Assembly: GCA_002746935.1 (NCBI GenBank)
Contig: PDRW01000030.1
Span: forward strand, 1 to 64,000
Length of the DNA: 64,000 nt
Source of the DNA: Rhodobacterales bacterium
Lineage (GTDB): Bacteria; Pseudomonadota; Alphaproteobacteria; Rhodobacterales; Rhodobacteraceae
Direction of reading: 5' to 3'
The position numbers and the translations under genes were made by a program. The notes under the pieces are model-generated. The model saw only the letters and a program-made list of their open reading frames with translations, did not search any database and was not told the origin of the DNA. Below are positions 1-64,000 of this stretch, piece by piece; within the stretch, counting starts at the first letter, position 1, and each line of letters opens with the position of its first letter.

Positions 1-83
1 ACGCCCTCACAGAAATCTGCGATCTCTTCTCTCCGGAAGAGTGCTGGAACTACTTCAGGGCTGCCGGATATGTCTCAGGTTAA
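1..83 (+). CDS. IS630-family transposase, C-terminal fragment cut by the window edge
   Basis: The third forward frame is open from the left edge and ends at TAA 81-83, giving 26 residues beginning ALTEICDLFSPEECWNYF. This resembles the typical tail of IS630-type DDE transposases (EICDLFSPEECWN followed by an aromatic pair and a short AAGY end). Only the extreme C-terminus is visible, so whether the element is intact cannot be judged. The DNA just after it (84-190) has two hairpins that could belong to the element's right end. Family assignment rests on this short motif only. Confidence 0.7.
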   Translation, partial: ALTEICDLFSPEECWNYFRAAGYVSG

Positions 84-147
84 AGGTCGGGCGCTTTAGC
101 GTGCTGCGGCTCTGCTTTCGTACAGAGCCGGGTGAAGCATAAGACAA

Positions 148-188
148 GCTTGCCTGCGCAAATCGGCCTCGCCCTTGCGCAGGCAAGC
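148..188. repeat. Perfect 14-bp inverted repeat
   Basis: GCTTGCCTGCGCAA at 148-161 is mirrored exactly at 175-188 around a 13-nt loop. It lies 65 nt past the transposase stop. It may be part of the insertion-sequence end or a transcript-stopping hairpin; no T-run follows it. Confidence 0.6.
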
Positions 189-218
189 CTGGGGCCTTAC
201 ACCCCCGCCCCAATCCCA

Positions 219-350
219 TTTTCCTGGCTGAAATACTCCGGGGGGCCCGGGGGGCTGGCCCCCCGGCAAGAGTGCGGGTCCGGGGGGCTGGTTTCCGGCA
301 AGAGTGCGGTCCGGGGGGCTGGCGCCCGGCAACAGCGTGGCTCCGGGGGC
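219..350 (+). repeat. GC-rich intergenic repeat, copy 1, with internal tandem units
   Basis: Begins with the core TTTTCCTGGC, TG, AAATACTCCGG (219-241), then three imperfect units of about 31 bp built on GTCCGGGGGGCTGG and GGCAAGAGTGCG (starting near 241, 278 and 309). The same core recurs at 53867-53889 and 56916-56938. All three copies lie in convergent intergenic gaps. Confidence 0.75.
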
Positions 351-412
351 TGCGCTTGGGCCCACCCTTGCTGAGGCCCGGACAAGCTCTCCCCAAGCTC
401 TCTCCAAAAGGT

Positions 413-436
413 AACCCCGGGCCGAAACCCGGGGTT
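413..436. terminator. Hairpin terminator, possibly bidirectional
   Basis: AACCCCGGG (413-421) pairs with CCCGGGGTT (428-436) around a 6-nt loop. The plus side continues GTCCTTTTC and the minus side ACCTTTTGG, so both directions have a short T-run. It lies about 190 nt past the stop of the minus-strand acyl-CoA dehydrogenase gene. Confidence 0.55.
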
Positions 437-623
437 GTCCTTTTCACGAGACGCATGCGCGGGGTGCTGAGTGCGACGTTTTCCGGTTTCCCCAAAAACC
501 GGCAGGACGCACGAGCAACCTGTGGCAGCCTTGGCACGACCCCGCGTGTCCGGCCCGCGAAAACCCCGAACCCCGGCGGGGCGGGGCACCCGCGGGGGAG
601 CCTTCCCCCCCCCCGCGAAAACC

Positions 624-1769
624 TCAGATCTTGTCGGCAATCAGGCTGCGCGACACGATCAGCTGCATGATCTCGTTGGTGCCTTCGAGAATCCGGTGCA
701 CCCGGAGATCGCGCAGGATCTTTTCGATCCCGTAATCCGCAAGATAGCCGTAACCGCCGAACAATTGCAACGCATCGTCGGTGACCTGCCAGGCGGTTTC
801 GGTCACGAAGCGCTTCGCCATGGCGCAATGTTCGGTGGCGTCGGGCTTGCCAGTGTCGAGCTTCCAGGCCGCCTGGCGCAGAAACACCCGCGCCGCCTCG
901 AGCTGCATCACCATCTCGGCGAGACGGAACTGCACCGACTGGAACTCGTTGAGATGTTTGCCGAAAGCGGCGCGTTCGCCGGTATAGGCGACGGCCCGGC
1001 GCAGGGCCTCCTCGGCGCCGCCAAGGGCGCAGGCGGCGATGTTGAGCCGGCCGCCGTCGAGCCCTTCCATGGCATAGGCAAAGCCCTTGCCCTCGGTGCC
1101 GAGCAGGTTTTCCGCCGGCACTTCGGCGCCGTCGAACTGCACCTGCGCCGTGGGCTGGGCCTTCCAGCCCATCTTCTGTTCCAGAGCCCCGAAGCTCAGC
1201 CCCTCGGTGCCGTCGGGCACCACCAGCGTCGAGATCCCCTTGGGGCCGGGGCCGCCGGTGCGGGCCATCACCACATAGATGTCGGCGAAGCTACCGCCGG
1301 AGATGAAGGCCTTGTTGCCGGTGAGCTTGTAGCCGCCATCGGTGGCTTCGGCTTTCGTCTTGAGCGCGGCAGCATCTGAGCCGGAGCCGGGCTCGGTGAG
1401 GCAATAGGCGGCGACGGTCTCCATAGAGACCAGCCCGTCCATATATTTGGCTTTCACCGCATCGGTGCCGTATTTCGCCACCATGTTGGCGCACATGTTG
1501 TGGATCGAGATGAAGGCCGCGACGGAGGGGCAGGCGCGCGACAGCGCCTCGAAGACCAGCACCGCGTCGAGCCGGCTGAGGCCGGTGCCGCCAAGCTCCT
1601 CGGGCACATAGAGCGCGCCGAAGCCCATTTCCGCGGCGGCTTGCAGCACCTCGCGCGGGATGCTGCCGGCCTTCTCCCAGGCCTCCGCATGGGGGGCAAT
1701 CTCGGCCTGGCCGAATTTGTAGGCGGTCTCGTAGATGAATGTCTGTTCTTCCGTGAGGGCAAAATCCAC
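624..1769 (-). CDS. Acyl-CoA dehydrogenase (isobutyryl/short branched-chain type)
   Basis: A 381-residue FAD-dependent acyl-CoA dehydrogenase that would introduce the 2,3-double bond into a short or branched acyl-CoA and pass electrons to ETF. The N-terminus (DFALTEEQ, then LYVPEELGGTGLSRLDAVL and IHNMCANM) is closest to the ACAD8/isobutyryl-CoA dehydrogenase group. The substrate-loop motif CLTEPGSGSDAA and the C-terminal EGTNEIM are present. The frame stays open to 1859, but the residues before 1769 are repeat-derived (PGTTTPGTT), and GTG 1769 has GGAG six bases upstream, so GTG is taken as the start. The gene is separated from the preceding operon by a strong hairpin (1842-1869). Substrate is inferred, not shown. 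Confidence 0.85.
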   Translation of the reverse strand: MDFALTEEQTFIYETAYKFGQAEIAPHAEAWEKAGSIPREVLQAAAEMGFGALYVPEELGGTGLSRLDAVLVFEALSRACPSVAAFISIHNMCANMVAKYGTDAVKAKYMDGLVSMETVAAYCLTEPGSGSDAAALKTKAEATDGGYKLTGNKAFISGGSFADIYVVMARTGGPGPKGISTLVVPDGTEGLSFGALEQKMGWKAQPTAQVQFDGAEVPAENLLGTEGKGFAYAMEGLDGGRLNIAACALGGAEEALRRAVAYTGERAAFGKHLNEFQSVQFRLAEMVMQLEAARVFLRQAAWKLDTGKPDATEHCAMAKRFVTETAWQVTDDALQLFGGYGYLADYGIEKILRDLRVHRILEGTNEIMQLIVSRSLIADKI

Positions 1770-1783
1770 GTCTGTCTCCTCGG

Positions 1784-1828
1784 TTGTTCCGGGTGTGGTT
1801 GTTCCGGGTGTGGTTGTTCCGGGTATGG
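1784..1828 (-). repeat. 15-bp tandem repeat in the leader of the acyl-CoA dehydrogenase gene
   Basis: About three copies of a 15-bp unit (GTTGTTCCGGGTGTG on the plus strand) lie between the strong hairpin and the GTG start. The period is a multiple of three, so the extended frame reads PGTTT repeatedly. It resembles the other short tandem duplications in this window. Confidence 0.7.
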
Positions 1829-1841
1829 TTCTGGACATGCG

Positions 1842-1869
1842 ATCCGGGCCCGGGGTCACGGGCCCGGAT
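1842..1869 (-). terminator. Strong GC hairpin after the ABC/ligase operon
   Basis: ATCCGGGCCCG (1842-1852) and CGGGCCCGGAT (1859-1869) form an 11-bp perfect stem with a 6-nt loop, 57 nt past the stop of the phenylacetate-CoA-ligase-like gene. No T-run follows, so it could be a weak terminator or a 3'-end stabiliser. Confidence 0.5.
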
Positions 1870-1925
1870 TGCGTCCGGTTCTCTGTTTCGCTTGGGCCCG
1901 GAGCGCGCCCGGGCCCGGGGTATGC

Positions 1926-3089
1926 TCAGCCGTCGAGCGGGCGCTTGTCGGCCACGATGAGCCCGTCATTGGGCAGCCCGCCCGGGGCCACCGCCTCGAC
2001 GCTGGCGCGCAGTTTCAGCACCTCGCGGGCAGAGGCCTCGATCGGGGTGAGGTCGGTGGCTTCGGTCTCGACCATCAGCACGATCACGTCATTGGTGCCG
2101 TCGAGCGACACTTCGACCCGCGCGCGGAGGATCTCCGGGTGCCGCTCGCGCAGCGCCGCCACCTGTTCGGGGCGGATGAACATGCCGCGCACCTTGGTCG
2201 CCTGATCGGCGCGCCCCTTCCAGCCGGAAATCCGCATGTTGGTGCGGCCGCAGGGCGAGGCGCCCGGCAGCACCGAGCTGAGATCGCCGGTGGCGAAGCG
2301 GATCAGCGGATAATCGGGGTTGAGCACGGTGACCAGCACTTCGCCCACCTCACCTTCGGCCACCGGGTCGCCGGTGCCGGGGGTGACGATCTCGACGATG
2401 CAGCCATCGTCGACGATCATGCCTTCGAGCGCCTCGGATTCATAGGCGATCATGCCCACATCCGCGGTGGCATAGCATTGCCGGGTGGTGATCCCGCGCG
2501 CGGCATAATCTTCGCGCATCGCCGGGAACAGCGGCCCGGCCGAGACCAGCGCCTTGGTGAGCCGCGAGAGATCGAGGCCGAGCTCTTCGCCCCTGGCGAG
2601 GATCACCGCGAGGAAGTCCGGGGTGCCCACATAGGTGGTGCTGCCGATATGGGCCGCCACCCGCGCCTGTTCGGCGCTCTGGCCGGGCCCGGCCGCGAAG
2701 ACCTGCGCGCCCGCGGAGATTGCGGCATTGTCGAACATCGCGCCGGCGGGGGTGAAGTGATAGGCGAAGGTGTTTTGCACGATATCGCCCTTGCCCACGC
2801 CCGAGGCCCGGAGAAAGGCCCCGTAACGCCACCAGTCATGGCCCGAGCCGCCCGGCTCGTAGATCGGCCCGGGGCTCTGGAACAGCCGGGTGATGGCGCC
2901 GGTCTTCACCCCGCCGAGCGGCGGGGTCTGGCCTTGCAGCGCCACCAGATCGCTCTTGCGCAGCACCGGCAGGGTTGCCAGCCCGGAGAGGCTTTTGAGC
3001 GCCTTGCCGGGGCCGAGAATGGCGTTCAGCCGGGCAAGCTGGTCGGCGGCGCGCGCCTCGGGCGATTGGAATTCGGGAGTATCGGTCAT
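1926..3089 (-). CDS. Phenylacetate-CoA ligase-like AMP-forming enzyme
   Basis: A 387-residue member of the PaaK-type adenylate-forming family, which activates a carboxylic acid to its CoA thioester through an acyl-AMP. Family features include YPLIRFATGDLSSVL and, in the C-terminal domain, GRADQATKVRGMFIRP. It is somewhat shorter than classical PaaK (about 430 residues). ATG 3089 overlaps the TAA of livF as TAATG, implying translational coupling; an upstream GTG at 3101 would sit on the AGAGGTGG ribosome site and is rejected. As the last gene of a liv-type ABC operon that opens with another acyl-CoA ligase, it probably activates the imported acid or a derivative. The true substrate is unknown. 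Confidence 0.8.
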   Translation of the reverse strand: MTDTPEFQSPEARAADQLARLNAILGPGKALKSLSGLATLPVLRKSDLVALQGQTPPLGGVKTGAITRLFQSPGPIYEPGGSGHDWWRYGAFLRASGVGKGDIVQNTFAYHFTPAGAMFDNAAISAGAQVFAAGPGQSAEQARVAAHIGSTTYVGTPDFLAVILARGEELGLDLSRLTKALVSAGPLFPAMREDYAARGITTRQCYATADVGMIAYESEALEGMIVDDGCIVEIVTPGTGDPVAEGEVGEVLVTVLNPDYPLIRFATGDLSSVLPGASPCGRTNMRISGWKGRADQATKVRGMFIRPEQVAALRERHPEILRARVEVSLDGTNDVIVLMVETEATDLTPIEASAREVLKLRASVEAVAPGGLPNDGLIVADKRPLDG

Positions 3090-3916
3090 TATGACAGCCA
3101 CCTCTTTCTGCGGCGGTAGGACCGCACATCACGATAGGATTTCCGGCCCTCGTCGGACATGCCGAGATAGAACTCCTTCACATCCGGGTTCTCGCGCAGA
3201 TCGGCGGCGGGGCCGTCCATCACCACGCGGCCGCTCTCGAGGATATAGCCGAAATGGGCGTAGCGCAGCGCCACGTTGGTGTTCTGCTCGGCCAGCAGGA
3301 AGGTGACGTTTTCGCCTTCGTTGACCTCCTTGACGATCTCGAAGATCTGTTCGACGAGCTGCGGCGCGAGGCCCATGGAGGGCTCGTCGAGCAGGATCAT
3401 CTCGGGCTTCGACATCAGCGCGCGCCCCATGGCGCACATCTGCTGTTCGCCGCCGGAAGTGTAGCCGGCCTGGCTCTTGCGGCGCTGTTTCAGCCGCGGG
3501 AAATAGGAATAGACCATCTCGAGATCGCGGTCGATGGCGCCGCGGCCGTCGGCGCGGGTATAGGCGCCGGTCAGCAGGTTTTCTTCGACGGTGAGGTGCT
3601 CGAAGACGTGGCGGCCTTCCATCACCTGGATCACGCCGCGCCGGACGAGATCGGAAGGCTGCATTGCCTGGACCTCCTCGCCGCGGTGCAGGATCGAGCC
3701 CTTGGTGACCTCGCCCCGCTCCGAATGCAGCAGGTTGGAGATCGCCTTGAGCGTGGTGGTCTTGCCCGCGCCGTTGCCGCCGAGCAGCGCGGTGATGCCG
3801 CCTTTCGGGACGGAAAGGCTGACGCCTTTCAGCACGAGGATCACGTGATTGTAGATCACCTCGATATTGTTGATCTCGAGCAGGTTCTCTGGGGTGGCGT
3901 TGGTCGTGTCCAGCAT
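3089..3916 (-). CDS. livF: Branched-chain amino-acid type ABC transporter, ATP-binding protein LivF
   Basis: A 275-residue cytoplasmic ATPase of a LivFGHMK-type importer. Walker A GGNGAGKTT is at residues 46-54; the signature SGGEQQMCAMGRAL and Walker B MILLDEPS follow in order. The start MLDTTNATPENLLEINN is chosen because the upstream extension is low-complexity and lacks a ribosome site. It follows the binding-protein gene by 65 bp, which contain a 9-bp GC hairpin, and couples to the ligase gene through TAATG. The operon's two acyl-CoA ligases suggest the transported solute is an organic or aromatic acid rather than an amino acid; this is inference. Confidence 0.9.
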   Translation of the reverse strand: MLDTTNATPENLLEINNIEVIYNHVILVLKGVSLSVPKGGITALLGGNGAGKTTTLKAISNLLHSERGEVTKGSILHRGEEVQAMQPSDLVRRGVIQVMEGRHVFEHLTVEENLLTGAYTRADGRGAIDRDLEMVYSYFPRLKQRRKSQAGYTSGGEQQMCAMGRALMSKPEMILLDEPSMGLAPQLVEQIFEIVKEVNEGENVTFLLAEQNTNVALRYAHFGYILESGRVVMDGPAADLRENPDVKEFYLGMSDEGRKSYRDVRSYRRRKRWLS

Positions 3917-3948
3917 GCGCTTGGGCTCCGTGGTCGGGTAGGGGGGAG

Positions 3949-3971
3949 GGGCGGCGCAGCGCGCGCCGCCC
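3949..3971 (-). promoter_or_regulatory. Intercistronic hairpin after the binding-protein gene
   Basis: GGGCGGCGC (3949-3957) pairs with GCGCCGCCC (3963-3971), 10 nt past the stop of the periplasmic binding protein gene. Such hairpins commonly protect the binding-protein message and lower expression of the downstream ATPase gene; that role is inferred. Confidence 0.55.
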
Positions 3972-3981
3972 GCACCCTTGC

Positions 3982-5256
3982 TTACTTGAGGCAGCCCGGC
4001 GTGATGCCGTTCTCTTCCGCGAAACCTGCGGAATCCTCGGCGATCAGCGGGTCGATGACGGAGGCATCGCTGGCGATGAACTCGGTCAGCGGTGTCCACT
4101 CCTTGGCGCTCGCATCCCATTGCTGGATGATCGCCATGCCGGGGCCGCCGTGGTTCTGGCAGGTCACCTTGAACTCCGGCGCGATCCCGGCCATGCCGAG
4201 CTCTTCCAGACGCTCATTGGTGATTTCCAGCGATTCCAGACCGTCGCGCATCATCGCGGGGGTGATGTCGGTCACACCGTGGATTTCCTGCGCCTTGGCG
4301 ATGGCTTCGGCGACCAGCATGCCGTTGAGCATGCCGCGGATGTAGATCACGTTGCCGATGTTGGAACCGTCGCCGGCCTTCTTCTCCATCGCCCGCAGCT
4401 CTTCGAGCACCGGGTAATCCTTGATCGGCGAGAAGTTGATCGCCTTGTAGCCATTGGCGCCGGCGCCTGCGGGCAGAACGTCGGTATCCGCACCGGACCA
4501 CCACACCCCGATCAGATTTTCCATCGGGAAGTTGATGTTCGCGGCTTCCTGGATGGCCACCTGGTTCATCACCCCCCAGCCCCACAGCAGCACGTAGTCG
4601 GGACGCTCGCGGCGGATTTGCAGCCACTGCGATTTCTGCTCCTGGCCCGGGTGGTCGACCGCGATGATGCTCAGATCGAAGCCATGCTTCTCGGCCAGCG
4701 CCTTGAGGGTGCGGATCGGCTCCTTGCCGAAGGCCGAGTTGTGATGCAGCAGGGTGATCTTCTTGCCCTCGAGGCTGCCTTCGTTTTCGTCGAGCAGGTA
4801 TTTGATCTGGATCGAGGCGCCGTCCCAGTAGTTCACCGGATAGTTGAACACCCAGTTGAACACTTCGCCGTTCTTGGCCGAGGTGCGGCCGTAGCCCTGC
4901 GAGTGGATCGGGATACCGTCGGCGGTGGCCTTGGGGATCAGCTGATAGGTGATCCCGGTCGACAGCGTGACATAGACCAGCGCGCCTTCGCCCTTGGTCG
5001 CTTCGTAGCACTCGACGCCCTTTTCGGTGTTGAACCCGGTCTCGCATTCAATGACCCGGATCTTCTCGCCGCCGATGCCGCCGTCACGCTGGTTGAGCAG
5101 GTTGAAGTAGTCTTCATAGCCGTCGAAGAACGGGGCGCCGCCGGCGGCATAGGGGCCGGTGCGGTAGCCGACGCTGGGAATGACCAGATCCGCGAGGGCG
5201 GGGGCCGCGGCCATCATCCCGGCAAGGGCGATGCCCGCGATATGCTTGACGTTCAT
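3982..5256 (-). CDS. Periplasmic substrate-binding protein of the liv-type ABC transporter
   Basis: A 424-residue LivK-like (type 1 periplasmic binding fold) protein with a clear signal peptide, MNVKHIAGIALAGMMAAAPALA, cleaved before DLVIPSVGYRTGPYA. The start at 5256 has an AGGAG-type site (plus-strand TCTCCTCT) just upstream. At 424 residues it is longer than amino-acid-binding LivK (about 345), as seen in binding proteins for aromatic or other acids. Several cysteines (ECETGF, VECYE, TCQNH) could form disulfides. Located between livM and livF; the ligand is unknown. Confidence 0.88.
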   Translation of the reverse strand: MNVKHIAGIALAGMMAAAPALADLVIPSVGYRTGPYAAGGAPFFDGYEDYFNLLNQRDGGIGGEKIRVIECETGFNTEKGVECYEATKGEGALVYVTLSTGITYQLIPKATADGIPIHSQGYGRTSAKNGEVFNWVFNYPVNYWDGASIQIKYLLDENEGSLEGKKITLLHHNSAFGKEPIRTLKALAEKHGFDLSIIAVDHPGQEQKSQWLQIRRERPDYVLLWGWGVMNQVAIQEAANINFPMENLIGVWWSGADTDVLPAGAGANGYKAINFSPIKDYPVLEELRAMEKKAGDGSNIGNVIYIRGMLNGMLVAEAIAKAQEIHGVTDITPAMMRDGLESLEITNERLEELGMAGIAPEFKVTCQNHGGPGMAIIQQWDASAKEWTPLTEFIASDASVIDPLIAEDSAGFAEENGITPGCLK

Positions 5257-5314
5257 GAGTAGTCTCCTCTGTTGGGTTGGCAGATCTGTGCCTGCCTCGG
5301 TATGAAGCCCGGCC

Positions 5315-6391
5315 CTAGTGCGGGAAGGGCCAAAGTCTGAGTTTCTCGCGCATCACCTTCCAGAGCTGGTTCAGCCCGTGGGGTTCCTTGATCAGGAAGA
5401 ACATGATCAGCGCGCCGATGATGACCAGCTGGAAATGCGCCACGATGTCCGTGGGCCAGCCGAGCCAGTCAGCGCCGACCACCTTCATCACCACCGGAAG
5501 CACCACCAGGAAGGCCGCGCCGGCGAAGCTGCCGAAGATGGAGCCAAGACCGCCGATGATGATCATGAACAGCACCAGGAAGGACTTCTGGATGCCGAAG
5601 GCCTCGCCCGCTTCCGCCGCGCCCAGGTAGAAGGCAAAGAACAGCGCGCCCGAGATCCCGATGAAGAACGACGAGATCGCGAAGGCCGAAAGCTTGGCGG
5701 TCAGCGGGTTCACCCCGATGATTTCCGCGGCAATGTCCATGTCGCGGATCGACATCCAGGTGCGCCCGAGGGTGCCGCGCGTCATGTTTCGGGCGATCAG
5801 TGCCGAGATGGTCACGAAGATCAGGCAGACCATGTAGGTGACCCAGGCTTTGGTGTTGGGCCCGGTGATCGCCAGACCGAACAGGGTGCGTTCGGGGGCG
5901 CTGATCTGGCCCGAGGCCGAGTAGTTGTAGAACCACGCCACCTTGTTGAACAGCCAGATCAGGAAGAACTGCGCGGCGAGGGTGGCAACGGCGAGGTAGA
6001 AGCCCTTGATCCGGAGCGACGGCAGCCCGAAGGCGGCGCCGACGGCGGCGGTGATGCCGCCTGCGAGCACCACATGGATCAGCACGTTCACTTCCGGGAA
6101 GGCGGTCATCAGCTTGTAGCAGGCATAGGCGCCCACGGCCATGAAACCACCGGTGCCGAGCGAGACCTGACCGGCATAGCCCACCAGGATGTTGAGCCCG
6201 ATCGCGGCGATCGCATAGATCAGGAAGGGCACGAAGATCGCATTGGCGAGGTAGTCGTTGATGACGAGCGGCATCACCAGGAAGGCGATGAACAGCACCA
6301 GATAGTAGCGGTAACGGTCGAACGGGACCGGAAAGGTCTGGTTGTCGGACTGATAGGAGGTCTTGAAGTCGCCTGCTTCGCGGTAAAACAT
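5315..6391 (-). CDS. livM: Branched-chain type ABC transporter permease LivM
   Basis: A 358-residue integral membrane permease with about nine hydrophobic segments, from YYLVLFIAFLVMPLVIND to QLVIIGALIMFFLIKEPHGL. The family motif NILVGYAGQVSLGTGGFMAVGAY is spread over the second and third segments, and GGLGSIFGSFAGAAFLV is the EAA-like coupling region. Its start follows the livH stop by 3 bp, so the two permease genes are translated together. It pairs with LivH to form the channel, powered by LivG and LivF. Confidence 0.9.
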   Translation of the reverse strand: MFYREAGDFKTSYQSDNQTFPVPFDRYRYYLVLFIAFLVMPLVINDYLANAIFVPFLIYAIAAIGLNILVGYAGQVSLGTGGFMAVGAYACYKLMTAFPEVNVLIHVVLAGGITAAVGAAFGLPSLRIKGFYLAVATLAAQFFLIWLFNKVAWFYNYSASGQISAPERTLFGLAITGPNTKAWVTYMVCLIFVTISALIARNMTRGTLGRTWMSIRDMDIAAEIIGVNPLTAKLSAFAISSFFIGISGALFFAFYLGAAEAGEAFGIQKSFLVLFMIIIGGLGSIFGSFAGAAFLVVLPVVMKVVGADWLGWPTDIVAHFQLVIIGALIMFFLIKEPHGLNQLWKVMREKLRLWPFPH

Positions 6392-6394
6392 GGG

Positions 6395-7399
6395 TTACAC
6401 CCTCTCGATGATTTTTTCGCCGAACAGGCCTTGGGGACGGAACACCAGGAACACCAGCGCCAGCACATAGGCAAACCAGTTCTCCGTGGCGCCGCCGAGG
6501 AAGGGTGCGCCGATCAGGAATTCGAACAGTTTCTCGCCGACCCCGATGATCAGACCGCCGACAATCGCGCCGGGGATCGAGGTGAAGCCGCCGAGCATCA
6601 GCACCGGAAGCGCCTTGAGGGCGATCAGCGACAGCGAGAACTGCACGCCGGATTTGACGCCCCACATGATCCCGGCGACCAGCGCCACGAAGCCCGCGAG
6701 CGACCAGACCAGCACCCAGATGAAGTTGAGCGAGATGCCCACCGACAGCGCCGCCTGGTGATCGTCGGCCACCGCCCGCATGGCCCGGCCCTGTTTGGTG
6801 TATTGCGCGAACACCACCAGGGCGGCGACCAGCAGGATGGCGACCAGCGTGGCCACGAGGTCGAGCTTGTCGATGAAGAAGCCGTAGAAATCGTCGCCGC
6901 CGAGGAAGGAAGTGTGTTCCTCGATCCACAGGCTGCCGCCCTTCGGCATGCCGATGTCGAGGGTCTTGATCTCGGACCCCCACATGAGGTCGCCGAAACC
7001 TTCGAGGAAATAGGCCAGACCGATGGTGGCCATGAACAGGATGATCGGTTCCTGACCCACCAGGTGGCGGAACACCAGCTTCTGCACCAGCCAGGCAAAC
7101 AGCACCATCACCGCGAGGGTGACGAGGATCGCCAGCAGCGCCGGCACATGCCAGCCGAAATGGTGGATATCGGTGCCGAAGATCGCGTTGATCAGATGCG
7201 CGAACGGCACCTGGCCCTCGATGATCGAGGCCAGCGTCAGCGCCGCGAACAGCGCCATCACCCCCTGGGCGTAGTTGAAGATGCCGCTCGCCTTGTAGAT
7301 CAGCACGAAGCCGAGCGCGACGAGGGCGTAGAGCACCCCGGCCATCAGGCCGTTGAGGAAGACCTCGATGCCATAATAGAATTCAGCCGACATTGGCAT
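6395..7399 (-). CDS. livH: Branched-chain type ABC transporter permease LivH
   Basis: A 334-residue integral membrane permease beginning MPMSAEFYYGIEVFLNGL, with the LivH pattern GVLYALVALGFVLIYKASG in the first segments and GGFTSIPGAIVGGLIIG near the C-terminus. A longer periplasmic or cytoplasmic insert near residues 75-190, compared with E. coli LivH (308 residues), fits the subgroup found next to acyl-CoA ligases. It lies 32 bp downstream of livG and 3 bp upstream of livM. Confidence 0.9.
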   Translation of the reverse strand: MPMSAEFYYGIEVFLNGLMAGVLYALVALGFVLIYKASGIFNYAQGVMALFAALTLASIIEGQVPFAHLINAIFGTDIHHFGWHVPALLAILVTLAVMVLFAWLVQKLVFRHLVGQEPIILFMATIGLAYFLEGFGDLMWGSEIKTLDIGMPKGGSLWIEEHTSFLGGDDFYGFFIDKLDLVATLVAILLVAALVVFAQYTKQGRAMRAVADDHQAALSVGISLNFIWVLVWSLAGFVALVAGIMWGVKSGVQFSLSLIALKALPVLMLGGFTSIPGAIVGGLIIGVGEKLFEFLIGAPFLGGATENWFAYVLALVFLVFRPQGLFGEKIIERV

Positions 7400-7431
7400 G
7401 CCCCCGCTGGTTCAGGTTGTTGCAAAGTTTG

Positions 7432-8253
7432 TCAGTCATGTTCCACCCCCAGATAGGCGTCGATCACGTCCTGGTTCGACCGCACCTCGTCGGGGGAACC
7501 GTCGCCGATCTTCTTGCCGTAGTCCATCACCACGACCCGGTCGGAAAGGTCCATGACCACGCCCATATCGTGTTCGATCAGCGCGATGGTGGTGCCGAAT
7601 TCGTCGTTCACGTCGAGGATGAAGCGCGACATGTCTTCCTTTTCCTCGACATTCATCCCCGCCATCGGCTCGTCCAGCAGCAGGATCTTCGGTTCCGCCG
7701 CCAGCGCGCGGGCCAGCTCGACCCGCTTCTTGAGGCCGTAGGGCAGACGCCCCACCGGGGTCTTGCGGATATGCTGGATCTCGAGAAAGTCGATCACCTT
7801 TTCCACCGCCTCGCGATGCGCGATCTCCTCGGCCTCGGCCTTGCCCTTCCAGATCGACTGGGCCAGGATGCCCGATTTCATGTGGGTGAGGCGGCCGGTC
7901 ATCACGTTGTCGAGCACCGTCATGCCTTCGAACAGGGCGATGTTCTGGAAGGTGCGCGCAATGCCCTGGCGCGCGACCTGATAGGGCCGCATCGCCGGGC
8001 GCCGCTCGCCCTGATACCAGACCGAGCCCTCCTGCGGCACGTAGAAGCCGGAGATCACGTTCAGCATCGAGGACTTGCCGGCGCCGTTCGGTCCGATGAT
8101 GGCGCGGATCTCGCCCTCGCGGATGTTGAACGAGATGTCCTGGATCGCCACCACCCCGCCGAAGCGCAGGGTGATGTTCTTCATTTCCATCACCACCGGT
8201 CCGATCGTGCGGCCGTCTTCGGTGACGTAGCTTTCGGCACTCATCGTGTTCAT
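7432..8253 (-). CDS. livG: Branched-chain type ABC transporter, ATP-binding protein LivG
   Basis: A 273-residue ATPase with Walker A GPNGAGKSS at residues 54-62, signature LPYGLKKRVELARAL and Walker B ILLLDEPMAG, followed by the switch histidine in ALIEHDMG. The signature lacks the usual SGGQ, a known variation in LivG. Start ATG 8253 (MNTMSAESYV) has AGGAGG five bases upstream; the open frame upstream to 8445 has no domain content. It is the first transport gene after the acyl-CoA ligase, from which it is separated by 169 bp carrying a 12-bp inverted repeat. Confidence 0.9.
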   Translation of the reverse strand: MNTMSAESYVTEDGRTIGPVVMEMKNITLRFGGVVAIQDISFNIREGEIRAIIGPNGAGKSSMLNVISGFYVPQEGSVWYQGERRPAMRPYQVARQGIARTFQNIALFEGMTVLDNVMTGRLTHMKSGILAQSIWKGKAEAEEIAHREAVEKVIDFLEIQHIRKTPVGRLPYGLKKRVELARALAAEPKILLLDEPMAGMNVEEKEDMSRFILDVNDEFGTTIALIEHDMGVVMDLSDRVVVMDYGKKIGDGSPDEVRSNQDVIDAYLGVEHD

Positions 8254-8278
8254 GAAGCCCTCCTGAATGCACCACCGG

Positions 8279-8324
8279 CAGAAACGGCCGCTTGTGTTCC
8301 CGCGGTGAAGAACGGCCGTTTCTG
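8279..8324 (-). promoter_or_regulatory. Perfect 12-bp inverted repeat between acyl-CoA ligase and livG
   Basis: CAGAAACGGCCG (8279-8290) is exactly mirrored by CGGCCGTTTCTG (8313-8324) with a 22-nt loop, about 26 nt upstream of the livG start. It may be an operator for an internal promoter or an mRNA stem setting the ratio of ligase to transporter. No function is demonstrated. Confidence 0.5.
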
Positions 8325-8422
8325 AAGCCTGGTTGCGTCTGCGTCGAATTTCCCCTGCCGCGCGGTCTGCGCGGCCGCCCCGGATCTGCCGCCAGAGGCG
8401 GTGGTGGCGAAGATCTGCAAGC

Positions 8423-10579
8423 TCATTCCGCCGCCACCTTCGCATCCACCGGGAAGACCCTGGCGTCGCGGATGTCGAGCGTTGCCTTGATCGAGCCCTT
8501 GCGACCGTCCTCGTAGGTCACTTCGGTTTCGGTCGAGACCTGAGCCGACCCGTCGTAAAGCGCGGTGATGATGTCGTCGAACTTGTCCTCGACGAAGGCG
8601 CGGCGCACCTTGCGGGTCCGGGTCATCTCGCCGTCGTCGGCGTCGAGCTCCTTGTGCAGCACCACGAAACGGTGGATCTGGCAGGCGCTGAGCATTTCGT
8701 CCTCGGCCACCGAGGCGTTGACCGTCTCCACATGCTCCTGGATCGTGTCGAGCACCTGCGGATGCCCGGCCAGCTCCTGATAGGAGGCATAACCGACATT
8801 GTTGCGCTCGGCCCAGTTGCCGACCGCGTGCAGATCGATGTTGATGAAGGCCACGCAATGGTCGCGGTTCTTGCCGAACACCACCGCTTCGAGGATGTCG
8901 GGGTAGAACTTCAGCTTGTTCTCGACGAATTTGGGCGCGAACATCTCGCCGTTGATCAGCTTGCCCACGTCCTTGGCGCGGTCGATGATCCGCAGATGCC
9001 CCGACTTCTTCTCGATGAAGCCGGCATCGCCCGTGGCCACCCAGCCTTCCGGATCCTTGGTGTCGGCGGTGCTGTCGGGGTTGTTGTAATATTCCACGAA
9101 GGTGCCCGGCGAGCGGTAGAACACCTCGCGGGTGTCGGGGTCGATACGCAGCTCCACCCCCGGGCTCGCCACGCCCACGGTGTCGGGGCGCACCTCGCCG
9201 TCGGGATGCTGGGTGATGAACACGCTGGCCTCGGTCTGGCCGTAGAGCTGCTTGAGGTTGATCCCGAGCGAACGGTAGAAATCGAAGATCTCCGGCCCGA
9301 TCGCCTCACCGGCGGTATAGCCCACCCGGATGCGGCCGAAGCCCATGGTGTCCTTCAGCGGGCCGTAGATCAGCACGTTGCCCATGCGGTACTTGAAGTA
9401 ATCGCGCACCGCGCCGCTGTAGAGCCTGAGGCCCAGCGGATCGAGCACCTTGAAGTTCTTGCGGGTCTCCTTGCCGTAACGCAGCTTGCAAAACAGCAGC
9501 CGCGCGCCGTTTTCCACCAGCGTCTCGATCGCGAAACCGATGCCCATGGCGTATTTCCAGGTGGTCTTCATCCGGCGCTTCATGTCGGGCCTGGCGAGGC
9601 TGCGCGCGGGCATGCCGTATTTCTCGCCCATGCCGTCCTTGGCGAAATTCATGAAATGGTGGAACAGGGCGTATTTCAGATCGCCCGCATCCTCCATGCG
9701 GATCATCACATTGGTGAGCGTGGTCTCGAACACCCTGGGTGGGGCGAAGAAATAGGTCGGCCCGATCTCGCGCAGATCGGTCATCATCGTGTCGGCGCTC
9801 TCGGGGCAGTTGACGCAGAAGCCGTTCCACACCGCCTGACCGACCGAGAAGATGAAGTCACCCACCCAGGCCATCGGCAGATAGGCGAGGGTCTCGTCGT
9901 CCTGTCCCAGGTGGTCGAATTCCGACGAGGCGCGGGAGGTCTCGATGATGTTGCGGTTCGACAGCACCACGCCCTTGGGCTTGCCGGTGGTGCCGGAGGT
10001 GTAGAGCATCACGCAGGTGGAATCGAAATCGAGCTCGGCCTTGCGCCGCTTCAGCGATTCTTCGAGCCGGACCTTGGCAACCCGGCCCTCTTCCTGAATG
10101 TCGTGATACCAGTTGAGATGCGTATGGTCGTATTTCCGCATCCCGCGCTTGTCGTAATAGATCACATGTTCGATGTGATGGATCCGGTCCTGGACCTCGA
10201 TCACCTTGTCGACCTGCTCCTGGTCACCGCAGATCACGAACCGCGCGCCCGAATGTTCGAGCACATATTCCATCTCGTCAACCACCGCATCCTGATAGAG
10301 CGGCACCGGCACCGCGCCGCATTGCTGCGCCGCGATCATCGCCCAGTAATGCGCCGGGCGGTTGCGGCCGATGATCGCCACATGGTCGCCGCGGTCGATG
10401 CCGAGCGCCAGCAGCCCGAGCGCGAGCTGGCGGATTTCTTCCGCCGTCTCTTCCCAGGTCCAGCTTTGCCAGATGCCGAATTCCTTCTCGCGGAAGGCCG
10501 GTCGGTTGCCAAATTTGGCGACGTTGCGATCCAGCAGCGCCGGGATCGAGGTGAAGCTGTGCGGGGCTTCGGTGGTCAT
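8423..10579 (-). CDS. AMP-dependent long-chain-type acyl-CoA synthetase
   Basis: A 718-residue adenylate-forming ligase. The phosphate loop YTSGTTGKPKGVVLSN, the A5 motif LYGQTEAS and the A7-A8 stretch GWVATGDAGFIEK ... DRAKDVGKLINGEMFAP are in order. Together they show conversion of an acid plus ATP and CoA to acyl-CoA. The protein is longer than FadD (about 560) and matches the large subgroup that heads liv-type operons. ATG 10579 with GGAGGA ten bases upstream is preferred to the longer frame reaching 10735, which has no domain content. It is the first gene of the seven-gene operon ending at 1926, preceded by a 700-bp non-coding stretch that must hold the promoter. Substrate unknown. Confidence 0.87.
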   Translation of the reverse strand: MTTEAPHSFTSIPALLDRNVAKFGNRPAFREKEFGIWQSWTWEETAEEIRQLALGLLALGIDRGDHVAIIGRNRPAHYWAMIAAQQCGAVPVPLYQDAVVDEMEYVLEHSGARFVICGDQEQVDKVIEVQDRIHHIEHVIYYDKRGMRKYDHTHLNWYHDIQEEGRVAKVRLEESLKRRKAELDFDSTCVMLYTSGTTGKPKGVVLSNRNIIETSRASSEFDHLGQDDETLAYLPMAWVGDFIFSVGQAVWNGFCVNCPESADTMMTDLREIGPTYFFAPPRVFETTLTNVMIRMEDAGDLKYALFHHFMNFAKDGMGEKYGMPARSLARPDMKRRMKTTWKYAMGIGFAIETLVENGARLLFCKLRYGKETRKNFKVLDPLGLRLYSGAVRDYFKYRMGNVLIYGPLKDTMGFGRIRVGYTAGEAIGPEIFDFYRSLGINLKQLYGQTEASVFITQHPDGEVRPDTVGVASPGVELRIDPDTREVFYRSPGTFVEYYNNPDSTADTKDPEGWVATGDAGFIEKKSGHLRIIDRAKDVGKLINGEMFAPKFVENKLKFYPDILEAVVFGKNRDHCVAFINIDLHAVGNWAERNNVGYASYQELAGHPQVLDTIQEHVETVNASVAEDEMLSACQIHRFVVLHKELDADDGEMTRTRKVRRAFVEDKFDDIITALYDGSAQVSTETEVTYEDGRKGSIKATLDIRDARVFPVDAKVAAE

Positions 10580-11289
10580 GTGCAGGCGTCCTCCACGGTC
10601 CCGTCTGAAGCGACAGGAAGACACGTTTCTTTTCGGCCAGCCCGGGGGCCGGCACATTTCATTTGGCCGGTTCGGAACCGGCTTTGCCGGGATCCGGCAT
10701 GACTTGTGCTGGGAGGTTGCGCAAACGCGGAACAAATACAGACACCTCAGCGCGATACGCGCCCTGGTGACCGGTTACGGAACGCCGAAGCCACATGGCC
10801 CCCGCGGTCTCGTCGATACATTCATTTTCCTCCCGTCCGGCCCTTCTTTGGCGGGGCTGGACGGGGGCAGTATCGAAGCCCGGCGGCGCTCAAACAATGA
10901 TATTCTGCCGCAAGGGATGTGAGCGATTTTGCAACAATCGGCCGTGTACGATCTTTGTTCCGGGCCCGGCACCGGACCCGTTTCGCGGTGTCAACCCCCG
11001 GAAATGGCTGAATTTATACGTGCGGGCCGGGCGGTAACGCGTTTTCGCGCAAGCGCTGTCGGCAAATGCAATATCCGGGCGGCCCGGTTGCGTCTCCGGT
11101 TACGTCTCAGGCGCGCAGGCGATTCCCGGGGGGCGGGGGAGCCAAACAAACGGGATCAGGCCGCAACAGCCTGATCCCGCGGGTTTGTTCATGAGACCGG
11201 CGCCGCCGGGGCCCGGTGCGTCAGCCCCAGTCGGCCCCGGGGCTCAGCCCCAGTCGGCCCCGGGGCTCAGCCCCAGTCAGCCCCGGGGC
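10580..11289. other. Non-coding stretch upstream of the acyl-CoA ligase operon
   Basis: 710 bp without a supported gene. It must include the promoter of the ligase/liv operon (not resolved by eye), a strong terminator for the liu operon (11151-11179) and a 23-bp tandem repeat ending at the hydratase stop codon (11221-11289). Short open frames here lack ribosome sites and domains. Confidence 0.7.
11143..11179 (-). terminator. Rho-independent terminator of the liu operon
   Basis: CGGGATCAGGC (11151-11161) pairs perfectly with GCCTGATCCCG (11169-11179) around a 7-nt loop. On the minus strand the stem is followed by TTTGTTTGG, a good T-tract, and it lies 110 nt past the hydratase stop. The plus side (GGTTTGTTC) is weaker. 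Confidence 0.8.
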
Positions 11290-11307
11290 TCAGCCCCAGT
11301 CGGCCTT
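11221..11307. repeat. 23-bp tandem repeat, 3.7 copies, over the hydratase stop codon
   Basis: Units at 11221-11243, 11244-11266 and 11267-11289 (TCAGCCCCAGTCGGCCCCGG, GGC), with a partial fourth copy formed by the last codons and stop of the hydratase gene (11290-11307). The third unit has one change (CAGTCAGCC). The array looks like repeated duplication of the gene's own 3' end. Confidence 0.85.
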
Positions 11308-12072
11308 GCGTTTTTCGAGGAAGGCGGCGATGCCCCTGGCGGCCTCGTCGCGTTCCCAGGTGTCGGCGAGGCGGCGAATCGTGTCGTCGATGACCGATTC
11401 GTCGATTCGCGGCCCCATCGCGCGGGCCAGCGCCTTGGCCTCGCCCACCGCGCCCGGGGCGACGTCGAGATAGGGCGCCACCTCGGCCTCCACTGCGGCG
11501 TCCAGCGCCTCAGGCTCCACCGCGCGGGCCAGCACCCCGAGCTCCACCGCCTCGGCGGCGTCGAACAGCCGCGCCGACATGAACACCCGCCGCGCGCGCC
11601 CCTCGCCCATCCGCGCCAGCACATAGGGCCCGATGGTCGCCGGGATCAGCCCGAGGCGGGTCTCGGTGAGGCCAAATCTGGTGCCCTCCGCCGCGATTGC
11701 CACGTCGCAGACGCAGGCCATGCCGACGCCGCCACCGAAAGCACCGCCGTGGATCCGGCCGATCAGCGGCGTGGGCATTTCGTTGAGGGCGTTCAGCATC
11801 TCCGCGAGCTTGCGCGCCTCGCGCATCCGGGTCTCGCGGTCGGCCTCGATCTGCGCCTGCATCCAGCGCAGATCGCCCCCGGCGCAGAACACCTTGCCAT
11901 TGCCCGACAGCACGATGGCCCGGGTGGCACGGTCGGCGCCGAGGCTTTTCGCCATGTGGGTGAGCTCGGCGATCATCTCGGCCGAGAGCGCGTTGCGGCT
12001 GTCGGGCAGGTTGAGCCGGACGTAGGCCACGCCGCGCGGGTCAAGCTCGATGTCGAGGGTCTGGTAGCTCAT
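11290..12072 (-). CDS. liuC: Enoyl-CoA hydratase, probable methylglutaconyl-CoA hydratase
   Basis: A 260-residue crotonase-fold enzyme. In the leucine pathway it hydrates 3-methylglutaconyl-CoA to HMG-CoA. The oxyanion-hole segment GGDLRWMQAQ and the stretch GGAFGGGVGMACVCDVAIA are typical, and the acidic catalytic residue lies in FGLTETRLGLIPATI. The start overlaps the lyase stop as ATGA. Position as last gene of a complete liu cluster is the main reason for the specific name; the fold alone would also fit other hydratases. Its last codons are duplicated downstream as a tandem array. Confidence 0.85.
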   Translation of the reverse strand: MSYQTLDIELDPRGVAYVRLNLPDSRNALSAEMIAELTHMAKSLGADRATRAIVLSGNGKVFCAGGDLRWMQAQIEADRETRMREARKLAEMLNALNEMPTPLIGRIHGGAFGGGVGMACVCDVAIAAEGTRFGLTETRLGLIPATIGPYVLARMGEGRARRVFMSARLFDAAEAVELGVLARAVEPEALDAAVEAEVAPYLDVAPGAVGEAKALARAMGPRIDESVIDDTIRRLADTWERDEAARGIAAFLEKRKADWG

Positions 12073-12926
12073 TCGGGGCTCCTGAGTTTGCGGGCGGTTT
12101 CCGAGACCTCGCGCAGCCGGGCTTCATCGACCCCGGTTGCAAAGCCCCTGTCATGCAGCAGCGCCACAACCGCTTCAGTGGCCACATTGCCCCTGGCGCC
12201 CGGCGCGTAAGGACAACCGCCGAGCCCGCCGACGGAGGCGTCGAACACCCTGAGGCCCCGGTCGAGCGAGACGGCGATATTGTCGAGCGCGCGGCCCCGG
12301 GTGTCGTGGAAATGTCCGGCGAGCCGGTCTGCCGGGAGCGCGCCCAGCACCGCATCGAGCATCGCGCCGACGCTCTCCGGGGTGCCCGCGCCGATGGTGT
12401 CGCCGAGGCTGATCTCAAAACAGCCCATGTCGGACAGCGCTGTTGCAACCCGCGCCACCTCTTCGGGCGGCGTCGGCCCGTCATAGGGGCAATCGGTGAC
12501 GCAGGAGACGTAGCCGCGCACCGGAATCTCCGCCTCCGCCGCCGCCGCCATCACCGGGGCGAAACGCTCAAGGCTCTCGGCGATCGAACAATTGATGTTC
12601 TTCCGGCTGAACCCCTCGGAGGCGGAGGCAAAGATCGCCACCTCGTCGGCTGCCGCCGCGCGCGCCGCCTCGAACCCCCTGAGGTTCGGGGTGAGCACCG
12701 CATAGGTGACGCCCGGTTTGCGCCGGATACCGGCCATGACCTCGGCGGCATCGCCCATCTGCGGCACCCAGCGCGGGCTGACGAAGCTGGTGGCCTCGAT
12801 CTTGGTGAAGCCGCAATCCGACAGCGCGTCGATCAGCGCGATCTTGTCCGCCGCCGGGATCAGCCGGGCCTCGTTCTGCAACCCGTCGCGCGGGCCGACC
12901 TCGTAAAGCGTGACCTGTTCACTCAT
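12069..12926 (-). CDS. liuE: Hydroxymethylglutaryl-CoA lyase
   Basis: A 285-residue DRE-TIM metallolyase that splits HMG-CoA into acetyl-CoA and acetoacetate. The opening YEVGPRDGLQNE carries the catalytic R-D pair, GHFHDTRGRALDNI holds metal-binding histidines, and the family signature VGGLGGCPYAPGARGNVATE keeps the essential cysteine. It overlaps the carboxylase alpha gene by 8 bp upstream and the hydratase gene by 4 bp (ATGA) downstream, indicating tight translational coupling. Confidence 0.93.
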   Translation of the reverse strand: MSEQVTLYEVGPRDGLQNEARLIPAADKIALIDALSDCGFTKIEATSFVSPRWVPQMGDAAEVMAGIRRKPGVTYAVLTPNLRGFEAARAAAADEVAIFASASEGFSRKNINCSIAESLERFAPVMAAAAEAEIPVRGYVSCVTDCPYDGPTPPEEVARVATALSDMGCFEISLGDTIGAGTPESVGAMLDAVLGALPADRLAGHFHDTRGRALDNIAVSLDRGLRVFDASVGGLGGCPYAPGARGNVATEAVVALLHDRGFATGVDEARLREVSETARKLRSPE

Positions 12927-14922
12927 CTTCCGGCTCCAGTTCCACCAGCCGGGTGCCGTCGGTGACCTGATCGCCGGGCTGGCAGAGCATTTCGGCGATC
13001 ACCCCGTCGCGCGGGGCGGAGAGGGTGTGTTCCATCTTCATCGCCTCCAGCACCAGAAGCGGCGCGCCCTTCTCGACGCGGTCGCCGGTGGCGGCCATCA
13101 CCTGCTGCACCAGCCCTGGCATCGGCGCGATCACCGCGTCGCCGCCATGGTGGTCGTCGCCGGCGCCGGCCAGCGGGTCGGGCAGGGCGAAGGTGGTGCT
13201 GAGCCCCTCGGCGAAGACCGAGACCCGGGCGCCGTGACGCACCACGCGGGCGCGGATCTGGCGTTCGTCATGCTCGACCCGGTAGGCGCCGCCGCCCAGC
13301 GGTTCCACATGCAGCCGCACCACCGCCTCGCCGACCCGCACCGCGAAACGGCCGTGGGTTTCGAGGCTTGCATGCAGCTCGTGATGGGTGCCGTCATGGT
13401 CGATCAGTGCCACCTGATCGGCGTCGCGCCAGTGCCGCCAGCCCTTGAGCGTCTGCCACGGGGCGTCGCCGCTGGCCGGGTCCAGCACGTCGAGGCTGGC
13501 GAGCGCGGCGAGCGGCAGCACATAGGCCGGGAGCGCGAAGCCTGCGGTGAGGCTGTCGATGTCGCGGCCGATCAGATGGGTGTCGACCTCGCCGCGGCCG
13601 AAGCCCTCATGACGCGCCAGCGCCCCGAGGAAGGCGAGGTTGGTCACCGATCCGGCCACATGGCAGGCGTCGAGCGCCTGCGACAGCATCCGGAGCGCGG
13701 CGCTGCGGGTCGGCCCGTGGACCACCAGCTTGGCGATCATCGGGTCATACCACGGGCTGATCTCGTCGCCCTCGCGCACACCCGAATCCACCCGCACCGC
13801 GCCCGGGCCGAATTCGCTGGCGTCGGGGAAGGCGAGGTGGTCGAGTGTGCCGGTGGCGGGCAGGAAGCCCTTGGCCACGTCTTCGGCATAGATCCGCGCT
13901 TCAAACGCCCAGCCGGTGATGGAAAGCGCCTCCTGCGTCACCGGCATTTCCTCGCCGGCGGCGATCCGGAGCTGAAGCTCGACGAAATCGAACCCGGTGA
14001 TCGCCTCGGAGATCGGGTGTTCCACCTGCAACCGGGTGTTCATCTCCATGAACCAGAAGCCGTCTTCACGAAGCGGCCCGGAGCCGTCGACGATGAACTC
14101 CACCGTGCCCGCGCCGACATAGCCGATGGCCTTCGCGGCCTCGACCGCCGCCCGGCCCATGGCGGCGCGCACGTTTTCGGGCATGTCGGGGGCCGGGGCC
14201 TCTTCGATGACCTTCTGGTGGCGGCGCTGGAGCGAGCAATCGCGCTCGAAGAAATGCACCGCGTTGCCGTGCCTGTCGCCGAACACCTGAATCTCGATAT
14301 GGCGCGGCTGGGTGACGTATTTCTCGATCAGACAGGCCGGGTCGCCGAAACTCGCCTGTCCCTCGCGTTGGGCGGCTTCGAGGCTGGCGCGGAAGTCGGC
14401 CGGGTCTTCCACCAGCCGCATCCCCTTGCCGCCACCGCCGGCGCGGGCCTTGATCAGCACCGGATAGCCGATGCGTTCGGCCTCGGTGGCGAGCAGCTCC
14501 GGGTCCTGGCTTTCGCCGTGATAGCCCGGCACCACCGGCACGCCGGCCTCGACCATCAGCGCCTTGGCGGCGTCTTTCAGCCCCATGGCGCGGATCGCCG
14601 ACGCCGGAGGCCCGACAAAGGCGAGCCCCGCGGCTTCCACCGCTTCGACAAACTCCGGGTTCTCCGACAGGAAGCCATAGCCCGGGTGGATCGCCTCCGC
14701 CCCGGTGGCCCTGGCGGCGGCGATGATCGCATCGCCCCGCAGATAGCTTTCGGCCACGGCGGGCGGGCCGATATGCACCGCCTCGTCGGCCAGCGCCACA
14801 TGTTTCGAGGCCGCATCGGCGTCGGAATAGACCGCGACGGTCTTCACGCCCAGCCGGCGCGCGGTGGCGATCACCCGGCAGGCGATCTCGCCCCGGTTGG
14901 CAATCAGGATCTTTGCAAACAT
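12919..14922 (-). CDS. liuD: Methylcrotonyl-CoA carboxylase, biotin-carrying alpha subunit
   Basis: A 667-residue biotin carboxylase plus biotin carrier protein. The N-terminal domain begins MFAKILIANRGEIACRVI; the ATP-grasp glycine loop ARAGGGGKGMRLV and the active-site region EMNTRLQVEHP follow. The C-terminal carrier has EAMKMEHTL with the biotinylated lysine at K629. It carboxylates biotin and delivers CO2 to the beta subunit for conversion of 3-methylcrotonyl-CoA to 3-methylglutaconyl-CoA. It lies between the beta subunit (10 bp upstream) and the lyase (8-bp overlap). Neighbours identify it as methylcrotonyl- rather than acetyl- or propionyl-CoA specific. Confidence 0.92.
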   Translation of the reverse strand: MFAKILIANRGEIACRVIATARRLGVKTVAVYSDADAASKHVALADEAVHIGPPAVAESYLRGDAIIAAARATGAEAIHPGYGFLSENPEFVEAVEAAGLAFVGPPASAIRAMGLKDAAKALMVEAGVPVVPGYHGESQDPELLATEAERIGYPVLIKARAGGGGKGMRLVEDPADFRASLEAAQREGQASFGDPACLIEKYVTQPRHIEIQVFGDRHGNAVHFFERDCSLQRRHQKVIEEAPAPDMPENVRAAMGRAAVEAAKAIGYVGAGTVEFIVDGSGPLREDGFWFMEMNTRLQVEHPISEAITGFDFVELQLRIAAGEEMPVTQEALSITGWAFEARIYAEDVAKGFLPATGTLDHLAFPDASEFGPGAVRVDSGVREGDEISPWYDPMIAKLVVHGPTRSAALRMLSQALDACHVAGSVTNLAFLGALARHEGFGRGEVDTHLIGRDIDSLTAGFALPAYVLPLAALASLDVLDPASGDAPWQTLKGWRHWRDADQVALIDHDGTHHELHASLETHGRFAVRVGEAVVRLHVEPLGGGAYRVEHDERQIRARVVRHGARVSVFAEGLSTTFALPDPLAGAGDDHHGGDAVIAPMPGLVQQVMAATGDRVEKGAPLLVLEAMKMEHTLSAPRDGVIAEMLCQPGDQVTDGTRLVELEPEDE

Positions 14923-14932
14923 GTCCGTCTCC

Positions 14933-16540
14933 TCACATCCTGAACAGGCCGAACCGCGTGTCCGGGATCGGTGCGTTGAGCGCGGCGGCGAGCGACAATG
15001 CCAGCACGTCGCGGGTCTTGCGCGGGTCGATGATGCCGTCGTCCCAGAGCCGCGCGCTGGCGTAGAGCGGATGCGCCTGAGTCTCGAACTGGTCGATCGT
15101 CGGCTGTTTGAAGGCCGCCTCTTCTTCGGCCGACCAGCTGCCGCCGCCGCGTTCGATGGCGTCGCGCTTGACGGTGGCGAGCACCCCCGCCGCCTGTTCG
15201 CCGCCCATCACCGAGATCCGCGAATTGGGCCAGGTCCAGAGGAAGCGCGGATCATAGGCGCGCCCGCACATGCCGTAATTGCCCGCGCCGAAGGAGCCGC
15301 CCACCAGCACGGTGATCTTCGGCACCTGCACGGTGGCCACGGCGGTCACGAGCTTGGCGCCATCCTTGGCGATGCCGCCCGCCTCATAGGAGCGGCCGAC
15401 CATGAAGCCGGTGATGTTCTGCAAGAACAGCAGCGGGATCTTGCGCTGGGCGCAAAGCTCGACGAAATGCGCCCCCTTGACCGCGCTTTCGGAGAACAGC
15501 ACGCCGTTGTTGGCGATGATCCCCAGCGGCATCCCGTGGACATGGGCAAAGCCGCAGACCAGCGTGGTGCCGTAGCGCGCCTTGAACTCGTCGAACCGCG
15601 AGCCGTCCACCAGCCGGGCGATCACCTCGCGGATGTCATAGGGCGTCTTGAGGTCCGCCGGGACCACGCCGAGGATCTCCTCGGGGTCATAGGCGGGGGG
15701 TTCGGGGCTTCGCAGATCGAGCTGGGCGGGCTTCACGATGTTGAGGTTCGCCACCGCCTCGCGGGCCAGCGCCAGCGCATGGGCGTCGTCCTCGGCGAGG
15801 TAGTCGGCAACCCCCGACAGGCGGGTGTGCACATCGCCGCCGCCGAGGTCTTCGGCGCTCACTACCTCGCCCGTCGCCGCCTTGACCAGCGGCGGCCCGG
15901 CGAGGAAGATCGTGCCCTGTTCCTTGACGATGATGGTCACATCCGACATCGCCGGCACATAGGCGCCACCGGCGGTGCAGGATCCCATCACCACCGCGAT
16001 CTGCGGGATGCCTTTGGCCGACATGTTGGCCTGATTGAAGAAGATCCGCCCGAAATGGTCGCGGTCGGGGAAGACCTCGTCTTGTTGCGGCAGGTTGGCG
16101 CCGCCGCTGTCGACCAGATAGACGCAAGGCAGCCGGTTCGCCTCGGCGATCTCCTGGGCGCGCAGGTGTTTCTTTACCGTCATCGGGAAGTAGGTGCCGC
16201 CCTTCACGGTGGCGTCGTTGCAGACGATCATCACCTCGCGGCCCGACACCCGGCCGATGCCCGCGACCACGCCGGCCGCCGGACAGGCGCCGCCATACAT
16301 GTCGTGGGCGGCAAACATGCCGATCTCCAGAAACGGCGCGCCGGGGTCGATGAGCCGCGCCACGCGTTCGCGCGGCAGGATCTTGCCGCGGCTCACATGA
16401 CGCGCGCTCGCCCGTTCGCCGCCGCCGTCGAGCGCCGCCCCCGCGGCGGCTTCGATCGGGGCCATCGCCGCCTTGTGGGCGGCGACATTGGCGCGGAAGG
16501 TTTCGGAATTCGGCGAGATGGACGAAGCCAGGACCGCCAT
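14933..16540 (-). CDS. liuB: Methylcrotonyl-CoA carboxylase, carboxyltransferase beta subunit
   Basis: A 535-residue carboxyltransferase with two crotonase-like halves; [22 protein letters not shown] opens the N-half, and [14 protein letters not shown] and [17 protein letters not shown] mark the acyl-CoA and biotin sites. The start ATG 16540 overlaps the TAA of the upstream dehydrogenase gene as TAATG. The frame stays open to 16735, but that extension lies inside the dehydrogenase gene and is rejected. It partners with the alpha subunit encoded 10 bp downstream. Confidence 0.92.
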
Positions 16541-17703
16541 TACGTCATCGCTCCCATGAGTTCGCGCCCGATCAGCATGCGGCGGATTTCCGAGGTGCCG
16601 GCGCCGATTTCCATCAGTTTCGCGTCGCGGAAGATGCGGCTCACCGGGGTTTCGTTCATGAAGCCCGCGCCGCCCATGGCCTGCACCGCCTGATGCGCCA
16701 CCACCATCGCCTCTTCCGAGGCATAGAGCACGCAAGCGGCGGCGTCCTGACGGGTGACCTCGCCGCGGTCGCAGGCTTTGGCGACCTCGTAAGTATAGGC
16801 CCGCGCGGAATTGAGCTTGGTATACATGTCGGCGATCTTCGCCTGCATCAGCTGGAAGTTCCCGATCGACTGGCCGAACTGCTTGCGTTCGACCATATAG
16901 GGCATGATCTCGTCGAGGCAGGAGGCCATGATGCCGCTGCCGATCCCCGACAGCACCACGCGCTCGTAATCGAGCCCGGACATCAGCACCCGCACCCCCT
17001 TGCCCTCTTCGCCGAGGATGTTTTCGAAGGGCACTTCCACGTCTTCGAAGATCAGCTCGGCGGTGTTGGAGCCGCGCATCCCCAGCTTGTCGAAATGCGG
17101 CGAGGTCGAGAAGCCCTTCATGCCCTTTTCGACGATGAAGGTGGTGATGCCCTTCGCGCCCGCCTCCGGGTCGGTCTTGGCATAGACCACGAGGGTGTCG
17201 GCATCGGGGCCGTTGGTGATCCAGAACTTGTTGCCGTTGAGGACGAAATAGCCGTCGCGCTTCTCGGCGCGCAGCTTCATGCCCACCACGTCGGACCCGG
17301 CGCCGACCTCCGACATCGCCAGCGCGCCCACATGTTCGCCGCTGATCAGCTTGGGCAGGTATTTCGCCTTCTGCTCAGGGTTGGCGTTGCGCTTGATCTG
17401 GTTGACGCAGAGGTTGGAATGCGCCCCGTAGCTCAGCGACACGCTGGCCGAGGCCCGGGCGATCTCTTCGACCGCCACCACATGGGCGAGATAACCCATG
17501 CCCGAGCCGCCGTCTTCCTCCGCGACGGTGATGCCCAGCAGGCCGAGCTCGCCCATCTCTTTCCACAGCTCGTTGGGAAAGGCGTTTTTCGCGTCGATTT
17601 CCACGGCCATCGGCTTGACGCGCTCCTGCGCCCAGCGATGCACCATATCGCGAAGGGCGCTGACGTCCTCGCCGAGATCGAAATTCATGGTGGCGTTGAA
17701 CAT
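16540..17703 (-). CDS. liuA: Isovaleryl-CoA dehydrogenase
   Basis: A 387-residue FAD enzyme oxidising isovaleryl-CoA to 3-methylcrotonyl-CoA, first gene of the liu operon. It carries [15 protein letters not shown] and the isovaleryl-type placement of the catalytic glutamate in [11 protein letters not shown] rather than in the C-terminal loop (here [10 protein letters not shown], without the short-chain-type Glu). ATG 17703 ([13 protein letters not shown]) has GGGAGG five bases upstream; the longer frame to 17886 is non-conserved. No dedicated regulator gene such as liuR is next to the operon. Confidence 0.93.
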
Positions 17704-17859
17704 CCGGTCCTCCCATTTTCCGAAACCTGACATCTGCCGCCCTCCCGCGGCGCTGTCCCGGGCAGGGTGGGGCAAGCATGGGTCGCAAACAATGGCACTC
17801 ACAGTCGATTGTGATGAGCGAAAATGCCATGGCCCGGATCGACCCCGGATCAGCCCCGG

Positions 17860-17917
17860 CCGCTCTGCCAGCGGCCCTGTCACCACATCCGCTCCGCCAG
17901 CGGCCCTGTCACCTCGT
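17860..17917. repeat. Two 29-bp direct repeats, each with a hairpin
   Basis: Units at 17860-17888 and 17889-17917 differ at only a few positions; both carry the stem CCGCT/AGCGG, extended to 7 bp (GGCCGCT with AGCGGCC, 17858-17876) in the first copy. They lie between the integrase-like gene's 3' end and the liu operon start and could serve as terminators of the former. Confidence 0.65.
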
Positions 17918-17993
17918 CACGCGGCGCGCGCGGGGGGCATGGGGAGACCGGACCCGGCCGCCGGGGCTCGGCGCCGGCGGGCAGGGAGCGGTC

Positions 17994-19163
17994 TCAGAAC
18001 CGGGATTGCCACAGCAGATAGAGCAGCGCGGCGATCAGCAGCAGGACGGTCAACTCGAACGCCCGCGCCATGGCGCCGGCAAATGTCCACTGGCTGGGGG
18101 CGAAGCGGTTCGGTTCCCGGCGCGGCGGTTCCTCGACCGGCTCGCGGCGGACGATCTGCAACCGGTAGTCCGACCAGGGGTCGCCGCGCCGGTAGCGCGG
18201 AACGCCGAAGGCCATGAGCTGTTTCAGCGCCGAGACATAGTGGAACCGCGTGGTCTCGGACATTGGCCTTGCCTGGTTGGCGACCGTCCAGGCGACCATC
18301 TCCGCATAGGGCAGATCGCGCACATGGGTGCCGTCTGCCAGCCGCGCCATCATGTCTGCGGGCAGCCCGTGGGCGGCATTGGCGAAAGCGTCGAGATGGG
18401 CGATGGTCAGTTCGTCAAAGGCAATGTCGCCGTGGTACTCGGTGAACAGCCGCACGATGTGACGCACGGTCTGCGCGGAGTCCGGGTCGAGTTGCAGGGC
18501 GTATTCCTCGAGCAGATCAGCGAGGGTGAACAGCGCATATTCCGTCTCGCTGTCGCGCATGTCGCTCCTGTCATGGCTGACGAGCGCCAGGGCGCTGCTG
18601 GGGAGCGGCCAGTTTTCGTCAATGGCCTCGATCTCGTCCGGGTCGCGGGCCAGATCGTCCGGCTCGTCCGGCGCGGAGGGGGCGCTCCCGTGGTCGTTGC
18701 CGGGGCTGTCCCACCGGGTTTCTTCGGCCTGATCGCCGTATTCGCCGGGGCCGGTGTCGCCGGCAATCCCGCTTTCCTCCGCAGCCGCCGTGTCGGAAGG
18801 GTCCGCCGCCGCGTCCGTGGCGGGGAGGGCGCCGTTGCGCAGATGCTCGAAGGTTTCCAGCAGCCCCTCGAGGCCGCCGGCCTGGTCATAGGCGGCGCGT
18901 TGCTCGGGGGTGAGATGCGAAACGATGTCGTCCACCTCTGCCTGGCGGGCGTATGCCTGTTCCTTTTCCGCAAGTTCGGCCTTTCGCCGCTCCACCTCGC
19001 GCTGCGCCTCCTTCGGGTCCGACGTATGCAGCGAGCCGCGCAGATGGGTCTTGCCATCGAAGAGGTGCTGGATTTCCGGCCTGATCCGGAGATTCAGATG
19101 ATAGACCTTGCCGCGAACCTGCGTTCCGGCGACCTTGGGAAGGTCGTTCCCTTGAACAGCCAT
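17994..19163 (-). CDS. Integrase-like protein without catalytic domain, C-terminal membrane anchor
   Basis: A 389-residue protein whose N-terminus (about 15-70: VYHLNLRIRPEIQHLFDGK, LRGSLHTSDPKEAQREVERRKAEL) resembles the DNA-binding head of tyrosine recombinases of the DUF6538 type. An acidic low-complexity stretch (about 115-180) and a helical core-binding-like region (about 195-335) follow. Where the catalytic domain with R..H-R-Y should begin, the protein instead ends in a hydrophobic helix (about 367-384: AFELTVLLLIAALLYLLW). No catalytic fragment follows in any frame. ATG 19163 with GAAGGTGG upstream is chosen. It may be a degenerate or repurposed integrase, possibly membrane-tethered. 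Function unknown. Confidence 0.65.
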   Translation of the reverse strand: MAVQGNDLPKVAGTQVRGKVYHLNLRIRPEIQHLFDGKTHLRGSLHTSDPKEAQREVERRKAELAEKEQAYARQAEVDDIVSHLTPEQRAAYDQAGGLEGLLETFEHLRNGALPATDAAADPSDTAAAEESGIAGDTGPGEYGDQAEETRWDSPGNDHGSAPSAPDEPDDLARDPDEIEAIDENWPLPSSALALVSHDRSDMRDSETEYALFTLADLLEEYALQLDPDSAQTVRHIVRLFTEYHGDIAFDELTIAHLDAFANAAHGLPADMMARLADGTHVRDLPYAEMVAWTVANQARPMSETTRFHYVSALKQLMAFGVPRYRRGDPWSDYRLQIVRREPVEEPPRREPNRFAPSQWTFAGAMARAFELTVLLLIAALLYLLWQSRF

Positions 19164-19992
19164 TCCAACCACCTTCGATAGGGCCGTGTTACAGGCGTGT
19201 AACACGGATTTTTCCTGCCGCAAAGACGGGTGGCAAGAGGCTGTTTTCCATAGGAAAAAGACTGGTTCCAGCATGGAAACCAGCGATTTTGCCAAGGCGT
19301 CCGCCGCCGCGTGAAGGGGCTGATTCGCCCGCCGTTCGGGCCGTGGCGCGGAAGGTGCGAAAAGCGCCGGGAGAGCCGTCGCGCCGGGCTGGCGGCGGGC
19401 TGGGTCGTGGGCCGGGCAGCGGGCCGGGCAGCGGGCCGGGCGAAGGCGGGGGACCGGGGTTGCCGCGCCCGCGCGGCCCCGCCCGCCGCAGGCGCATGGC
19501 GGTGTCCTTGGGCGCCGGCGCTTCTGGTGCCTCCTGCGCGGCGGGGCGACCGGTGCGGGGAAGGTTCTGCCTGCCGCGCCCGTGCGGCCCTGCCGCACCG
19601 GCCGTGTTGCGCGCTGCTTTTCCGGACCGGGCGCCCCGCGGCCACGGGGGCGCCTGTTGCGTTTGACAAAATACCTGACACAGAGAGCATCACCTGACGC
19701 GCCCAAAATCTCTGATTTCAGGCAGCGCCTGGATGAGTCAGGTTTTTCGCATGACGCTTCAGTCTAGCCGCCGAAGCCGTGGCACGGGAAGGCGGGGGCA
19801 GGCACGGCCGGAAAGGGTTGAAAGGCCGCCGGGAAGCGGGCGGGCGGGATGGGGGCGCTAACAGGACGTTGCGGGCGCGACCGGCGGGCTTGCCGCGCCC
19901 GTTGCCGCCGTTGTCCCCGCCCATGGTTGCGGCCGGCAGGAAGCGGAAGCGGCCGGCCGGGCGCCGCCTCTTCTCCGCGGCCCCGGGGGCGC
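19164..19992. other. GC-rich non-coding stretch upstream of the integrase-like gene
   Basis: 829 bp with no supported gene. It holds a perfect 24-nt palindrome (19184-19207), a small A/T hairpin near 19243-19258 (TTTTCC, AGGAAAA) and simple GC repeats around 19400-19440 (CGGGCCGGGCAGCGG repeated). A TTGACA at 19663-19668 lacks a convincing -10. Open frames on both strands are arginine/proline-rich GC artefacts. Confidence 0.65.
19184..19207 (-). promoter_or_regulatory. Perfect palindrome, candidate operator or leader hairpin
   Basis: CCGTGTTACA (19184-19193) and TGTAACACGG (19198-19207) around GGCG, 20 nt upstream of the integrase-like start. The spacing suggests an operator or leader stem for that gene. 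On the plus strand ATTTTT follows, so it could instead stop transcription entering from the left. Confidence 0.55.
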
Positions 19993-22296
19993 CTATTGCG
20001 CGCCCGGCGCGCAGCTCCTGAGCTGTTTCATCGCGGCGCTGCTGCCGAACAGCGGCAGGCGGGCTTCGAAACCGCCGCTGCTGCTGCGCAGATCGAGGAA
20101 CATGCCCCAGCCGAGGCGTTCCGCTGCCGCCTCGAACGGCCCGAGCGAAAGCCGCCAGGCTTCGCCATCCCAGCTGCCGGTATGGCCACCGGGTGGCGGG
20201 GTGCCGTCGACAGCGGCGGCGAGCACCATGTTCTCGGCCCCTTGGGGGGGCTGCGCCGGGGTCACGCCAACCAGCAGCGCCCCGTCCGGGTCCAGCGAAA
20301 AGACGAGACGGCTGTTTTCCAGCGGTACCGAGACCCGGCAGGCGGTATCGTCCTGTGTCCAGAGCGGGGCAAAGGCCCGGCCGAGCTGGCCGAGCGCGCG
20401 GCACTGGCGCAGAGTGACCGGCTGTTCGCCGCCGAAACCTGCGCTGATGCGCGGGGCGCTGCCGTCGGCGGCCGCGGGGGCGATGTGCAGCGTGGGCCTT
20501 GCCTCCGGGGCCAGCGGACTGGCGCAGGTGAAGTCGCCCTGCCAGGCGGTCCCGGTTCCCCCGGCTCCTGCTCCTGCTCCGCTGATCGCGCATTCGGTGC
20601 CGAGGATGTTGAACAGATAGGCGCGGCGGCTGGTCACCAGGATGGTGCCGAGAAGGGGCGCGTCGGGCTCCGTGGCGGGCGGGTTTGCCGGCGGCAGAAC
20701 CGTGTCGATCCGGCCCGGATTTTCGATCCGCTCGAGATAGGCGAGGCAGGCGGCGAGCGAGGGGGCATAGATGCCGCGCAAGGCAACCGGAACCCGCGCG
20801 CCCTCCGCCGGTTGCGGGCGATCGGGGAACAGCGGCGCTTCAGGGGTGGCGGGGTCTTGCGGGGCGGAAGCCCCGGGCGCGGCGGCCTCTGCCGTGGCTT
20901 CCGTGGCGGTCGCCCCGGTGCCTTGGGAAGGGGCTTCGGGTGGCGCTTCGGGGGTGGCGGTCCCGGGCGCCGGTCCGGACGGGGCTGCGTTCGGGGCTGG
21001 ATCCGGCGCGGGTGCGGGCGCCTCGGACGGGGCGGGGGACGGCCCGTCTGCCGGGTCTGTGCCTGTCTCCGCCGTGCCTGCCTCCGCCGTGCCTGCCTCC
21101 GCCGGTCCTGTCCCTTCCGGTTCTGTGTCCGCCGTGCCCGTCTCCGCCGGTCCTGCCTCTGCCGCCGGGCCGGGGTGCGCGATCGCGGCAAGCCGGTCGG
21201 ACAGCGCCCGCGGGCCGAGGGGGGTGCCGTCCAGCACCAGAACCGGCCAGTGGTCGAGCAGGTTGATTCCCTGCCAGGCCCCGGCCTCGCGATGGGTCTG
21301 CCAGTCGGCAAGGTAGCGCGCTGCCTGGCCACGGTAGAGCGCACAATTGCCGAGCGCCTCCGGGGCGAGCCCGGCGCGTTCGGCGATCCCGCCCAGAAGG
21401 GTTTCGAGCGGCGTGAGATTGCCGGTTCCGGCGGCGTTCAGCGCCTCCACCCCCGCGGCGCTTGCCAGCGCCGCATGGGCGGCCTCATAGCCCTGGCTTC
21501 CGGCGCAGATCGCGGTGAGATTGCCCCAGATCGACCCGCTGTCGCCGGTATAGGTGAACAGATGCACGATCCGCAGCACCCCGGCCTTGGTGGCGCGGGT
21601 CAGGGCCTCGCGGTCGATCCCGGCGTAATCCCCGGCCAGATCGGTCGCCGCATGAACGAAATGCAGCGTATGGGGGGCGGTGTCGTGGCCTTGGACGACC
21701 TGGAATTCCGGCGACATCACCGCCTCCGGGGCGAAACGGATTTTCGCGGCGCGGGCCTCGGCGATTTCGGCGGTCAGCCGGTCGCGGGCCTGCATGAGGG
21801 CGGGATCCTCCGGGGTGAGCGCCAGCGCGGCGGTGTAATCCGCGAGTGCCGCGTCGCGGCGCCCGGCGATCGCCCTCAGCCCGGCGCGCCGGGCGAACAG
21901 CCCCGCGTCATCGGGCCTGAGCGCAAGGGCTGCATCGAGATCGGCAAGCGCGGGGTCCCAGGCGCGCTGGCGCTGATGGATTTCGGCCCGGGCGGTCAGT
22001 GCCTGCACCTGGCCGGGGTCGGCGGCGATCAGTGCGTCAAGGTCGGCCAGCGCCAGCGCGGGGCGTTGCATCTGCACATGCAGCGCGGCGCGTGCGAGGC
22101 GGGGGCCGGCGGCGTTCGGATCGGCCTCGATGGCGGCGCCGAGCGTTTCGAGCGCCGTGGTGAAATCGAGGCGGGCGATGGCGGCCTCCCAGGGGGCGGG
22201 GTCCGGTCCGGCGGCAAGCGGCGCCGCGCCGTGCCCGAAGGCCAGCGCCAGCGCCACAAACTGGCCGAACCGCATGATCTGTTTCAAATCCGGCAT
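19993..22296 (-). CDS. TPR-containing exported protein with low-complexity linker
   Basis: A 767-residue protein of unknown role. A signal-like hydrophobic stretch (about 8-28, RFGQFVALALAFGHGAAPLAAG) is followed by tetratricopeptide-like repeats (about 35-155: ALHVQMQRPALALADLDALIAADPGQ, then ALADLDAALALRPDDAGLFARRAG). A central globular part follows, then an Ala/Pro/Glu/Thr linker (about 380-500, including repeated AGTAE), and a cysteine-containing C-terminal domain. It is probably periplasmic or surface-exposed. The start could also be the internal ATG eight codons later (MRFGQF); neither has a strong ribosome site. Neighbouring genes are decayed and give no functional hint. Confidence 0.65.
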   Translation of the reverse strand: MPDLKQIMRFGQFVALALAFGHGAAPLAAGPDPAPWEAAIARLDFTTALETLGAAIEADPNAAGPRLARAALHVQMQRPALALADLDALIAADPGQVQALTARAEIHQRQRAWDPALADLDAALALRPDDAGLFARRAGLRAIAGRRDAALADYTAALALTPEDPALMQARDRLTAEIAEARAAKIRFAPEAVMSPEFQVVQGHDTAPHTLHFVHAATDLAGDYAGIDREALTRATKAGVLRIVHLFTYTGDSGSIWGNLTAICAGSQGYEAAHAALASAAGVEALNAAGTGNLTPLETLLGGIAERAGLAPEALGNCALYRGQAARYLADWQTHREAGAWQGINLLDHWPVLVLDGTPLGPRALSDRLAAIAHPGPAAEAGPAETGTADTEPEGTGPAEAGTAEAGTAETGTDPADGPSPAPSEAPAPAPDPAPNAAPSGPAPGTATPEAPPEAPSQGTGATATEATAEAAAPGASAPQDPATPEAPLFPDRPQPAEGARVPVALRGIYAPSLAACLAYLERIENPGRIDTVLPPANPPATEPDAPLLGTILVTSRRAYLFNILGTECAISGAGAGAGGTGTAWQGDFTCASPLAPEARPTLHIAPAAADGSAPRISAGFGGEQPVTLRQCRALGQLGRAFAPLWTQDDTACRVSVPLENSRLVFSLDPDGALLVGVTPAQPPQGAENMVLAAAVDGTPPPGGHTGSWDGEAWRLSLGPFEAAAERLGWGMFLDLRSSSGGFEARLPLFGSSAAMKQLRSCAPGAQ

Positions 22297-22471
22297 CCTG
22301 CCAGAGGGCCGCCAACCGCCGCCTTTGTCAACCGCTTCGCGATCACATGGGCTTCACCGGCCAGCCTGCGCCCGGGGGGCGCGCGCGGTGGGGCGCCTTT
22401 TGCCCTGGCTCTTTCGCGGGCCGCGCCGGGGCGGCAAGCCCGCCCGCGACAACGGGCGCCAGGGGGGGGGA

Positions 22472-23010
22472 ATGCCCGGGCGGCTGGTGGCACTGCTGAT
22501 GACGGCAACGGTGATGGGAAACGCGGCGGGCGCCGGGCAGTTGAGCGGTTTCGCGCCCTTCGTACATGACAGCGACAGGCCCGGGGTGGTACGGCTCGAC
22601 GGCGAGATCGACGCAGGCATCCTCCTTGCGTTCAACCGCGCGATGCAGCGCCTTGAAGATATCCGGGTGCTGGAGCTTGCCAGCGGCGGCGGTTCGGCGG
22701 TTGCCGCGCTGCTGCTTGCCCGGGAGCTGCGCGCGGTGGGGCTGAGGGTGTTCATCCCGGCGGGATCGGCCTGTGCCCTGTTGTTTTTCGCCGCTGTCGG
22801 GCGTGACGCAGAGGGGCGGCCTGGGGTCCATGCCATTGCCGTGCCCGGCCACACTCCTGCCGCCGGGCAGACCGGGCAGAGACCGGGCCTGCGCTTTTCG
22901 TGGGGTCCGGCGTGCTGGCGGCGATTCAGGAACGGATGATGGCCTCGGCGCAGGACATGTACCGGTTCGACCGTGCCGGGATGCTGAAGATCGGGCTGAT
23001 CGTGCGGCCC
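22472..23010 (+). pseudogene. Decayed periplasmic ClpP-like (COG3904-type) protein gene
   Basis: From ATG 22472, after a G-rich ribosome site, the frame encodes a signal-like N-terminus and then VVRLDGEIDAGILLAFNRAM, LELASGGGSAVAALLLAREL and AVGLRVFIPAGSACALLFF. This resembles periplasmic proteins of the ClpP/crotonase-like fold that normally read LNSPGGSVxEAL and GxxCASACxLIFxAG. The motif has lost residues, and reading shifts after about 22870 into another frame (GVLAAIQERMMASAQDMYRFDRAG), which continues the family pattern. I read it as a frameshifted pseudogene; family assignment is by pattern only. Confidence 0.55.
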
Positions 23011-23013
23011 GGG

Positions 23014-23442
23014 GCCGGGGGCCGGATGAGCGCCTGCTGGCGGGGCTTGTTGCGCAGGCGAACCTGGAAAGCCGGCTGCCCGCCTGGTCCGGCCCGCCCG
23101 CCGGTGTGACCGGGGGCCAGATCGCCACGGTCGAAGCCCAGCGCGCAGCCCTTGCGGCGGACCCCGAAGACATCGCGGCGCGCGAGGGGCTGGCGGGCTA
23201 TGAGGCGGCGCTGGGGGGGGCGCGGCCGCCCGGCAGTATCAGCAGCATGTCATCACCCTGCGCGGGGCCGGTGCCGGGGTGAGAGACTACACCATGCTGG
23301 TCTATTGCCTCGTGGCCGCGGCGGGGGCATCGTCTCGCGCGAGGCTGAAAACGCTCTGCGCGCGGCGCTGGAACTCGACCGCGCGAGCGGCATTGCGCTG
23401 TATTACCTCGGGTTGATGTATGGCCAGACCAGCCGGGCGGAC
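23014..23442 (+). pseudogene. ccmI (cytochrome c biogenesis) fragment with frameshifts
   Basis: Three successive frames together give the C-terminal TPR half of a CcmI-like protein: GGQIATVEAQRAALAADPED, IAAREGLAGYEAALG; then ARQYQQHVITLRGAGAGVRD, YTMLVYCLVAAA; then SREAENALRAALELDRASGI, ALYYLGLMYGQTSRAD. Intact alphaproteobacterial CcmI has these blocks in this order in one frame. Breaks lie near 23220 and 23330. The N-terminal membrane part and the extreme C-terminus are missing. No other ccm gene is nearby, so this is probably a displaced copy. Confidence 0.65.
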
Positions 23443-23616
23443 AGGAGAACTGCCATGACGGCGTGTCGGTCAGCCTCGGCATGGACGGGTCCGTCAGCCT
23501 CAGCGAAACCGCCGGGGGCGGAGCCAGCGCCCCGGCTTCGCTGCGCTGAAGGGGCCGCCGGGCGGGCCCGCGCGGCCGCCGGCCGCGCGCCACCCGCGCG
23601 CCATCGGGGCAAGGCC

Positions 23617-23647
23617 GCCCGGCTCAGGCTCGGGCTCAGTCTCAGTC
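23617..23647. repeat. 6-bp tandem repeat over the isomerase stop codon
   Basis: On the minus strand the last codons CGA GAC TGA run into GACTGA, GCCCGA, GCCTGA: a 6-bp period starting at the final codons and extending past the stop. Another example of duplication at a gene's 3' end in this window. Confidence 0.6.
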
Positions 23648-24304
23648 TCGGGCGGCGTGCTCGTTCCACAGCGGCCGGTGCTTTGGCTCGTCTTCCTCGA
23701 TGGTCGAGAACCGCCCGATCGGTTTGAGGAAATAATTGTCGGTCAGATCGTCGTTGCACTGGCTGATCTCGGCGCAGAAGGCCGGGCCGGTGCCCGGCTC
23801 GCCCCAGAAGCTGTGCTTCATGCCGCGCGGAATGGTGACGCCGTTGCCGGGCGCGAGCCGGATCGGCTCCGCATAGGGGTCTGCGATCACCCGGCCGTCG
23901 ACCCGCACCGGATCGTCGGCCTCGCTGCCCTCGCGGGTGAAGGCGACCAGCAGATTGCCGCCGCCGCGCACCATGATGTCTTCCATCTTCACCTTGTGCG
24001 AGTGGAAAGGTGTCACCTGGCCTTCGTTCACGAACAGCAGCTTCTCGGCATAGGGCAGGGTGGCGGGGTCACCCTGGACGCCGTTGCGCACGCAAAACAG
24101 GGTGAGGCCCGTGGCGGCGAAATCGCCGAGCCCGAAATCGGTCACGTCCCAGCCGAGCTGGCGGGCGGCGAGAAAGGCGGCAAGCTCCGGTTCGGCGGCG
24201 AAATCCGCCTCGGACCAGCCGGCCCAGTCGGGAAGCCGCCAGCGGTATTCGGCGATCAGGGCTTCGGCGCTGCGGATGGCGGCGTTGATTTCAGAGCGTT
24301 TCAT
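23642..24304 (-). CDS. D-lyxose/D-mannose-family sugar isomerase (cupin)
   Basis: A 220-residue cupin isomerase of the D-lyxose ketol-isomerase family, interconverting an aldose and its 2-ketose with a divalent metal. The metal ligands fit the family: H101 and H103 in TPFHSHKVKMED, E108, and H164 in RGMKHSFWG; the C-terminal GRFSTIEEDE is also typical. Family members act on D-lyxose/D-xylulose, D-mannose/D-fructose or related sugars, so the substrate is open. It is the last gene of the transport operon, 73 bp after the ATPase gene, and links import to the divergent kinase/aldolase genes. Confidence 0.85.
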   Translation of the reverse strand: MKRSEINAAIRSAEALIAEYRWRLPDWAGWSEADFAAEPELAAFLAARQLGWDVTDFGLGDFAATGLTLFCVRNGVQGDPATLPYAEKLLFVNEGQVTPFHSHKVKMEDIMVRGGGNLLVAFTREGSEADDPVRVDGRVIADPYAEPIRLAPGNGVTIPRGMKHSFWGEPGTGPAFCAEISQCNDDLTDNYFLKPIGRFSTIEEDEPKHRPLWNEHAARD

Positions 24305-24377
24305 GGGCAGGGCCTTTCGCGAATGGGGTCAGGGCCGGGGCGCCCCCCCCCCGGTGACGCCCCGGCGGGTTGGCGGC

Positions 24378-25157
24378 TCAGCCGCCGATCATCAGCATCA
24401 CCACCTCGTCATGGGTGGTGTCGCTGATCCGCCGTTCGCCGACCGCGACCCCGCGCCGGAGCACGATGATCCGGTCGGAGACGGCGAAGATGTCGGACAT
24501 GTTGTGGCTGATGAAGATCACCGCCTTGCCCTCGTCCTTCAGCTGCTGGACCAGTTGCAACACCTTGCGCTGCTCCGGTACGCCGAGGGCGGCGGTGGGT
24601 TCGTCCATGATCAGCACCTGGGCGTTCCAGTAGAGCGCCCGTCCGATCGCCACCGCCTGGCGCTGGCCGCCGGAGAAGTTGGAGACCGGCGCATCAAGCC
24701 GCGAGACGTGGAAATCGAGCCGCGCCATGGTCTCGCGCGCCGCCTCCGCCATCGCCTTGCGGTCGAGGATGGGGATGAAGCCGAACCGCCTGGTCATCGG
24801 CTCGCGGCCGAGGAAGATGTTGCCGCCGATGGAGAGGTTGTCGGCCAGCGCGAGATCCTGATAGATCGTCTCGATCCCCTTGTCGCGGGCATCCTGCGGC
24901 GAGGAGAAGGTCATCTCCTGGCCGTTGAGGAAGATCTGCCCCGAGCTTTGCGGATAGACGCCGGAGATCGCCTTGATCACGGTGGTCTTGCCGGCGCCGT
25001 TGTCGCCCGCGAGCGCCACCACTTCACCGGCGCGCACCACCATCGAAAGATCCCTGAGCGCCTGTACGGGGCCGAAATTCTTCGACAGGTTCTTCACCTC
25101 GAGCACCACGTCGCCATGTTTTGCCGGCGGGGCCTTGATGGGAGAAAGATCATTCAC
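24378..25157 (-). CDS. Sugar ABC transporter ATP-binding protein (single cassette)
   Basis: A 259-residue ATPase of the CUT2 (ribose/fructose) type, but with one cassette rather than the tandem RbsA form, like FrcA. Walker A GDNGAGKTT at residues 51-59, signature NFSGGQRQAVAIGRAL, Walker B VLIMDEPTAALG and the switch histidine in FISHNMSDI are intact. It overlaps the permease gene by 8 bp. It energises import through the permease encoded upstream. Confidence 0.9.
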   Translation of the reverse strand: MNDLSPIKAPPAKHGDVVLEVKNLSKNFGPVQALRDLSMVVRAGEVVALAGDNGAGKTTVIKAISGVYPQSSGQIFLNGQEMTFSSPQDARDKGIETIYQDLALADNLSIGGNIFLGREPMTRRFGFIPILDRKAMAEAARETMARLDFHVSRLDAPVSNFSGGQRQAVAIGRALYWNAQVLIMDEPTAALGVPEQRKVLQLVQQLKDEGKAVIFISHNMSDIFAVSDRIIVLRRGVAVGERRISDTTHDEVVMLMIGG

Positions 25158-26214
25158 TTTGGCGTCCTCCGGAAAAGTCGCGCTGGGCCTGATCCATCAG
25201 CACCGAAACGATGATGACCACGCCGACGGAGATGAACTGCCAGAATGGCTCGACATTGACGAAGACGAGGCCGTACTGGATCACCGCGATCACGAAAGCC
25301 CCCGCGACAGTGCCGAGAATGGTGCCCGAACCGCCGAACAGGCTGGCGCCGCCGATGACCACCGCGGCAACCGCGTCGAGCAGCATCGGTTCGCCCGCCT
25401 GGGCCGCCCCGGCGGCAAAACGCGCCGAGTAGAGCACCCCGGAAAGACCGGCGCAGCCCGCCGACAGGATGTAGAGCCGGCCCACATGGCGTTTGATGTT
25501 GATCCCGGCCCGCCGCGCCGCGATCTCGCTGGCGCCGATGGCGTAATTGTGCTGGCCGAAGCGGGTCTGGCTCAGGATGTAATGCATCGTCAGCACGAAC
25601 AGCGCGGTGATCAGCACTATGATTGGCACGCCGGCGATCTTGCCGTTGCCGATGGCGGCGAACACCGGGTTGCCGCGCACGGGCACCGTGGTGCCCCCCG
25701 CCAGCAGGAAGGCGGTGCCGCGGGCAACGCCGAACATGCCCAGCGTGCCGATGAAGGGCGGCACCTTGAGGCGGGCGACCAGCAGGCCGTTGATGGTGCC
25801 GGGAATGGTCGCGACCGCGATCGCCACCAGCGCCCCGAAGACGATGGCAAAGCCCGGCCCCATCACCGGGGTGGCCCAGTTGATGGTATGTGCCGCCACG
25901 ACCGCCGCCAGCCCCATGATGAAGCCGAGCGAAAGGTCGATCCCGCCGGAAATGATCACGAAGGTCTGCCCGGTGGCCAGCAGCAGCGGCGCGACGGCGA
26001 AGATCGCGATCGACTGCACGTTGTAGGGGTTGAACATGAAGGTGCCGTTGAAGGCGATCCGGGCCCAGATTTCGAACATCACCACGAGGAAGATGAGAAA
26101 CAGCCAGGCCCTCAGCGAGGCGACGCGTTGCAATAATGTCAGTGCCTGGTCGGCGTGATCCGCCGGCGGCGACACCGCCGATCTGGGCACTTCTCTTGTG
26201 TTCTGGTCTGTCAT
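25150..26214 (-). CDS. Sugar ABC transporter permease (CUT2 type)
   Basis: A 354-residue membrane protein with about ten hydrophobic segments, from LRAWLFLIFLVVMFEIWARI to FWQFISVGVVIIVSVLMDQA. It contains the RbsC/FrcC-type patterns ISGGIDLSLGFIMGLAAVVA and FGGSGTILGTVAGAFVIAVI. ATG 26214 is taken as start; a GTG at 26238 in the same frame adds eight residues and cannot be excluded, as neither has a strong ribosome site. The binding-protein gene upstream is separated by 155 bp with two hairpins. Confidence 0.88.
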   Translation of the reverse strand: MTDQNTREVPRSAVSPPADHADQALTLLQRVASLRAWLFLIFLVVMFEIWARIAFNGTFMFNPYNVQSIAIFAVAPLLLATGQTFVIISGGIDLSLGFIMGLAAVVAAHTINWATPVMGPGFAIVFGALVAIAVATIPGTINGLLVARLKVPPFIGTLGMFGVARGTAFLLAGGTTVPVRGNPVFAAIGNGKIAGVPIIVLITALFVLTMHYILSQTRFGQHNYAIGASEIAARRAGINIKRHVGRLYILSAGCAGLSGVLYSARFAAGAAQAGEPMLLDAVAAVVIGGASLFGGSGTILGTVAGAFVIAVIQYGLVFVNVEPFWQFISVGVVIIVSVLMDQAQRDFSGGRQSE

Positions 26215-26294
26215 TGGGCTCGGGTTCCGGTCTGCCACCCCCGCGGAGCCGTCCCCGGTCCCGCAGGTTCAGGAAAGGATTGAGAAACGGGAGA

Positions 26295-26354
26295 CGGCCC
26301 GTCGGTCACGGGCCGCCGCCCGGGGAAGAGAGGCCCGCCCCGGTGAGGGCGGGC
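26295..26354 (-). promoter_or_regulatory. Two hairpins between the sugar-binding-protein and permease genes
   Basis: CGGCCCGT (26295-26302) pairs with ACGGGCCG (26308-26315), and GCCCGCCC (26333-26340) with GGGCGGGC (26347-26354). The second lies 15 nt past the binding-protein stop. Such stems usually allow more binding protein than permease to be made; that role is inferred. Confidence 0.6.
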
Positions 26355-26369
26355 ACGCGCAGGTTCCGG

Positions 26370-27353
26370 TCAGTCGGAATAGATGTATTTCGCGATTTCC
26401 GGATCGTCGATATTGGCCGCGTCCATCACGGTAAAGCCGGTGCCGATCGAAACCGGGATCGAATTGCCGGTGAGGTGGGCATAGGCCGAGACCACGCCGT
26501 AATAGCCGATTTCGGCCGGGTGCTGGGCGATGGCGACGTCGACCAGACCGGTCTTGAGGTTGTCGACGATCGAGGCCGGGGCGTCGAAGGCCACGACCTT
26601 GACCTTGCCGGTCTCGCCCGCCTGCTGCACGCCGGTGCCGGCGCCCAGCGCCGAGAACAGGTTGGCGCCGAACACGCCCTTGAGCCCGGGTTCGCGCGCC
26701 AGCACGCCTTGCAGCTGGGTCGCGGCCTTGTTGGCGTCGTTGTCGTTGAACTGGGTTTCGAGCACGGTCACGCCGGGGAAATTCTCGGCCATTTCGAGCT
26801 TGAAGCCCTCTTCGCGCTGGTCGGTGGTGGAGATGCCGGGCTTGACGTTGGACACATAGACCGCGCCTTCGCCGCCGATCGCCTTGGCCAGCGCGCGCGC
26901 CGCCATGCGGCCGCCGAGCACGTTGTCGGAGGCGATGTAGGAGAGCGGGAAGTCGGCATCGCCCGCGCCGGTCTGGTAGACACCGGTGCCGATGAAGGTG
27001 TCGACGGTCAGCACCGCGATGCCCTCGTCATGGGCCTTGCGCAGCGGCTCGACCAGCTGGGTCTTGTCGGTGGGCGCGATCAGGATCGCGTCGGGCTTGC
27101 GGGCGATCACCGCGTCGAGCACCGGTACCTGCAACACCGGGTTGAAGTCCGGCGCCCCCTGAAACACCAGTTCGACCCCGAGCGCGTCAGCCGCCGCCTG
27201 GGCGCCGCGGTTCATGGTGATGTAGAACGCATCCGTGGTGAGCCCCGGTACCAGGGCGATGGTGATGTCCTTGTCGGCGGCCACCGCCGGCGCCGCCAGG
27301 CTGACACCCAGGGCAAGGGCAGAGACCACTCCGAGAAAACTGCGACGTTTCAT
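26370..27353 (-). CDS. Periplasmic sugar-binding protein of the CUT2 ABC transporter
   Basis: A 327-residue periplasmic binding protein with a signal peptide, MKRRSFLGVVSALALGVSLA, cleaved after AAPAVAA. The mature part (KDITIALVPGLTTDAFYITM and onward) has the RbsB-like two-lobe pattern; DAILIAPTDKTQLVEPLRKA and the later VVAFDAPASIVDNLKTGLVD are typical ligand-site regions. AGGAG six bases before ATG 27353 fixes the start. It should bind the sugar handled by this locus. A candidate regulator site (27480-27498) lies upstream. Confidence 0.88.
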   Translation of the reverse strand: MKRRSFLGVVSALALGVSLAAPAVAADKDITIALVPGLTTDAFYITMNRGAQAAADALGVELVFQGAPDFNPVLQVPVLDAVIARKPDAILIAPTDKTQLVEPLRKAHDEGIAVLTVDTFIGTGVYQTGAGDADFPLSYIASDNVLGGRMAARALAKAIGGEGAVYVSNVKPGISTTDQREEGFKLEMAENFPGVTVLETQFNDNDANKAATQLQGVLAREPGLKGVFGANLFSALGAGTGVQQAGETGKVKVVAFDAPASIVDNLKTGLVDVAIAQHPAEIGYYGVVSAYAHLTGNSIPVSIGTGFTVMDAANIDDPEIAKYIYSD

Positions 27354-27479
27354 TTCCAACTCCTCCAAATTGGTATTCCTGAGGGCGCGCCGGCCCTGGG
27401 GGCGCTGCCGGCGGAGGCCTTGCCGCCGCCTCGCGGACCCCGGTACGGGAATAACACGCCCGCGGCCGGGTTTCGTCAA

Positions 27480-27498
27480 GTGCAATTTTCTTCTGAAA
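27480..27498. promoter_or_regulatory. Candidate SorC-regulator operator, transporter side
   Basis: GTGCA, nine bases ATTTTCTTC, TGAAA. It matches the palindromic site at 28560-28578 (TTGCA, ATTCCTTTC, TGCAA) over most positions with identical spacing. It lies in the only intergenic gap upstream of the binding-protein gene, so it is a plausible site for the local regulator. Confidence 0.5.
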
Positions 27499-27509
27499 CG
27501 ATTTTCCCG

Positions 27510-27565
27510 GGCCTTCGGTATCAGGCCTTCGGTATCAGGCCTTCGGTATCAGGCCTTCGGTGTCA
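27510..27565. repeat. 14-bp tandem repeat, four copies, reaching the regulator stop codon
   Basis: GGCCTTCGGTATCA is repeated at 27510, 27524 and 27538, with a fourth copy at 27552-27565 changed at one base. The last three bases of the final unit are the stop codon of the minus-strand regulator gene. The array extends the gene's 3' end into the intergenic gap. Confidence 0.9.
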
Positions 27566-28558
27566 GGAATCGCGGGCCAGATGGTCGAGCAGGGCTTCGC
27601 CGGTGGCGAGGTCGGTGATCAGCCGGTTGATCATGCCCGAACGCGCCGCGCCGGCGATCGAGCGCAGCTTGTCGGTGCCGGCCGCGAGCCCGATCGACAC
27701 CGGCGCGGCACGCAGTTGCGCGGCGCTTACGGCGATCATCCGCCCCTCGCCGCGCCAGTCGAGAACCCGGCCCTGATCGTCGAAATAATGGCGCACGATG
27801 TCGCCCGCGGCGCCCTCCAGCACCGGATCGCGCGCGGCGCTCTCGATATTGGGGTTGGCCGGATCGTAGGGCACGCCGATGCCGACCACGGCCATGTCGA
27901 TCCGGTTCCACAGTGCCATGGCATCGCGCACCGAGCGTTCTTCGAGAAACGAGCGGAAGAGCTCCGGCGCCGGCAGGTAGGGGGCGTGAATCAGCTGCGG
28001 CACGCCGCCGGTCACTTCCGCGGCGCGGCGGGCCAACTCGTTGGAATGAAAGTGATTTGCGAGGTTCTGCATCCCCCCGGTGGAGGGCACGACGGTGACC
28101 CCGGGCATGGCCGGAAGGCCGGCTTCGATCACCGCCCGCACGGTGCGGCCCCAGCCGAGCATCAGCACCGGGCCATGCCCCGGGCCAGAACTCCGGCCAA
28201 AGCTCGGGCCAGAACTCGGGCCATGCCCCGGGCCAGAGCCCGAAAGCATCCGCGCCAGATGCGGCGCGAGCGCGGGCAGCGCCCCGGCGGCGGGCGCATC
28301 GGCGGCGACCACCTCGTCGAGCCCGAGCCCTTCGGCGAGGCGGGCGCCGACCTCGCCGGGGTCGAAGATCTCGCGCACCTCGATGCGCACGATCCCCTCG
28401 GCGCGGGCCTTTTGCAGGAGCCGCGAAATCGTCGCCGTGCTGAGGCCAAGCTGTTTCGCAATCCGTACCTGGCTCATGTTGCTCACATAGTGGAGCTTTG
28501 CCACCGTGTGCAGCAGGGCGCGGCTGTCGCCGACAATGCTTCCACCCGAAACTGACAA
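27563..28558 (-). CDS. SorC/DeoR-type sugar-responsive transcriptional regulator
   Basis: A 331-residue regulator. The N-terminal helix-turn-helix (about 29-50: MSQVRIAKQLGLSTATISRL) is followed by the SorC sugar-phosphate-binding domain (VLMLGWGRTVRAV, VVGIGVPYDP, GAARSGMINRLITDLATGEALL). The start is TTG 28558, supported by AAAGGA eight bases upstream; no ATG is placed better. Residues about 107-130 are an in-frame GPGHGP-rich repeat inserted just before the sugar domain. It sits between the transporter operon (same strand) and the aldolase operon (divergent) and probably controls both, with a sugar phosphate as inducer. Confidence 0.88.
   Translation of the reverse strand: MSVSGGSIVGDSRALLHTVAKLHYVSNMSQVRIAKQLGLSTATISRLLQKARAEGIVRIEVREIFDPGEVGARLAEGLGLDEVVAADAPAAGALPALAPHLARMLSGSGPGHGPSSGPSFGRSSGPGHGPVLMLGWGRTVRAVIEAGLPAMPGVTVVPSTGGMQNLANHFHSNELARRAAEVTGGVPQLIHAPYLPAPELFRSFLEERSVRDAMALWNRIDMAVVGIGVPYDPANPNIESAARDPVLEGAAGDIVRHYFDDQGRVLDWRGEGRMIAVSAAQLRAAPVSIGLAAGTDKLRSIAGAARSGMINRLITDLATGEALLDHLARDS
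28169..28240. repeat. In-frame imperfect repeat within the regulator gene
   Basis: CGGGCCATGCCCCGGGCCAG occurs twice, 47 bp apart, with degenerate CGGGCCAGAACTC units between. It encodes GPGHGPSSGPSFGRSSGPGHGP, absent from ordinary SorC proteins at this point. Confidence 0.75.
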
Positions 28559-28559
28559 A

Positions 28560-28578
28560 TTGCAATTCCTTTCTGCAA
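28560..28578. promoter_or_regulatory. Palindromic candidate operator in the divergent promoter region
   Basis: TTGCA, nine bases, TGCAA: a symmetric site overlapping the ribosome site of the regulator gene and 95 bp upstream of the aldolase start. Together with the related site at 27480-27498 it is a candidate binding site for the SorC-type regulator, which would give autoregulation. Confidence 0.5.
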
Positions 28579-28672
28579 GGTGTTACATCGCAGCAGATGG
28601 GTTATCGCGCAATCTCCGGGCCATGGCAATGGGATTCCGCCCGGGCAAGGCGCTTCCAGTGGGAGAAACGAC

Positions 28673-29578
28673 ATGACCGCCATGACCGCCATGACCACCG
28701 CCGAGCGGCGCGGATACAGCCAGATATGCGGCGCGGACGGCGCCATGATGGTGATCGCCTGCGACCAGCGCGGCGGGATGCGCCAGGTGCTGGCGGACAC
28801 GCCCGGGGCGCGCGAGGCGATCACCAATCACGCTCTGGGGCTGGTGAAGGCCGACATCACCCGTTACCTCGCGGTCCATGCCGGTGCGGTGCTGGTCGAT
28901 CCGCTCTGCGCGGTGCCGATGCTGGTCGACGAGGGCATCATCGCGCCCGCCACCGGGCTGGTGATCGGGCTCGACGCCTCCGGCTTTGACACCACCCCGG
29001 AGGGCTGGCGGATTTCCCGCATGGTCGAGGGGGTGAGCGCGCGGCGGGTTCGCGCGCTTGGCGGGACGGCGGCCAAGATCATGATCTATCTGCGCGCCGA
29101 TACCCCCGGCGCCAACCAGGCCAACCTTGAAACCCTGCGCCGGACAGTGGCGGATTTTGCCGCGGAAGATCTGCTGCTGGTGGTGGAATTCCTCACCTAC
29201 AGCCTGCCCGGCGAAAGCCCGGAGGCTTATGCGGCGGCCTGGCCGGGGCTGATCGGGGGCGGGGTGAGGCTTTGTCTCGATGCCGGCGCGAAGGTGCTGA
29301 AAATCCCCTATCCGGGGTCGGCCGCGGCCTGTGCGCGGGTCACCGAAATCTGTGGCAGGGTGCCCTGGGCGGTGCTGTCGGCCGGTGTCGATCACGCAAC
29401 CTTCCTTGGCCAGGTCGACAGCGCGATGGCCAATGGCGCCTCCGGGGTGATCGCCGGGCGGGCGCTGTGGAAAGACTGCATTTCGCTTGACCGCGAGGTG
29501 ACAAGGCAGCGGCTGGAAAGCGTCGCCCTGCCGCGGTTGCGCCAGTTGCAGGCGGCGATCGCGCGCCACCGGAGCTGA
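28673..29578 (+). CDS. LacD/YihT-type class I aldolase
   Basis: A 301-residue (beta/alpha)8 aldolase related to tagatose-1,6-bisphosphate aldolase LacD and sulfofructosephosphate aldolase YihT. It cleaves a ketose (bis)phosphate to dihydroxyacetone phosphate and an aldehyde. Residues at family-equivalent places are D31 (CDQR), K135 (AAKIMIY), E172 (VVEFL) and the Schiff-base candidate K210 (VLKIPYPG); LSAGVD and SGVIAGRALWKD are also typical. GGGAGA six bases upstream supports ATG 28673, but three in-frame ATGs nine bases apart (28673, 28682, 28691) make the exact start uncertain. First gene of the divergent operon; the kinase gene begins 2 bp after its stop. Confidence 0.85.
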   Translation: MTAMTAMTTAERRGYSQICGADGAMMVIACDQRGGMRQVLADTPGAREAITNHALGLVKADITRYLAVHAGAVLVDPLCAVPMLVDEGIIAPATGLVIGLDASGFDTTPEGWRISRMVEGVSARRVRALGGTAAKIMIYLRADTPGANQANLETLRRTVADFAAEDLLLVVEFLTYSLPGESPEAYAAAWPGLIGGGVRLCLDAGAKVLKIPYPGSAAACARVTEICGRVPWAVLSAGVDHATFLGQVDSAMANGASGVIAGRALWKDCISLDREVTRQRLESVALPRLRQLQAAIARHRS

Positions 29579-29580
29579 AC

Positions 29581-30969
29581 ATGGGCGAGCGGGCCGGCAT
29601 CGGCATTGACATCGGCGGCACCCATCTGCGTGCGGCGCGGGTGCGGGAGGGGCGGATCGAGGCGCGCGCCGAAGCGCCCTCGTCGGGCGATGCGGGCGAG
29701 GTGCTGGCGCGCTGCCTGGCGCTGGTGGAAAAGGTGCGCAGCCCTGAGGCGGAGGCCATCGGCATCGGCATTCCCGGCCAGGTCGATGCCTTGGCGCGGC
29801 GGGTGATTTCGGGCGGGTTCGTCGATCTCTCGGGGGTCGATTTCCGTGCCGAAATCGAAGCGGCGGCCGGTCTGCCGGTGGCGGTGGAGAACGATGCGAC
29901 CATGGCGCTGATCGCCGAGGCGGCCTTTGGCGCCGCCCGCGGGCAGGCCAATGTGGTGATGCTGACCATCGGCACCGGGATCGGCGGCGCGATCCTCGAG
30001 GCCGGGCGGATCCTGCGCGGGCGGCGCGCTGCCGGGCAGCTTGGGCATATCGTCGTCGACCCTGCCGGAGAGCCGTGCCTGTGCGGCAGGCGCGGCTGTG
30101 TCGAGACCACCAGTTCCGGCACCGCGCTGGGGCGGCTGATCGCCGGGGCGGGGCTGCCGGCGGGCACAAGAATCGAGGCGCTGCTGGCGGGCAGGGACGC
30201 GGGTTCGCGCGGCGTGATCGCGGCCTGGGCCGCTCCGCTCCGGCGCGCCATCGACAGCCTGATCGCGGTGCTCAACCCCGGTCTGGTGCTGCTGGGCGGC
30301 GGGCTCGGGCCGGCTGCCTGTGCCGCGCTTGAGACCGTGCCGGAGGCAAAGGGCTGGTACCATGCCCCGGTGCGGGCCGCACGGCTCGGCGATGACGCCG
30401 GGGTGATCGGTGCGGCGCGGGCGGGGCTCGGCGGCGCCCATGCCAGGCGGGTGGTGCTGGTCAACGGCGTGCCCGCCAGCGGCAAGAGCCGGCTGGCGCG
30501 GGCGCTGGCCGATGCCACCGGCTGGCCGCTGCTTGCGCTCGACACCATCAAGGCGCCGTTCCTCGCGGGGCTGCCGCCCGGCGACCGGCTGTTCAACCGC
30601 ACGCTGGGGCGGGCGAGCCATGAGGCCATCTTCGACACCATCGCCGCGGCCCCGCCGGGGGCCGGCTTCATCGTCGATGCCTGGTTCGGTTTCCAGCCGG
30701 TCGCGGTGCTCGAAGCCGGGCTTGCCCGCGCCGGCGTCGGGGGGCGGGCCGAGATCTGGTGCCATGCGCCGCCAGAGGTGATCGGCGCGCGCTATGCGGC
30801 GCGGGTGCCCGAACGTCCGCCGGGGCATCCGGGCACCGAATATGTGCCGGAGCTGGTGGCGCTTGCCGCCCGCGCCCGCCCGACCGGCCTCGCGCCGGTG
30901 CTTCGGGTTGAGACCACCGCGGGGCTCGATCTGCCCCGGGTCACGCAATGGCTGGGCGAGGTGCTGTGA
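29581..30969 (+). CDS. Fusion of ROK sugar kinase and P-loop (AAA_33/CPT-like) kinase domain
   Basis: A 462-residue two-domain protein. Residues 1-285 form a complete ROK kinase: ATP loop DIGGT 10-14, catalytic base D105 in ENDA, phosphate loop GTGIGGA 131-137, and zinc motif H156, C166, C168, C173 (CLCGRRGCVE). The usual GExGH glutamate is glutamine (Q153), suggesting altered sugar specificity. From about 288 a second domain starts VVLVNGVPASGKSRLARAL, with Walker A GVPASGKS 296-303. It continues in the style of chloramphenicol-phosphotransferase/AAA_33 kinases to the C-terminus. The join is in frame with no stop and no internal ribosome site. The protein may phosphorylate a ketose at two positions before the aldolase acts; this is inference. 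Confidence 0.85.
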   Translation: MGERAGIGIDIGGTHLRAARVREGRIEARAEAPSSGDAGEVLARCLALVEKVRSPEAEAIGIGIPGQVDALARRVISGGFVDLSGVDFRAEIEAAAGLPVAVENDATMALIAEAAFGAARGQANVVMLTIGTGIGGAILEAGRILRGRRAAGQLGHIVVDPAGEPCLCGRRGCVETTSSGTALGRLIAGAGLPAGTRIEALLAGRDAGSRGVIAAWAAPLRRAIDSLIAVLNPGLVLLGGGLGPAACAALETVPEAKGWYHAPVRAARLGDDAGVIGAARAGLGGAHARRVVLVNGVPASGKSRLARALADATGWPLLALDTIKAPFLAGLPPGDRLFNRTLGRASHEAIFDTIAAAPPGAGFIVDAWFGFQPVAVLEAGLARAGVGGRAEIWCHAPPEVIGARYAARVPERPPGHPGTEYVPELVALAARARPTGLAPVLRVETTAGLDLPRVTQWLGEVL

Positions 30970-30994
30970 GCCCTGCCGGAAAGGAGAAAGAGAG

Positions 30995-31723
30995 ATGGAC
31001 GGTTTCGAAAAGGGTCCGATTCTGGTGACGGGCGCTTCAGGCGGCATCGGCGGCGCGACGGTGCGCCAGCTTGCGGCCAGGGGGGCGGAGGTGATCGCCT
31101 CGGGCCGCAACAGGGAGGCGCTGGCGGCGCTGGCCGCGGAAACCGGCTGCCGGGTGCTTCCCTTCGATCTCGAATCCGAAGACAGCATCAGGGCCGCGCT
31201 CGACGGGCTCGACCTCTACGGCGTGGTCAATTGCGGCGGCTGGGGCGGCGAGATTGCCACGCCGATGGACACCGACATCTCGGTGTTCGACAAGGTGATG
31301 CAGATCAACGCCCGGGGCGCGCTGCTGGTCACCAAATACGCCTCGCGCTCGATGATCCGGCTGGGCCGCGGCGGGGTGTTCGTCAACGTTTCGTCGCAGG
31401 CCTCGCTGGTGGCGCTGAAAGGGCATGTCTCCTACGGCTCTTCCAAGGCGGCGCTCGACAACATCACCCGGGTTTCGGCACTGGAACTCGGCCCCCACGG
31501 GATCCGTGTCAATGCGGTGAACCCGACGGTGGTGATGACGCCGATGTCGGCCTGGTACTGGGGCCGCGAAGACATCGAAGGCCCGTTCCTTGCCGCCATG
31601 CCGCTTGGCCGCTGGGCCACCGAAGACGAGATCGCCGCGCCGATCGTGTTTCTGCTCTCGGATGGCGCGGCGATGATCTCCGGCGTGACCCTGCCGGTCG
31701 ACGGCGGCTTCACCGCCTGCTGA
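30995..31723 (+). CDS. Short-chain dehydrogenase, L-xylulose reductase (DCXR)-like
   Basis: A 242-residue NAD(P)-dependent SDR. The cofactor loop is TGASGGIGGATV (12-23), and the catalytic S134, Y147 and K151 lie in NVSSQASLVALKGHVSYGSSKAAL order. The C-terminal half (SALELGPHGIRVNAVNPTVV, MTPM, then LPVDGGFTAC at the end) closely follows carbonyl/L-xylulose reductase, which interconverts ketopentoses and polyols. AAGGAG eight bases upstream fixes ATG 30995. Last gene of the plus-strand operon, 25 bp after the kinase. It may bring a polyol or ketose into the pathway. Confidence 0.85.
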   Translation: MDGFEKGPILVTGASGGIGGATVRQLAARGAEVIASGRNREALAALAAETGCRVLPFDLESEDSIRAALDGLDLYGVVNCGGWGGEIATPMDTDISVFDKVMQINARGALLVTKYASRSMIRLGRGGVFVNVSSQASLVALKGHVSYGSSKAALDNITRVSALELGPHGIRVNAVNPTVVMTPMSAWYWGREDIEGPFLAAMPLGRWATEDEIAAPIVFLLSDGAAMISGVTLPVDGGFTAC

Positions 31724-31739
31724 TCGGCGCAAAACCGCG

Positions 31740-31764
31740 CCCCGGCGCCGATGGAGCGCCGGGG
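31740..31764 (+). terminator. Hairpin after the sugar-catabolic operon
   Basis: CCCCGGCGC (31740-31748) and GCGCCGGGG (31756-31764) form a 9-bp stem with a 7-nt loop 16 nt past the SDR stop. No T-run follows, so it may act with Rho or as a 3' stabiliser. Confidence 0.5.
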
Positions 31765-31959
31765 TGAAACCCATGGACAACAGGGCGTTGCCGCGCAGGA
31801 TCGTCGGAAGGCGTTTCGGTCCCGCCTGTCAGAGGGTGGTGCCGACCGGCCCGGGGTGCGGCGGTGCATGGCCGGGCGGCCCGGGGGGGCTGCCCGGACC
31901 CCGCCGGACCGCCGATCCGACCGGAAACGCGCTCCGGTCGGGCTGTGGCGGCCAGGCGG

Positions 31960-32190
31960 TCAGGCCGCGTGTTCGGGCACCTCCAGCCCCAGCCATCGGG
32001 TATGGAAGGCGTCGATGTCGGGCTCGAAGTCATGGATCACCGGATACCACGGCGTCGGCGCCTTCACGTCCAGCAAATCGCCGGACTTCGGGCAGTAATA
32101 CTCGCGGATCACCTGCCAGTCGGTCGAGGGCGCCATCAGGCGGGGGCAGAGGTGCCGGGTGGACAGTGCGATCACCCGTGCGCCCATGTC
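31960..32190 (-). pseudogene. Acetone carboxylase gamma subunit, C-terminal remnant
   Basis: The last 60 or so codons read PRLMAPSTDWQVIREYYCP, then GDLLDVKAPTPWYPVIHDFE and DIDAFHTRWLGLEVPEH, closely following the C-terminus of AcxC (acetone carboxylase gamma, about 165 residues). The N-terminal two thirds with the first zinc-type cysteines is missing, and the second Cys of the CPxCG pair is Ser (CPKSG). No alpha or beta subunit genes are present. The upstream break coincides with an IS256-like fragment, suggesting insertion and deletion. Confidence 0.75.
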
Positions 32191-32238
32191 GGTGGCGTGT
32201 TCCACAAGGCCCAGCAAGAGCTTCTGCAAGTCTTCTGA

Positions 32239-32355
32239 CCTGGGAAAGAAGATCAACGACGAGCTACTTGACGAGCTGCTGAAGGGCTGCGAACGGCCTG
32301 AGGATCTGCTGGGCGACGGCGGGCTGATGAAGGATCTGAAGAAGGCCCTGAGCCG
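32239..32355 (+). mobile_element. IS256-family transposase N-terminal fragment
   Basis: The plus frame encodes INDELLDELLKGCERPEDLL, GDGGLMKDLKKALSRA, which matches the opening of IS256/Mutator-type transposases (DELLDQLL, then GLLxxLKKALxERxL). After ALSRA the similarity stops and the frame runs into unrelated sequence, so only about 36 codons survive. It directly abuts the acxC remnant. Confidence 0.55.
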
Positions 32356-32501
32356 CGCGCCCGATACCAGACAGGACTCGGCCTGCACAAAGACGGCAGA
32401 TCGGGCGCGGATGGCGGCTCGCGGATGGGCCGGGCTCACGGGCAGCAAGGCCGGAAAAGCCGCTGAATAACACTGTTTTGGCAAGGTGTTGGGGAGTGAA
32501 G

Positions 32502-32576
32502 TGGCAGTCCGTAGGGGAATCGAACCCCTCTTTCCAGGTTGAAAACCTGGCGTCCTAACCGATAGACGAACGGACC
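32502..32576 (-). tRNA. tRNA-Glu (anticodon UUC)
   Basis: The minus strand folds into a 75-nt cloverleaf. The acceptor arm GGTCCGT pairs with ACGGACT (first pair G-U), the D arm holds GTCTATCGGTTAGGAC, and the anticodon stem CCAGG/CCTGG encloses the loop TTTTCAA with anticodon TTC. The T arm is AGGGG TTCGATT CCCCT, and CCA is encoded. It is a frequent integration target in bacteria; the IS256 and acxC debris lie immediately downstream. Confidence 0.95.
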
Positions 32577-32698
32577 ACGCTGTCGGTGACGAGGTGTTTA
32601 GAAAATGGCGGCCGGGAGGGCAAGCGGTTTTTTTGGCCCGGCGGGATTTCTTTCGGGCGGGTCCGGCCGGGGCATGCCGCCGCCGAAGGCGCCGGGGC

Positions 32699-34450
32699 TC
32701 AGGCCGGCGCGGCGTCTTCGAGCCTGAGTTGCGGGGTGACGCGGCCGTTCCAGTGGTTGAGTTCGAGCCGCCCGGCGAAGTGGAAGCGGGCGCCGTGGTG
32801 GTTCATCAGCGCCGGGCCGAGGGGGCTGTCGAAAGCGTTGAAGGCGATGGCGTCGAGCTTGCCGCCGAGCCCGTCGGCGATGGTCAGCTTGAGGTGATTC
32901 TGCCCGACCGCGCGGGCGAAGCCCACGGCCATGTCGGGGAAGGCAAAGCGGGGGGCGGGGGCCCCGGCGCCATAGGGGCCGGCGGCCTCGATCCGGGCGA
33001 TCAGCTCGGGGGTCGCGGCGCCGGGCATCAGCACCCCGTCGAGGCGCAGCTCGCGCGGGCCCATGGCCCCGGCGCCCTGGCGGGCGAGCAGCTCCGAAAG
33101 CCGCGCCATGGCCGGGGCGAGCTGGGCGCGGGTGAGGGTAAGCCCCGCGGCCATGCGGTGGCCGCCGCCGCGTTCGATCAGCCCTTCGGCGGCGAGGCGT
33201 TGCACCGGGGCGCCGAGGTCGATGCCGCTGACCGACCGCCCCGAGCCCTTGCCGATACCGGCCTCGTCGAGGCCGATCACCATTGTGGGCCGGTTCGCCG
33301 CCTCCTTGAGCCGCGAGGCGACGATGCCGACCACGCCCGGGTGCCAGCCCTCGCCCGCGGCCCAGACCAGCGGCGCGTCGAAGCCGCGGTCTTCGGCCTG
33401 CGCGGTGGCAGCGGCGAGCACCTCGGCCTCGATCTCGCGCCGCTCGCCGTTGAGCAGATCGAGCCGGAGCGCCAGCGCCTGCGCCTCGGCCGGGTCGGTG
33501 GCGGTCAGCAGCCGGGCGCCGAGGTCGGCCTCGCCGATCCGTCCGCCCGCGTTGATCCGCGGCCCGAGCATATAGCCCAGATGATAGGGGGTCGGGGCGG
33601 TGTTCATCTTCGCCACATCGGCGAGCGCCGTGAGCCCCGGGCGCGCGCGCCGTCCCATCACCTTGAGCCCCTGCACCACCAGCGCCCGGTTGGCGCCGAT
33701 CAGGGGCGCCACATCGGCCACGGTCGCCAGCGCCACCAGATCAAGCTCGGCCATGAGGTCGGGCCCCGCGCGGCCCGCCTCGCGCAAAGCGCGGGAGATT
33801 TCCACCAGCAGCAGAAACACCACCCCCGCGGCGCAGAGATAGCCAAGCTCGCCGCTCTCGTCCTGACGGTTGGGGTTCACCAGCGCCAGCGCCGGGGGCA
33901 GGGTTTCGCCGCCGAGGTGATGGTCGAGCACCACCACATCGGCGCCTTCCGCCACGGCGGCGGTGATCGGTTCGTGCGACAGCGTGCCGGCATCGACCAC
34001 GATGATCAGCTTGTGGGTCGCCGCGAGTCTCTGCATCGCGGGGGTGTTGGGGCCGTAGCCTTCTTCGATGCGGTCGGGGATATAGAGCGTCGGCTCGATG
34101 CGGAAATGCCGGAACCAGTCGATCAGCAGCGCGGCGGAGGTGGCGCCGTCGACATCGTAATCGGCAAAGACCGCGACCTTTTCCTGCCGGTCAACCGCCG
34201 CCAGCACCCGTGCGGCGGCGGTCTCCATGTCGCGGAGCCGGCGCGGGTCGGGGAGGGTGTCGCGCAAGGTCGGCGCAAGGAAGCCGGGCACATCGGCCGC
34301 CGCCACGCCGCGCCGCGCCAATACGGCGGCCACCGGCGCGGGCAGGTCCGCGGCTTGCGTGAGCGCTTCGGCCTGACGGGCCATCTCCACGCCGGGACCG
34401 GTCCAGCGGCGGCCGGTCAGCGAAGCGTCGACATCGAGGAAGGCAGACAT
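32699..34450 (-). CDS. recJ: Single-stranded-DNA-specific exonuclease RecJ
   Basis: A 583-residue DHH-family 5'-3' exonuclease of recombinational and mismatch repair. Motif I is FADYDVDGATSAALL (D97, D99 and D101 as metal ligands), and the DHH motif follows in VVVLDHHLGGE. The DHHA1 domain has the glycine-rich IERGGGHRMAAGLTL near residue 425. Length agrees with the family. The final codons include a C-terminal OB-like domain. It stands alone, facing the same way as the isochorismatase remnant and glpX. Confidence 0.93.
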   Translation of the reverse strand: MSAFLDVDASLTGRRWTGPGVEMARQAEALTQAADLPAPVAAVLARRGVAAADVPGFLAPTLRDTLPDPRRLRDMETAAARVLAAVDRQEKVAVFADYDVDGATSAALLIDWFRHFRIEPTLYIPDRIEEGYGPNTPAMQRLAATHKLIIVVDAGTLSHEPITAAVAEGADVVVLDHHLGGETLPPALALVNPNRQDESGELGYLCAAGVVFLLLVEISRALREAGRAGPDLMAELDLVALATVADVAPLIGANRALVVQGLKVMGRRARPGLTALADVAKMNTAPTPYHLGYMLGPRINAGGRIGEADLGARLLTATDPAEAQALALRLDLLNGERREIEAEVLAAATAQAEDRGFDAPLVWAAGEGWHPGVVGIVASRLKEAANRPTMVIGLDEAGIGKGSGRSVSGIDLGAPVQRLAAEGLIERGGGHRMAAGLTLTRAQLAPAMARLSELLARQGAGAMGPRELRLDGVLMPGAATPELIARIEAAGPYGAGAPAPRFAFPDMAVGFARAVGQNHLKLTIADGLGGKLDAIAFNAFDSPLGPALMNHHGARFHFAGRLELNHWNGRVTPQLRLEDAAPA

Positions 34451-34530
34451 GGGGGTTTTGTAGGCGGCGGGCGCGGCGAGGTCCAGTGGCGGGGGCGAGG
34501 TGGGGGCGAGGTGGGGGCAGGGGCCCCACG

Positions 34531-35082
34531 CTACGGTGCATTCCCCAGCACCGCCTCCAGCCCCACCACCTCGGTAAACTCGCCGTGGAGCGCGTCGAGC
34601 GCCGCCTCGTGGATCGCCTGCGGCGTCACCACACCGCCGCCGCGCCAGTCGGTGCGGACGTTCCGGGTGAAGGCGGCGCAGGCGTCATGCACCAGCCGGA
34701 CCGAAAGGCCGAGATTTGCGGCCGTCCGCACGGTGGTGGAGACGCAATGCGGCGTGGTCAGGCCGCAGATCACCAGATCTTCGATCCCGGCGGCGCGGAG
34801 ATCGGCTTCGAGACGCGTGCCGATGAAGCCGCTGTTGACGCGTTTATCGTAAACCGGCTCGCCTGCGCGCGGCAACACCGCCGGGTGGAAGCCCGTCCGG
34901 CCGGTCTCGGGGTGGAGCGGCGAGGCCGGATCGGTCGAGAGGTGGCGTACATGGCACACCGGCGCGCCCGCGCTCCGCCAGGCGGCCAGCCGCCGCCCGG
35001 GGTTTTCTTCGGCCTCCGGGTTGTTCCGTTCGCCCCAGTCGGATCGTCGAACGCCGTCTGGATGTCGACCAGAACGAAGGCC
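34531..35082 (-). pseudogene. Isochorismatase-family cysteine hydrolase, frameshifted, no start
   Basis: Two frames together give one hydrolase. One reads KAFVLVDIQTAFDDP with the catalytic-type Asp. The other reads WGERNNPEAEENPGRRLAAW, VCHVRHLSTDPASPLHPETG, later KRVNSGFIGTRL and ICGLTTPHCVSTT with the nucleophilic cysteine. One base is missing at about 35043. The N-terminal frame has no ATG/GTG/TTG at the expected place; it begins at the TAA of glpX. The C-terminal 142 residues remain open from 34959. Either a true pseudogene or a sequencing error plus an unrecognised start. Confidence 0.75.
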
Positions 35083-36063
35083 TTACACGTTGACCCGCGA
35101 GGTCGGCGAACGATAGGTGATGTGCCGCACCGAGCCCGATTTCGAACGCATCAAGAGGGTTTCGGCCTCGACCCAGCCGGGCTCGTGCTTGAGGCCGGAG
35201 ACGATCGAACCGTCGGTCACGCCGGTGGCGGAGAAGATCACATCCGCGGTCACCAGTTCGTCGCGCGAATAGATCTTGTCGAGATCGGTGATGCCGGCCT
35301 TGGCGGCGCGGCCGCGTTCGTCGTCGTTGCGGAACAGAAGCTGACCCCACATCTGGCCGCCCATGCATTTCAGCGCCGCGGCGCCGAGCACGCCTTCCGG
35401 CGCGCCGCCCGAGCCCATGTACATGTCGATGCCGGTGCGCTCGGCCTCGGCGGTGTGGATCACGCCGGCCACATCGCCATCGGTGATCAGCCGGATGGCG
35501 CAGCCGGTGGAGCGCAGCTCGGCGATCATCGCTTCATGGCGGGGGCGCTCCAGCACGCAGACGGTGATGTCGCTCTGGTCGCAGCCCTTGGCCCTGGCCA
35601 GCGCCGCGACCCGCTCGGCGGGCGACATGGCAAGCGAGACCACATCCCTTTCATAGCCGGGGCCGACGGCGAGCTTTTCCATGTAGACGTCGGGGGCGTG
35701 CAGCATGGTGCCGCGGGGCGCCAGCGCGATCACGGTCAGCGCGTTGGGCATGTCCTTGGCGGTGAGGGTGGTGCCTTCCAGCGGGTCGAGGGCAATGTCG
35801 ACCTCCGGCCCCTCGCCGGTGCCCACTTCCTCGCCGATATAGAGCATCGGCGCCTCGTCGCGCTCGCCCTCGCCGATCACCACGGTGCCCCTGATGTCGA
35901 GCAGGTTGAGCTGGTCGCGCATCGCGTTGACAGCGGCCTGATCGGCGGCCTTCTCGTCGCCGCGTCCGACCAGCTTGTAGGAGGCCACCGCGGCGGCTTC
36001 GGAGACACGGGCGAGGCCGAGCGAAAGCATGCGGTCGGCGAAAACGACGGGAGAGGCGGTCAT
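35083..36063 (-). CDS. glpX: Class II fructose-1,6-bisphosphatase GlpX
   Basis: A 326-residue Mn/Mg-dependent phosphatase for gluconeogenesis and, in autotrophs, the Calvin cycle. Family motifs are VIGEGERDEAPMLYIGEEVG, IALDPLEGTTL (metal site), GGAPEGVLGAAALKCMGGQM and FSATGVTDGSIVSGL. The start ATG 36063 has an AAAGGA site upstream (plus-strand TCCTTT). The isochorismatase remnant begins directly at its stop. The hom gene lies upstream on the same strand, beyond the broken ceramidase gene. Confidence 0.93.
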   Translation of the reverse strand: MTASPVVFADRMLSLGLARVSEAAAVASYKLVGRGDEKAADQAAVNAMRDQLNLLDIRGTVVIGEGERDEAPMLYIGEEVGTGEGPEVDIALDPLEGTTLTAKDMPNALTVIALAPRGTMLHAPDVYMEKLAVGPGYERDVVSLAMSPAERVAALARAKGCDQSDITVCVLERPRHEAMIAELRSTGCAIRLITDGDVAGVIHTAEAERTGIDMYMGSGGAPEGVLGAAALKCMGGQMWGQLLFRNDDERGRAAKAGITDLDKIYSRDELVTADVIFSATGVTDGSIVSGLKHEPGWVEAETLLMRSKSGSVRHITYRSPTSRVNV

Positions 36064-36387
36064 GGGCTTTTCCTTTGAAAAACATGGGGTGCTGAACCTC
36101 CCTAGCAGGGCGGCCGGCTATCTCCAATAGAGCTGGCGGGGGTTTGCGCTACCATCGGCGGTCAGCGGCGGCGGACCGCCTGCCGCGTGCGGATGAAGCC
36201 GGTGAGCAGCACCGCGATCATGGCGCCGTTCAGCACATGCCAGAAGCCATGGGTGCCGAAGGGCAGGGCGGTGCAGAGGTGCATGTCGAGGGTGCGGAAG
36301 GCGAGCGAGGCGGTGAACAGCGCGAGCGCGGTGGCGACAAACGGGGCGAAAGGGCTGCCCCGCCGCCGGGTGACGGCGGCAAACACC

Positions 36388-36409
36388 ATCAGCGCGACAT
36401 CAGCGCGAC
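36388..36409. repeat. 11-bp tandem duplication causing a frameshift
   Basis: ATCAGCGCGAC occurs twice head to tail (36388-36398 and 36399-36409) inside the ceramidase-family gene. One copy fewer rejoins the two reading frames. Confidence 0.9.
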
Positions 36410-36817
36410 GAGGGCGGGCAGGTATTGTCCGGAGCCGTTGAGCAGCGTGGGCGGGGCGGGCGCGATGGCGGCGTTGAGCGCGCTGTCGCCGCCGGTGAAG
36501 GATGGCCCGACCACCACCAGAACGGCGACGGCGACCACGATGGCGATCACCCGCGCGCCGGGGCGTTTGCCGGAGAACAGCTCGACCGAGGCCAGCACGA
36601 AGACGGCGACGAAGCTCCAGATCGGCACCGTGTCGGCGAAGCCCGACCAGGTGTTGGCGAGGGTGTGGAACAGGAAGGAGCCCACGCCCACGCAGAGGGC
36701 GAGGCCGCACAGCACGATGACACCCGGCGCCATCTGGCCGCGTTTGTGCGCCTCGTGAAAGCCCCACAGCCCGGCGAGGATGAAGGCCGCATTCGAGGCC
36801 GCGTTCCACGGTTCGGC

Positions 36818-36856
36818 CCAGAAGGTTGGGCCAGAAGGTTGGGCCAGAAGGTTGGG
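36818..36856. repeat. 13-bp tandem repeat, three copies, causing a frameshift
   Basis: CCAGAAGGTTGGG is repeated exactly three times (36818, 36831, 36844) near the 5' end of the ceramidase-family gene. A single copy, or any count changing length by a multiple of 39 bp from that, would keep the frame. Confidence 0.92.
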
Positions 36857-36937
36857 TCGGTGCGTTCGCAGTAGATGTCGACCGGGGCAAACCAGTCCAT
36901 GGCGCGGGCTCCCATCGGGTCTGGCCTCCCGGTGGTC

Positions 36938-38227
36938 TCACACCTCTTCGATGCGGATCGCCACCGGTGTGCCGGCCACCACCGGGTTGGTGGCGAGGGT
37001 TTCCAGCGCCTCGTCGATCTGGATGCGCGAGCATTTGTGCGTCACCACGATCACCGGGGCGGTGGGCGCCTGGTGGCCGTGCTGGCGCATCCGGTCGATC
37101 GACACCCCCGCGTCTCCCAGAACCGCCGCGACCTTGGCCATGGCGCCCGGTTTGTCCTGCAATTCCATGCGCAGGTAATAGGGCGCGGGCATCGCGGCAC
37201 GGGCGGGGCGGGCCTTGACGAGGCTGGTGGCGGGCTGGCCAAAGGTGGAGATCTCGAGGCCGCGGGCAAGGTCGATCACATCGCCCATCACCGCGCTTGC
37301 GGTGGGGCCTTCGCCGGCGCCCGGGCCGCGCAGCACGATCTGTTCGACCGAGTCGCCCTCCAGCACCACCATGTTGGTGCCGCCCTCAAGCTGACCCAGC
37401 GGCGAGGCGGCGGGCACCAGACAGGGGCTCATCCGCTGTTCGAGCCCGCGCCCGGTCATCCGGGCGACGCCGAGCAGCTTGATCCGGTAGCCCATCCCGG
37501 CGGCTTGTTCGATGTCCTGAAGCTCGATCCGGGAGATCCCCTCGAGCTCCACCGCGTCGAAATCCACTTTCGTGCCGAAGGCGATGGCGGCGAGCAGCGC
37601 CAGCTTGTGGCCGGCGTCGATGCCGCCGACATCAAGCTGCGGGTCGGCTTCGAGATAGCCGAGCTTCGAGGCCTCCTCGAACAGCGCGTTATAGCCCTGG
37701 CGGGTGGCTTCCATCCGGGTGAGGATATAATTGCAGGTGCCGTTCATCACCCCCATCACCCGGGTGATCCGGTTGCCCGCAAGCCCTTCGGTGAGCGCCT
37801 TGACCACCGGGATCCCCCCGGCGACGGCGGCCTCGAAACGCAGGCCGACATGGGCTTTCTCGGCCGCAAGCGCGAGGGCCTGACCGTGATGGGCGAGCAG
37901 CGCCTTGTTGGCGGTCACCACCTGCTTGCCATTGGCCAGCGCCACCTCGACACAGGCCTTGGCCGGCCCGTCCGAGCCGCCCATGAGCTCCACCACCACA
38001 TCGACATCGTCACGCCGGGAGATCGCCACCGGGTCGTCTTCCCAGGCGTAGCCCGATATGTCGATGCCGCGATCCTTGTCGCGGCTGCGCGCCGAGACCG
38101 CGGCGATCTCGATCCTCCGCCCGGCGCGGGCCTCGATCAGCTCGGCATGTCTGTGCAGGATGCGCACCACGCCGACGCCAACAGTGCCAAGTCCGGCAAT
38201 ACCGATGCGAAGGGGGTTGTCTGACAT
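36938..38227 (-). CDS. hom: Homoserine dehydrogenase
   Basis: A 429-residue enzyme reducing aspartate semialdehyde to homoserine for threonine, methionine and isoleucine synthesis. The Rossmann loop GIAGLGTVGVGVV is at residues 9-21; VVTANKALLAHHG and GGIPVVKALTEGLAGN are catalytic-domain markers, with KLALLAAIAFG after them. A C-terminal ACT domain (about 345-429: MELQDKPGAMAKVAAVLGDA) indicates feedback control, probably by threonine. ATG 38227 follows GGGAGG; the longer frame to 38317 crosses a hairpin and is rejected. It is divergent from dnaG. Confidence 0.94.
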   Translation of the reverse strand: MSDNPLRIGIAGLGTVGVGVVRILHRHAELIEARAGRRIEIAAVSARSRDKDRGIDISGYAWEDDPVAISRRDDVDVVVELMGGSDGPAKACVEVALANGKQVVTANKALLAHHGQALALAAEKAHVGLRFEAAVAGGIPVVKALTEGLAGNRITRVMGVMNGTCNYILTRMEATRQGYNALFEEASKLGYLEADPQLDVGGIDAGHKLALLAAIAFGTKVDFDAVELEGISRIELQDIEQAAGMGYRIKLLGVARMTGRGLEQRMSPCLVPAASPLGQLEGGTNMVVLEGDSVEQIVLRGPGAGEGPTASAVMGDVIDLARGLEISTFGQPATSLVKARPARAAMPAPYYLRMELQDKPGAMAKVAAVLGDAGVSIDRMRQHGHQAPTAPVIVVTHKCSRIQIDEALETLATNPVVAGTPVAIRIEEV

Positions 38228-38285
38228 GGGCGCCTCCCGGGGTCTGTTTCCGGCGGTGTAGCCGTTGCGGCCAGAGCGTGCAATC

Positions 38286-38319
38286 GGGTGCGAAAGGGTT
38301 TCGAACCCCTTTCGCACCC
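38286..38319. promoter_or_regulatory. Perfect 13-bp inverted repeat between hom and dnaG
   Basis: GGGTGCGAAAGGG (38286-38298) and CCCTTTCGCACCC (38307-38319) around an 8-nt loop, 59 nt upstream of hom and 40 nt upstream of dnaG. It could be an operator for the divergent promoters or a leader hairpin in the hom message. Confidence 0.55.
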
Positions 38320-38358
38320 GCCGCTGGACAGAACGCCCCGCGCCCCCATATTTGACCC

Positions 38359-40362
38359 ATGTCGCTGCCGCCCGGATTCCTCGATGAGCTTCGCAATCGC
38401 CTGAGCCTCGCCCAGGTGGTCGGTCGCAAGGTCACCTGGGACATGCGCAAGTCCAATCAAGCCCGGGGCGACATGTGGGCGCCGTGCCCGTTCCATCAGG
38501 AAAAGACCGCCTCCTTCCATGTCGACGACAAGAAGGGCTTCTACTACTGCTTCGGCTGCCACCAGAAGGGCGATGCCATCACCTTCGTGCGTGACACCGA
38601 AAACGTCGGCTTCATGGAGGCGGTGGAGATCCTCGCCCGCGAGGCCGGCATGGCGCTGCCCGAACGCGACCCCCGGGCGCAGCAGAAGGCCGACCGGCGC
38701 GCAGAGCTTGCCGGGGTGATGGAGCAGGCGGTGCAATTCTACCGGCTTCAGCTCAAGACCGGGCAGGGGGCGGCGGCGCGGGATTATCTCGAGCGGCGCG
38801 GTCTCGGCGAGGCGGCGCGCGACCGCTGGGAGCTTGGCTTTGCGCCCGAGGGCTGGCAGGCGCTGTGGGACCAGCTGCGCGGCAATGGCGTGGCGGAGGA
38901 GCTGATCCTCGGGGCCGGGCTCGCGCGCCCCAGCCGCCGCGAGGGCAAGCCGCCCTATGACACCTTCCGCAACCGCATCATCTTTCCGATCCGCGACGCC
39001 CGCGGCCGCGCCATCGCCTTTGGCGGCCGGGCGATGGATCCGAACGACAAGGCGAAATATCTCAACAGCCCCGAGACCGAGCTGTTCGACAAGGGCCGCA
39101 CGCTCTACAACCTGCAATCTGCGCGCGAGGCGGCGGGCCGGGGGCAGGTGCTGATCGCCGCCGAGGGCTATATGGACGTGATCGCGCTCGCCGAGGCTGG
39201 CTTCGGTGCCGCCGTGGCGCCGCTCGGCACCGCGATCACCGAGGTGCAGCTGCGGCTGATGTGGCGGATCCACCCCGAACCGATCGTTGCCCTCGACGGC
39301 GACGCCGCGGGGCTCCGCGCGGCGATGCGCACCGTCGACCTCGCGCTGCCGCTGATCGAGGCCGGGCAATCGCTCCGCATCGCCATCCTGCCCGAGGGCC
39401 GTGACCCCGACGAACTCATCAGGGCCGGGGGCCGGGGCGCGATGCAGGCGGTGCTCGACGCCGCCCTGCCGATGCTGGCGCTGATCTGGCGGCGCGAGAC
39501 CGAGGGCCGGGTGTTCGACAGCCCCGAACGCCGGGCCGCGCTCGACCGCGATCTGCGCAGGGTGATCGGGCGGATCGGCGATCCTTCCATCCGCCGCCAT
39601 TACGGCGAGGAACTGAACCGGCTGCGGCGGGAGCTGTTCGCGCCGCCCCGGCAGGGCACCGGCTCCGGCGGGCAGGAATGGCGGGAACGGGACCGGCGGG
39701 GGCAGGGCTTTGGCCGCCGCGGGCCGGTGCAGCCGACGCGGCCAACGACAAGGGCCAGCCTGCTCGCCACCGGCGGCGGGGTGGTCGAGGAGGTGCTTCG
39801 CGAGGCGGTGATTCTCGCCACGCTGATCACCCATCCGGCGCTTCTCGACCGCCACGAAGGCGCCTTCGAGCGGATCGAAATGGCGACCGCCGACCACCGT
39901 CTTCTCCAGCGCCTGCTGCTCTCCCTCGCCCCCGGTCATGACGACGACCCGGCGGCACTCCGCGCCCGGATCGCCGCCGAAGCGGGGCCGGAAATCCTCG
40001 AAAAACTGTTTTCTCTCAAGCATGTAAAGATATCCCCGGCGCTTCGCCGGCCCGCTGAAACCGAGCTCGCCGAGCTTTGCCTGGTGGAAGAACTCGCCAA
40101 GCTCGAAACCGCCCGCGCCGTCCGCCTCGAGACCCGGGAAGCGGCGGAGGAGATCGAGGCGCTGGCCGACGAGGGCCTGACCTTCCGCCTTTCCGAGGCC
40201 GCGCGCGCCCGCGACGAGGCCGCGCGCGGCAAGGGCGAAGACAAACAACTCTACGACCGCGCCGATAACGGTGTGTTGATTGCCCGCGAGGAAAAGGACG
40301 CGCTCGACGCGTTGCTGAAGGGAATCAGCTTCGAAAAAAAGAAAGGCTCCGGACGCCAATGA
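38359..40362 (+). CDS. dnaG: DNA primase DnaG
   Basis: A 667-residue primase making RNA primers at the replication fork. The CHC2 zinc site uses C43, H46, C64 and C67 (CPFHQEKTASF, FYYCFGC). The RNA-polymerase basic domain with RIIFPIRDARGRAIAFGGR follows, and the TOPRIM domain has the acidic motifs AAEGYMDVIAL and ALDGDAAGLRAA. The C-terminal third is the DnaB-binding region. It is followed by rpoD after 139 bp, the conserved macromolecular-synthesis order without rpsU. Confidence 0.95.
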   Translation: MSLPPGFLDELRNRLSLAQVVGRKVTWDMRKSNQARGDMWAPCPFHQEKTASFHVDDKKGFYYCFGCHQKGDAITFVRDTENVGFMEAVEILAREAGMALPERDPRAQQKADRRAELAGVMEQAVQFYRLQLKTGQGAAARDYLERRGLGEAARDRWELGFAPEGWQALWDQLRGNGVAEELILGAGLARPSRREGKPPYDTFRNRIIFPIRDARGRAIAFGGRAMDPNDKAKYLNSPETELFDKGRTLYNLQSAREAAGRGQVLIAAEGYMDVIALAEAGFGAAVAPLGTAITEVQLRLMWRIHPEPIVALDGDAAGLRAAMRTVDLALPLIEAGQSLRIAILPEGRDPDELIRAGGRGAMQAVLDAALPMLALIWRRETEGRVFDSPERRAALDRDLRRVIGRIGDPSIRRHYGEELNRLRRELFAPPRQGTGSGGQEWRERDRRGQGFGRRGPVQPTRPTTRASLLATGGGVVEEVLREAVILATLITHPALLDRHEGAFERIEMATADHRLLQRLLLSLAPGHDDDPAALRARIAAEAGPEILEKLFSLKHVKISPALRRPAETELAELCLVEELAKLETARAVRLETREAAEEIEALADEGLTFRLSEAARARDEAARGKGEDKQLYDRADNGVLIAREEKDALDALLKGISFEKKKGSGRQ

Positions 40363-40501
40363 CCTTTGCCGGTCCCTGGCCGATCTCGCCTTTCCCGCCG
40401 TAAACGCTTAGGAAACAGGCACAGGGGGTTGGCGAATCGGCGATTCGCCCTATCTATCGACAAGCCGCCCCGACATGCCCCATGAAGCCCAAGGAGCGCC
40501 G

Positions 40502-42535
40502 ATGGCCGTCAAGGAAAACGACGAAACCAAGGACACCCAGGAAGAGGAAGACCAGGTCACGCCCGACATGGGCCAGGCGGCAGTCAAGAAGATGATCGCC
40601 GAGGCCCGCGAAAAAGGCTACATCACCTACGATCAGCTCAACCAGGTGCTGCCGCCTGAGCATGTGTCTTCGGAACAGATCGAGGATGTGATGTCGATGC
40701 TCTCCGAAATGGGCATCAACATCATCGAGGATGAAGACGCCGAAGACGCTGAAGATGCCGAGGATGGCGCCGGAAAGGGTTCGACCGAAGTGGTGCCCAC
40801 GGGGGCTGCCTCGCGTGAGGTGGCCGTTGCCGGGGCCGAGACCGAGAAGCTCGACCGCACCGACGATCCGGTGCGGATGTATCTGCGCGAAATGGGCTCG
40901 GTGGAGCTTCTGTCGCGCGAGGGCGAGATTGCCATTGCCAAGCGCATCGAGGCCGGGCGCAACACGATGATCTCGGGGCTGTGCGAAAGCCCGCTCACCT
41001 TCCAGGCGATCACCATCTGGCGCGACGAACTTCTGAGCGAAGAAATCCTGCTGCGCGACGTGATCGACCTGGACGCCACCTTCGGCAACACCCTGATCGG
41101 GGACGATGAGGAGGAAGAGGTGGAGGCGCCGGCGGTGGCCGGGGCGGCAACCGGAGTGGCCGGCCAGGCCGCGGCGCCGGAGAAGAAGGAGGCCAGGCAG
41201 GAACTCGACGCCGACGGCAATCCGATCGTCCGGGAAGACGACGACGAAGAGGACGAGCAGGCCAACATGTCGCTCGCCGCGATGGAAGCGGTGCTCAAGC
41301 CGCGCGTTCTGGAAATCCTCGACCGTATCGCCGCCGATTACACGCTGCTCTCCGACATGCAGGACCAGCGGATGAGCGCCACGCTCAACGAGGACGATTC
41401 CTTCTCCCGCAAGGAAGAAGCCACCTATCAGAAGCTGCGCCAGGAAGTCGTCGATCTGGTCAATGAACTGCATCTGCACAACAACCGGATCGAAGCGCTG
41501 GTCGATCAGCTCTATGGCATCAACCGCCGGATCATGTCGATCGACTCGGCGATGGTAAAGCTCGCCGACCAGGCGCGGATCAACCGGCGCGAATTCGTCG
41601 ACGCCTATCGCGGTTACGAGCTCGACCCGACCTGGCTCGACCGGATGCGCGAAAAGCCCGGCCGCGGCTGGCAGGCGCTGATCGAGCGGTCCACCGGCAG
41701 GATCGGCGAACTGCGCGCCGAAATGGCGCAGGTGGGCACCTATGTGGGTGTCGACATTCCCGAATTCCGCCGCATCGTGCAGCAGGTGCAGAAGGGCGAG
41801 AAGGAGGCGCGGCAGGCCAAGAAGGAAATGGTCGAAGCCAACCTGCGGCTGGTGATCTCCATCGCCAAGAAATACACCAACCGTGGCCTGCAATTCCTTG
41901 ATCTCATTCAGGAAGGCAATATCGGCCTGATGAAGGCGGTGGACAAGTTCGAATACCGGCGGGGCTACAAGTTTTCCACTTATGCGACCTGGTGGATCCG
42001 CCAGGCGATCACCCGCTCGATCGCCGATCAGGCCCGCACCATCCGCATTCCGGTGCACATGATCGAGACGATCAACAAGATCACCCGCACCGCCCGGCAG
42101 ATGCTGCACGAAATCGGCCGCGAGCCCACCCATGAGGAATTGTCCGAAAAGCTGCAGATGCCGCTGGAAAAGGTCCGCAAGGTGATGAAGATCGCCAAGG
42201 AGCCGATTTCTCTGGAAACCCCGATCGGCGACGAGGAAGACAGCCAGCTTGGCGACTTCATCGAGGACAAGAACGCGGTGCTGCCGCTGGACAGCGCCAT
42301 TCAGGAGAACCTGAAGGAAACCACCACCCGCGTGCTCGCCTCGCTCACCCCGCGCGAGGAACGCGTGCTCAGGATGCGCTTCGGCATCGGCATGAACACC
42401 GACCACACGCTGGAAGAGGTGGGCCAGCAGTTCTCCGTCACCCGCGAACGCATCCGCCAGATCGAGGCGAAGGCGTTGCGCAAACTGAAACATCCCAGCC
42501 GGAGCCGGAAGCTGCGCAGCTTCCTGGATCAATGA
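40502..42535 (+). CDS. rpoD: RNA polymerase primary sigma factor RpoD
   Basis: A 677-residue sigma-70. Region 1.1 is at the N-terminus, and region 1.2 is [21 protein letters not shown] large non-conserved insert holds two acidic stretches ([16 protein letters not shown] near 78 and DDDEEDEQ near 245). Regions 2.1-2.4 include [20 protein letters not shown] and [20 protein letters not shown]. Region 4.2 includes [26 protein letters not shown] five bases before ATG 40502 fixes the start, nine codons after the first ATG of the frame. Its TGA overlaps the next gene as ATGA. Confidence 0.96.
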
Positions 42536-43083
42536 CCATGCGTGAATTCCTGAGCCTGTTCTGTTTTGCAATAAGTACGCTTCCGGCGATTGGTGACACC
42601 ATCGACCGGACTGGTGTGAACGGTTCGGAGGAGCCGGTGCTGTTCACGGAAAAGGCCCTGGCGGCGCGTTTCCCGGAGCTTGCGATCTCGCAAACCGAGA
42701 GGCCAAACCCGTTTGGCGGCGAAGATCAGGTGTTTGTCTTGTCCCGTCAGGATGTTCCCCTGTTCTACGCCGATCATGGAGCCGGGGAATCCTATACCTT
42801 CTCGATCTGGACGGAATCCGCACATGTGTCCGGCCCTTCCGGGGTTCAGACCGGTGTATCGACGCTTTCGGAGATCATGCATCTCGACCAGTGGGATTGC
42901 TCTCGCGGTTACAACGAGATGAAGGATACGGTCGCCTGCATGTGGTGGGACGAAAACCTGCGTCTGGTTTTCAGCTTCGATCCCGACGAGTTCCCGGATG
43001 TCCCGGAGGGGGGCTTCGACGAGCGGATGGCTGAGTCGGAGCTGATCGAAATCCGCCAGTTTCTGCACCGCCCCACCTATTGA
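42532..43083 (+). CDS. Small secreted protein of unknown function
   Basis: A 183-residue protein I do not recognise. It begins [21 protein letters not shown], a likely signal peptide, and has two cysteines in the mature part (WDCSRGY, TVACMWW) that could form a disulfide. The rest is acidic and rich in aromatics. The first ATG overlaps the rpoD stop (ATGA); the second, two codons on, could be used instead. The overlap implies co-transcription and coupling with rpoD, an unusual partner for an exported protein. Confidence 0.65.
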
Positions 43084-43495
43084 CGCCCCCGGGTGATGCC
43101 TGCGGGTGACGCCCCCGGTTGACGCATGCGGGTGTTTCTCCCTGCCGCCGGGCGCTGTCGGCGCCATGCCGCGCCTGAGCGCCGGTCCGGCAACGCCCGG
43201 GCCTTGCCGGGCCTGCCCGGGGTCTCGCGCCGTCCTGCGGGCGCGCTCCGCCCTCAGGGTTTCGCATGTCTCGCGGCAAAACCGCCACCCGCTCTTGCGC
43301 GGCAGGCATGGGCCGGGGATCTGCCTGCTCCGACACCCGCGCATGTGCTCATGGCCGTCAGGGGCGGTGCCGTCAGGGGCGGCGGCGCGCCCGGCATGAG
43401 CGGTTTTCTGCCCCCCTCCCCGGAGCGGGGGCTGGGCCATGGTCTTCGCCGCAATCCGCGATAGGGTGCAAAAGCAAAGGACTTCCGGAGGTTAC
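43084..43495. other. GC-rich non-coding stretch before the OmpA-like gene
   Basis: About 410 bp without a supported gene. The first 50 bp contain degenerate direct repeats (GACGCCCCCGGGTGATG, then GACGCCCCCGGTTGACG, with GCGGGTG between). The rest is GC-rich with small self-complementary blocks. The promoter of the OmpA-like gene must lie at its right end but is not obvious. Confidence 0.6.
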
Positions 43496-44263
<768 letters not shown>

Positions 44264-44573
44264 CCAACGGGCCACATGCGGCCGGCCTTTCGATCCGCAT
44301 GTGGCGCCCGGGGTGCCCGGGGCGCCCGGGCCCGGTCATGGTTCCGAAGCCATTCGGATGTCTGCCTTTCGCAACAAACAGCGCCGCCTGACCGTATCTG
44401 AAACCGCATGCCCGGGGCACCGCCTGCCCCGGGGCAAGGACAAAAGTTTCGGACAGGCTCCCGGTTTTCCCTCTACATATGACCCGGGGGCGCCCTATAG
44501 TGCCTGCGGGCAAGTGCAAGACCTCGCCCGCATCAGGCTCAGTACCAGGCTCAGTGAAGGAAAGGGATCGCCC
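44264..44573. other. Non-coding stretch with a hairpin and promoter-like motif
   Basis: 310 bp. CCCGGGGCA (44411-44419) pairs with TGCCCCGGG (44425-44433) around CCGCC, about 150 nt past the OmpA-like gene, as a possible terminator. A promoter-like motif lies at 44493-44509, and CAGGCTCAGT is repeated twice just before the next start. Confidence 0.6.
44493..44509 (+). promoter_or_regulatory. Promoter-like motif shared with nrdR
   Basis: CCCTATAGTGCCTGCGG differs by one base from CCCTATAGTGACTGCGG at 46400-46416 upstream of nrdR. TATAGT would serve as -10; no clear TTGACA -35 is seen at either place. It lies 65-81 nt before the YbjN-domain gene. Confidence 0.4.
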
Positions 44574-45218
44574 ATGCGCCGCCGGATCAACGGAAAACCC
44601 GACACTCAGGTGACAGACAAGACCAGGACCCGGGGCCGTGGCACGATGCTGGCCGCCGTCGCCCCGCTTGTCCTGACCGCCGCGCTCGCCGCCGGCAGCG
44701 CCACGGCCGGGGGCATTTCCTCTTCCGACCCGCAGTCGCTTCTCGCGGAACTTGAAAGCATGGGATACGACGTCTGGCTTGACCCCTATGAAAGCGGCCG
44801 CCCGCGCATCAAGGGCAGGCTTGTCGGGGTCAATTATTCCCTCGCCTTTTACAGCTGCCTCGACGACATGACCGACTGCCTGGGGCTGATGTTTACCGCC
44901 GGTTTCGACATGCGCAACGGAACCGGCCTGGACGTCGCAAACACCTGGAACCAGGAAATGGTCTACAGCCGTGCCTATATTGACAACGAGGACGATCCTT
45001 TCGTGCAGATGCCGGTGCCGATCTCGCGCGACCTCGACAGTGCCGATGTCGCCAGGCTGATGGACCTCTGGGAAAGCACGCTGGAAGATTTCACCGACGA
45101 AATCGGCTTCAAGCGCCACAGGTCCGGCAGCGACGCCCCGTCAGGCACCGGGTCCGGTGGCTCAGACGTGGCACCGGGGCGCACCGCGCCGGGCAAGAGT
45201 TCACTCAACCCGCTATAG
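44574..45218 (+). CDS. YbjN-domain secreted protein (paralogue 1)
   Basis: A 214-residue exported protein. A long charged N-terminus (MRRRINGKPD ...) precedes a hydrophobic signal (TMLAAVAPLVLTAALAAGSA), so a start at ATG 44646 is also possible. The YbjN-like domain has SDPQSLLAELESMGYDVWLD, YSLAFYSCLDDMTDCLGLMF and YSRAYIDNEDDPFVQMPV. A Ser/Gly-rich tail follows. It shares the two-cysteine pattern SCLDDMTDC with paralogue 2. YbjN proteins are chaperone-like or regulatory in enterobacteria; the role here is unknown. Confidence 0.75.
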   Translation: MRRRINGKPDTQVTDKTRTRGRGTMLAAVAPLVLTAALAAGSATAGGISSSDPQSLLAELESMGYDVWLDPYESGRPRIKGRLVGVNYSLAFYSCLDDMTDCLGLMFTAGFDMRNGTGLDVANTWNQEMVYSRAYIDNEDDPFVQMPVPISRDLDSADVARLMDLWESTLEDFTDEIGFKRHRSGSDAPSGTGSGGSDVAPGRTAPGKSSLNPL

Positions 45219-45334
45219 GGTCGGGGGTCCGGGGTGGCCGCCACGAAAATGCCACAGCATTACCCTGGTTTCGTCACGGGTTTACACGAATCGCGCCCCG
45301 TGCGAGGTTTCCGCAGGCTTTCCCGGGAGTTGAC

Positions 45335-45805
45335 ATGAGATTCGCATCCATACCCCTTTTCGTGGCGCTGATGGCCGGGGCGGCCAATGCGCAGAGTGCC
45401 ATAACCTCCGCCGACCCGCAGACGGTCATCGACCAGCTCAAGACCATGGGCTACCGCGCGTCTTACGAGCCATATGAGTCGGGCCGCCCGCGCGTGCTCA
45501 CCGGCATTGCCGGGGTCAACACCTCGATCGCCTTCTATGGCTGCCTCGACGACATGACCAATTGCAAGACGCTGATGTTCACCTCCGGCATGGACATGCC
45601 CGAGGGCTCCAGCTGGTCGACGATCAACAACTGGAACCAGTCGCGGATCTACACCCGCGCCTTCCTCGACGAGAACAACGACCCCTATTTCGTCATGCCC
45701 ATCGCCCGCGGCCAGGACATGAGCGCGGAGGATTTCTCGCGGCTGATGAACATCTGGGAAGATGCGGTGATCGACTTTACCGACGAAATCGGCTTCGAGC
45801 GCTGA
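45335..45805 (+). CDS. YbjN-domain secreted protein (paralogue 2)
   Basis: A 156-residue protein with signal peptide MRFASIPLFVALMAGAANAQ and one YbjN-like domain: SADPQTVIDQLKTMGYRASY, TSIAFYGCLDDMTNCKTLMF and YTRAFLDENNDPYFVMPI. It aligns with paralogue 1 over its whole length and has the same C-terminal FTDEIGFER/FTDEIGFKR. The two lie 116 bp apart on the same strand and probably arose by duplication. A strong terminator follows. Confidence 0.82.
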   Translation: MRFASIPLFVALMAGAANAQSAITSADPQTVIDQLKTMGYRASYEPYESGRPRVLTGIAGVNTSIAFYGCLDDMTNCKTLMFTSGMDMPEGSSWSTINNWNQSRIYTRAFLDENNDPYFVMPIARGQDMSAEDFSRLMNIWEDAVIDFTDEIGFER

Positions 45806-45827
45806 CAGGCGCCTGATACAGCACCAC

Positions 45828-45858
45828 AAGAGGCGCCCCGGTGGCGCCTCTTTTGTTT
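45828..45858 (+). terminator. Rho-independent terminator after YbjN paralogue 2
   Basis: AAGAGGCGCC (45828-45837) pairs with GGCGCCTCTT (45843-45852) around a 5-nt loop, followed by TTGTTT. Canonical and strong, 22 nt past the stop. Confidence 0.88.
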
Positions 45859-45909
45859 CCGGCGGCCCGCGCGCCCCATACCTCAGACCCGGAGCACCCC
45901 GGAGCACCC

Positions 45910-46326
45910 ATGCATCAGCTTTTCACCCTCCAGACCCGTGGCCCCGGGCTTTACCCCTTCACCCGCGACGTCGCCGATTGGGTGGCGGGGTCCGGCCTCG
46001 ACGAAGCCCTGCTCACGCTGTTCGTCCGCCATACCTCCGCCTCGCTGGTGATCCAGGAAAACGCCGACCCCGACGTCTGCACCGATCTCGACGCCTTCTT
46101 CTCCCGCCTCGTCCCGCCGGCGGATGACCCCTCGATGCGCTACCTGCGCCACACGCTCGAAGGCCCCGACGACATGCCCGCCCATATCAGGGCGGCGCTG
46201 CTCCCGGTCTCGCTGACCATCCCGGTGATCTCCGGCCGCATGGCGCTGGGCACCTGGCAGGGCCTGTTCCTGTTCGAACACCGCACCCGCCCGCACCGGC
46301 GCGACGTGGCCGCGCTCCTGCGGTAA
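45910..46326 (+). CDS. YjbQ-family protein
   Basis: A 138-residue member of the YjbQ/UPF0047 family, compact trimeric proteins with weak thiamine-phosphate-synthase-like activity. The conserved stretch LFVRHTSASLVIQENADPDV and the later MPAHIRAALLPVSLTIPV, then ALGTWQGLFLFEHR, are all present. GGAG five bases before ATG 45910 fixes the start. Physiological role is not established for the family. Confidence 0.88.
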   Translation: MHQLFTLQTRGPGLYPFTRDVADWVAGSGLDEALLTLFVRHTSASLVIQENADPDVCTDLDAFFSRLVPPADDPSMRYLRHTLEGPDDMPAHIRAALLPVSLTIPVISGRMALGTWQGLFLFEHRTRPHRRDVAALLR

Positions 46327-46399
46327 AGCGACCTGAGACCCCAGGGCAACAACAAGCATTGGTATCCGATCATTCGGGCTACCCAAGAGACAGGCGTGA

Positions 46400-46416
46400 C
46401 CCTATAGTGACTGCGG
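46400..46416 (+). promoter_or_regulatory. Promoter-like motif upstream of nrdR
   Basis: CCCTATAGTGACTGCGG, 55 nt before nrdR, nearly identical to 44493-44509. A TATAGT -10 is likely; the -35 is not recognisable. A small hairpin (CCTGG/CCAGG, 46440-46453) follows in the leader. Confidence 0.45.
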
Positions 46417-46470
46417 TGAGATGGGCAAAGACCCATATCCCTGGAAATCCAGGCAGAAGAGAGGGATGGA

Positions 46471-46941
46471 ATGCGCTGCCCGTTTTGCGGAAATGTCGAC
46501 ACGCAGGTCAAGGATTCACGGCCCGCGGAGGATCACGTTGCGATCCGCCGCCGCCGTTTCTGCCCGGCCTGCGGTGGCCGCTTCACCACCTATGAACGCG
46601 TCCAGCTGCGCGATCTGGTGGTCATCAAGTCGAGCGGACGGCGCGAGGATTTCGACCGCGACAAGCTCGAACGCTCGATCCGGATCGCGATGCAGAAGCG
46701 GCCCGTGGAACCCGAGCGGATCGACCAGATGATCTCCGGCATCGTCCGCCGCCTTGAATCGATGGGCGACACCGACGTTGCCTCGAAGGTGATCGGCGAG
46801 ATCGTGATGGAGACCCTGGCCCGGATCGACACCGTGGCCTATGTGCGTTTTGCCAGCGTTTACAAGAACTTCCAGGCGGCGGGCGATTTTGACAAATTTG
46901 TCAGCGAACTGCGCCCGGACGACGCGCCCGGCGAGGAATAG
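46471..46941 (+). CDS. nrdR: Ribonucleotide reductase repressor NrdR
   Basis: A 156-residue repressor with a zinc ribbon (C3, C6, C31, C34: MRCPFCGN and [10 protein letters not shown]) and an ATP-cone domain (about 49-139: [20 protein letters not shown]). It senses dATP/ATP and represses ribonucleotide reductase genes. AGAGGG lies upstream of ATG 46471. Often next to ribD or glyA, but here it stands with YjbQ and unrelated genes. Confidence 0.95.
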
Positions 46942-47034
46942 ACGCAGCGGAGGCTGCCACAAGCGCCCGGGCCCCGGCCGCCCCGACCGACCAATGCCCG
47001 GCGCGGTGGCCCGCCCCCGGACCCCTGCCGGGGA

Positions 47035-47439
47035 TTATTCCTTTCCCAGCAGCCTTTCGGCCTTGCGGCGCACCAGCACCGCGCGCAGATCGTGCATCGC
47101 CAGCAGCAGCTTGTCGCTCACCGCATCCAGATCCTCATCCGAGGCGCGGCTCTGGGCCCAATGCGCGGTGAGGTTCAGATGATCCACCGTGCGCAGAATG
47201 TCGTCGATGTCACGCGCGGCGAGCAGCGCCTTGCGTTCGGCGATCCAGGCGCCGATCGCCGCCTTGTCTCCGGCCGAAAGCGCCTGCCCGCCATGGGGCC
47301 TGACCTCGCCGCTCCTGATGTTGATCGCTGCGATCTGTTTCAGCTCGATCCGGCGCTGACGGTTGTTGGTGTCGACGCGATAGGCAAAGGCGCCGTTTTC
47401 GCGGACACGGAAGTAGTATTCGGGCAATTGGGTGGTCAT
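47035..47439 (-). CDS. Conserved hypothetical protein
   Basis: A 134-residue cytoplasmic protein that I do not recognise. The N-terminal part (YYFRVRENGAFAYRVDTNNRQRRIELKQI) looks like a small beta-rich unit, and the rest is helical and charged (AAIGAWIAERKALLAARDID and onward). It has no signal peptide or membrane segment. It is convergent with nrdR and lies 83 bp downstream of the aminotransferase gene on the same strand. Confidence 0.65.
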   Translation of the reverse strand: MTTQLPEYYFRVRENGAFAYRVDTNNRQRRIELKQIAAINIRSGEVRPHGGQALSAGDKAAIGAWIAERKALLAARDIDDILRTVDHLNLTAHWAQSRASDEDLDAVSDKLLLAMHDLRAVLVRRKAERLLGKE

Positions 47440-47522
47440 CTGGTGCTCCGCCGGGTGCGAGGCGACCGGACGCCCCCGGGGCGCAGTAAACCCCGGGGGG
47501 CGCCCGCCCGCAAGCCTGCCCG

Positions 47523-48764
<1,242 letters not shown>

Positions 48765-48856
48765 CTAGGTTCCGTGCGGAGCCGGTTCAAGCACCCGTTC
48801 AGGCGCCCTTTCAGGCGCTCTGGCGGTCGGACAGCGGGCGGACAGAAGGAGACAGC

Positions 48857-49306
48857 ATGGCCGATACGATCCCCGAAACCCCGGCAGACGAAACCCCGGC
48901 AGACCCTGGGCCCGGTGGTGCGGAGGGCTGGTATTCGGACGAACAGGCGACCTTTGGCGACCGTCTCGCCGCCGCCCGCGAGACGGCACAGCTCAGCCAG
49001 AAAAACCTCGCCAAGCGCCTCGGCGTGAAGTCCAAGACCATCGCCGCCTGGGAAAACGACCTGTCGGAGCCCCGCGCCAACCGGCTGCAAATGCTCGCGG
49101 GGCTTCTGAACGTTTCGCTGATGTGGCTTTTGACCGGCGAGGGCGACGGGGTGGCGCCGCCTGGCGAAGATCTGGTGCCTTCGAAGGACGCCCGCGCGAT
49201 CCTTCTGGAAATCCGCGCGCTGAAAGGCGATATCGACGCTGCCGCGAACCGTCTGGGGCGGCTCGAAAAGCACCTCAGACGCATGCTCGAAGGGGGTGTG
49301 GCATGA
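48857..49306 (+). CDS. XRE-family helix-turn-helix regulator
   Basis: A 149-residue protein with an acidic Pro-rich N-terminus, a helix-turn-helix (about 35-90: FGDRLAAARETAQLSQKNLA, KRLGVKSKTIAAWENDLSEP) and a C-terminal helical segment probably for dimerisation (ARAILLEIRALKGDIDAAAN). AGAAGGAG before ATG 48857 fixes the start. Its TGA overlaps the sdhE start as ATGA, so the two are co-translated. Targets unknown. Confidence 0.85.
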   Translation: MADTIPETPADETPADPGPGGAEGWYSDEQATFGDRLAAARETAQLSQKNLAKRLGVKSKTIAAWENDLSEPRANRLQMLAGLLNVSLMWLLTGEGDGVAPPGEDLVPSKDARAILLEIRALKGDIDAAANRLGRLEKHLRRMLEGGVA

Positions 49307-49572
49307 GCGAAACGCCCGAAAACCGCCTCAAGCGGCTGTCGATGCGGTCGCATCGCCGGGGCACCAGGGAGATGGACCTGATCCTTGGCCGTTATGCCGA
49401 TGCCTGTCTGGCCGGGCTCACCGGCGCGGCGCTGGACGATTACGAATCCCTGCTCGAGGAAAACGACCATGATCTTTACCTTTGGGTCAGTGGCCGGGCC
49501 GTGCCGCCGGACCGATATGCCGCGCTGGTCGCCAGAATAGCCAGTCACACGGGCAAAAGCGCGCGCCGTTAA
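49303..49572 (+). CDS. sdhE: Succinate dehydrogenase assembly factor SdhE
   Basis: An 89-residue member of the SdhE/Sdh5 family that promotes covalent FAD attachment to the succinate dehydrogenase flavoprotein. The signature RRGTREMDLILGRYAD with the RGxxE motif and LLEENDHDLYLWVSGR are both present. It overlaps the upstream regulator gene by 4 bp (ATGA). Confidence 0.9.
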   Translation: MSETPENRLKRLSMRSHRRGTREMDLILGRYADACLAGLTGAALDDYESLLEENDHDLYLWVSGRAVPPDRYAALVARIASHTGKSARR

Positions 49573-49682
49573 CCGTTCCAGCAGATTTCGCGCGAATTCG
49601 CGTCGGTTTTCCGGCGGCACTTAACGATATTTTCGCCAAACCAGGTGCATTCTCCCTCCGATCCAGACGAGGTGGAAAGAGC

Positions 49683-50180
49683 ATGAGTATCCAGACCCCT
49701 ATCGACGCCGCGACGCGTCCCGCCTATACCGCCCAGTATCTCGACACGCTCGGGCTCGTCGAACGGCTGCACCGGCTGTTGCTCGACGTCATCAAGGATG
49801 AGTTCGAACGCCTTGGCCTGCTGGAGATCAATGCGGTACAGGCGCTGCTGATCTTCAACATCGGCGACAATGAGGTCACCGCGGGGGAGCTGAAATCGCG
49901 GGGCTATTATCAGGGGTCGAACGTTTCCTACAATCTCAAGAAGCTGGTGGACATGGGCTACATGCACCACCAGCGCTCCGAGATCGACCGCCGCTCGGTG
50001 CGGGTGAAACTCACCCGGAAGGGGCGGATGACCCGCGATGTGGTCGGCAAGCTGTTTGCGCGCCACGCGGACGGTCTGGAAACCCGCGGCGTCGTGAGCC
50101 CTGAAACGCTGGAAGACATCAACACCTCGCTGAAACGGGTGGAACGGTTCTGGACCGACCAGATCCGCTATATCTACTGA
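49683..50180 (+). CDS. MarR-type winged-helix regulator
   Basis: A 165-residue regulator resembling the LdtR-like MarR proteins of alphaproteobacteria. The winged helix spans about 45-125 ([50 protein letters not shown]), with dimerisation helices at both ends. GGTGGAAAGAGC precedes ATG 49683; upstream open frame is rejected. Close relatives control cell-envelope or stress genes; targets here are unknown. Confidence 0.82.
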
Positions 50181-50326
50181 GGCGGGCTTTCCGGGCGGCA
50201 TCGGGGCCGGGACGTTCCCCGGCGCTTCGCTTTCGCTCCGGTGCACGGCCGGGCAGGGCTGGTGCTTGCAGGCGCCCCCCCGGCACGTGCATAAAGGAGA
50301 GGTCCGATCAAAAGGTGAGATACCCC

Positions 50327-51235
50327 ATGCCCCTCAGCCCCGAGCAGACAGCCGAGATCGACGCGGCCCGCGCGTGCCCGCGCGAGACCCTGCGCGCCAC
50401 CGCCCCCGGCATGGAGGCGCATCTCTACACCGCTCATGAGGTGCTCGACCACGGTTTCGTGCGGGTGATCGACTACATGGGCGACGATGCCGCGATCTGC
50501 CAGGCGGCCCGGGTCTCCTATGGTACCGGCACCAAAGCGGTCTCGAACGACGAAGGCCTGATCCGCTACCTGATGCGCCACTGGCATTCGAGCCCCTTCG
50601 AGATGTGCGAGCTGAAGCTTCATGTGAAGCTCCCGGTCTTTGTCGCCCGCCAGTGGATCCGTCACCGCACCGCCAACGTCAACGAATACTCCGCGCGCTA
50701 TTCGATCCTCGACCGCGAATTCTACATCCCCGCCCGCGAAAACATTGCCGCGCAATCCACCCTCAACAATCAGGGCCGCGGCGCGCTTCTCTCAGATGCC
50801 GAAGCGGCGCGGGTGCTGGAAATCCTCAAGGCCGACGCTGGCCGGGCTTATGACCACTATGAAGAGATGATCTCGCAGGACGGCCAGGACGGTCTTGCCC
50901 GCGAGCTCGCCCGGATGAACCTGCCGGCGAATATCTATACCCAATGGTACTGGAAGATCGACCTGCACAACCTCTTCCACTTCATCCGCCTGCGCGCCGA
51001 CCCGCACGCGCAATACGAAATCCGCGTCTATGCCGAAGCGATCGCCGCGGTGGTGGCAGACTGGGTGCCCTTCGCCTTCAGGGCCTTCGAAGACTACCGC
51101 ATGGGCGGGGCCACGCTCTCGGCCACTGCGCTCGACTGTATCCGCCGGATGGTCAAGGGCGAGCCGGTCACGCAGGAGACGTCGGGCATGTCGAAGGGCG
51201 AATGGCGGGAATTCGAGGCGCTCATGAAGGGGTGA
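50327..51235 (+). CDS. thyX: Flavin-dependent thymidylate synthase ThyX
   Basis: A 302-residue enzyme methylating dUMP to dTMP with FAD and methylene-THF. The ThyX motif is present as [19 protein letters not shown], preceded by [15 protein letters not shown]. The start is ATG 50327 or, four codons earlier, GTG 50315. Its presence suggests that this organism uses ThyX rather than ThyA. Confidence 0.94.
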
Positions 51236-51544
51236 CGGCCCCTTGGGAACGCTCTGGAAACGCTCTCTGGCTCCGAGGCGCCGTCAATCCTCCGTCAACC
51301 CGCCCCCTCCGTCAACCCTCCGCCAAGTCCAGGCCACACCATAGCCGCGATCGTTCACCGGGAGGCCGGGACGCCGGGCGCCGGCCAAGACGTGCTGTCC
51401 CTGTCGCGCCGCCGTCCGCGGGAAAGTGCCCGCGACAGAACGCAGGCCCCCCGGTGCATTGGGCTCAGGGGGCTCAGGCGCACCCACGGCCAGTCGGTCA
51501 AACCCGGATGCCGACCGGTCGTCCGCAGGCCTGCGGGCGCCGGA
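51236..51544. other. Non-coding stretch between convergent thyX and YbjN paralogue 3
   Basis: 309 bp without a supported gene. Near its left end TCCGTCAACCC and close variants (CCGTCAATCC, CCGCCAAGTCC) occur four times at about 13-bp intervals (51282-51330), another short tandem block. No clear terminator is seen. Confidence 0.55.
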
Positions 51545-52159
51545 TCACTTTTTCGCCCTGACCTTGTCGCCATCCGGCTGGGCCATGCCGATCGCCGAAG
51601 ACGGCGTCCCGGTCGGGGCGTCGTCGCTTTCCGCCTCGCGTTCGGCGGGCGGGGCGGGCGGCAGGCTGGGTTCATCCGCGGCGTTGACGCTGATATACTC
51701 GTCGAACTCACTCATCACCAGCCGCCACCAGTCGAACGTGTCGTAAAGGTTGGTTTCGGTGACGCCGCCGAAGAGGTTCACATCGAATTCGATGACCGGA
51801 TCGCCTTCGGCGTCGATATAGGCCTTGGAGAACCTCCGGTCGCGGTTCCAGTCGTTGAGCGTGTCGACATCAATCCCGCCGGGATTGATCCATCCGGTAT
51901 AATACTGGATCGTGGTGCAATTGTTGCCGTTTTCGCAGCCGTAGAACAGAACCATGTAGTGCGTGTCGTCTATCTCGCCGGAGATCATCGGGTCGCCAGT
52001 GTTGTCGACATCCACCTCGGCCGTGCCGTATTTGGCCGCGAGCGAAGCGATGACGTCAACCTGCGTGGCGTCGACAAGATCCTCCGCCAGCGCCGCCTGA
52101 GGCAGGACCAGCCCAGCCGCCAACACCAGGTTTGTCAGAAGTTTCGATTTCGTCTTCAT
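51545..52159 (-). CDS. YbjN-domain secreted protein (paralogue 3)
   Basis: A 204-residue protein with signal peptide MKTKSKLLTNLVLAAGLVLP followed by QAALAED, a YbjN-like domain (DVIASLAAKYGTAEVDVDNT, YMVLFYGCENGNNCTTIQYY, FSKAYIDAEGDPVIEFDV) and a Pro/Glu/Ala-rich tail (about 160-204) that may be disordered. It keeps the paired cysteines of the other two paralogues (GCENGNNC). It lies about 6 kb from them, on the opposite strand. Confidence 0.8.
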   Translation of the reverse strand: MKTKSKLLTNLVLAAGLVLPQAALAEDLVDATQVDVIASLAAKYGTAEVDVDNTGDPMISGEIDDTHYMVLFYGCENGNNCTTIQYYTGWINPGGIDVDTLNDWNRDRRFSKAYIDAEGDPVIEFDVNLFGGVTETNLYDTFDWWRLVMSEFDEYISVNAADEPSLPPAPPAEREAESDDAPTGTPSSAIGMAQPDGDKVRAKK

Positions 52160-52604
52160 GGGTGGTCACTCTCCTTGCCCAGACGTTCGGGGACGTGCCC
52201 GCGAACGCGTTTGCCAATCATTTCCCAGGTGCAAAGCCTAGAGGATAATCAGGCCAAACGGAACCGGTCCAGCCTGGCGCCTCTCCGCCTCGGATCAGGT
52301 CTGACGCCTGTATGGCGCGCCTATGTGACGCGATCGTGGCGGAAACCTGACGCCAAACAGGAAACAAAAAGGCCACGCCGCTGCGATTGACGCGGTTCTG
52401 CGTCCGAACACCCAGGGATCTCCCGGGTTCTTTTCGCTGTCCTTTGTTTCGCCTGCCCAAAGCTGCAAGACCGGTGCCCGGTTTGCGCAAAATACCATCT
52501 GTCTTGCCTGCTGTCTTGCCTGAAACACCATGTTCCCCGCGGGTGTCTCTCCCGCGGGGGCAAGATCTGTCATCGGTACGCCGGGCGCGGCGCTCTTGCG
52601 GATC
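52160..52604. other. Non-coding stretch between YbjN paralogue 3 and cspA
   Basis: 445 bp without a supported gene. It contains the cspA-side hairpin (52535-52559) and a direct repeat of TGTCTTGCCTG (near 52499 and 52511). The promoter of the YbjN gene is expected at its left end but is not obvious. Confidence 0.6.
52535..52559 (-). terminator. Hairpin downstream of cspA
   Basis: CCCCGCGGG (52535-52543) and CCCGCGGGG (52551-52559) form a 9-bp stem with a 7-nt loop, 45 nt past the cold-shock gene stop on the minus strand. The minus-side flank is only weakly T-rich. Confidence 0.6.
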
Positions 52605-52811
52605 TCACAGCGGCTTGAGATCGCCTGCCGATTCCCGGCCATCGCGGCCAGCGCTCAGTTCGTATTCGATCTTCTGGTTCTCTTCGAGCCCATGAAGCCC
52701 GGCGCGTTCCACAGCCGATATGTGCACGAATACGTCCTTGCCGCCTCCATCGGGGGCGATGAATCCGAAGCCCTTGGTGGCGTTGAACCATTTGACGGTG
52801 CCAGTGGCCAT
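52605..52811 (-). CDS. cspA: Cold-shock protein (CspA family)
   Basis: A 68-residue nucleic-acid-binding OB-fold protein. RNP1 KGFGFI is at residues 13-18 and RNP2 VFVHI at 27-31. It begins [16 protein letters not shown], the standard opening. AGGAGAG lies upstream. The symbol denotes the family; which paralogue this is, and whether it is cold-induced, cannot be told. Confidence 0.92.
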
Positions 52812-52990
52812 CCGTTCTCTCCTTCAGTCCTGCCCGGCCACAGGATTGCGCCGGGGTGGTGCAGCCAGTCTTCAAGTCTTAGGCTGCCCCAAAGCAGGGA
52901 GCGGTCGTCCGAAGGTCTGTTGTCACACTGCCAGTAAGGGGGGCTTATCGGGTGAAAGGCAAGCGAAACATTCATGATCGTGGAGACTCC

Positions 52991-53335
52991 ATGAAGATTT
53001 ATGGTCTGAAAACCTGTGACAAGGTCCGCGCGGCCATACGGGCCCTCGAAGGTGCGGGGCTGGTGCCGGAACTGGTCGACATCCGGGCGCAACCGCTGGA
53101 ACACGCTGAAATCGAGCGGTTTTTCGAGGCTTTTGGTGAAGCGCTGGTGAACCGGCGCTCGGCCACCTGGCGCGGTCTCACGGAAGCGGAGCGGGCGGGC
53201 GATCCGGTGCGGCTTCTTTCCGCTCATCCCGCGCTGATGAAGCGCCCGGTGATCGAGGCCGCAGGGCGCCTCACCCTCGGGTGGGATGCGCAGGCGAAGG
53301 CGGTTTGGCTTGGCAAAGCCCCGCCGGGCGCTTAG
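52991..53335 (+). CDS. ArsC/Spx-family thioredoxin-fold protein (YffB-like)
   Basis: A 114-residue protein with the ArsC-like fold. It opens MKIYGLKTCDKVRAAIRALE, with the single cysteine in KTCDK, and ends with the family's PALMKRPVIEA followed by a short beta strand. This is the YffB-like group, which binds glutathione and is not a proven arsenate reductase. ATG 52991 is taken; the gene stands between cspA (divergent) and a membrane protein gene. Confidence 0.85.
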   Translation: MKIYGLKTCDKVRAAIRALEGAGLVPELVDIRAQPLEHAEIERFFEAFGEALVNRRSATWRGLTEAERAGDPVRLLSAHPALMKRPVIEAAGRLTLGWDAQAKAVWLGKAPPGA

Positions 53336-53377
53336 GTAAGCGAGCGGATCAGACAGGAAGTCAGACAGGAGTGCGTC

Positions 53378-53746
53378 ATGCGCAACGCCGCCGCCGTTCT
53401 CGGCATCATCGCGGGTGTGATCGGAATCTTCGTCGGCCTGTTCGGCTATGGCTGGACATCGCTGGTGGCCGAACAGCCCGAAGTCGGCGAGGTTCTGTTC
53501 GCCTTCGAGAGCCCCGGCTTCGTGCGCTTCGTCTCGGTCGCAGGGCCGGTGATGGCCATTGCCGGCGGGGCGATGGCGCGGATCCGCGCGCTCTGGGGCG
53601 GTCTGCTGATGCTGGGCTCGGCCGGGCTGATGTGGCAGGGTTTCGGCTTCGGCGTGGCGACCATGTTCCCCATCGTCATGGCGGGTCTCGGCGGTCTGCT
53701 GGCGGTGCTTGCGGGCAAACCCGACGAGCCGAAAGCGCATTTCTGA
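53378..53746 (+). CDS. Small membrane protein of unknown function
   Basis: A 122-residue protein with four hydrophobic segments (AAVLGIIAGVIGIFVGLFGY, VSVAGPVMAIAGGAMA, LWGGLLMLGSAGLMWQ, MFPIVMAGLGGLLAVLAG) and a short charged tail. It is 42 bp after the ArsC-like gene on the same strand. No catalytic motif is visible. Similar small four-helix proteins are common in proteobacteria and uncharacterised. Confidence 0.7.
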   Translation: MRNAAAVLGIIAGVIGIFVGLFGYGWTSLVAEQPEVGEVLFAFESPGFVRFVSVAGPVMAIAGGAMARIRALWGGLLMLGSAGLMWQGFGFGVATMFPIVMAGLGGLLAVLAGKPDEPKAHF

Positions 53747-53866
53747 GACGCGGGGCCCCTTCAACCGGAACGAACCGCCCGGGGACGACCGGAAAGCCCC
53801 ACCGGGCTGGCCCCGAAATCCGCCGTCCCGGCAAGTCCGGCGGCTGCCCGCGCCCCGGCATGTCTC

Positions 53867-53900
53867 TTTTCCTGGCCGAAATACTCCGGCGGGGGTTTGG
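53867..53900 (+). repeat. GC-rich intergenic repeat, copy 2 (core only)
   Basis: TTTTCCTGGC, CG, AAATACTCCGG at 53867-53889, followed by CGGGGGT but without the tandem GC units of copies 1 and 3. It lies between the convergent 3' ends of the small membrane protein gene and thrS. Confidence 0.75.
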
Positions 53901-53974
53901 TGCGCCGTTTTGGTGTGCCGGGGGCACGCGGGCGCGCGCCCGCGTTTGACGGCGCCGCGCGGCGCCGTTGCCGC

Positions 53975-55963
53975 TCAGCCGGCGGGTTTGAGGTCGGGCG
54001 GGGTGGCTTCGGCGGCGAGGCTGGCGACAACCTCTTCGAGCGGGATCACCCGCGTGCGCTTCTCGCCGAGACGGCGCAGGGTCACGCTGCGGTCTTCCAC
54101 CTCTTTCATCCCGATGGCGAGGATCACCGGCACCTTGCCCACGGAATGCTCGCGGACCTTGTAGTTGATCTTCTCGTTGCGAATGTCCGCCTCGGCCCGC
54201 ACGCCCGCGGCTTTCAGCGCCTCGACCACTTCGAACACGAAATCGTCGGCATCGGAGACGATGGAGGCCACCACCACCTGCCGCGGCGCGATCCAGAACG
54301 GCAGCCGGCCCGCATGTTCCTCGATCAATATGCCGATGAACCGCTCGAACGAGCCGAGGGTGGCGCGGTGCAGCATGTAGGGCCGTTTGCGCGCCCCGTC
54401 CTCGCCGATATAGCTGGCGTCGAGCCGTTCGGGCAGGTTGGGGTCGACCTGGAAGGTGCCGCATTGCCACACCCGGCCGATCGCGTCGGTGAGGTAGAAG
54501 TCGAGCTTCGGCCCGTAGAAGGCGCCGTCGCCCGGTTCGAGCACATAGTCGCGCCCAACCGCCTTGATGGCCTTTTCCAGCGCGCCTTCGACGTGATCCC
54601 AGCTTTCCTCGCTGCCGACGCGCTTCTCGGGGCGGGTCGCGAAGCGGATCTCGAAATCGGCAAAGCCCAGTTCGCGATAGATGTCGGCGAGGAAGTCGAT
54701 GAACCGGGCGCATTCGGCCTGGATCTGGTCTTCGGTGCAGAAGATATGCGCGTCGTCCTGGGTGAAGCCACGCACCCGCATGAGGCCGTGCAGCGCGCCC
54801 GAGGGTTCGAACCGCGCGCAGGAGCCGAATTCGGCGAGGCGCAGCGGCAGGTCGCGGTAGGATTTGAGCCCCTGGTTGAACACCTGCACATGGCAGGGGC
54901 AGTTCATCGGTTTCAGCGCGTTCATCCGCGTGGTCGCGGCGTTATGGGTCAGCGCTCCGATCTCTTCACCGTCGCGGCTTTCATCGACCTCGACCACGAA
55001 CATGTGGTGCTGGTACTTGTCCCAGTGGCCCGAGGCCTCCCAGAGCTTGCGGTCGACCACCTGCGGGGTGTTGATCTCGCGGTAGCCGCCGGCGCGCTGT
55101 TTGCGGCGCATGTAATCCTGAAGCGTGGTGTAGATCGTCCAGCCGTTTGGGTGCCAGAACACCTGTCCCGGCGCCTCTTCCTGCATGTGAAACAGGTCCA
55201 TCTCGCGGCCGAGGCGGCGGTGGTCGCGCTTTTCGGCCTCTTCAAGGAAGGTGAGATGGGCCTTGAGCTGCTGGCGGTTGAGGAAGGCGACGCCGTAGAT
55301 CCGTTGCAGCATCGGCCGGGTGCTGTCGCCGCGCCAATAGGCGCCCGCGACCTTCATCAGCTTGAAGGCGTCGGCGGGCACCTGTCCGGTATGCTGGAAA
55401 TGCGGGCCGCGGCAGAGATCCTGCCAGTCGCCATGCCAATACATGCGGATCGGCTCGCCCTCGGGGATCATCCCGACCAGTTCGACCTTGTAAGGCTCGT
55501 TGTTGTCCTCGTAATGCTTCACCGCCCGGGCGCGCTCCCACAGTTCGGTGCGGACCGGCTCGCGGGCGTTGATGATCTCTTTCATCTTCGCTTCGATGGC
55601 GCCGAGGTCTTCGGGGGTAAACGGCTCTTCACGGTCGAAATCGTAGTAGAACCCATGTTCGATGACCGGACCGATGGTGACCTTCACATCGGGCCAGAGC
55701 GCCTGCACCGCGCGCGCCATGATATGGGCGGCGTCGTGGCGGACAAGCTCCAGCGCCTGCGCCTCGTCCTTCATCGTGTGGATGGCGATCTCGGCATCCT
55801 CGGTGATCGGCCATTGCAGGTCGTAATGCTTGCCGTTGACGGTGGCGGAAATGGCCTTCCTGGCGAGCGAATTGGAAATGCCGGCGGCGATCTCGGCGGC
55901 GGTCACGCCGGCCTCGAAGGCTTTTGCGTTACCATCAGGGAATGTCAGGGAAATCCGGGCCAT
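53975..55963 (-). CDS. thrS: Threonyl-tRNA synthetase
   Basis: A 662-residue class II synthetase charging tRNA-Thr. Domains in order are TGS (about 1-62, [16 protein letters not shown]), editing (about 63-240, with [16 protein letters not shown]), catalytic core ([20 protein letters not shown] with the zinc cysteine; [16 protein letters not shown] as motif 2) and anticodon-binding ([20 protein letters not shown] onward). ATG 55963 with GAGGAG upstream is the start; a frame extension to 56929 crosses the divergent hydrolase gene and is rejected. Confidence 0.95.
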
Positions 55964-56140
55964 CGGCCATGTCTCCTCGTCGGTTTGGCGCCCACGGAAC
56001 GCCCGGTTGCGGGTCAGCTTTGCGCCGCTTTGCGCCGCTTCGGGGCGGAAGTCAAGCCGGGTGTCGGTTTCCGATTGCGGCGGAAATGTCCGCCCGCGTA
56101 GGCTCTTGCCGTGAATCACTCTGATTTCAGCGGAGGCACC

Positions 56141-56884
56141 ATGGCCGGACCATCCTTTCTCGACACCGCATCCGGGCGGCGGATCGCCTTTCGTCGCATC
56201 GAGGGCGCGGAACCCGGCGTGGTGTTCCTGCATGGGTTCCGGTCCGACATGGAGGGCACCAAGGTGCTGGCGCTGGAGCAATGGGCCCGCACGCGCGGAC
56301 AGGCGTTTCTGCGGTTCGATTGTTCCGGCCACGGCCAGAGCGCGGGGGCGTTCACCGATGGCTGCATCGGCGACTGGGCCGAAGATGCCGCCGCCGCAAT
56401 CGAAGCGCTGACCGACGGCCCGCAAGTCGTCGTCGGCTCGTCGATGGGCGGCTGGATCGCCTGCCTGCTCGCCAGACGGATGCCGGAGCGTTTCGCCGCC
56501 TTCGTCGGCATCGCCGCCGCGCCCGACTTCACCGAAGACGGGTTCTGGACCGGGTTCACCCCGCAGGAACGGCAGCGGCTCATGGAGGAAGGCAGGGTGG
56601 ATGTGCCCTCCGACTACGGCGATCCCTGTCCGATCACCCGCCGCCTGATCGAGGACGGCCGCACCCATCTGGTGCTGCGTGCGCCCTTGCGCTTCGCCGT
56701 GCCGGTGCGCCTGCTTCAGGGCACCGAAGACGAGGACGTGAGCCGCGAGGTGGCGCTGAAGCTGCTCGACCATATCGAGGCGGAGGATCTGCGGCTGACG
56801 CTGGTCAAGGGCGCCGACCACCGGTTTTCGGCGCCGGCGGAGATCGCGCTGATCGAGCGCACGCTGGAAGACGTGCTCGGCTGA
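56141..56884 (+). CDS. Alpha/beta hydrolase
   Basis: A 247-residue serine hydrolase of the alpha/beta fold. The oxyanion-side HGF ([10 protein letters not shown]), nucleophile S101 in VVGSSMGG, acid probably in [10 protein letters not shown], and histidine in GADHRFSAP are all present. It is similar in pattern to ABHD10-like acyl-protein thioesterases. CGGAGG before ATG 56141 is better than the earlier ATG 56111. It is divergent from thrS; substrate unknown. Confidence 0.88.
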
Positions 56885-56915
56885 GGGCTCCCGGGGGGCG
56901 GCCTCGCACGCTCCT

Positions 56916-57033
56916 TTTTCCTGGCTCAAATACTCCGGGGGTCCGGGGGCGCTGCCCCCGGGCGGTAGTGGGTCCGGGGCAGCGCCCCCGGGCGGTAGTG
57001 GGTCCGGGGGTGCTGCCCCCCGGGCGGCGGTGG
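56916..57033 (+). repeat. GC-rich intergenic repeat, copy 3, with internal tandem units
   Basis: Core TTTTCCTGGC, TC, AAATACTCCGG (56916-56938), then three units of 30-32 bp of the form GTCCGGGGGCGCTGCCCCCG + GGCGGTAGTG (near 56940, 56971 and 57001). Each unit can fold on itself (GGGGGC/GCCCCC). It fills the gap between the convergent hydrolase and phaZ genes. Confidence 0.8.
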
Positions 57034-57103
57034 GTTTTGTGGCGGGTTTTGCGCGGCATCCCCTGAAAACCCTGCCGGGCGCCTTTCGAAAGGCGGTCCG
57101 CGT

Positions 57104-57131
57104 CAGACCCGCCTTGCCTCAGACCGCCTTC
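57104..57131. repeat. Near-duplicate of the phaZ stop region
   Basis: TCAGACCCGCCTT (57104-57116) is a one-base variant of TCAGACCGCCTT (57119-57130), which encodes the last codons and TGA of the minus-strand phaZ gene. A short duplication of a gene's 3' end, as at 11290 and 27563. Confidence 0.6.
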
Positions 57132-58450
57132 AGGTCGGGCTTTGCCGCTTTCGCGGCCTTTGCGGCTTTTGCCGCTTTCGCGGCCTGGGCGCGCTTCTTC
57201 TTCGCCTGCGCCGCATGGATGCCCTCGTTCTGGTCGATGAACTCCAGCACCAGCGGGCGGATGTGGTTGCGCCAGGACTTGCCGGCGAAAATGCCGTAAT
57301 GGCCCGCGCCGATCTCCACATAGCCGGTCTTCCGGTTCTCCGGCAGCCCGGTGCAGAGCGCGAGCGCCGCGGCGCACTGGCCCGGCGCGGTGATGTCGTC
57401 CTTTGAGCCCTCGACCGTCTTGACCGCCACATCGGTGATCTTGCCGATGTCCACCCGGTGGCCCTCGACGGTAAAGACATTGCGGGCGATCTCGCGGTTC
57501 TTGAACAGACGCTCCACGGTCGAGAGGTAGAACTCGGCGGTCATGTCCATGACCGCGAGATATTCGTCATAAAACCTGTTGTGCCGGTCGTGGTCGCCCG
57601 CGGTGCCCTCCGACACCGCTTCGATCTGCTTCATGAAGGCTTTGGAATGGGTCTCGGCATTCATCGACATGAAGCCCGCAAGCTGCAACAGCCCGGGATA
57701 GACCATCCGCCCGGTGCCCGCGTATTTGAAGCCCACCTGCTGGATGGCAAGCTCTTCGAGCTGGCCCATGGTCACCCGGGAGCCGAAATCGGTCACGTCG
57801 GTGGCGGCCACGTCCGGGTCGATCGGGCCGCCGATCAGGGTCAGGGTCTGGGGCTGGGCCTCCGGGTCGATCTCGGCGAGATAGGCGGTGGCGGCGAGCG
57901 TCAGCGGCGCCGGCTGGCAGACCGCGACGACGTTGATGTCCGGCCCGAGGGCGCGCATGAACTCGACGAGATAGAGCGTGTAATCCTCGACATCGAACTT
58001 GCCTTCGGACACGGGGATGTCGCGGGCATTGTGCCAGTCGGTGATGAAGACATCGGCATCGGGCAGCAGCGAGGCGACGGTGGAGCGCAGGAGCGTGGCG
58101 TAATGGCCCGACATCGGCGCCACCAGCAGGATCCGGCGCGCCATCTCGCCGCGGCCCTGCACCCGGAAACGGATCAGATCGCCGAAGGGCTTTTCCACCA
58201 CCTTCTCGACCGAGACCAGATGATCGCGCCCGTCTGTCCCGACCACGGAGCCGATGCCCCAGTCGGGTTTGGCGACCATCCGCGCAAAGCTGCGCTCGGT
58301 GACTTCGCCCCAGGCCGAGAGCCACGACAGAAACGGGTTGGGCAGGGTGGCGGCGGCCGGATAGGCCCCGAGCGCGCGGGCGGTGGCGCCCATCCACTGG
58401 CTGGTGTTGCGCATCGTTTCCATCAGGTCGTAAGTGGCCATGTAGCGCAA
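57119..58450 (-). CDS. phaZ: Intracellular polyhydroxyalkanoate depolymerase PhaZ
   Basis: A 443-residue enzyme that mobilises PHA granules. Markers of the intracellular family are VVAVCQPAPLTLAA with the cysteine nucleophile, FITDWHNARDIPV, and VEIGAGHYGIFAGKSWRNHI with the C-terminal histidine. The tail is Ala/Lys-rich (KKKRAQAAKAAKAAKAAKAA). A TTG at 58450 has GGAGG seven bases upstream, whereas the ATG three codons later (58441) is 16 bases from it, so TTG is the better start. It is divergent from phaC, as in other Rhodobacteraceae. Confidence 0.92.
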   Translation of the reverse strand: MRYMATYDLMETMRNTSQWMGATARALGAYPAAATLPNPFLSWLSAWGEVTERSFARMVAKPDWGIGSVVGTDGRDHLVSVEKVVEKPFGDLIRFRVQGRGEMARRILLVAPMSGHYATLLRSTVASLLPDADVFITDWHNARDIPVSEGKFDVEDYTLYLVEFMRALGPDINVVAVCQPAPLTLAATAYLAEIDPEAQPQTLTLIGGPIDPDVAATDVTDFGSRVTMGQLEELAIQQVGFKYAGTGRMVYPGLLQLAGFMSMNAETHSKAFMKQIEAVSEGTAGDHDRHNRFYDEYLAVMDMTAEFYLSTVERLFKNREIARNVFTVEGHRVDIGKITDVAVKTVEGSKDDITAPGQCAAALALCTGLPENRKTGYVEIGAGHYGIFAGKSWRNHIRPLVLEFIDQNEGIHAAQAKKKRAQAAKAAKAAKAAKAAKPDLKAV

Positions 58451-58640
58451 GGTTTGTCCTCCAGATCCGCTTTTCCGTATCGTCTTCGTGTTGTCGTCGT
58501 ATCGTCCCCGGGGCCCCGGCTCCCCTAAGGGGCAACCCGTAAGTGTTGCCAGCGGGCCAAAGCGTCAGCTAGCCTGTCAGCCAGGGAGGTGCCCCGGCGA
58601 AAATGCTGCGGGTGCGAGAGAATAGGCCGGAACAATCGAC

Positions 58641-60446
58641 ATGACAACAAAAGAAACCTCGCCACCGGCGACCAGCGGCAAACTTCAGGAAAACCTGCTC
58701 CGCATCGAAGAGCTGACGCAACGCATGGCCCGGGCGCTGGCGCACCGGCGGCCGGTCCGGTCTTCGCTCCAGGGGCCGGGGCCCGATCTCTGGGCGCGGG
58801 CGCTGGGGGGCTTCGTCGCCGAGGCGATGGCGCATCCCGAAAAGCTCTGGACGGCGCAGATCGACTATTGGGGCAAGGCGGTGCAGAATGCCGTTGCGGC
58901 TCAGGAGGCAATGCTCTCGGGCGGCGGGGTGGTGCATGACCATACCCCCGCCGACCCGCGGTTCAGCAATCCGCTGTGGCAGACGAATCCCTGGTTCAAC
59001 GCGCTGAAAGGGCAGTATTTCGCGGCGGCCGAAGCGATCAGCAAGGGCATTGGCGATCTGGAGGGGCTGAGCGATTACGACCGCCGGCGGCTGGCCTATT
59101 TCACCGGTCAGATCGTCGACATGATGGCGCCGACGAATTTTCTCGCCACCAACCCCGATGCGCTGGAAAAGGCGATCGAGACCGAGGGGCAATCGCTGAT
59201 CGACGGGCTGGAAAACCTCTGCCGCGATCTCGAACGCAACGCCGGCGAACTGCTCGTCACCCTGTCCGATCCCGATGCCTTCACCGTGGGCGAAAACCTC
59301 GGTACCACCGAAGGGGCGGTGGTGTTCCGCAACCGGATGTTCGAGCTGATCCAGTACGCGCCCACCACCGAAACGGTCCACCGGACACCGCTGCTGGTGT
59401 TTCCGCCCTGGATCAACAAGTTCTACATTCTCGATCTGAAACCCGACTCCTCGCTGGTGAAATGGATCGTCGCTCAGGGCTATACGCTGTTCGTGGTTTC
59501 CTGGGTCAACCCGGATGAAAGCTACAGCGATGTGTCGCTGGAAACCTATGTCGAGGAGGGGTTTTTTGCCGCGATCGAACAGGTGAAGCAGATCACCGGC
59601 GAGGCGGAGCTCAACCTCGTGGGCTATTGCATCGCCGGGACGGTGCTGGCGCTGACGCTGGCGCTGCTGGCGAAGCGCGGCGACACGTCGGTGAAATCCG
59701 CCACCTTCCTCACCACGCTCACCGATTTCTCGGAGAAGGGCGAGGTGGGCGTGTTTCTGGACGACGGTTTCCTTGGCGGGCTTGAGGAAGAGGTGGCCGA
59801 GATCGGGGTCATGCCGTCGCTCTACATGTCGCGCACCTTCTCCTATCTGCGCGCCAACGATCTGATCTACCGCCCGGCGATCAACGCCTACATGCTCGGC
59901 CAGCGCCCCCCGGCCTTCGATCTGCTGTACTGGAACGGTGACAGCACCAATCTGCCGGGCAGGATGGCGGTGCAATATCTGCGCGGGTTGTGTCAGCGCA
60001 ACGAGTTCGCCGGCGCCGGCCCGGGCTTCAGGCTGTTCGATACGAATCTGCGGATTTCGGATGTGAAACTGCCGGTCTGCGCGGTTGCCTGCGAGACCGA
60101 CCACATTGCCGCGTGGAAATCGAGCTACCGGGGCATTCGCCGGATGGGCTCCGGGGACAAGACCTTCATCCTCGCGCAATCGGGGCATATCGCGGGGATC
60201 GTGAACCCGCCATCGAAGAAGAAATACGGTCACTATCGCAACCCGGCCTGGCCGGAGGATCCGGCGGACTGGAAAGCGGGTGCGGAGTTTCACGAACGCG
60301 AAACCTGGTGGTTTTACTGGAACGAGTGGCTGGCGCCGCGTTCCGGCAAACAGGTGCCCGCGCGGGTGCCGGGAGCGGACGGGCACGAAATCCTCGGCCC
60401 GGCTCCGGGCACTTATGTCACCATGTCGCCGAAGATCGGCCACTGA
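58641..60446 (+). CDS. phaC: Class I polyhydroxyalkanoate synthase PhaC
   Basis: A 601-residue synthase polymerising (R)-3-hydroxyacyl-CoA at the granule surface. The catalytic triad is C330 in the lipase-like box VGYCIAGT, D487 in ACETDHIA and H516 in AQSGHIAG. Other family markers are the N-terminal NPWFNALKGQY, then VFPPWINKFYILDLKP and the conserved Trp-rich C-terminus (ETWWFYWNEWL). It lies 190 bp from the divergent phaZ start and 328 bp before phaP. Confidence 0.95.
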   Translation: MTTKETSPPATSGKLQENLLRIEELTQRMARALAHRRPVRSSLQGPGPDLWARALGGFVAEAMAHPEKLWTAQIDYWGKAVQNAVAAQEAMLSGGGVVHDHTPADPRFSNPLWQTNPWFNALKGQYFAAAEAISKGIGDLEGLSDYDRRRLAYFTGQIVDMMAPTNFLATNPDALEKAIETEGQSLIDGLENLCRDLERNAGELLVTLSDPDAFTVGENLGTTEGAVVFRNRMFELIQYAPTTETVHRTPLLVFPPWINKFYILDLKPDSSLVKWIVAQGYTLFVVSWVNPDESYSDVSLETYVEEGFFAAIEQVKQITGEAELNLVGYCIAGTVLALTLALLAKRGDTSVKSATFLTTLTDFSEKGEVGVFLDDGFLGGLEEEVAEIGVMPSLYMSRTFSYLRANDLIYRPAINAYMLGQRPPAFDLLYWNGDSTNLPGRMAVQYLRGLCQRNEFAGAGPGFRLFDTNLRISDVKLPVCAVACETDHIAAWKSSYRGIRRMGSGDKTFILAQSGHIAGIVNPPSKKKYGHYRNPAWPEDPADWKAGAEFHERETWWFYWNEWLAPRSGKQVPARVPGADGHEILGPAPGTYVTMSPKIGH

Positions 60447-60774
60447 CGCGCTGACGCCTGCGGCGGGCGGGGCGCGCCGCTGGCGCGCCGCGCGGGCCTT
60501 TGGTGATGCGGCCGAGTCAAGCCCTTGGCCCGCGCTCTTGTCTGGGCCCTTGTCCGGACCCTTGTCTGGGCCCGTGCCTCAGTCGGTGCCCGATACATCA
60601 AACGGCGGGGCGGGTGTTGCCCCCGGCGGCTTTGCGGGTGCAGAAAACTTGCTGCAACGCAGAAAAATCCGTTGACATGCTGCAATGCAGCATTCATTCT
60701 GATCATGAATTCACTACGGGCTCCGCCTCCCTCTTTCAGAAAGGGTGCCGGTCCCCCCGAATTGGAGCCAACCC
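60447..60774 (+). promoter_or_regulatory. phaC-phaP intergenic region with the phaP promoter
   Basis: No gene. The left half has short imperfect repeats (CTTGTCTGGGCCC, then CTTGTCCGGACCC, then CTTGTCTGGGCCC) near 60538-60580. The right half holds two PhaR-type boxes (60652-60662, 60680-60690) and a TTGACA at 60672-60677. A -10 candidate CATTCT lies at 60695-60700 with 17-bp spacing. Confidence 0.65.
60652..60690 (+). promoter_or_regulatory. Two PhaR-type boxes over the phaP promoter
   Basis: CTGCAACGCAG (60652-60662) and CTGCAATGCAG (60680-60690), matching the CTGC-N3-GCAG sites described for PhaR of Paracoccus. The second box lies in the spacer between TTGACA and the -10, so bound PhaR would block the polymerase until granules sequester it. 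Confidence 0.75.
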
Positions 60775-61239
60775 ATGACCAAGAAGCCCGCTACCCCCGA
60801 TTACGCCAAGATGTTCCAGGACATGATGGGCAAGTTCCCCGTCGACATGTCGGCCTTCGAAGAGGCGTTCAGGAACCAGGCGCAGATGGGCGAGAAGTTT
60901 TCGAAGGTGGCGCTCGAGGCTGCCGAGAAATCGGCCGAGATTTCCACCAGATGGACCAGGGACATGCTCGCCAGGGTCGGCGAAGTGACCGCCGCCAAGG
61001 ACGATGCCGCCGCCTATTCGAAGGCGGTGACCGATTTCGCCTCCGCTCAGGCCGAAACGGTGGCCGAGAACATGGCGGCCTTTGCCGAGATCGCCAAATC
61101 CGTTCAGACCGAGACCGTCGAACTGATGATGGCCGCGTCGAAGGATCTGGGGGCAGAGGCCTCCGCCGCCATGAAGAAGGTCACCGAAGAAATGGCGAAG
61201 GCCGGCAAGGGCGGAAAGAGCGGAAAGAGCGACAAGTAA
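60775..61239 (+). CDS. phaP: Phasin PhaP
   Basis: A 154-residue amphipathic helical protein coating PHA granules. The family opening YAKMFQDMMGKFPVDMSAFE, FRNQAQMGEK and a long Ala-rich helix (about 45-140) are present, ending in a Lys/Gly tail (KGGKSGKSDK). TTGGAG before ATG 60775 is the ribosome site. It has its own promoter with PhaR boxes upstream and a strong terminator downstream. Confidence 0.93.
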   Translation: MTKKPATPDYAKMFQDMMGKFPVDMSAFEEAFRNQAQMGEKFSKVALEAAEKSAEISTRWTRDMLARVGEVTAAKDDAAAYSKAVTDFASAQAETVAENMAAFAEIAKSVQTETVELMMAASKDLGAEASAAMKKVTEEMAKAGKGGKSGKSDK

Positions 61240-61292
61240 GCAGTTTTCGGGTTACCTCCGGGCCGGTACTTCCTCCCATCGGCCGGATATTC

Positions 61293-61320
61293 GGGCGGAT
61301 CCTCGGATCCGCCCCTTTTT
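61293..61320 (+). terminator. Rho-independent terminator of phaP
   Basis: GGGCGGATCC (61293-61302) pairs with GGATCCGCCC (61305-61314), then CTTTTT. It lies 53 nt past the phaP stop and separates phaP from phaR transcription. Confidence 0.88.
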
Positions 61321-61515
61321 GTGTGCATCGCTCACCACCGGGACCAGTGAAACCCGGTTGCCCCGGCGGCCGCAGGGCCCGGCGCCAACGCATCGCTTGC
61401 CTTTGCCGCGACTGCTGGCCTAGGGTGGTTTCCGCGACGGCAAGCACCGGTTTGGCCCGTGCCCGCAGGTTCGGGGGGGCGGAGCATTGCAGAAAACATG
61501 CGGGGAGACAACGAT

Positions 61516-62082
61516 TTGGCCAAAGACCGGGACAAGCTGCTGATCAAGCGCTACGCCAGCCGCAGGCTCTACAACACCGAGACCTCGGATTACGTCACCC
61601 TCGACGACATCGCCGGTTTCATCCGCGATGGCCGCGAAGTGCAGATCATCGACCTCAAGAGCGGCGACGATCTGACCCGCCAGTTCCTGCTTCAGATCAT
61701 CGCCGAACACGAAAGCCGCGGCGAAAACGTGCTGCCGGTGGATGTGCTGACCGATCTGGTGCGTTCCTACACCACTCAGGCCCAGTCGGTGGTGCCGCAA
61801 TTCCTCGCCGCCTCCTTCGAGATGCTGCGCGAAGGCCAGTCGAAGATGATGGAAAATCTCGAAAACCTGCCCAACCCCATGGCCGGGGTGCCGGGGTTCG
61901 AGGCGATGCAGGCCCAGCAAAGGGCGTTTCTCGAGGCGATGATGCAGGGCTGGGGGCCGGCGGGACTGCCGGGGGCGACAAGCCAGCCGGAAAGATCCTC
62001 GGGGGCGGCCGCCTCCGAAGACGAGCTCGAGGCGATCAGGCAGCAGCTTGCCGAGTTGCAGGCGAAGATCAAGGATATCTGA
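61516..62082 (+). CDS. phaR: PHA synthesis repressor PhaR
   Basis: A 188-residue DNA- and PHA-binding repressor. The N-terminal domain begins LLIKRYASRRLYNTETSDYV and the accessory domain IIDLKSGDDLTRQFLLQIIA; a coiled C-terminus (EDELEAIRQQLAELQAKIKD) follows. TTG 61516 has GGGGAG eight bases upstream and gives the usual short lead before the conserved block; ATG 61498, six codons earlier, is the alternative. It likely binds the boxes at 60652-60690 and controls phaP and itself. Confidence 0.9.
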   Translation: MAKDRDKLLIKRYASRRLYNTETSDYVTLDDIAGFIRDGREVQIIDLKSGDDLTRQFLLQIIAEHESRGENVLPVDVLTDLVRSYTTQAQSVVPQFLAASFEMLREGQSKMMENLENLPNPMAGVPGFEAMQAQQRAFLEAMMQGWGPAGLPGATSQPERSSGAAASEDELEAIRQQLAELQAKIKDI

Positions 62083-62428
62083 ACCCGGCCGTCCGTCCGG
62101 GCGCGGGGGGGCGACGCCGCGGAACGGGTCATGCGCCGGGGTCCTGGTCGTGATCGCCGAAGAACGCTGCTGCGCTGGCGGACCGGGCGGCCTCGCTTCT
62201 TGATGGGAGAAAAAATATTGAAAACAGATTGTTGCAATGTAATCCTCATGTAATACATAAAATTCTGCCCATGGCTTCAGACGTCACATCTCCCATCCCG
62301 CCTTGTTCCCTTGCGGCACAACCGCGCCGGCACCCTGGCCGCCACCCTCTGGCCCGCATCGCCGGGCCGGAACATGTCGAAAGGCGCAAAACCGGCTTGA
62401 TAAAGACGGATACTTCAAGGGCTCAAAC
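62083..62428. other. Non-coding stretch with an AT-rich island
   Basis: 346 bp without a supported gene. 62201-62270 is strikingly AT-rich for this genome (AAAAAATATTGAAAACAG and TAATACATAAAATTC) and contains TTGAAA at 62218-62223 with a TAATCC 16 bp on, a weak promoter candidate for the methyltransferase gene. The first part is GC-rich with no clear phaR terminator. Confidence 0.55.
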
Positions 62429-62884
62429 ATGACCGTGTTGAAATGGATCGACCTGCCGCCGTTCTGGCTTCTTGGTGCGCTGGGCCTCGCCTTTGGCCTC
62501 GACCGGCTGGTGCCGGGGCTCGGCTTCGGGCTCGGGGCCATGCGGCTGTTGGGTAACGCGCTGATCGTGGTCGGGCTCGCGGCAATGCTCTTCGCGATCT
62601 TCGAGCTTCTGCGCCACCGCACCACCCTTGTCCCGCGCCAGAAACCCAGCCGTCTGGTGCGCCGCGGGATCTTCCGGTTCAGCCGCAACCCGATCTATCT
62701 TGGCGACGTGCTGGTGCTCGCGGGCGCGATCCTGCGGTGGGACGTGCTGCCCGCGCTGGTGCTCGTGCCCGGCTTCATGTGGCTGATCACCCACCGGTTC
62801 ATCCTCGGCGAGGAGGCGGGGCTCATTGCGGGCTTCGGGCGGCTGGCAGAGGCGTGGTTCGGCAAGGTGCGGCGCTGGCTGTGA
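62429..62884 (+). CDS. Isoprenylcysteine-carboxyl-methyltransferase-like membrane protein
   Basis: A 151-residue integral membrane protein of the ICMT/PEMT-like group (SAM-dependent methyltransferases of membrane substrates). Hydrophobic segments (PPFWLLGALGLAFGL, LLGNALIVVGLAAMLFAIFE, then two near the C-terminus) surround the conserved core RLVRRGIFRFSRNPIYLGDV and the glutamate of RFILGEEAGL. Bacterial substrates are mostly unknown. ATG 62429 is preceded by AAGGG. Confidence 0.8.
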   Translation: MTVLKWIDLPPFWLLGALGLAFGLDRLVPGLGFGLGAMRLLGNALIVVGLAAMLFAIFELLRHRTTLVPRQKPSRLVRRGIFRFSRNPIYLGDVLVLAGAILRWDVLPALVLVPGFMWLITHRFILGEEAGLIAGFGRLAEAWFGKVRRWL

Positions 62885-63012
62885 CGGGCCGGAAACGCGG
62901 CCACAAAATTCAGGGCGCGGGCGGGGTTTCGGTCGAAATCCCGCTGTGCTTCAAGTAGACAGAGCCAAATCCGGGCCAGGGGCCCGGCGGATAGCAGAAG
63001 AGGAGACCAACG

Positions 63013-64000
63013 TGAAAATCGGGGTTCCGAAGGAAGTGCTGCCCGGGGAAACCCGGGTCGCGATGACGCCGGAAAGCGCCAAGGCGTTGCAGAAGCTCGG
63101 GCATGACTGCCTGATCGAAAGCGGCGCCGGGGCAGGTGCGGGGTTTTCGGATGCCGCTTACGAGGCGGCGGATGTCAAGGTCGTGGCGGGCGCCGGGGCG
63201 CTCTGGGACGCGGCGGATGTGATCGCCAAGGTGCGGATCCCGACCGCCGACGAGCTGGATCACCTCACCCCCGAAAAGACGCTGATCACCTTCTTCAACC
63301 CGGGCGGCAACGAAGAGGGGCTGGAGATCGCGAAGGCCAAGGGCGCCAATGTGATCGCCATGGAGATGGTGCCGCGGATCTCGCGCGCCCAGAAGATGGA
63401 CGCGCTGTCGTCGATGGCCAATATCGCGGGCTACCGCGCGGTCATCGAGGCGGGCAACAATTTCGGCCGGTTCTTCACCGGTCAGGTGACGGCGGCCGGC
63501 AAGGTGCCGCCGGCGAAGGTTCTGGTGGTCGGCGCCGGGGTGGCGGGGCTGGCGGCGATCGGCACCAGCGTGGCGCTGGGCGCGATCACCTATGCTTTCG
63601 ACGTGCGCCCGGAAGTGGCCGAGCAGGTCGAATCCATGGGTGCCGACTTCGTCTATCTCGACTTCGAGGAAGAGCAGCAGGACGGCGCCGCGACCGGCGG
63701 CTATGCCTCCGTGCAGTCGGAAGAATTCCGCAACGCCCAGCTTGCGAAATTCCGCGAGATCGCGCCGGAGATGGATATCGTCATCACCACCGCGCTGATC
63801 CCCAACCGGCCGGCGCCGAAGCTCTGGCTGAAGGACATGGTCGACGCGATGAAGCCCGGATCGGTGGTGGTCGACCTCGCCGCCGAACAGGGCGGCAATT
63901 GCGACTATACGGTGAAGGACGAAAAGGTGGTGACCGAAGGCGGGGTGACCGTGGTCGGCTATACCGATTTCGCCAGCCGGATGGCGGCGCAGAGCTCGAC
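63013..64000 (+). CDS. pntA: NAD(P) transhydrogenase subunit alpha PntA (5' part)
   Basis: The first 329 codons of the alpha subunit of the proton-pumping transhydrogenase, which transfers hydride between NADH and NADP+. It begins (GTG) MKIGVPKEVLPGETRVAMTP with AGGAG upstream. The NAD-binding loop VLVVGAGVAGLAAIGTS follows, with AEQGGNCDYTV and VVGYTDFASRMAAQSS at the window edge. The frame is open to the edge, so the 3' end lies outside. pntB is expected downstream. Confidence 0.95.

Follow-up and report, generated by a model that had tools for sequence, protein, structure and literature searches.

An eight-gene divergent sugar locus

Which sugar is degraded by a bacterial locus that carries two kinase domains on a single chain? 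The question is raised by a SorC-centred divergent locus that the ORF list and a Pfam search place at positions 23642-31723 of the window, that is, the 64,000-nucleotide stretch of a Rhodobacterales contig (PDRW01000030.1) analysed here. As an earlier note on this DNA had described, all eight genes are present: the minus arm encodes a cupin isomerase, the ATPase, permease and binding protein of an ABC importer, and the SorC regulator; the plus arm encodes an aldolase, a ROK+P-loop protein and an SDR. Pfam matches cleared their cut-offs by a wide margin for Lyx_isomer, ABC_tran, BPD_transp_2, Peripla_BP_4, Sugar-bind, DeoC/LacD and ROK.

23642..24304, minus strand: cupin aldose-ketose isomerase, Lyx_isomer family (220 aa; PF07385); accessory, not core
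24378..25157, minus strand: single-domain ABC ATPase of sugar importer (259 aa; Pfam ABC_tran, 111 bits)
25150..26238, minus strand: ABC permease (Pfam BPD_transp_2, 120 bits)
26370..27353, minus strand: periplasmic sugar-binding protein (Peripla_BP_4; close homologue of PDB 5dkv)
27481..27498, plus strand: operator-like motif 5' of the binding-protein gene (differs from TGCAATTCCTTTCTGCAA at 4 positions)
27563..28477, minus strand: SorC-family regulator (304 aa from ATG 28477; Pfam Sugar-bind, 134 bits)
28561..28578, plus strand: operator-like motif, TGCAATTCCTTTCTGCAA, between the divergent SorC and aldolase genes (motif comparison)
28673..29578, plus strand: LacD/YihT-type class I aldolase (301 aa; Pfam DeoC/LacD, 63 bits)
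29581..30447, plus strand: ROK kinase domain (residues 1-289 of the chain; Pfam ROK match at 7-279, 150 bits)
30448..30969, plus strand: P-loop kinase domain, chain residues 290-462, in the ROK frame (Pfam AAA_33, 36.2 bits at 291-412)
30995..31723, plus strand: SDR oxidoreductase, accessory (242 aa; Pfam adh_short_C2, 176 bits, scored on a longer frame)

The ATPase and permease reading frames share 8 bp, and the isomerase gene lies 73 bp downstream of the ATPase gene.

On balance, we think that this locus, under SorC control, serves the catabolism of a rare 2-ketose with tagatose-type configuration at C3-C4 and works by a two-kinase scheme, with D-mannoheptulose as the most likely substrate and D-tagatose otherwise. 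The ABC importer would take up the ketose, the ROK domain would phosphorylate its terminal hydroxyl (C7 of a heptulose, C6 of a hexulose), and its partner on the chain, the P-loop domain, would put a second phosphate on C1, yielding the bisphosphate that the LacD-type aldolase is predicted to split. For a heptulose, the products would be DHAP and erythrose-4-phosphate; the two trioses expected in the earlier note hold for a hexulose only, with glyceraldehyde-3-phosphate as the second product. A pentose, also considered there, seems an unlikely substrate.

Two kinase domains in one reading frame

The ROK+P-loop chain is a single frame of 462 aa (29581-30969, plus strand) in which both domains exceed their Pfam cut-offs (27 bits in the case of AAA_33), bearing out the two-domain protein that had been read from the sequence. 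Relatives were retrieved by their match to the P-loop domain, and all counts for the best 80 of 138 loci are conditional on that match. In 72 of these 80, the frame runs without a stop codon through 230 codons or more before it reaches the P-loop match, and the fusion is therefore unlikely to be a sequencing artefact. Some relatives have the ROK and P-loop kinases as two genes.

Within the ROK domain, all 42 fused chains that were aligned, the one of the window among them, have N104, D105, H156, C166, C168 and C173; these were chosen chains, as were the 34 sequences of another alignment, and L020, whose ROK motif was missed by the search pattern, was not counted for that motif. Position 153 is Gln, the corresponding residue being Glu in three glucokinases compared and His in two ManNAc kinases. 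In the P-loop domain, 34 positions, those of Walker A included, are kept at at least 95% alike in fused, split and PTS-linked relatives, in an alignment that left out L033, L055, short or repeated locus copies and window copies. The assignment to AAA_33 tells little of function, and the sole PDB sequence relative below E 1e-5 is the uncharacterised kinase 2rhm. One annotated record names the P-loop kinase merely "AAA family ATPase".

Distribution of the core genes

A search along the lines suggested earlier, for ROK plus P-loop beside LacD-type aldolases, showed that 73 of the best 80 of 138 loci, mostly from rhizobia and Rhodobacterales, have all four of importer, aldolase, ROK and P-loop. 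ABC ATPase and permease counterparts were each found in 73 of the 80, and SorC matched in 71 of the 73 loci with the four core components. Four further loci (L136, L137, L155 and L156) seem to be repeats of L014, L015, L008 and L006 and were not counted as new. A case that counts against the proposed scheme is L006, in which SorC adjoins the kinase gene, without an aldolase between them.

Nine of the best 80 loci also hold a PfkB kinase near the importer, at 45% identity or more to the PfkB of L003, and in at least six (L001-L005, L008) it directly follows the ABC ATPase. Among the eight proteins of the window locus, Pfam gave no PfkB match. The L003 PfkB is nearest to a tagatose kinase model (261 bits against a cut-off of 420), and its nearest relative in the source genome, which is 84% complete, is 42% identical and lies on another contig. 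The PfkB gene counts against the two-kinase scheme, as an unneeded third kinase and a pointer to tagatose. In a tagatose version of that scheme, D-tagatose might be converted to tagatose-6-phosphate by ROK and to tagatose-1,6-bisphosphate by the P-loop domain before cleavage to DHAP and glyceraldehyde-3-phosphate; talose would enter through the isomerase and a hexitol through the SDR, each yielding tagatose.

PTS-linked relatives keep the P-loop protein

In nine loci, the P-loop protein stands beside PTS genes, with the PTS in place of ROK and importer; ROK was not found in these nine. Each has one ketose-bisphosphate-type aldolase, of LacD type in three and class II in six. That these loci keep the P-loop protein without ROK supports its acting on an already phosphorylated ketose, and lends weight to the order of steps put forward in the earlier note, from ketose to ketose phosphate (ROK), bisphosphate (P-loop) and cleavage, with both kinases on one chain. 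For one PTS locus, taken from L131, a search of E. coli genomes gave no near match.

The PTS loci also bear on a different reading, in which the P-loop domain serves as a phosphotransferase of regulatory or unrelated function and the ROK product is processed otherwise. A PfkA-type kinase is present in seven of the nine, so that the P-loop protein is not the sole candidate for the second step there, and the weak family assignment likewise leaves room for a non-catabolic role. In L129, however, where its neighbours are PTS genes and a LacD-type aldolase, the P-loop protein is the only kinase found with our reference set, and the ORF list of L073 gives the same picture; the conserved positions shared by all groups and the single frame with ROK in 72 of the best 80 loci also argue for catalysis in the pathway. 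We consider a non-catabolic role unlikely.

Mannoheptulose, tagatose or a sulfosugar

The binding protein matches PDB 5dkv over residues 27-326 (phmmer, 501 bits, E 9.9e-150). We take 5dkv to be Avi_5339, and its title reportedly names alpha-D-tagatopyranose, not mannoheptulose, which counts against the latter; a literature search found "5DKV" in no paper. By eye, 5dkv is about 98% identical to the Agrobacterium vitis CG118 binding protein of the same locus (L066). As for the aldolase, Lys210 aligns with a lysine of the LacD and YihT structures, is conserved in the window and in each of the 82 relatives of the alignment, and is presumably the Schiff-base lysine. The two sets of structures are matched about equally (best E near 1e-18 for both), and matches to the NCBIfam tagatose-bisphosphate aldolase models are below their cut-offs.

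Two known tagatose systems invite comparison. The Gram-positive tagatose-6-phosphate pathway (LacABCD) uses a PfkB-type LacC kinase and a LacD aldolase on a ketose bisphosphate; the aldolase type is shared, but no LacC-type PfkB is found among the eight locus proteins. The Agrobacterium tagatose kinase pathway from altritol or galactitol shares with the locus an ABC importer, a polyol dehydrogenase and a ketose kinase; its kinase is a PfkB, it has a 6-phosphate epimerase, and it is not known to use an aldolase. D-Tagatose and D-mannoheptulose have the same configuration at C3, C4 and C5. When both sugars are pyranoses, the heptulose alone keeps a free hydroxyl at the end of the chain remote from the anomeric carbon, the kind of group on which ROK hexokinases act. 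Because tagatopyranose has no free 6-OH, as is established chemistry, ROK could use tagatose only as the furanose or in the open form. The LacD family of the aldolase, the PfkB neighbour in part of the loci and the reported 5dkv ligand favour the tagatose route, which we regard as possible, if doubtful.

The YihT matches also bring to mind a sulfosugar pathway of the sulfo-EMP type (YihS/YihV/YihT/YihU), with which the locus has a YihT-family aldolase in common. As described, however, sulfo-EMP has one phosphorylation, to sulfofructose-1-phosphate, and sulfonated intermediates (PMC12890257), and the isomerase is outside the conserved core here. In view of the two kinase domains, we set this highly improbable pathway aside.

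The D-mannoheptulose reading has a precedent, and the earlier note's statement that no such pathway had been described does not stand: the same core set and step order have been proposed by Leyn et al. 2017 for a predicted mannoheptulose utilization locus in Rhodobacteriaceae bin08 (PMC5507952). There, mannoheptulose is proposed to be converted to the 7-phosphate by a ROK kinase and to the 1,7-bisphosphate by a second kinase, and cleaved to DHAP and erythrose-4-phosphate; A. vitis Avi_5339 is said to bind mannoheptulose, as others' unpublished observation (PMC5507952), which speaks against tagatose. The bin08 locus shares with ours an ABC importer whose binding protein resembles Avi_5339, a COG3684 aldolase, ROK and a second kinase; the window has an Avi_5339-type binding protein (via 5dkv), a LacD-type aldolase and a ROK kinase. 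Unlike ours, it is described, as a prediction, with two kinases, COG1940 and COG0529, the second of adenylylsulfate kinase type, and its description mentions no fusion, isomerase or SDR (PMC5507952). Pfam names the P-loop domain here AAA_33. The one-frame kinases, the split relatives, the PTS-linked loci and the distribution of isomerase and SDR are new with respect to that work. The literature search found no assay of these enzymes or this locus among the matches listed.

We tentatively extend the proposal as follows. The P-loop proteins may be ketose-phosphate kinases of a family not characterised before, fed by ROK, fused or split, where there is an ABC importer and by a PTS otherwise; the fusion would make the ketose 1,7- (or 1,6-) bisphosphate on one chain, and the locus would be a dedicated bacterial route for D-mannoheptulose. 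If so, a predicted pathway becomes concrete and easily assayed, with one fusion protein, one aldolase and one binding protein, and a kinase labelled just as an ATPase gains a function. Mannoheptulose and perseitol are plant sugars. The best 80 of 138 loci include examples from the plant-associated rhizobia and Agrobacterium.

A motif shared by both arms

The SorC open frame extends to 28558, with start candidates between 28477 and 28558; SorC of several relatives is 301-302 aa long. The operator-like motif was found at two mismatches or fewer in 20 of 21 aldolase-upstream regions, L013 being the exception. Against a role on both arms, in seven of 21 loci it was weak or absent ahead of the gene for the binding protein. 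The 21 loci were chosen for spread, as were the 37 sequences of a further comparison. We predict that the motif is the SorC site on each arm and that the regulator responds to a phosphorylated intermediate. A promoter scan of 27340-28700 gave no match by its criteria. The PTS locus L073 carries the motif with one mismatch.

Accessory isomerase and SDR

The isomerase matches PF07385 at 231.7 bits and the NCBIfam lyxose/mannose isomerase family NF051472 at 198.9 bits, below the cut-off of 350, so that this family does not give its substrate. In alignment with PDB 3kmh, H101, H103, E108 and H164 were matched, which we take to be metal ligands. The enzyme probably feeds in a matching aldose. The earlier view of isomerization as part of the conserved pathway is not supported: within the flanks fetched, the gene adjoins the locus in two cases only, the window and one relative (G080; L135). 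At E 1e-8, no isomerase match was obtained in the best 80 of 138 loci, many of which hold only 1-2 kb beyond the ATPase, nor was the gene seen beside the locus in L127, L153 or L154. An isomerase-first pathway as the conserved core was set aside on this basis.

The SDR start is corrected to 30995, past the end of the kinase frame and preceded by AAAGGAG. It may be a polyol/ketose dehydrogenase, and would probably feed in the matching polyol, that is, perseitol or volemitol, or a hexitol. SDR relatives were present at 70-73% in five of the best 80 of 138 loci, and at 81-84% in L135, L153 and L154.

Conservation of the locus

All eight genes named in the earlier note were found where it had placed them. 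The minus strand carries the Lyx_isomer cupin, the three importer genes (single-domain ABC ATPase, permease and periplasmic binding protein) and the SorC-family regulator; the plus strand carries a LacD-type aldolase (most likely starting at 28673), a 462-aa chain with a ROK match at residues 7-279 and an AAA_33 P-loop match at residues 291-412, and an SDR (most likely start, 30995). Just 3′ of the locus, within 32502-36063, lies a tRNA-Glu (TTC), followed by two genes recognized by eye:

32699-34450, recJ-like gene
35083-36063, glpX-like gene

The locus is real and well conserved. When genome contigs were searched with the P-loop domain, 138 relatives (contig stretches bearing L-numbers) were returned, and the best 80, mostly from Mesorhizobium, Rhizobium, Agrobacterium and Rhodobacterales, were retained for locus counts. 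Importer, aldolase, ROK and P-loop co-occur in 73 of these best 80, and 71 of the 73 also have a SorC match. The binding protein is ∼41% identical in L020 and at least 69% in the other loci of the 73. Outside the 73 complete loci fall L031 and L055, both of which end at a contig edge, L006, a 4.3-kb contig in which the aldolase is missing between SorC and the kinase gene, and L073, which has a PTS locus instead; in L075, L076 and L078, no importer of this kind was seen within the stretch covered. Within the window's own family, Rhodobacteraceae, the P-loop query matched in 15 of 198 genomes (6 strong matches, window genome included; 1 contig-end fragment; 8 weak), and phylum-wide in 18 of 398, 11 of them strongly.

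Fused and split kinases

ROK and P-loop occupy a single open frame in 72 of the best 80 of 138 loci, while L033 has an interrupted kinase frame and L020, L075, L076, L078 and L080 have separate neighboring genes. The two genes are likewise split in L135, from a family genome, where by eye they overlap by ATGA. In a tree built from 37 selected P-loop sequences, drawn with a midpoint root and with L135 as a long branch, the six split P-loops all fall to one side of a branch that has 87/80 support, below what the tool stars, and recurs in 84% of bootstrap trees; as drawn, they sit among fused ones.

The active sites of both ROK and aldolase look intact: ROK residues N104-D105, H156 and three cysteines, functional positions of the family, are invariant in 42 of 42 aligned sequences, and the lysine of the aldolase is conserved in the window protein and 82 relatives alike. 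Position 153 of the ROK domain is Gln in the same 42 and also in each of five split ROKs inspected, as against Glu in the three glucokinases shown and His in the two ManNAc kinases, so that its specificity probably differs from that of either enzyme.

PTS-linked loci and the role of the P-loop kinase

In nine loci, namely, L073 (Erwinia), L081 (Klebsiella) and L128 to L134 (genomes of the phylum), the P-loop protein lies beside PTS genes, and searches of these loci found no ROK. PTS proteins were assigned by Pfam for L128 and L129, by record annotation for L081, by eye for IIA and IIC of L073 and otherwise by similarity. The aldolase is LacD-type in three (L073, L129 and L133) and a class II ketose-bisphosphate aldolase in six (L081, L128, L130, L131, L132 and L134; Pfam call on the L128 protein only). 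Six loci (L081, L128, L130 to L133) also have a small protein of ∼90 to 100 aa ahead of IIA, interrelated between loci; the one copy searched, from L128, had no Pfam match.

Since a PTS delivers its sugar already phosphorylated, the P-loop kinase common to both kinds of locus would most simply act on a phosphorylated ketose, the first step being carried out by either ROK or the PTS. Counting against this simple reading, a PfkA-type kinase is also present in seven of the nine PTS loci. Conservation of 34 P-loop positions at ≥95% across 74 fused, 6 split and 9 PTS-linked proteins suggests that all three act on the same or a similar substrate; in the 37-sequence tree, the nine PTS-linked P-loops and fused L027 and L042 form one side of a 100/97 branch. 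The two IIC proteins tested reached the cut-off for one ascorbate-named model (NF006919) and failed it for two others. The ascorbate PTS phosphorylates a terminal 6-OH, which agrees with the proposal that ROK phosphorylates the terminal hydroxyl.

Ligand and published precedent

The window's binding protein scores 501 bits against PDB 5dkv, itself ∼98% identical (by eye) to the A. vitis CG118 binding protein of the same locus; the structure's title reportedly names alpha-D-tagatopyranose. Tagatose and mannoheptulose share the configuration at C3-C5, so that both ligands and both aldolase types would fit. We somewhat favor catabolism of a rare 2-ketose, phosphorylated by ROK and then by the P-loop domain before aldolase cleavage, our confidence being slightly lowered by contig L006, where SorC directly adjoins the kinase gene and the aldolase is absent from that position. 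This reaction order, put forward in the earlier note, is reasonable, and the PTS variants lend it independent support.

That note had known of no described pathway with this gene set, but the core is already in print: Leyn et al. 2017 (PMC5507952) report the same core set in Rhodobacteriaceae bin08, propose for it a hypothetical mannoheptulose pathway and refer to unpublished evidence of mannoheptulose binding by Avi_5339. This was the sole paper returned for any of the mannoheptulose or heptulose pathway phrases searched, and other literature searches gave nothing closer among the matches listed.

Accessory genes

Among the best 80 of 138 loci, SDR relatives at 70-73% occur in five, both A. 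vitis loci included, and a PfkB kinase at ≥45% in nine, directly 3′ of the ABC ATPase in at least six of these. For the one PfkB tested, from L003, the nearest model was that of tagatose kinase, with a score below the cut-off. In several Rhodobacterales-type loci, the ABC ATPase is followed by PfkB and a Gfo/Idh oxidoreductase:

L003:1-2001, PfkB and Gfo/Idh
L008:14513-16510, PfkB and Gfo/Idh
L127:13512-15442, PfkB and Gfo/Idh

Closer SDR relatives (81-84%) occur in L135, L153 and L154. In the family genomes L154 (8086-11088) and L135 (5463-8262), a PfkB kinase and a Gfo/Idh-like oxidoreductase, the latter at 24-26% to that of L003, adjoin the SDR, with the isomerase between them in L135; L154 also has an aldolase-like gene there (by eye). 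An isomerase adjoining the locus was seen only in the window and L135, while 100 of 198 family genomes have a relative somewhere.

A candidate operator common to both arms

An 18-bp motif, TGCAATTCCTTTCTGCAA, lies between SorC and aldolase at 28561-28578 and recurs ahead of the binding-protein gene at 27481-27498, there with 4 mismatches; the sole further site at ≤5 mismatches in the 64-kb window is at 41889. The aldolase-upstream motif is present in 20 of 21 compared loci (≤2 mismatches) and the binding-protein-upstream one in 14 of 21 (≤5 mismatches). With the best window 18-mer of the aldolase side as seed, 35 of 42 regions matched at ≤5 mismatches, and with that of the binding-protein side 36 of 42, counts partly inflated by the shared ancestry of the loci; among 60 shuffles of the aldolase-side stretch, 22 regions were reached once and otherwise ≤13, and 20 other window stretches gave at most 15. 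A promoter scan of window positions 27340-28700, which include both motif sites, returned no match by its criteria. By this common candidate operator, both arms are predicted to be one regulon. The motif also occurs in PTS loci L073 (1 mismatch) and L129 (3 mismatches). Separately, a 14-bp direct repeat, GGCCTTCGGTATCA, occurs in about four copies at 27510-27567, covering the SorC end and part of the adjacent gap before the binding-protein gene.
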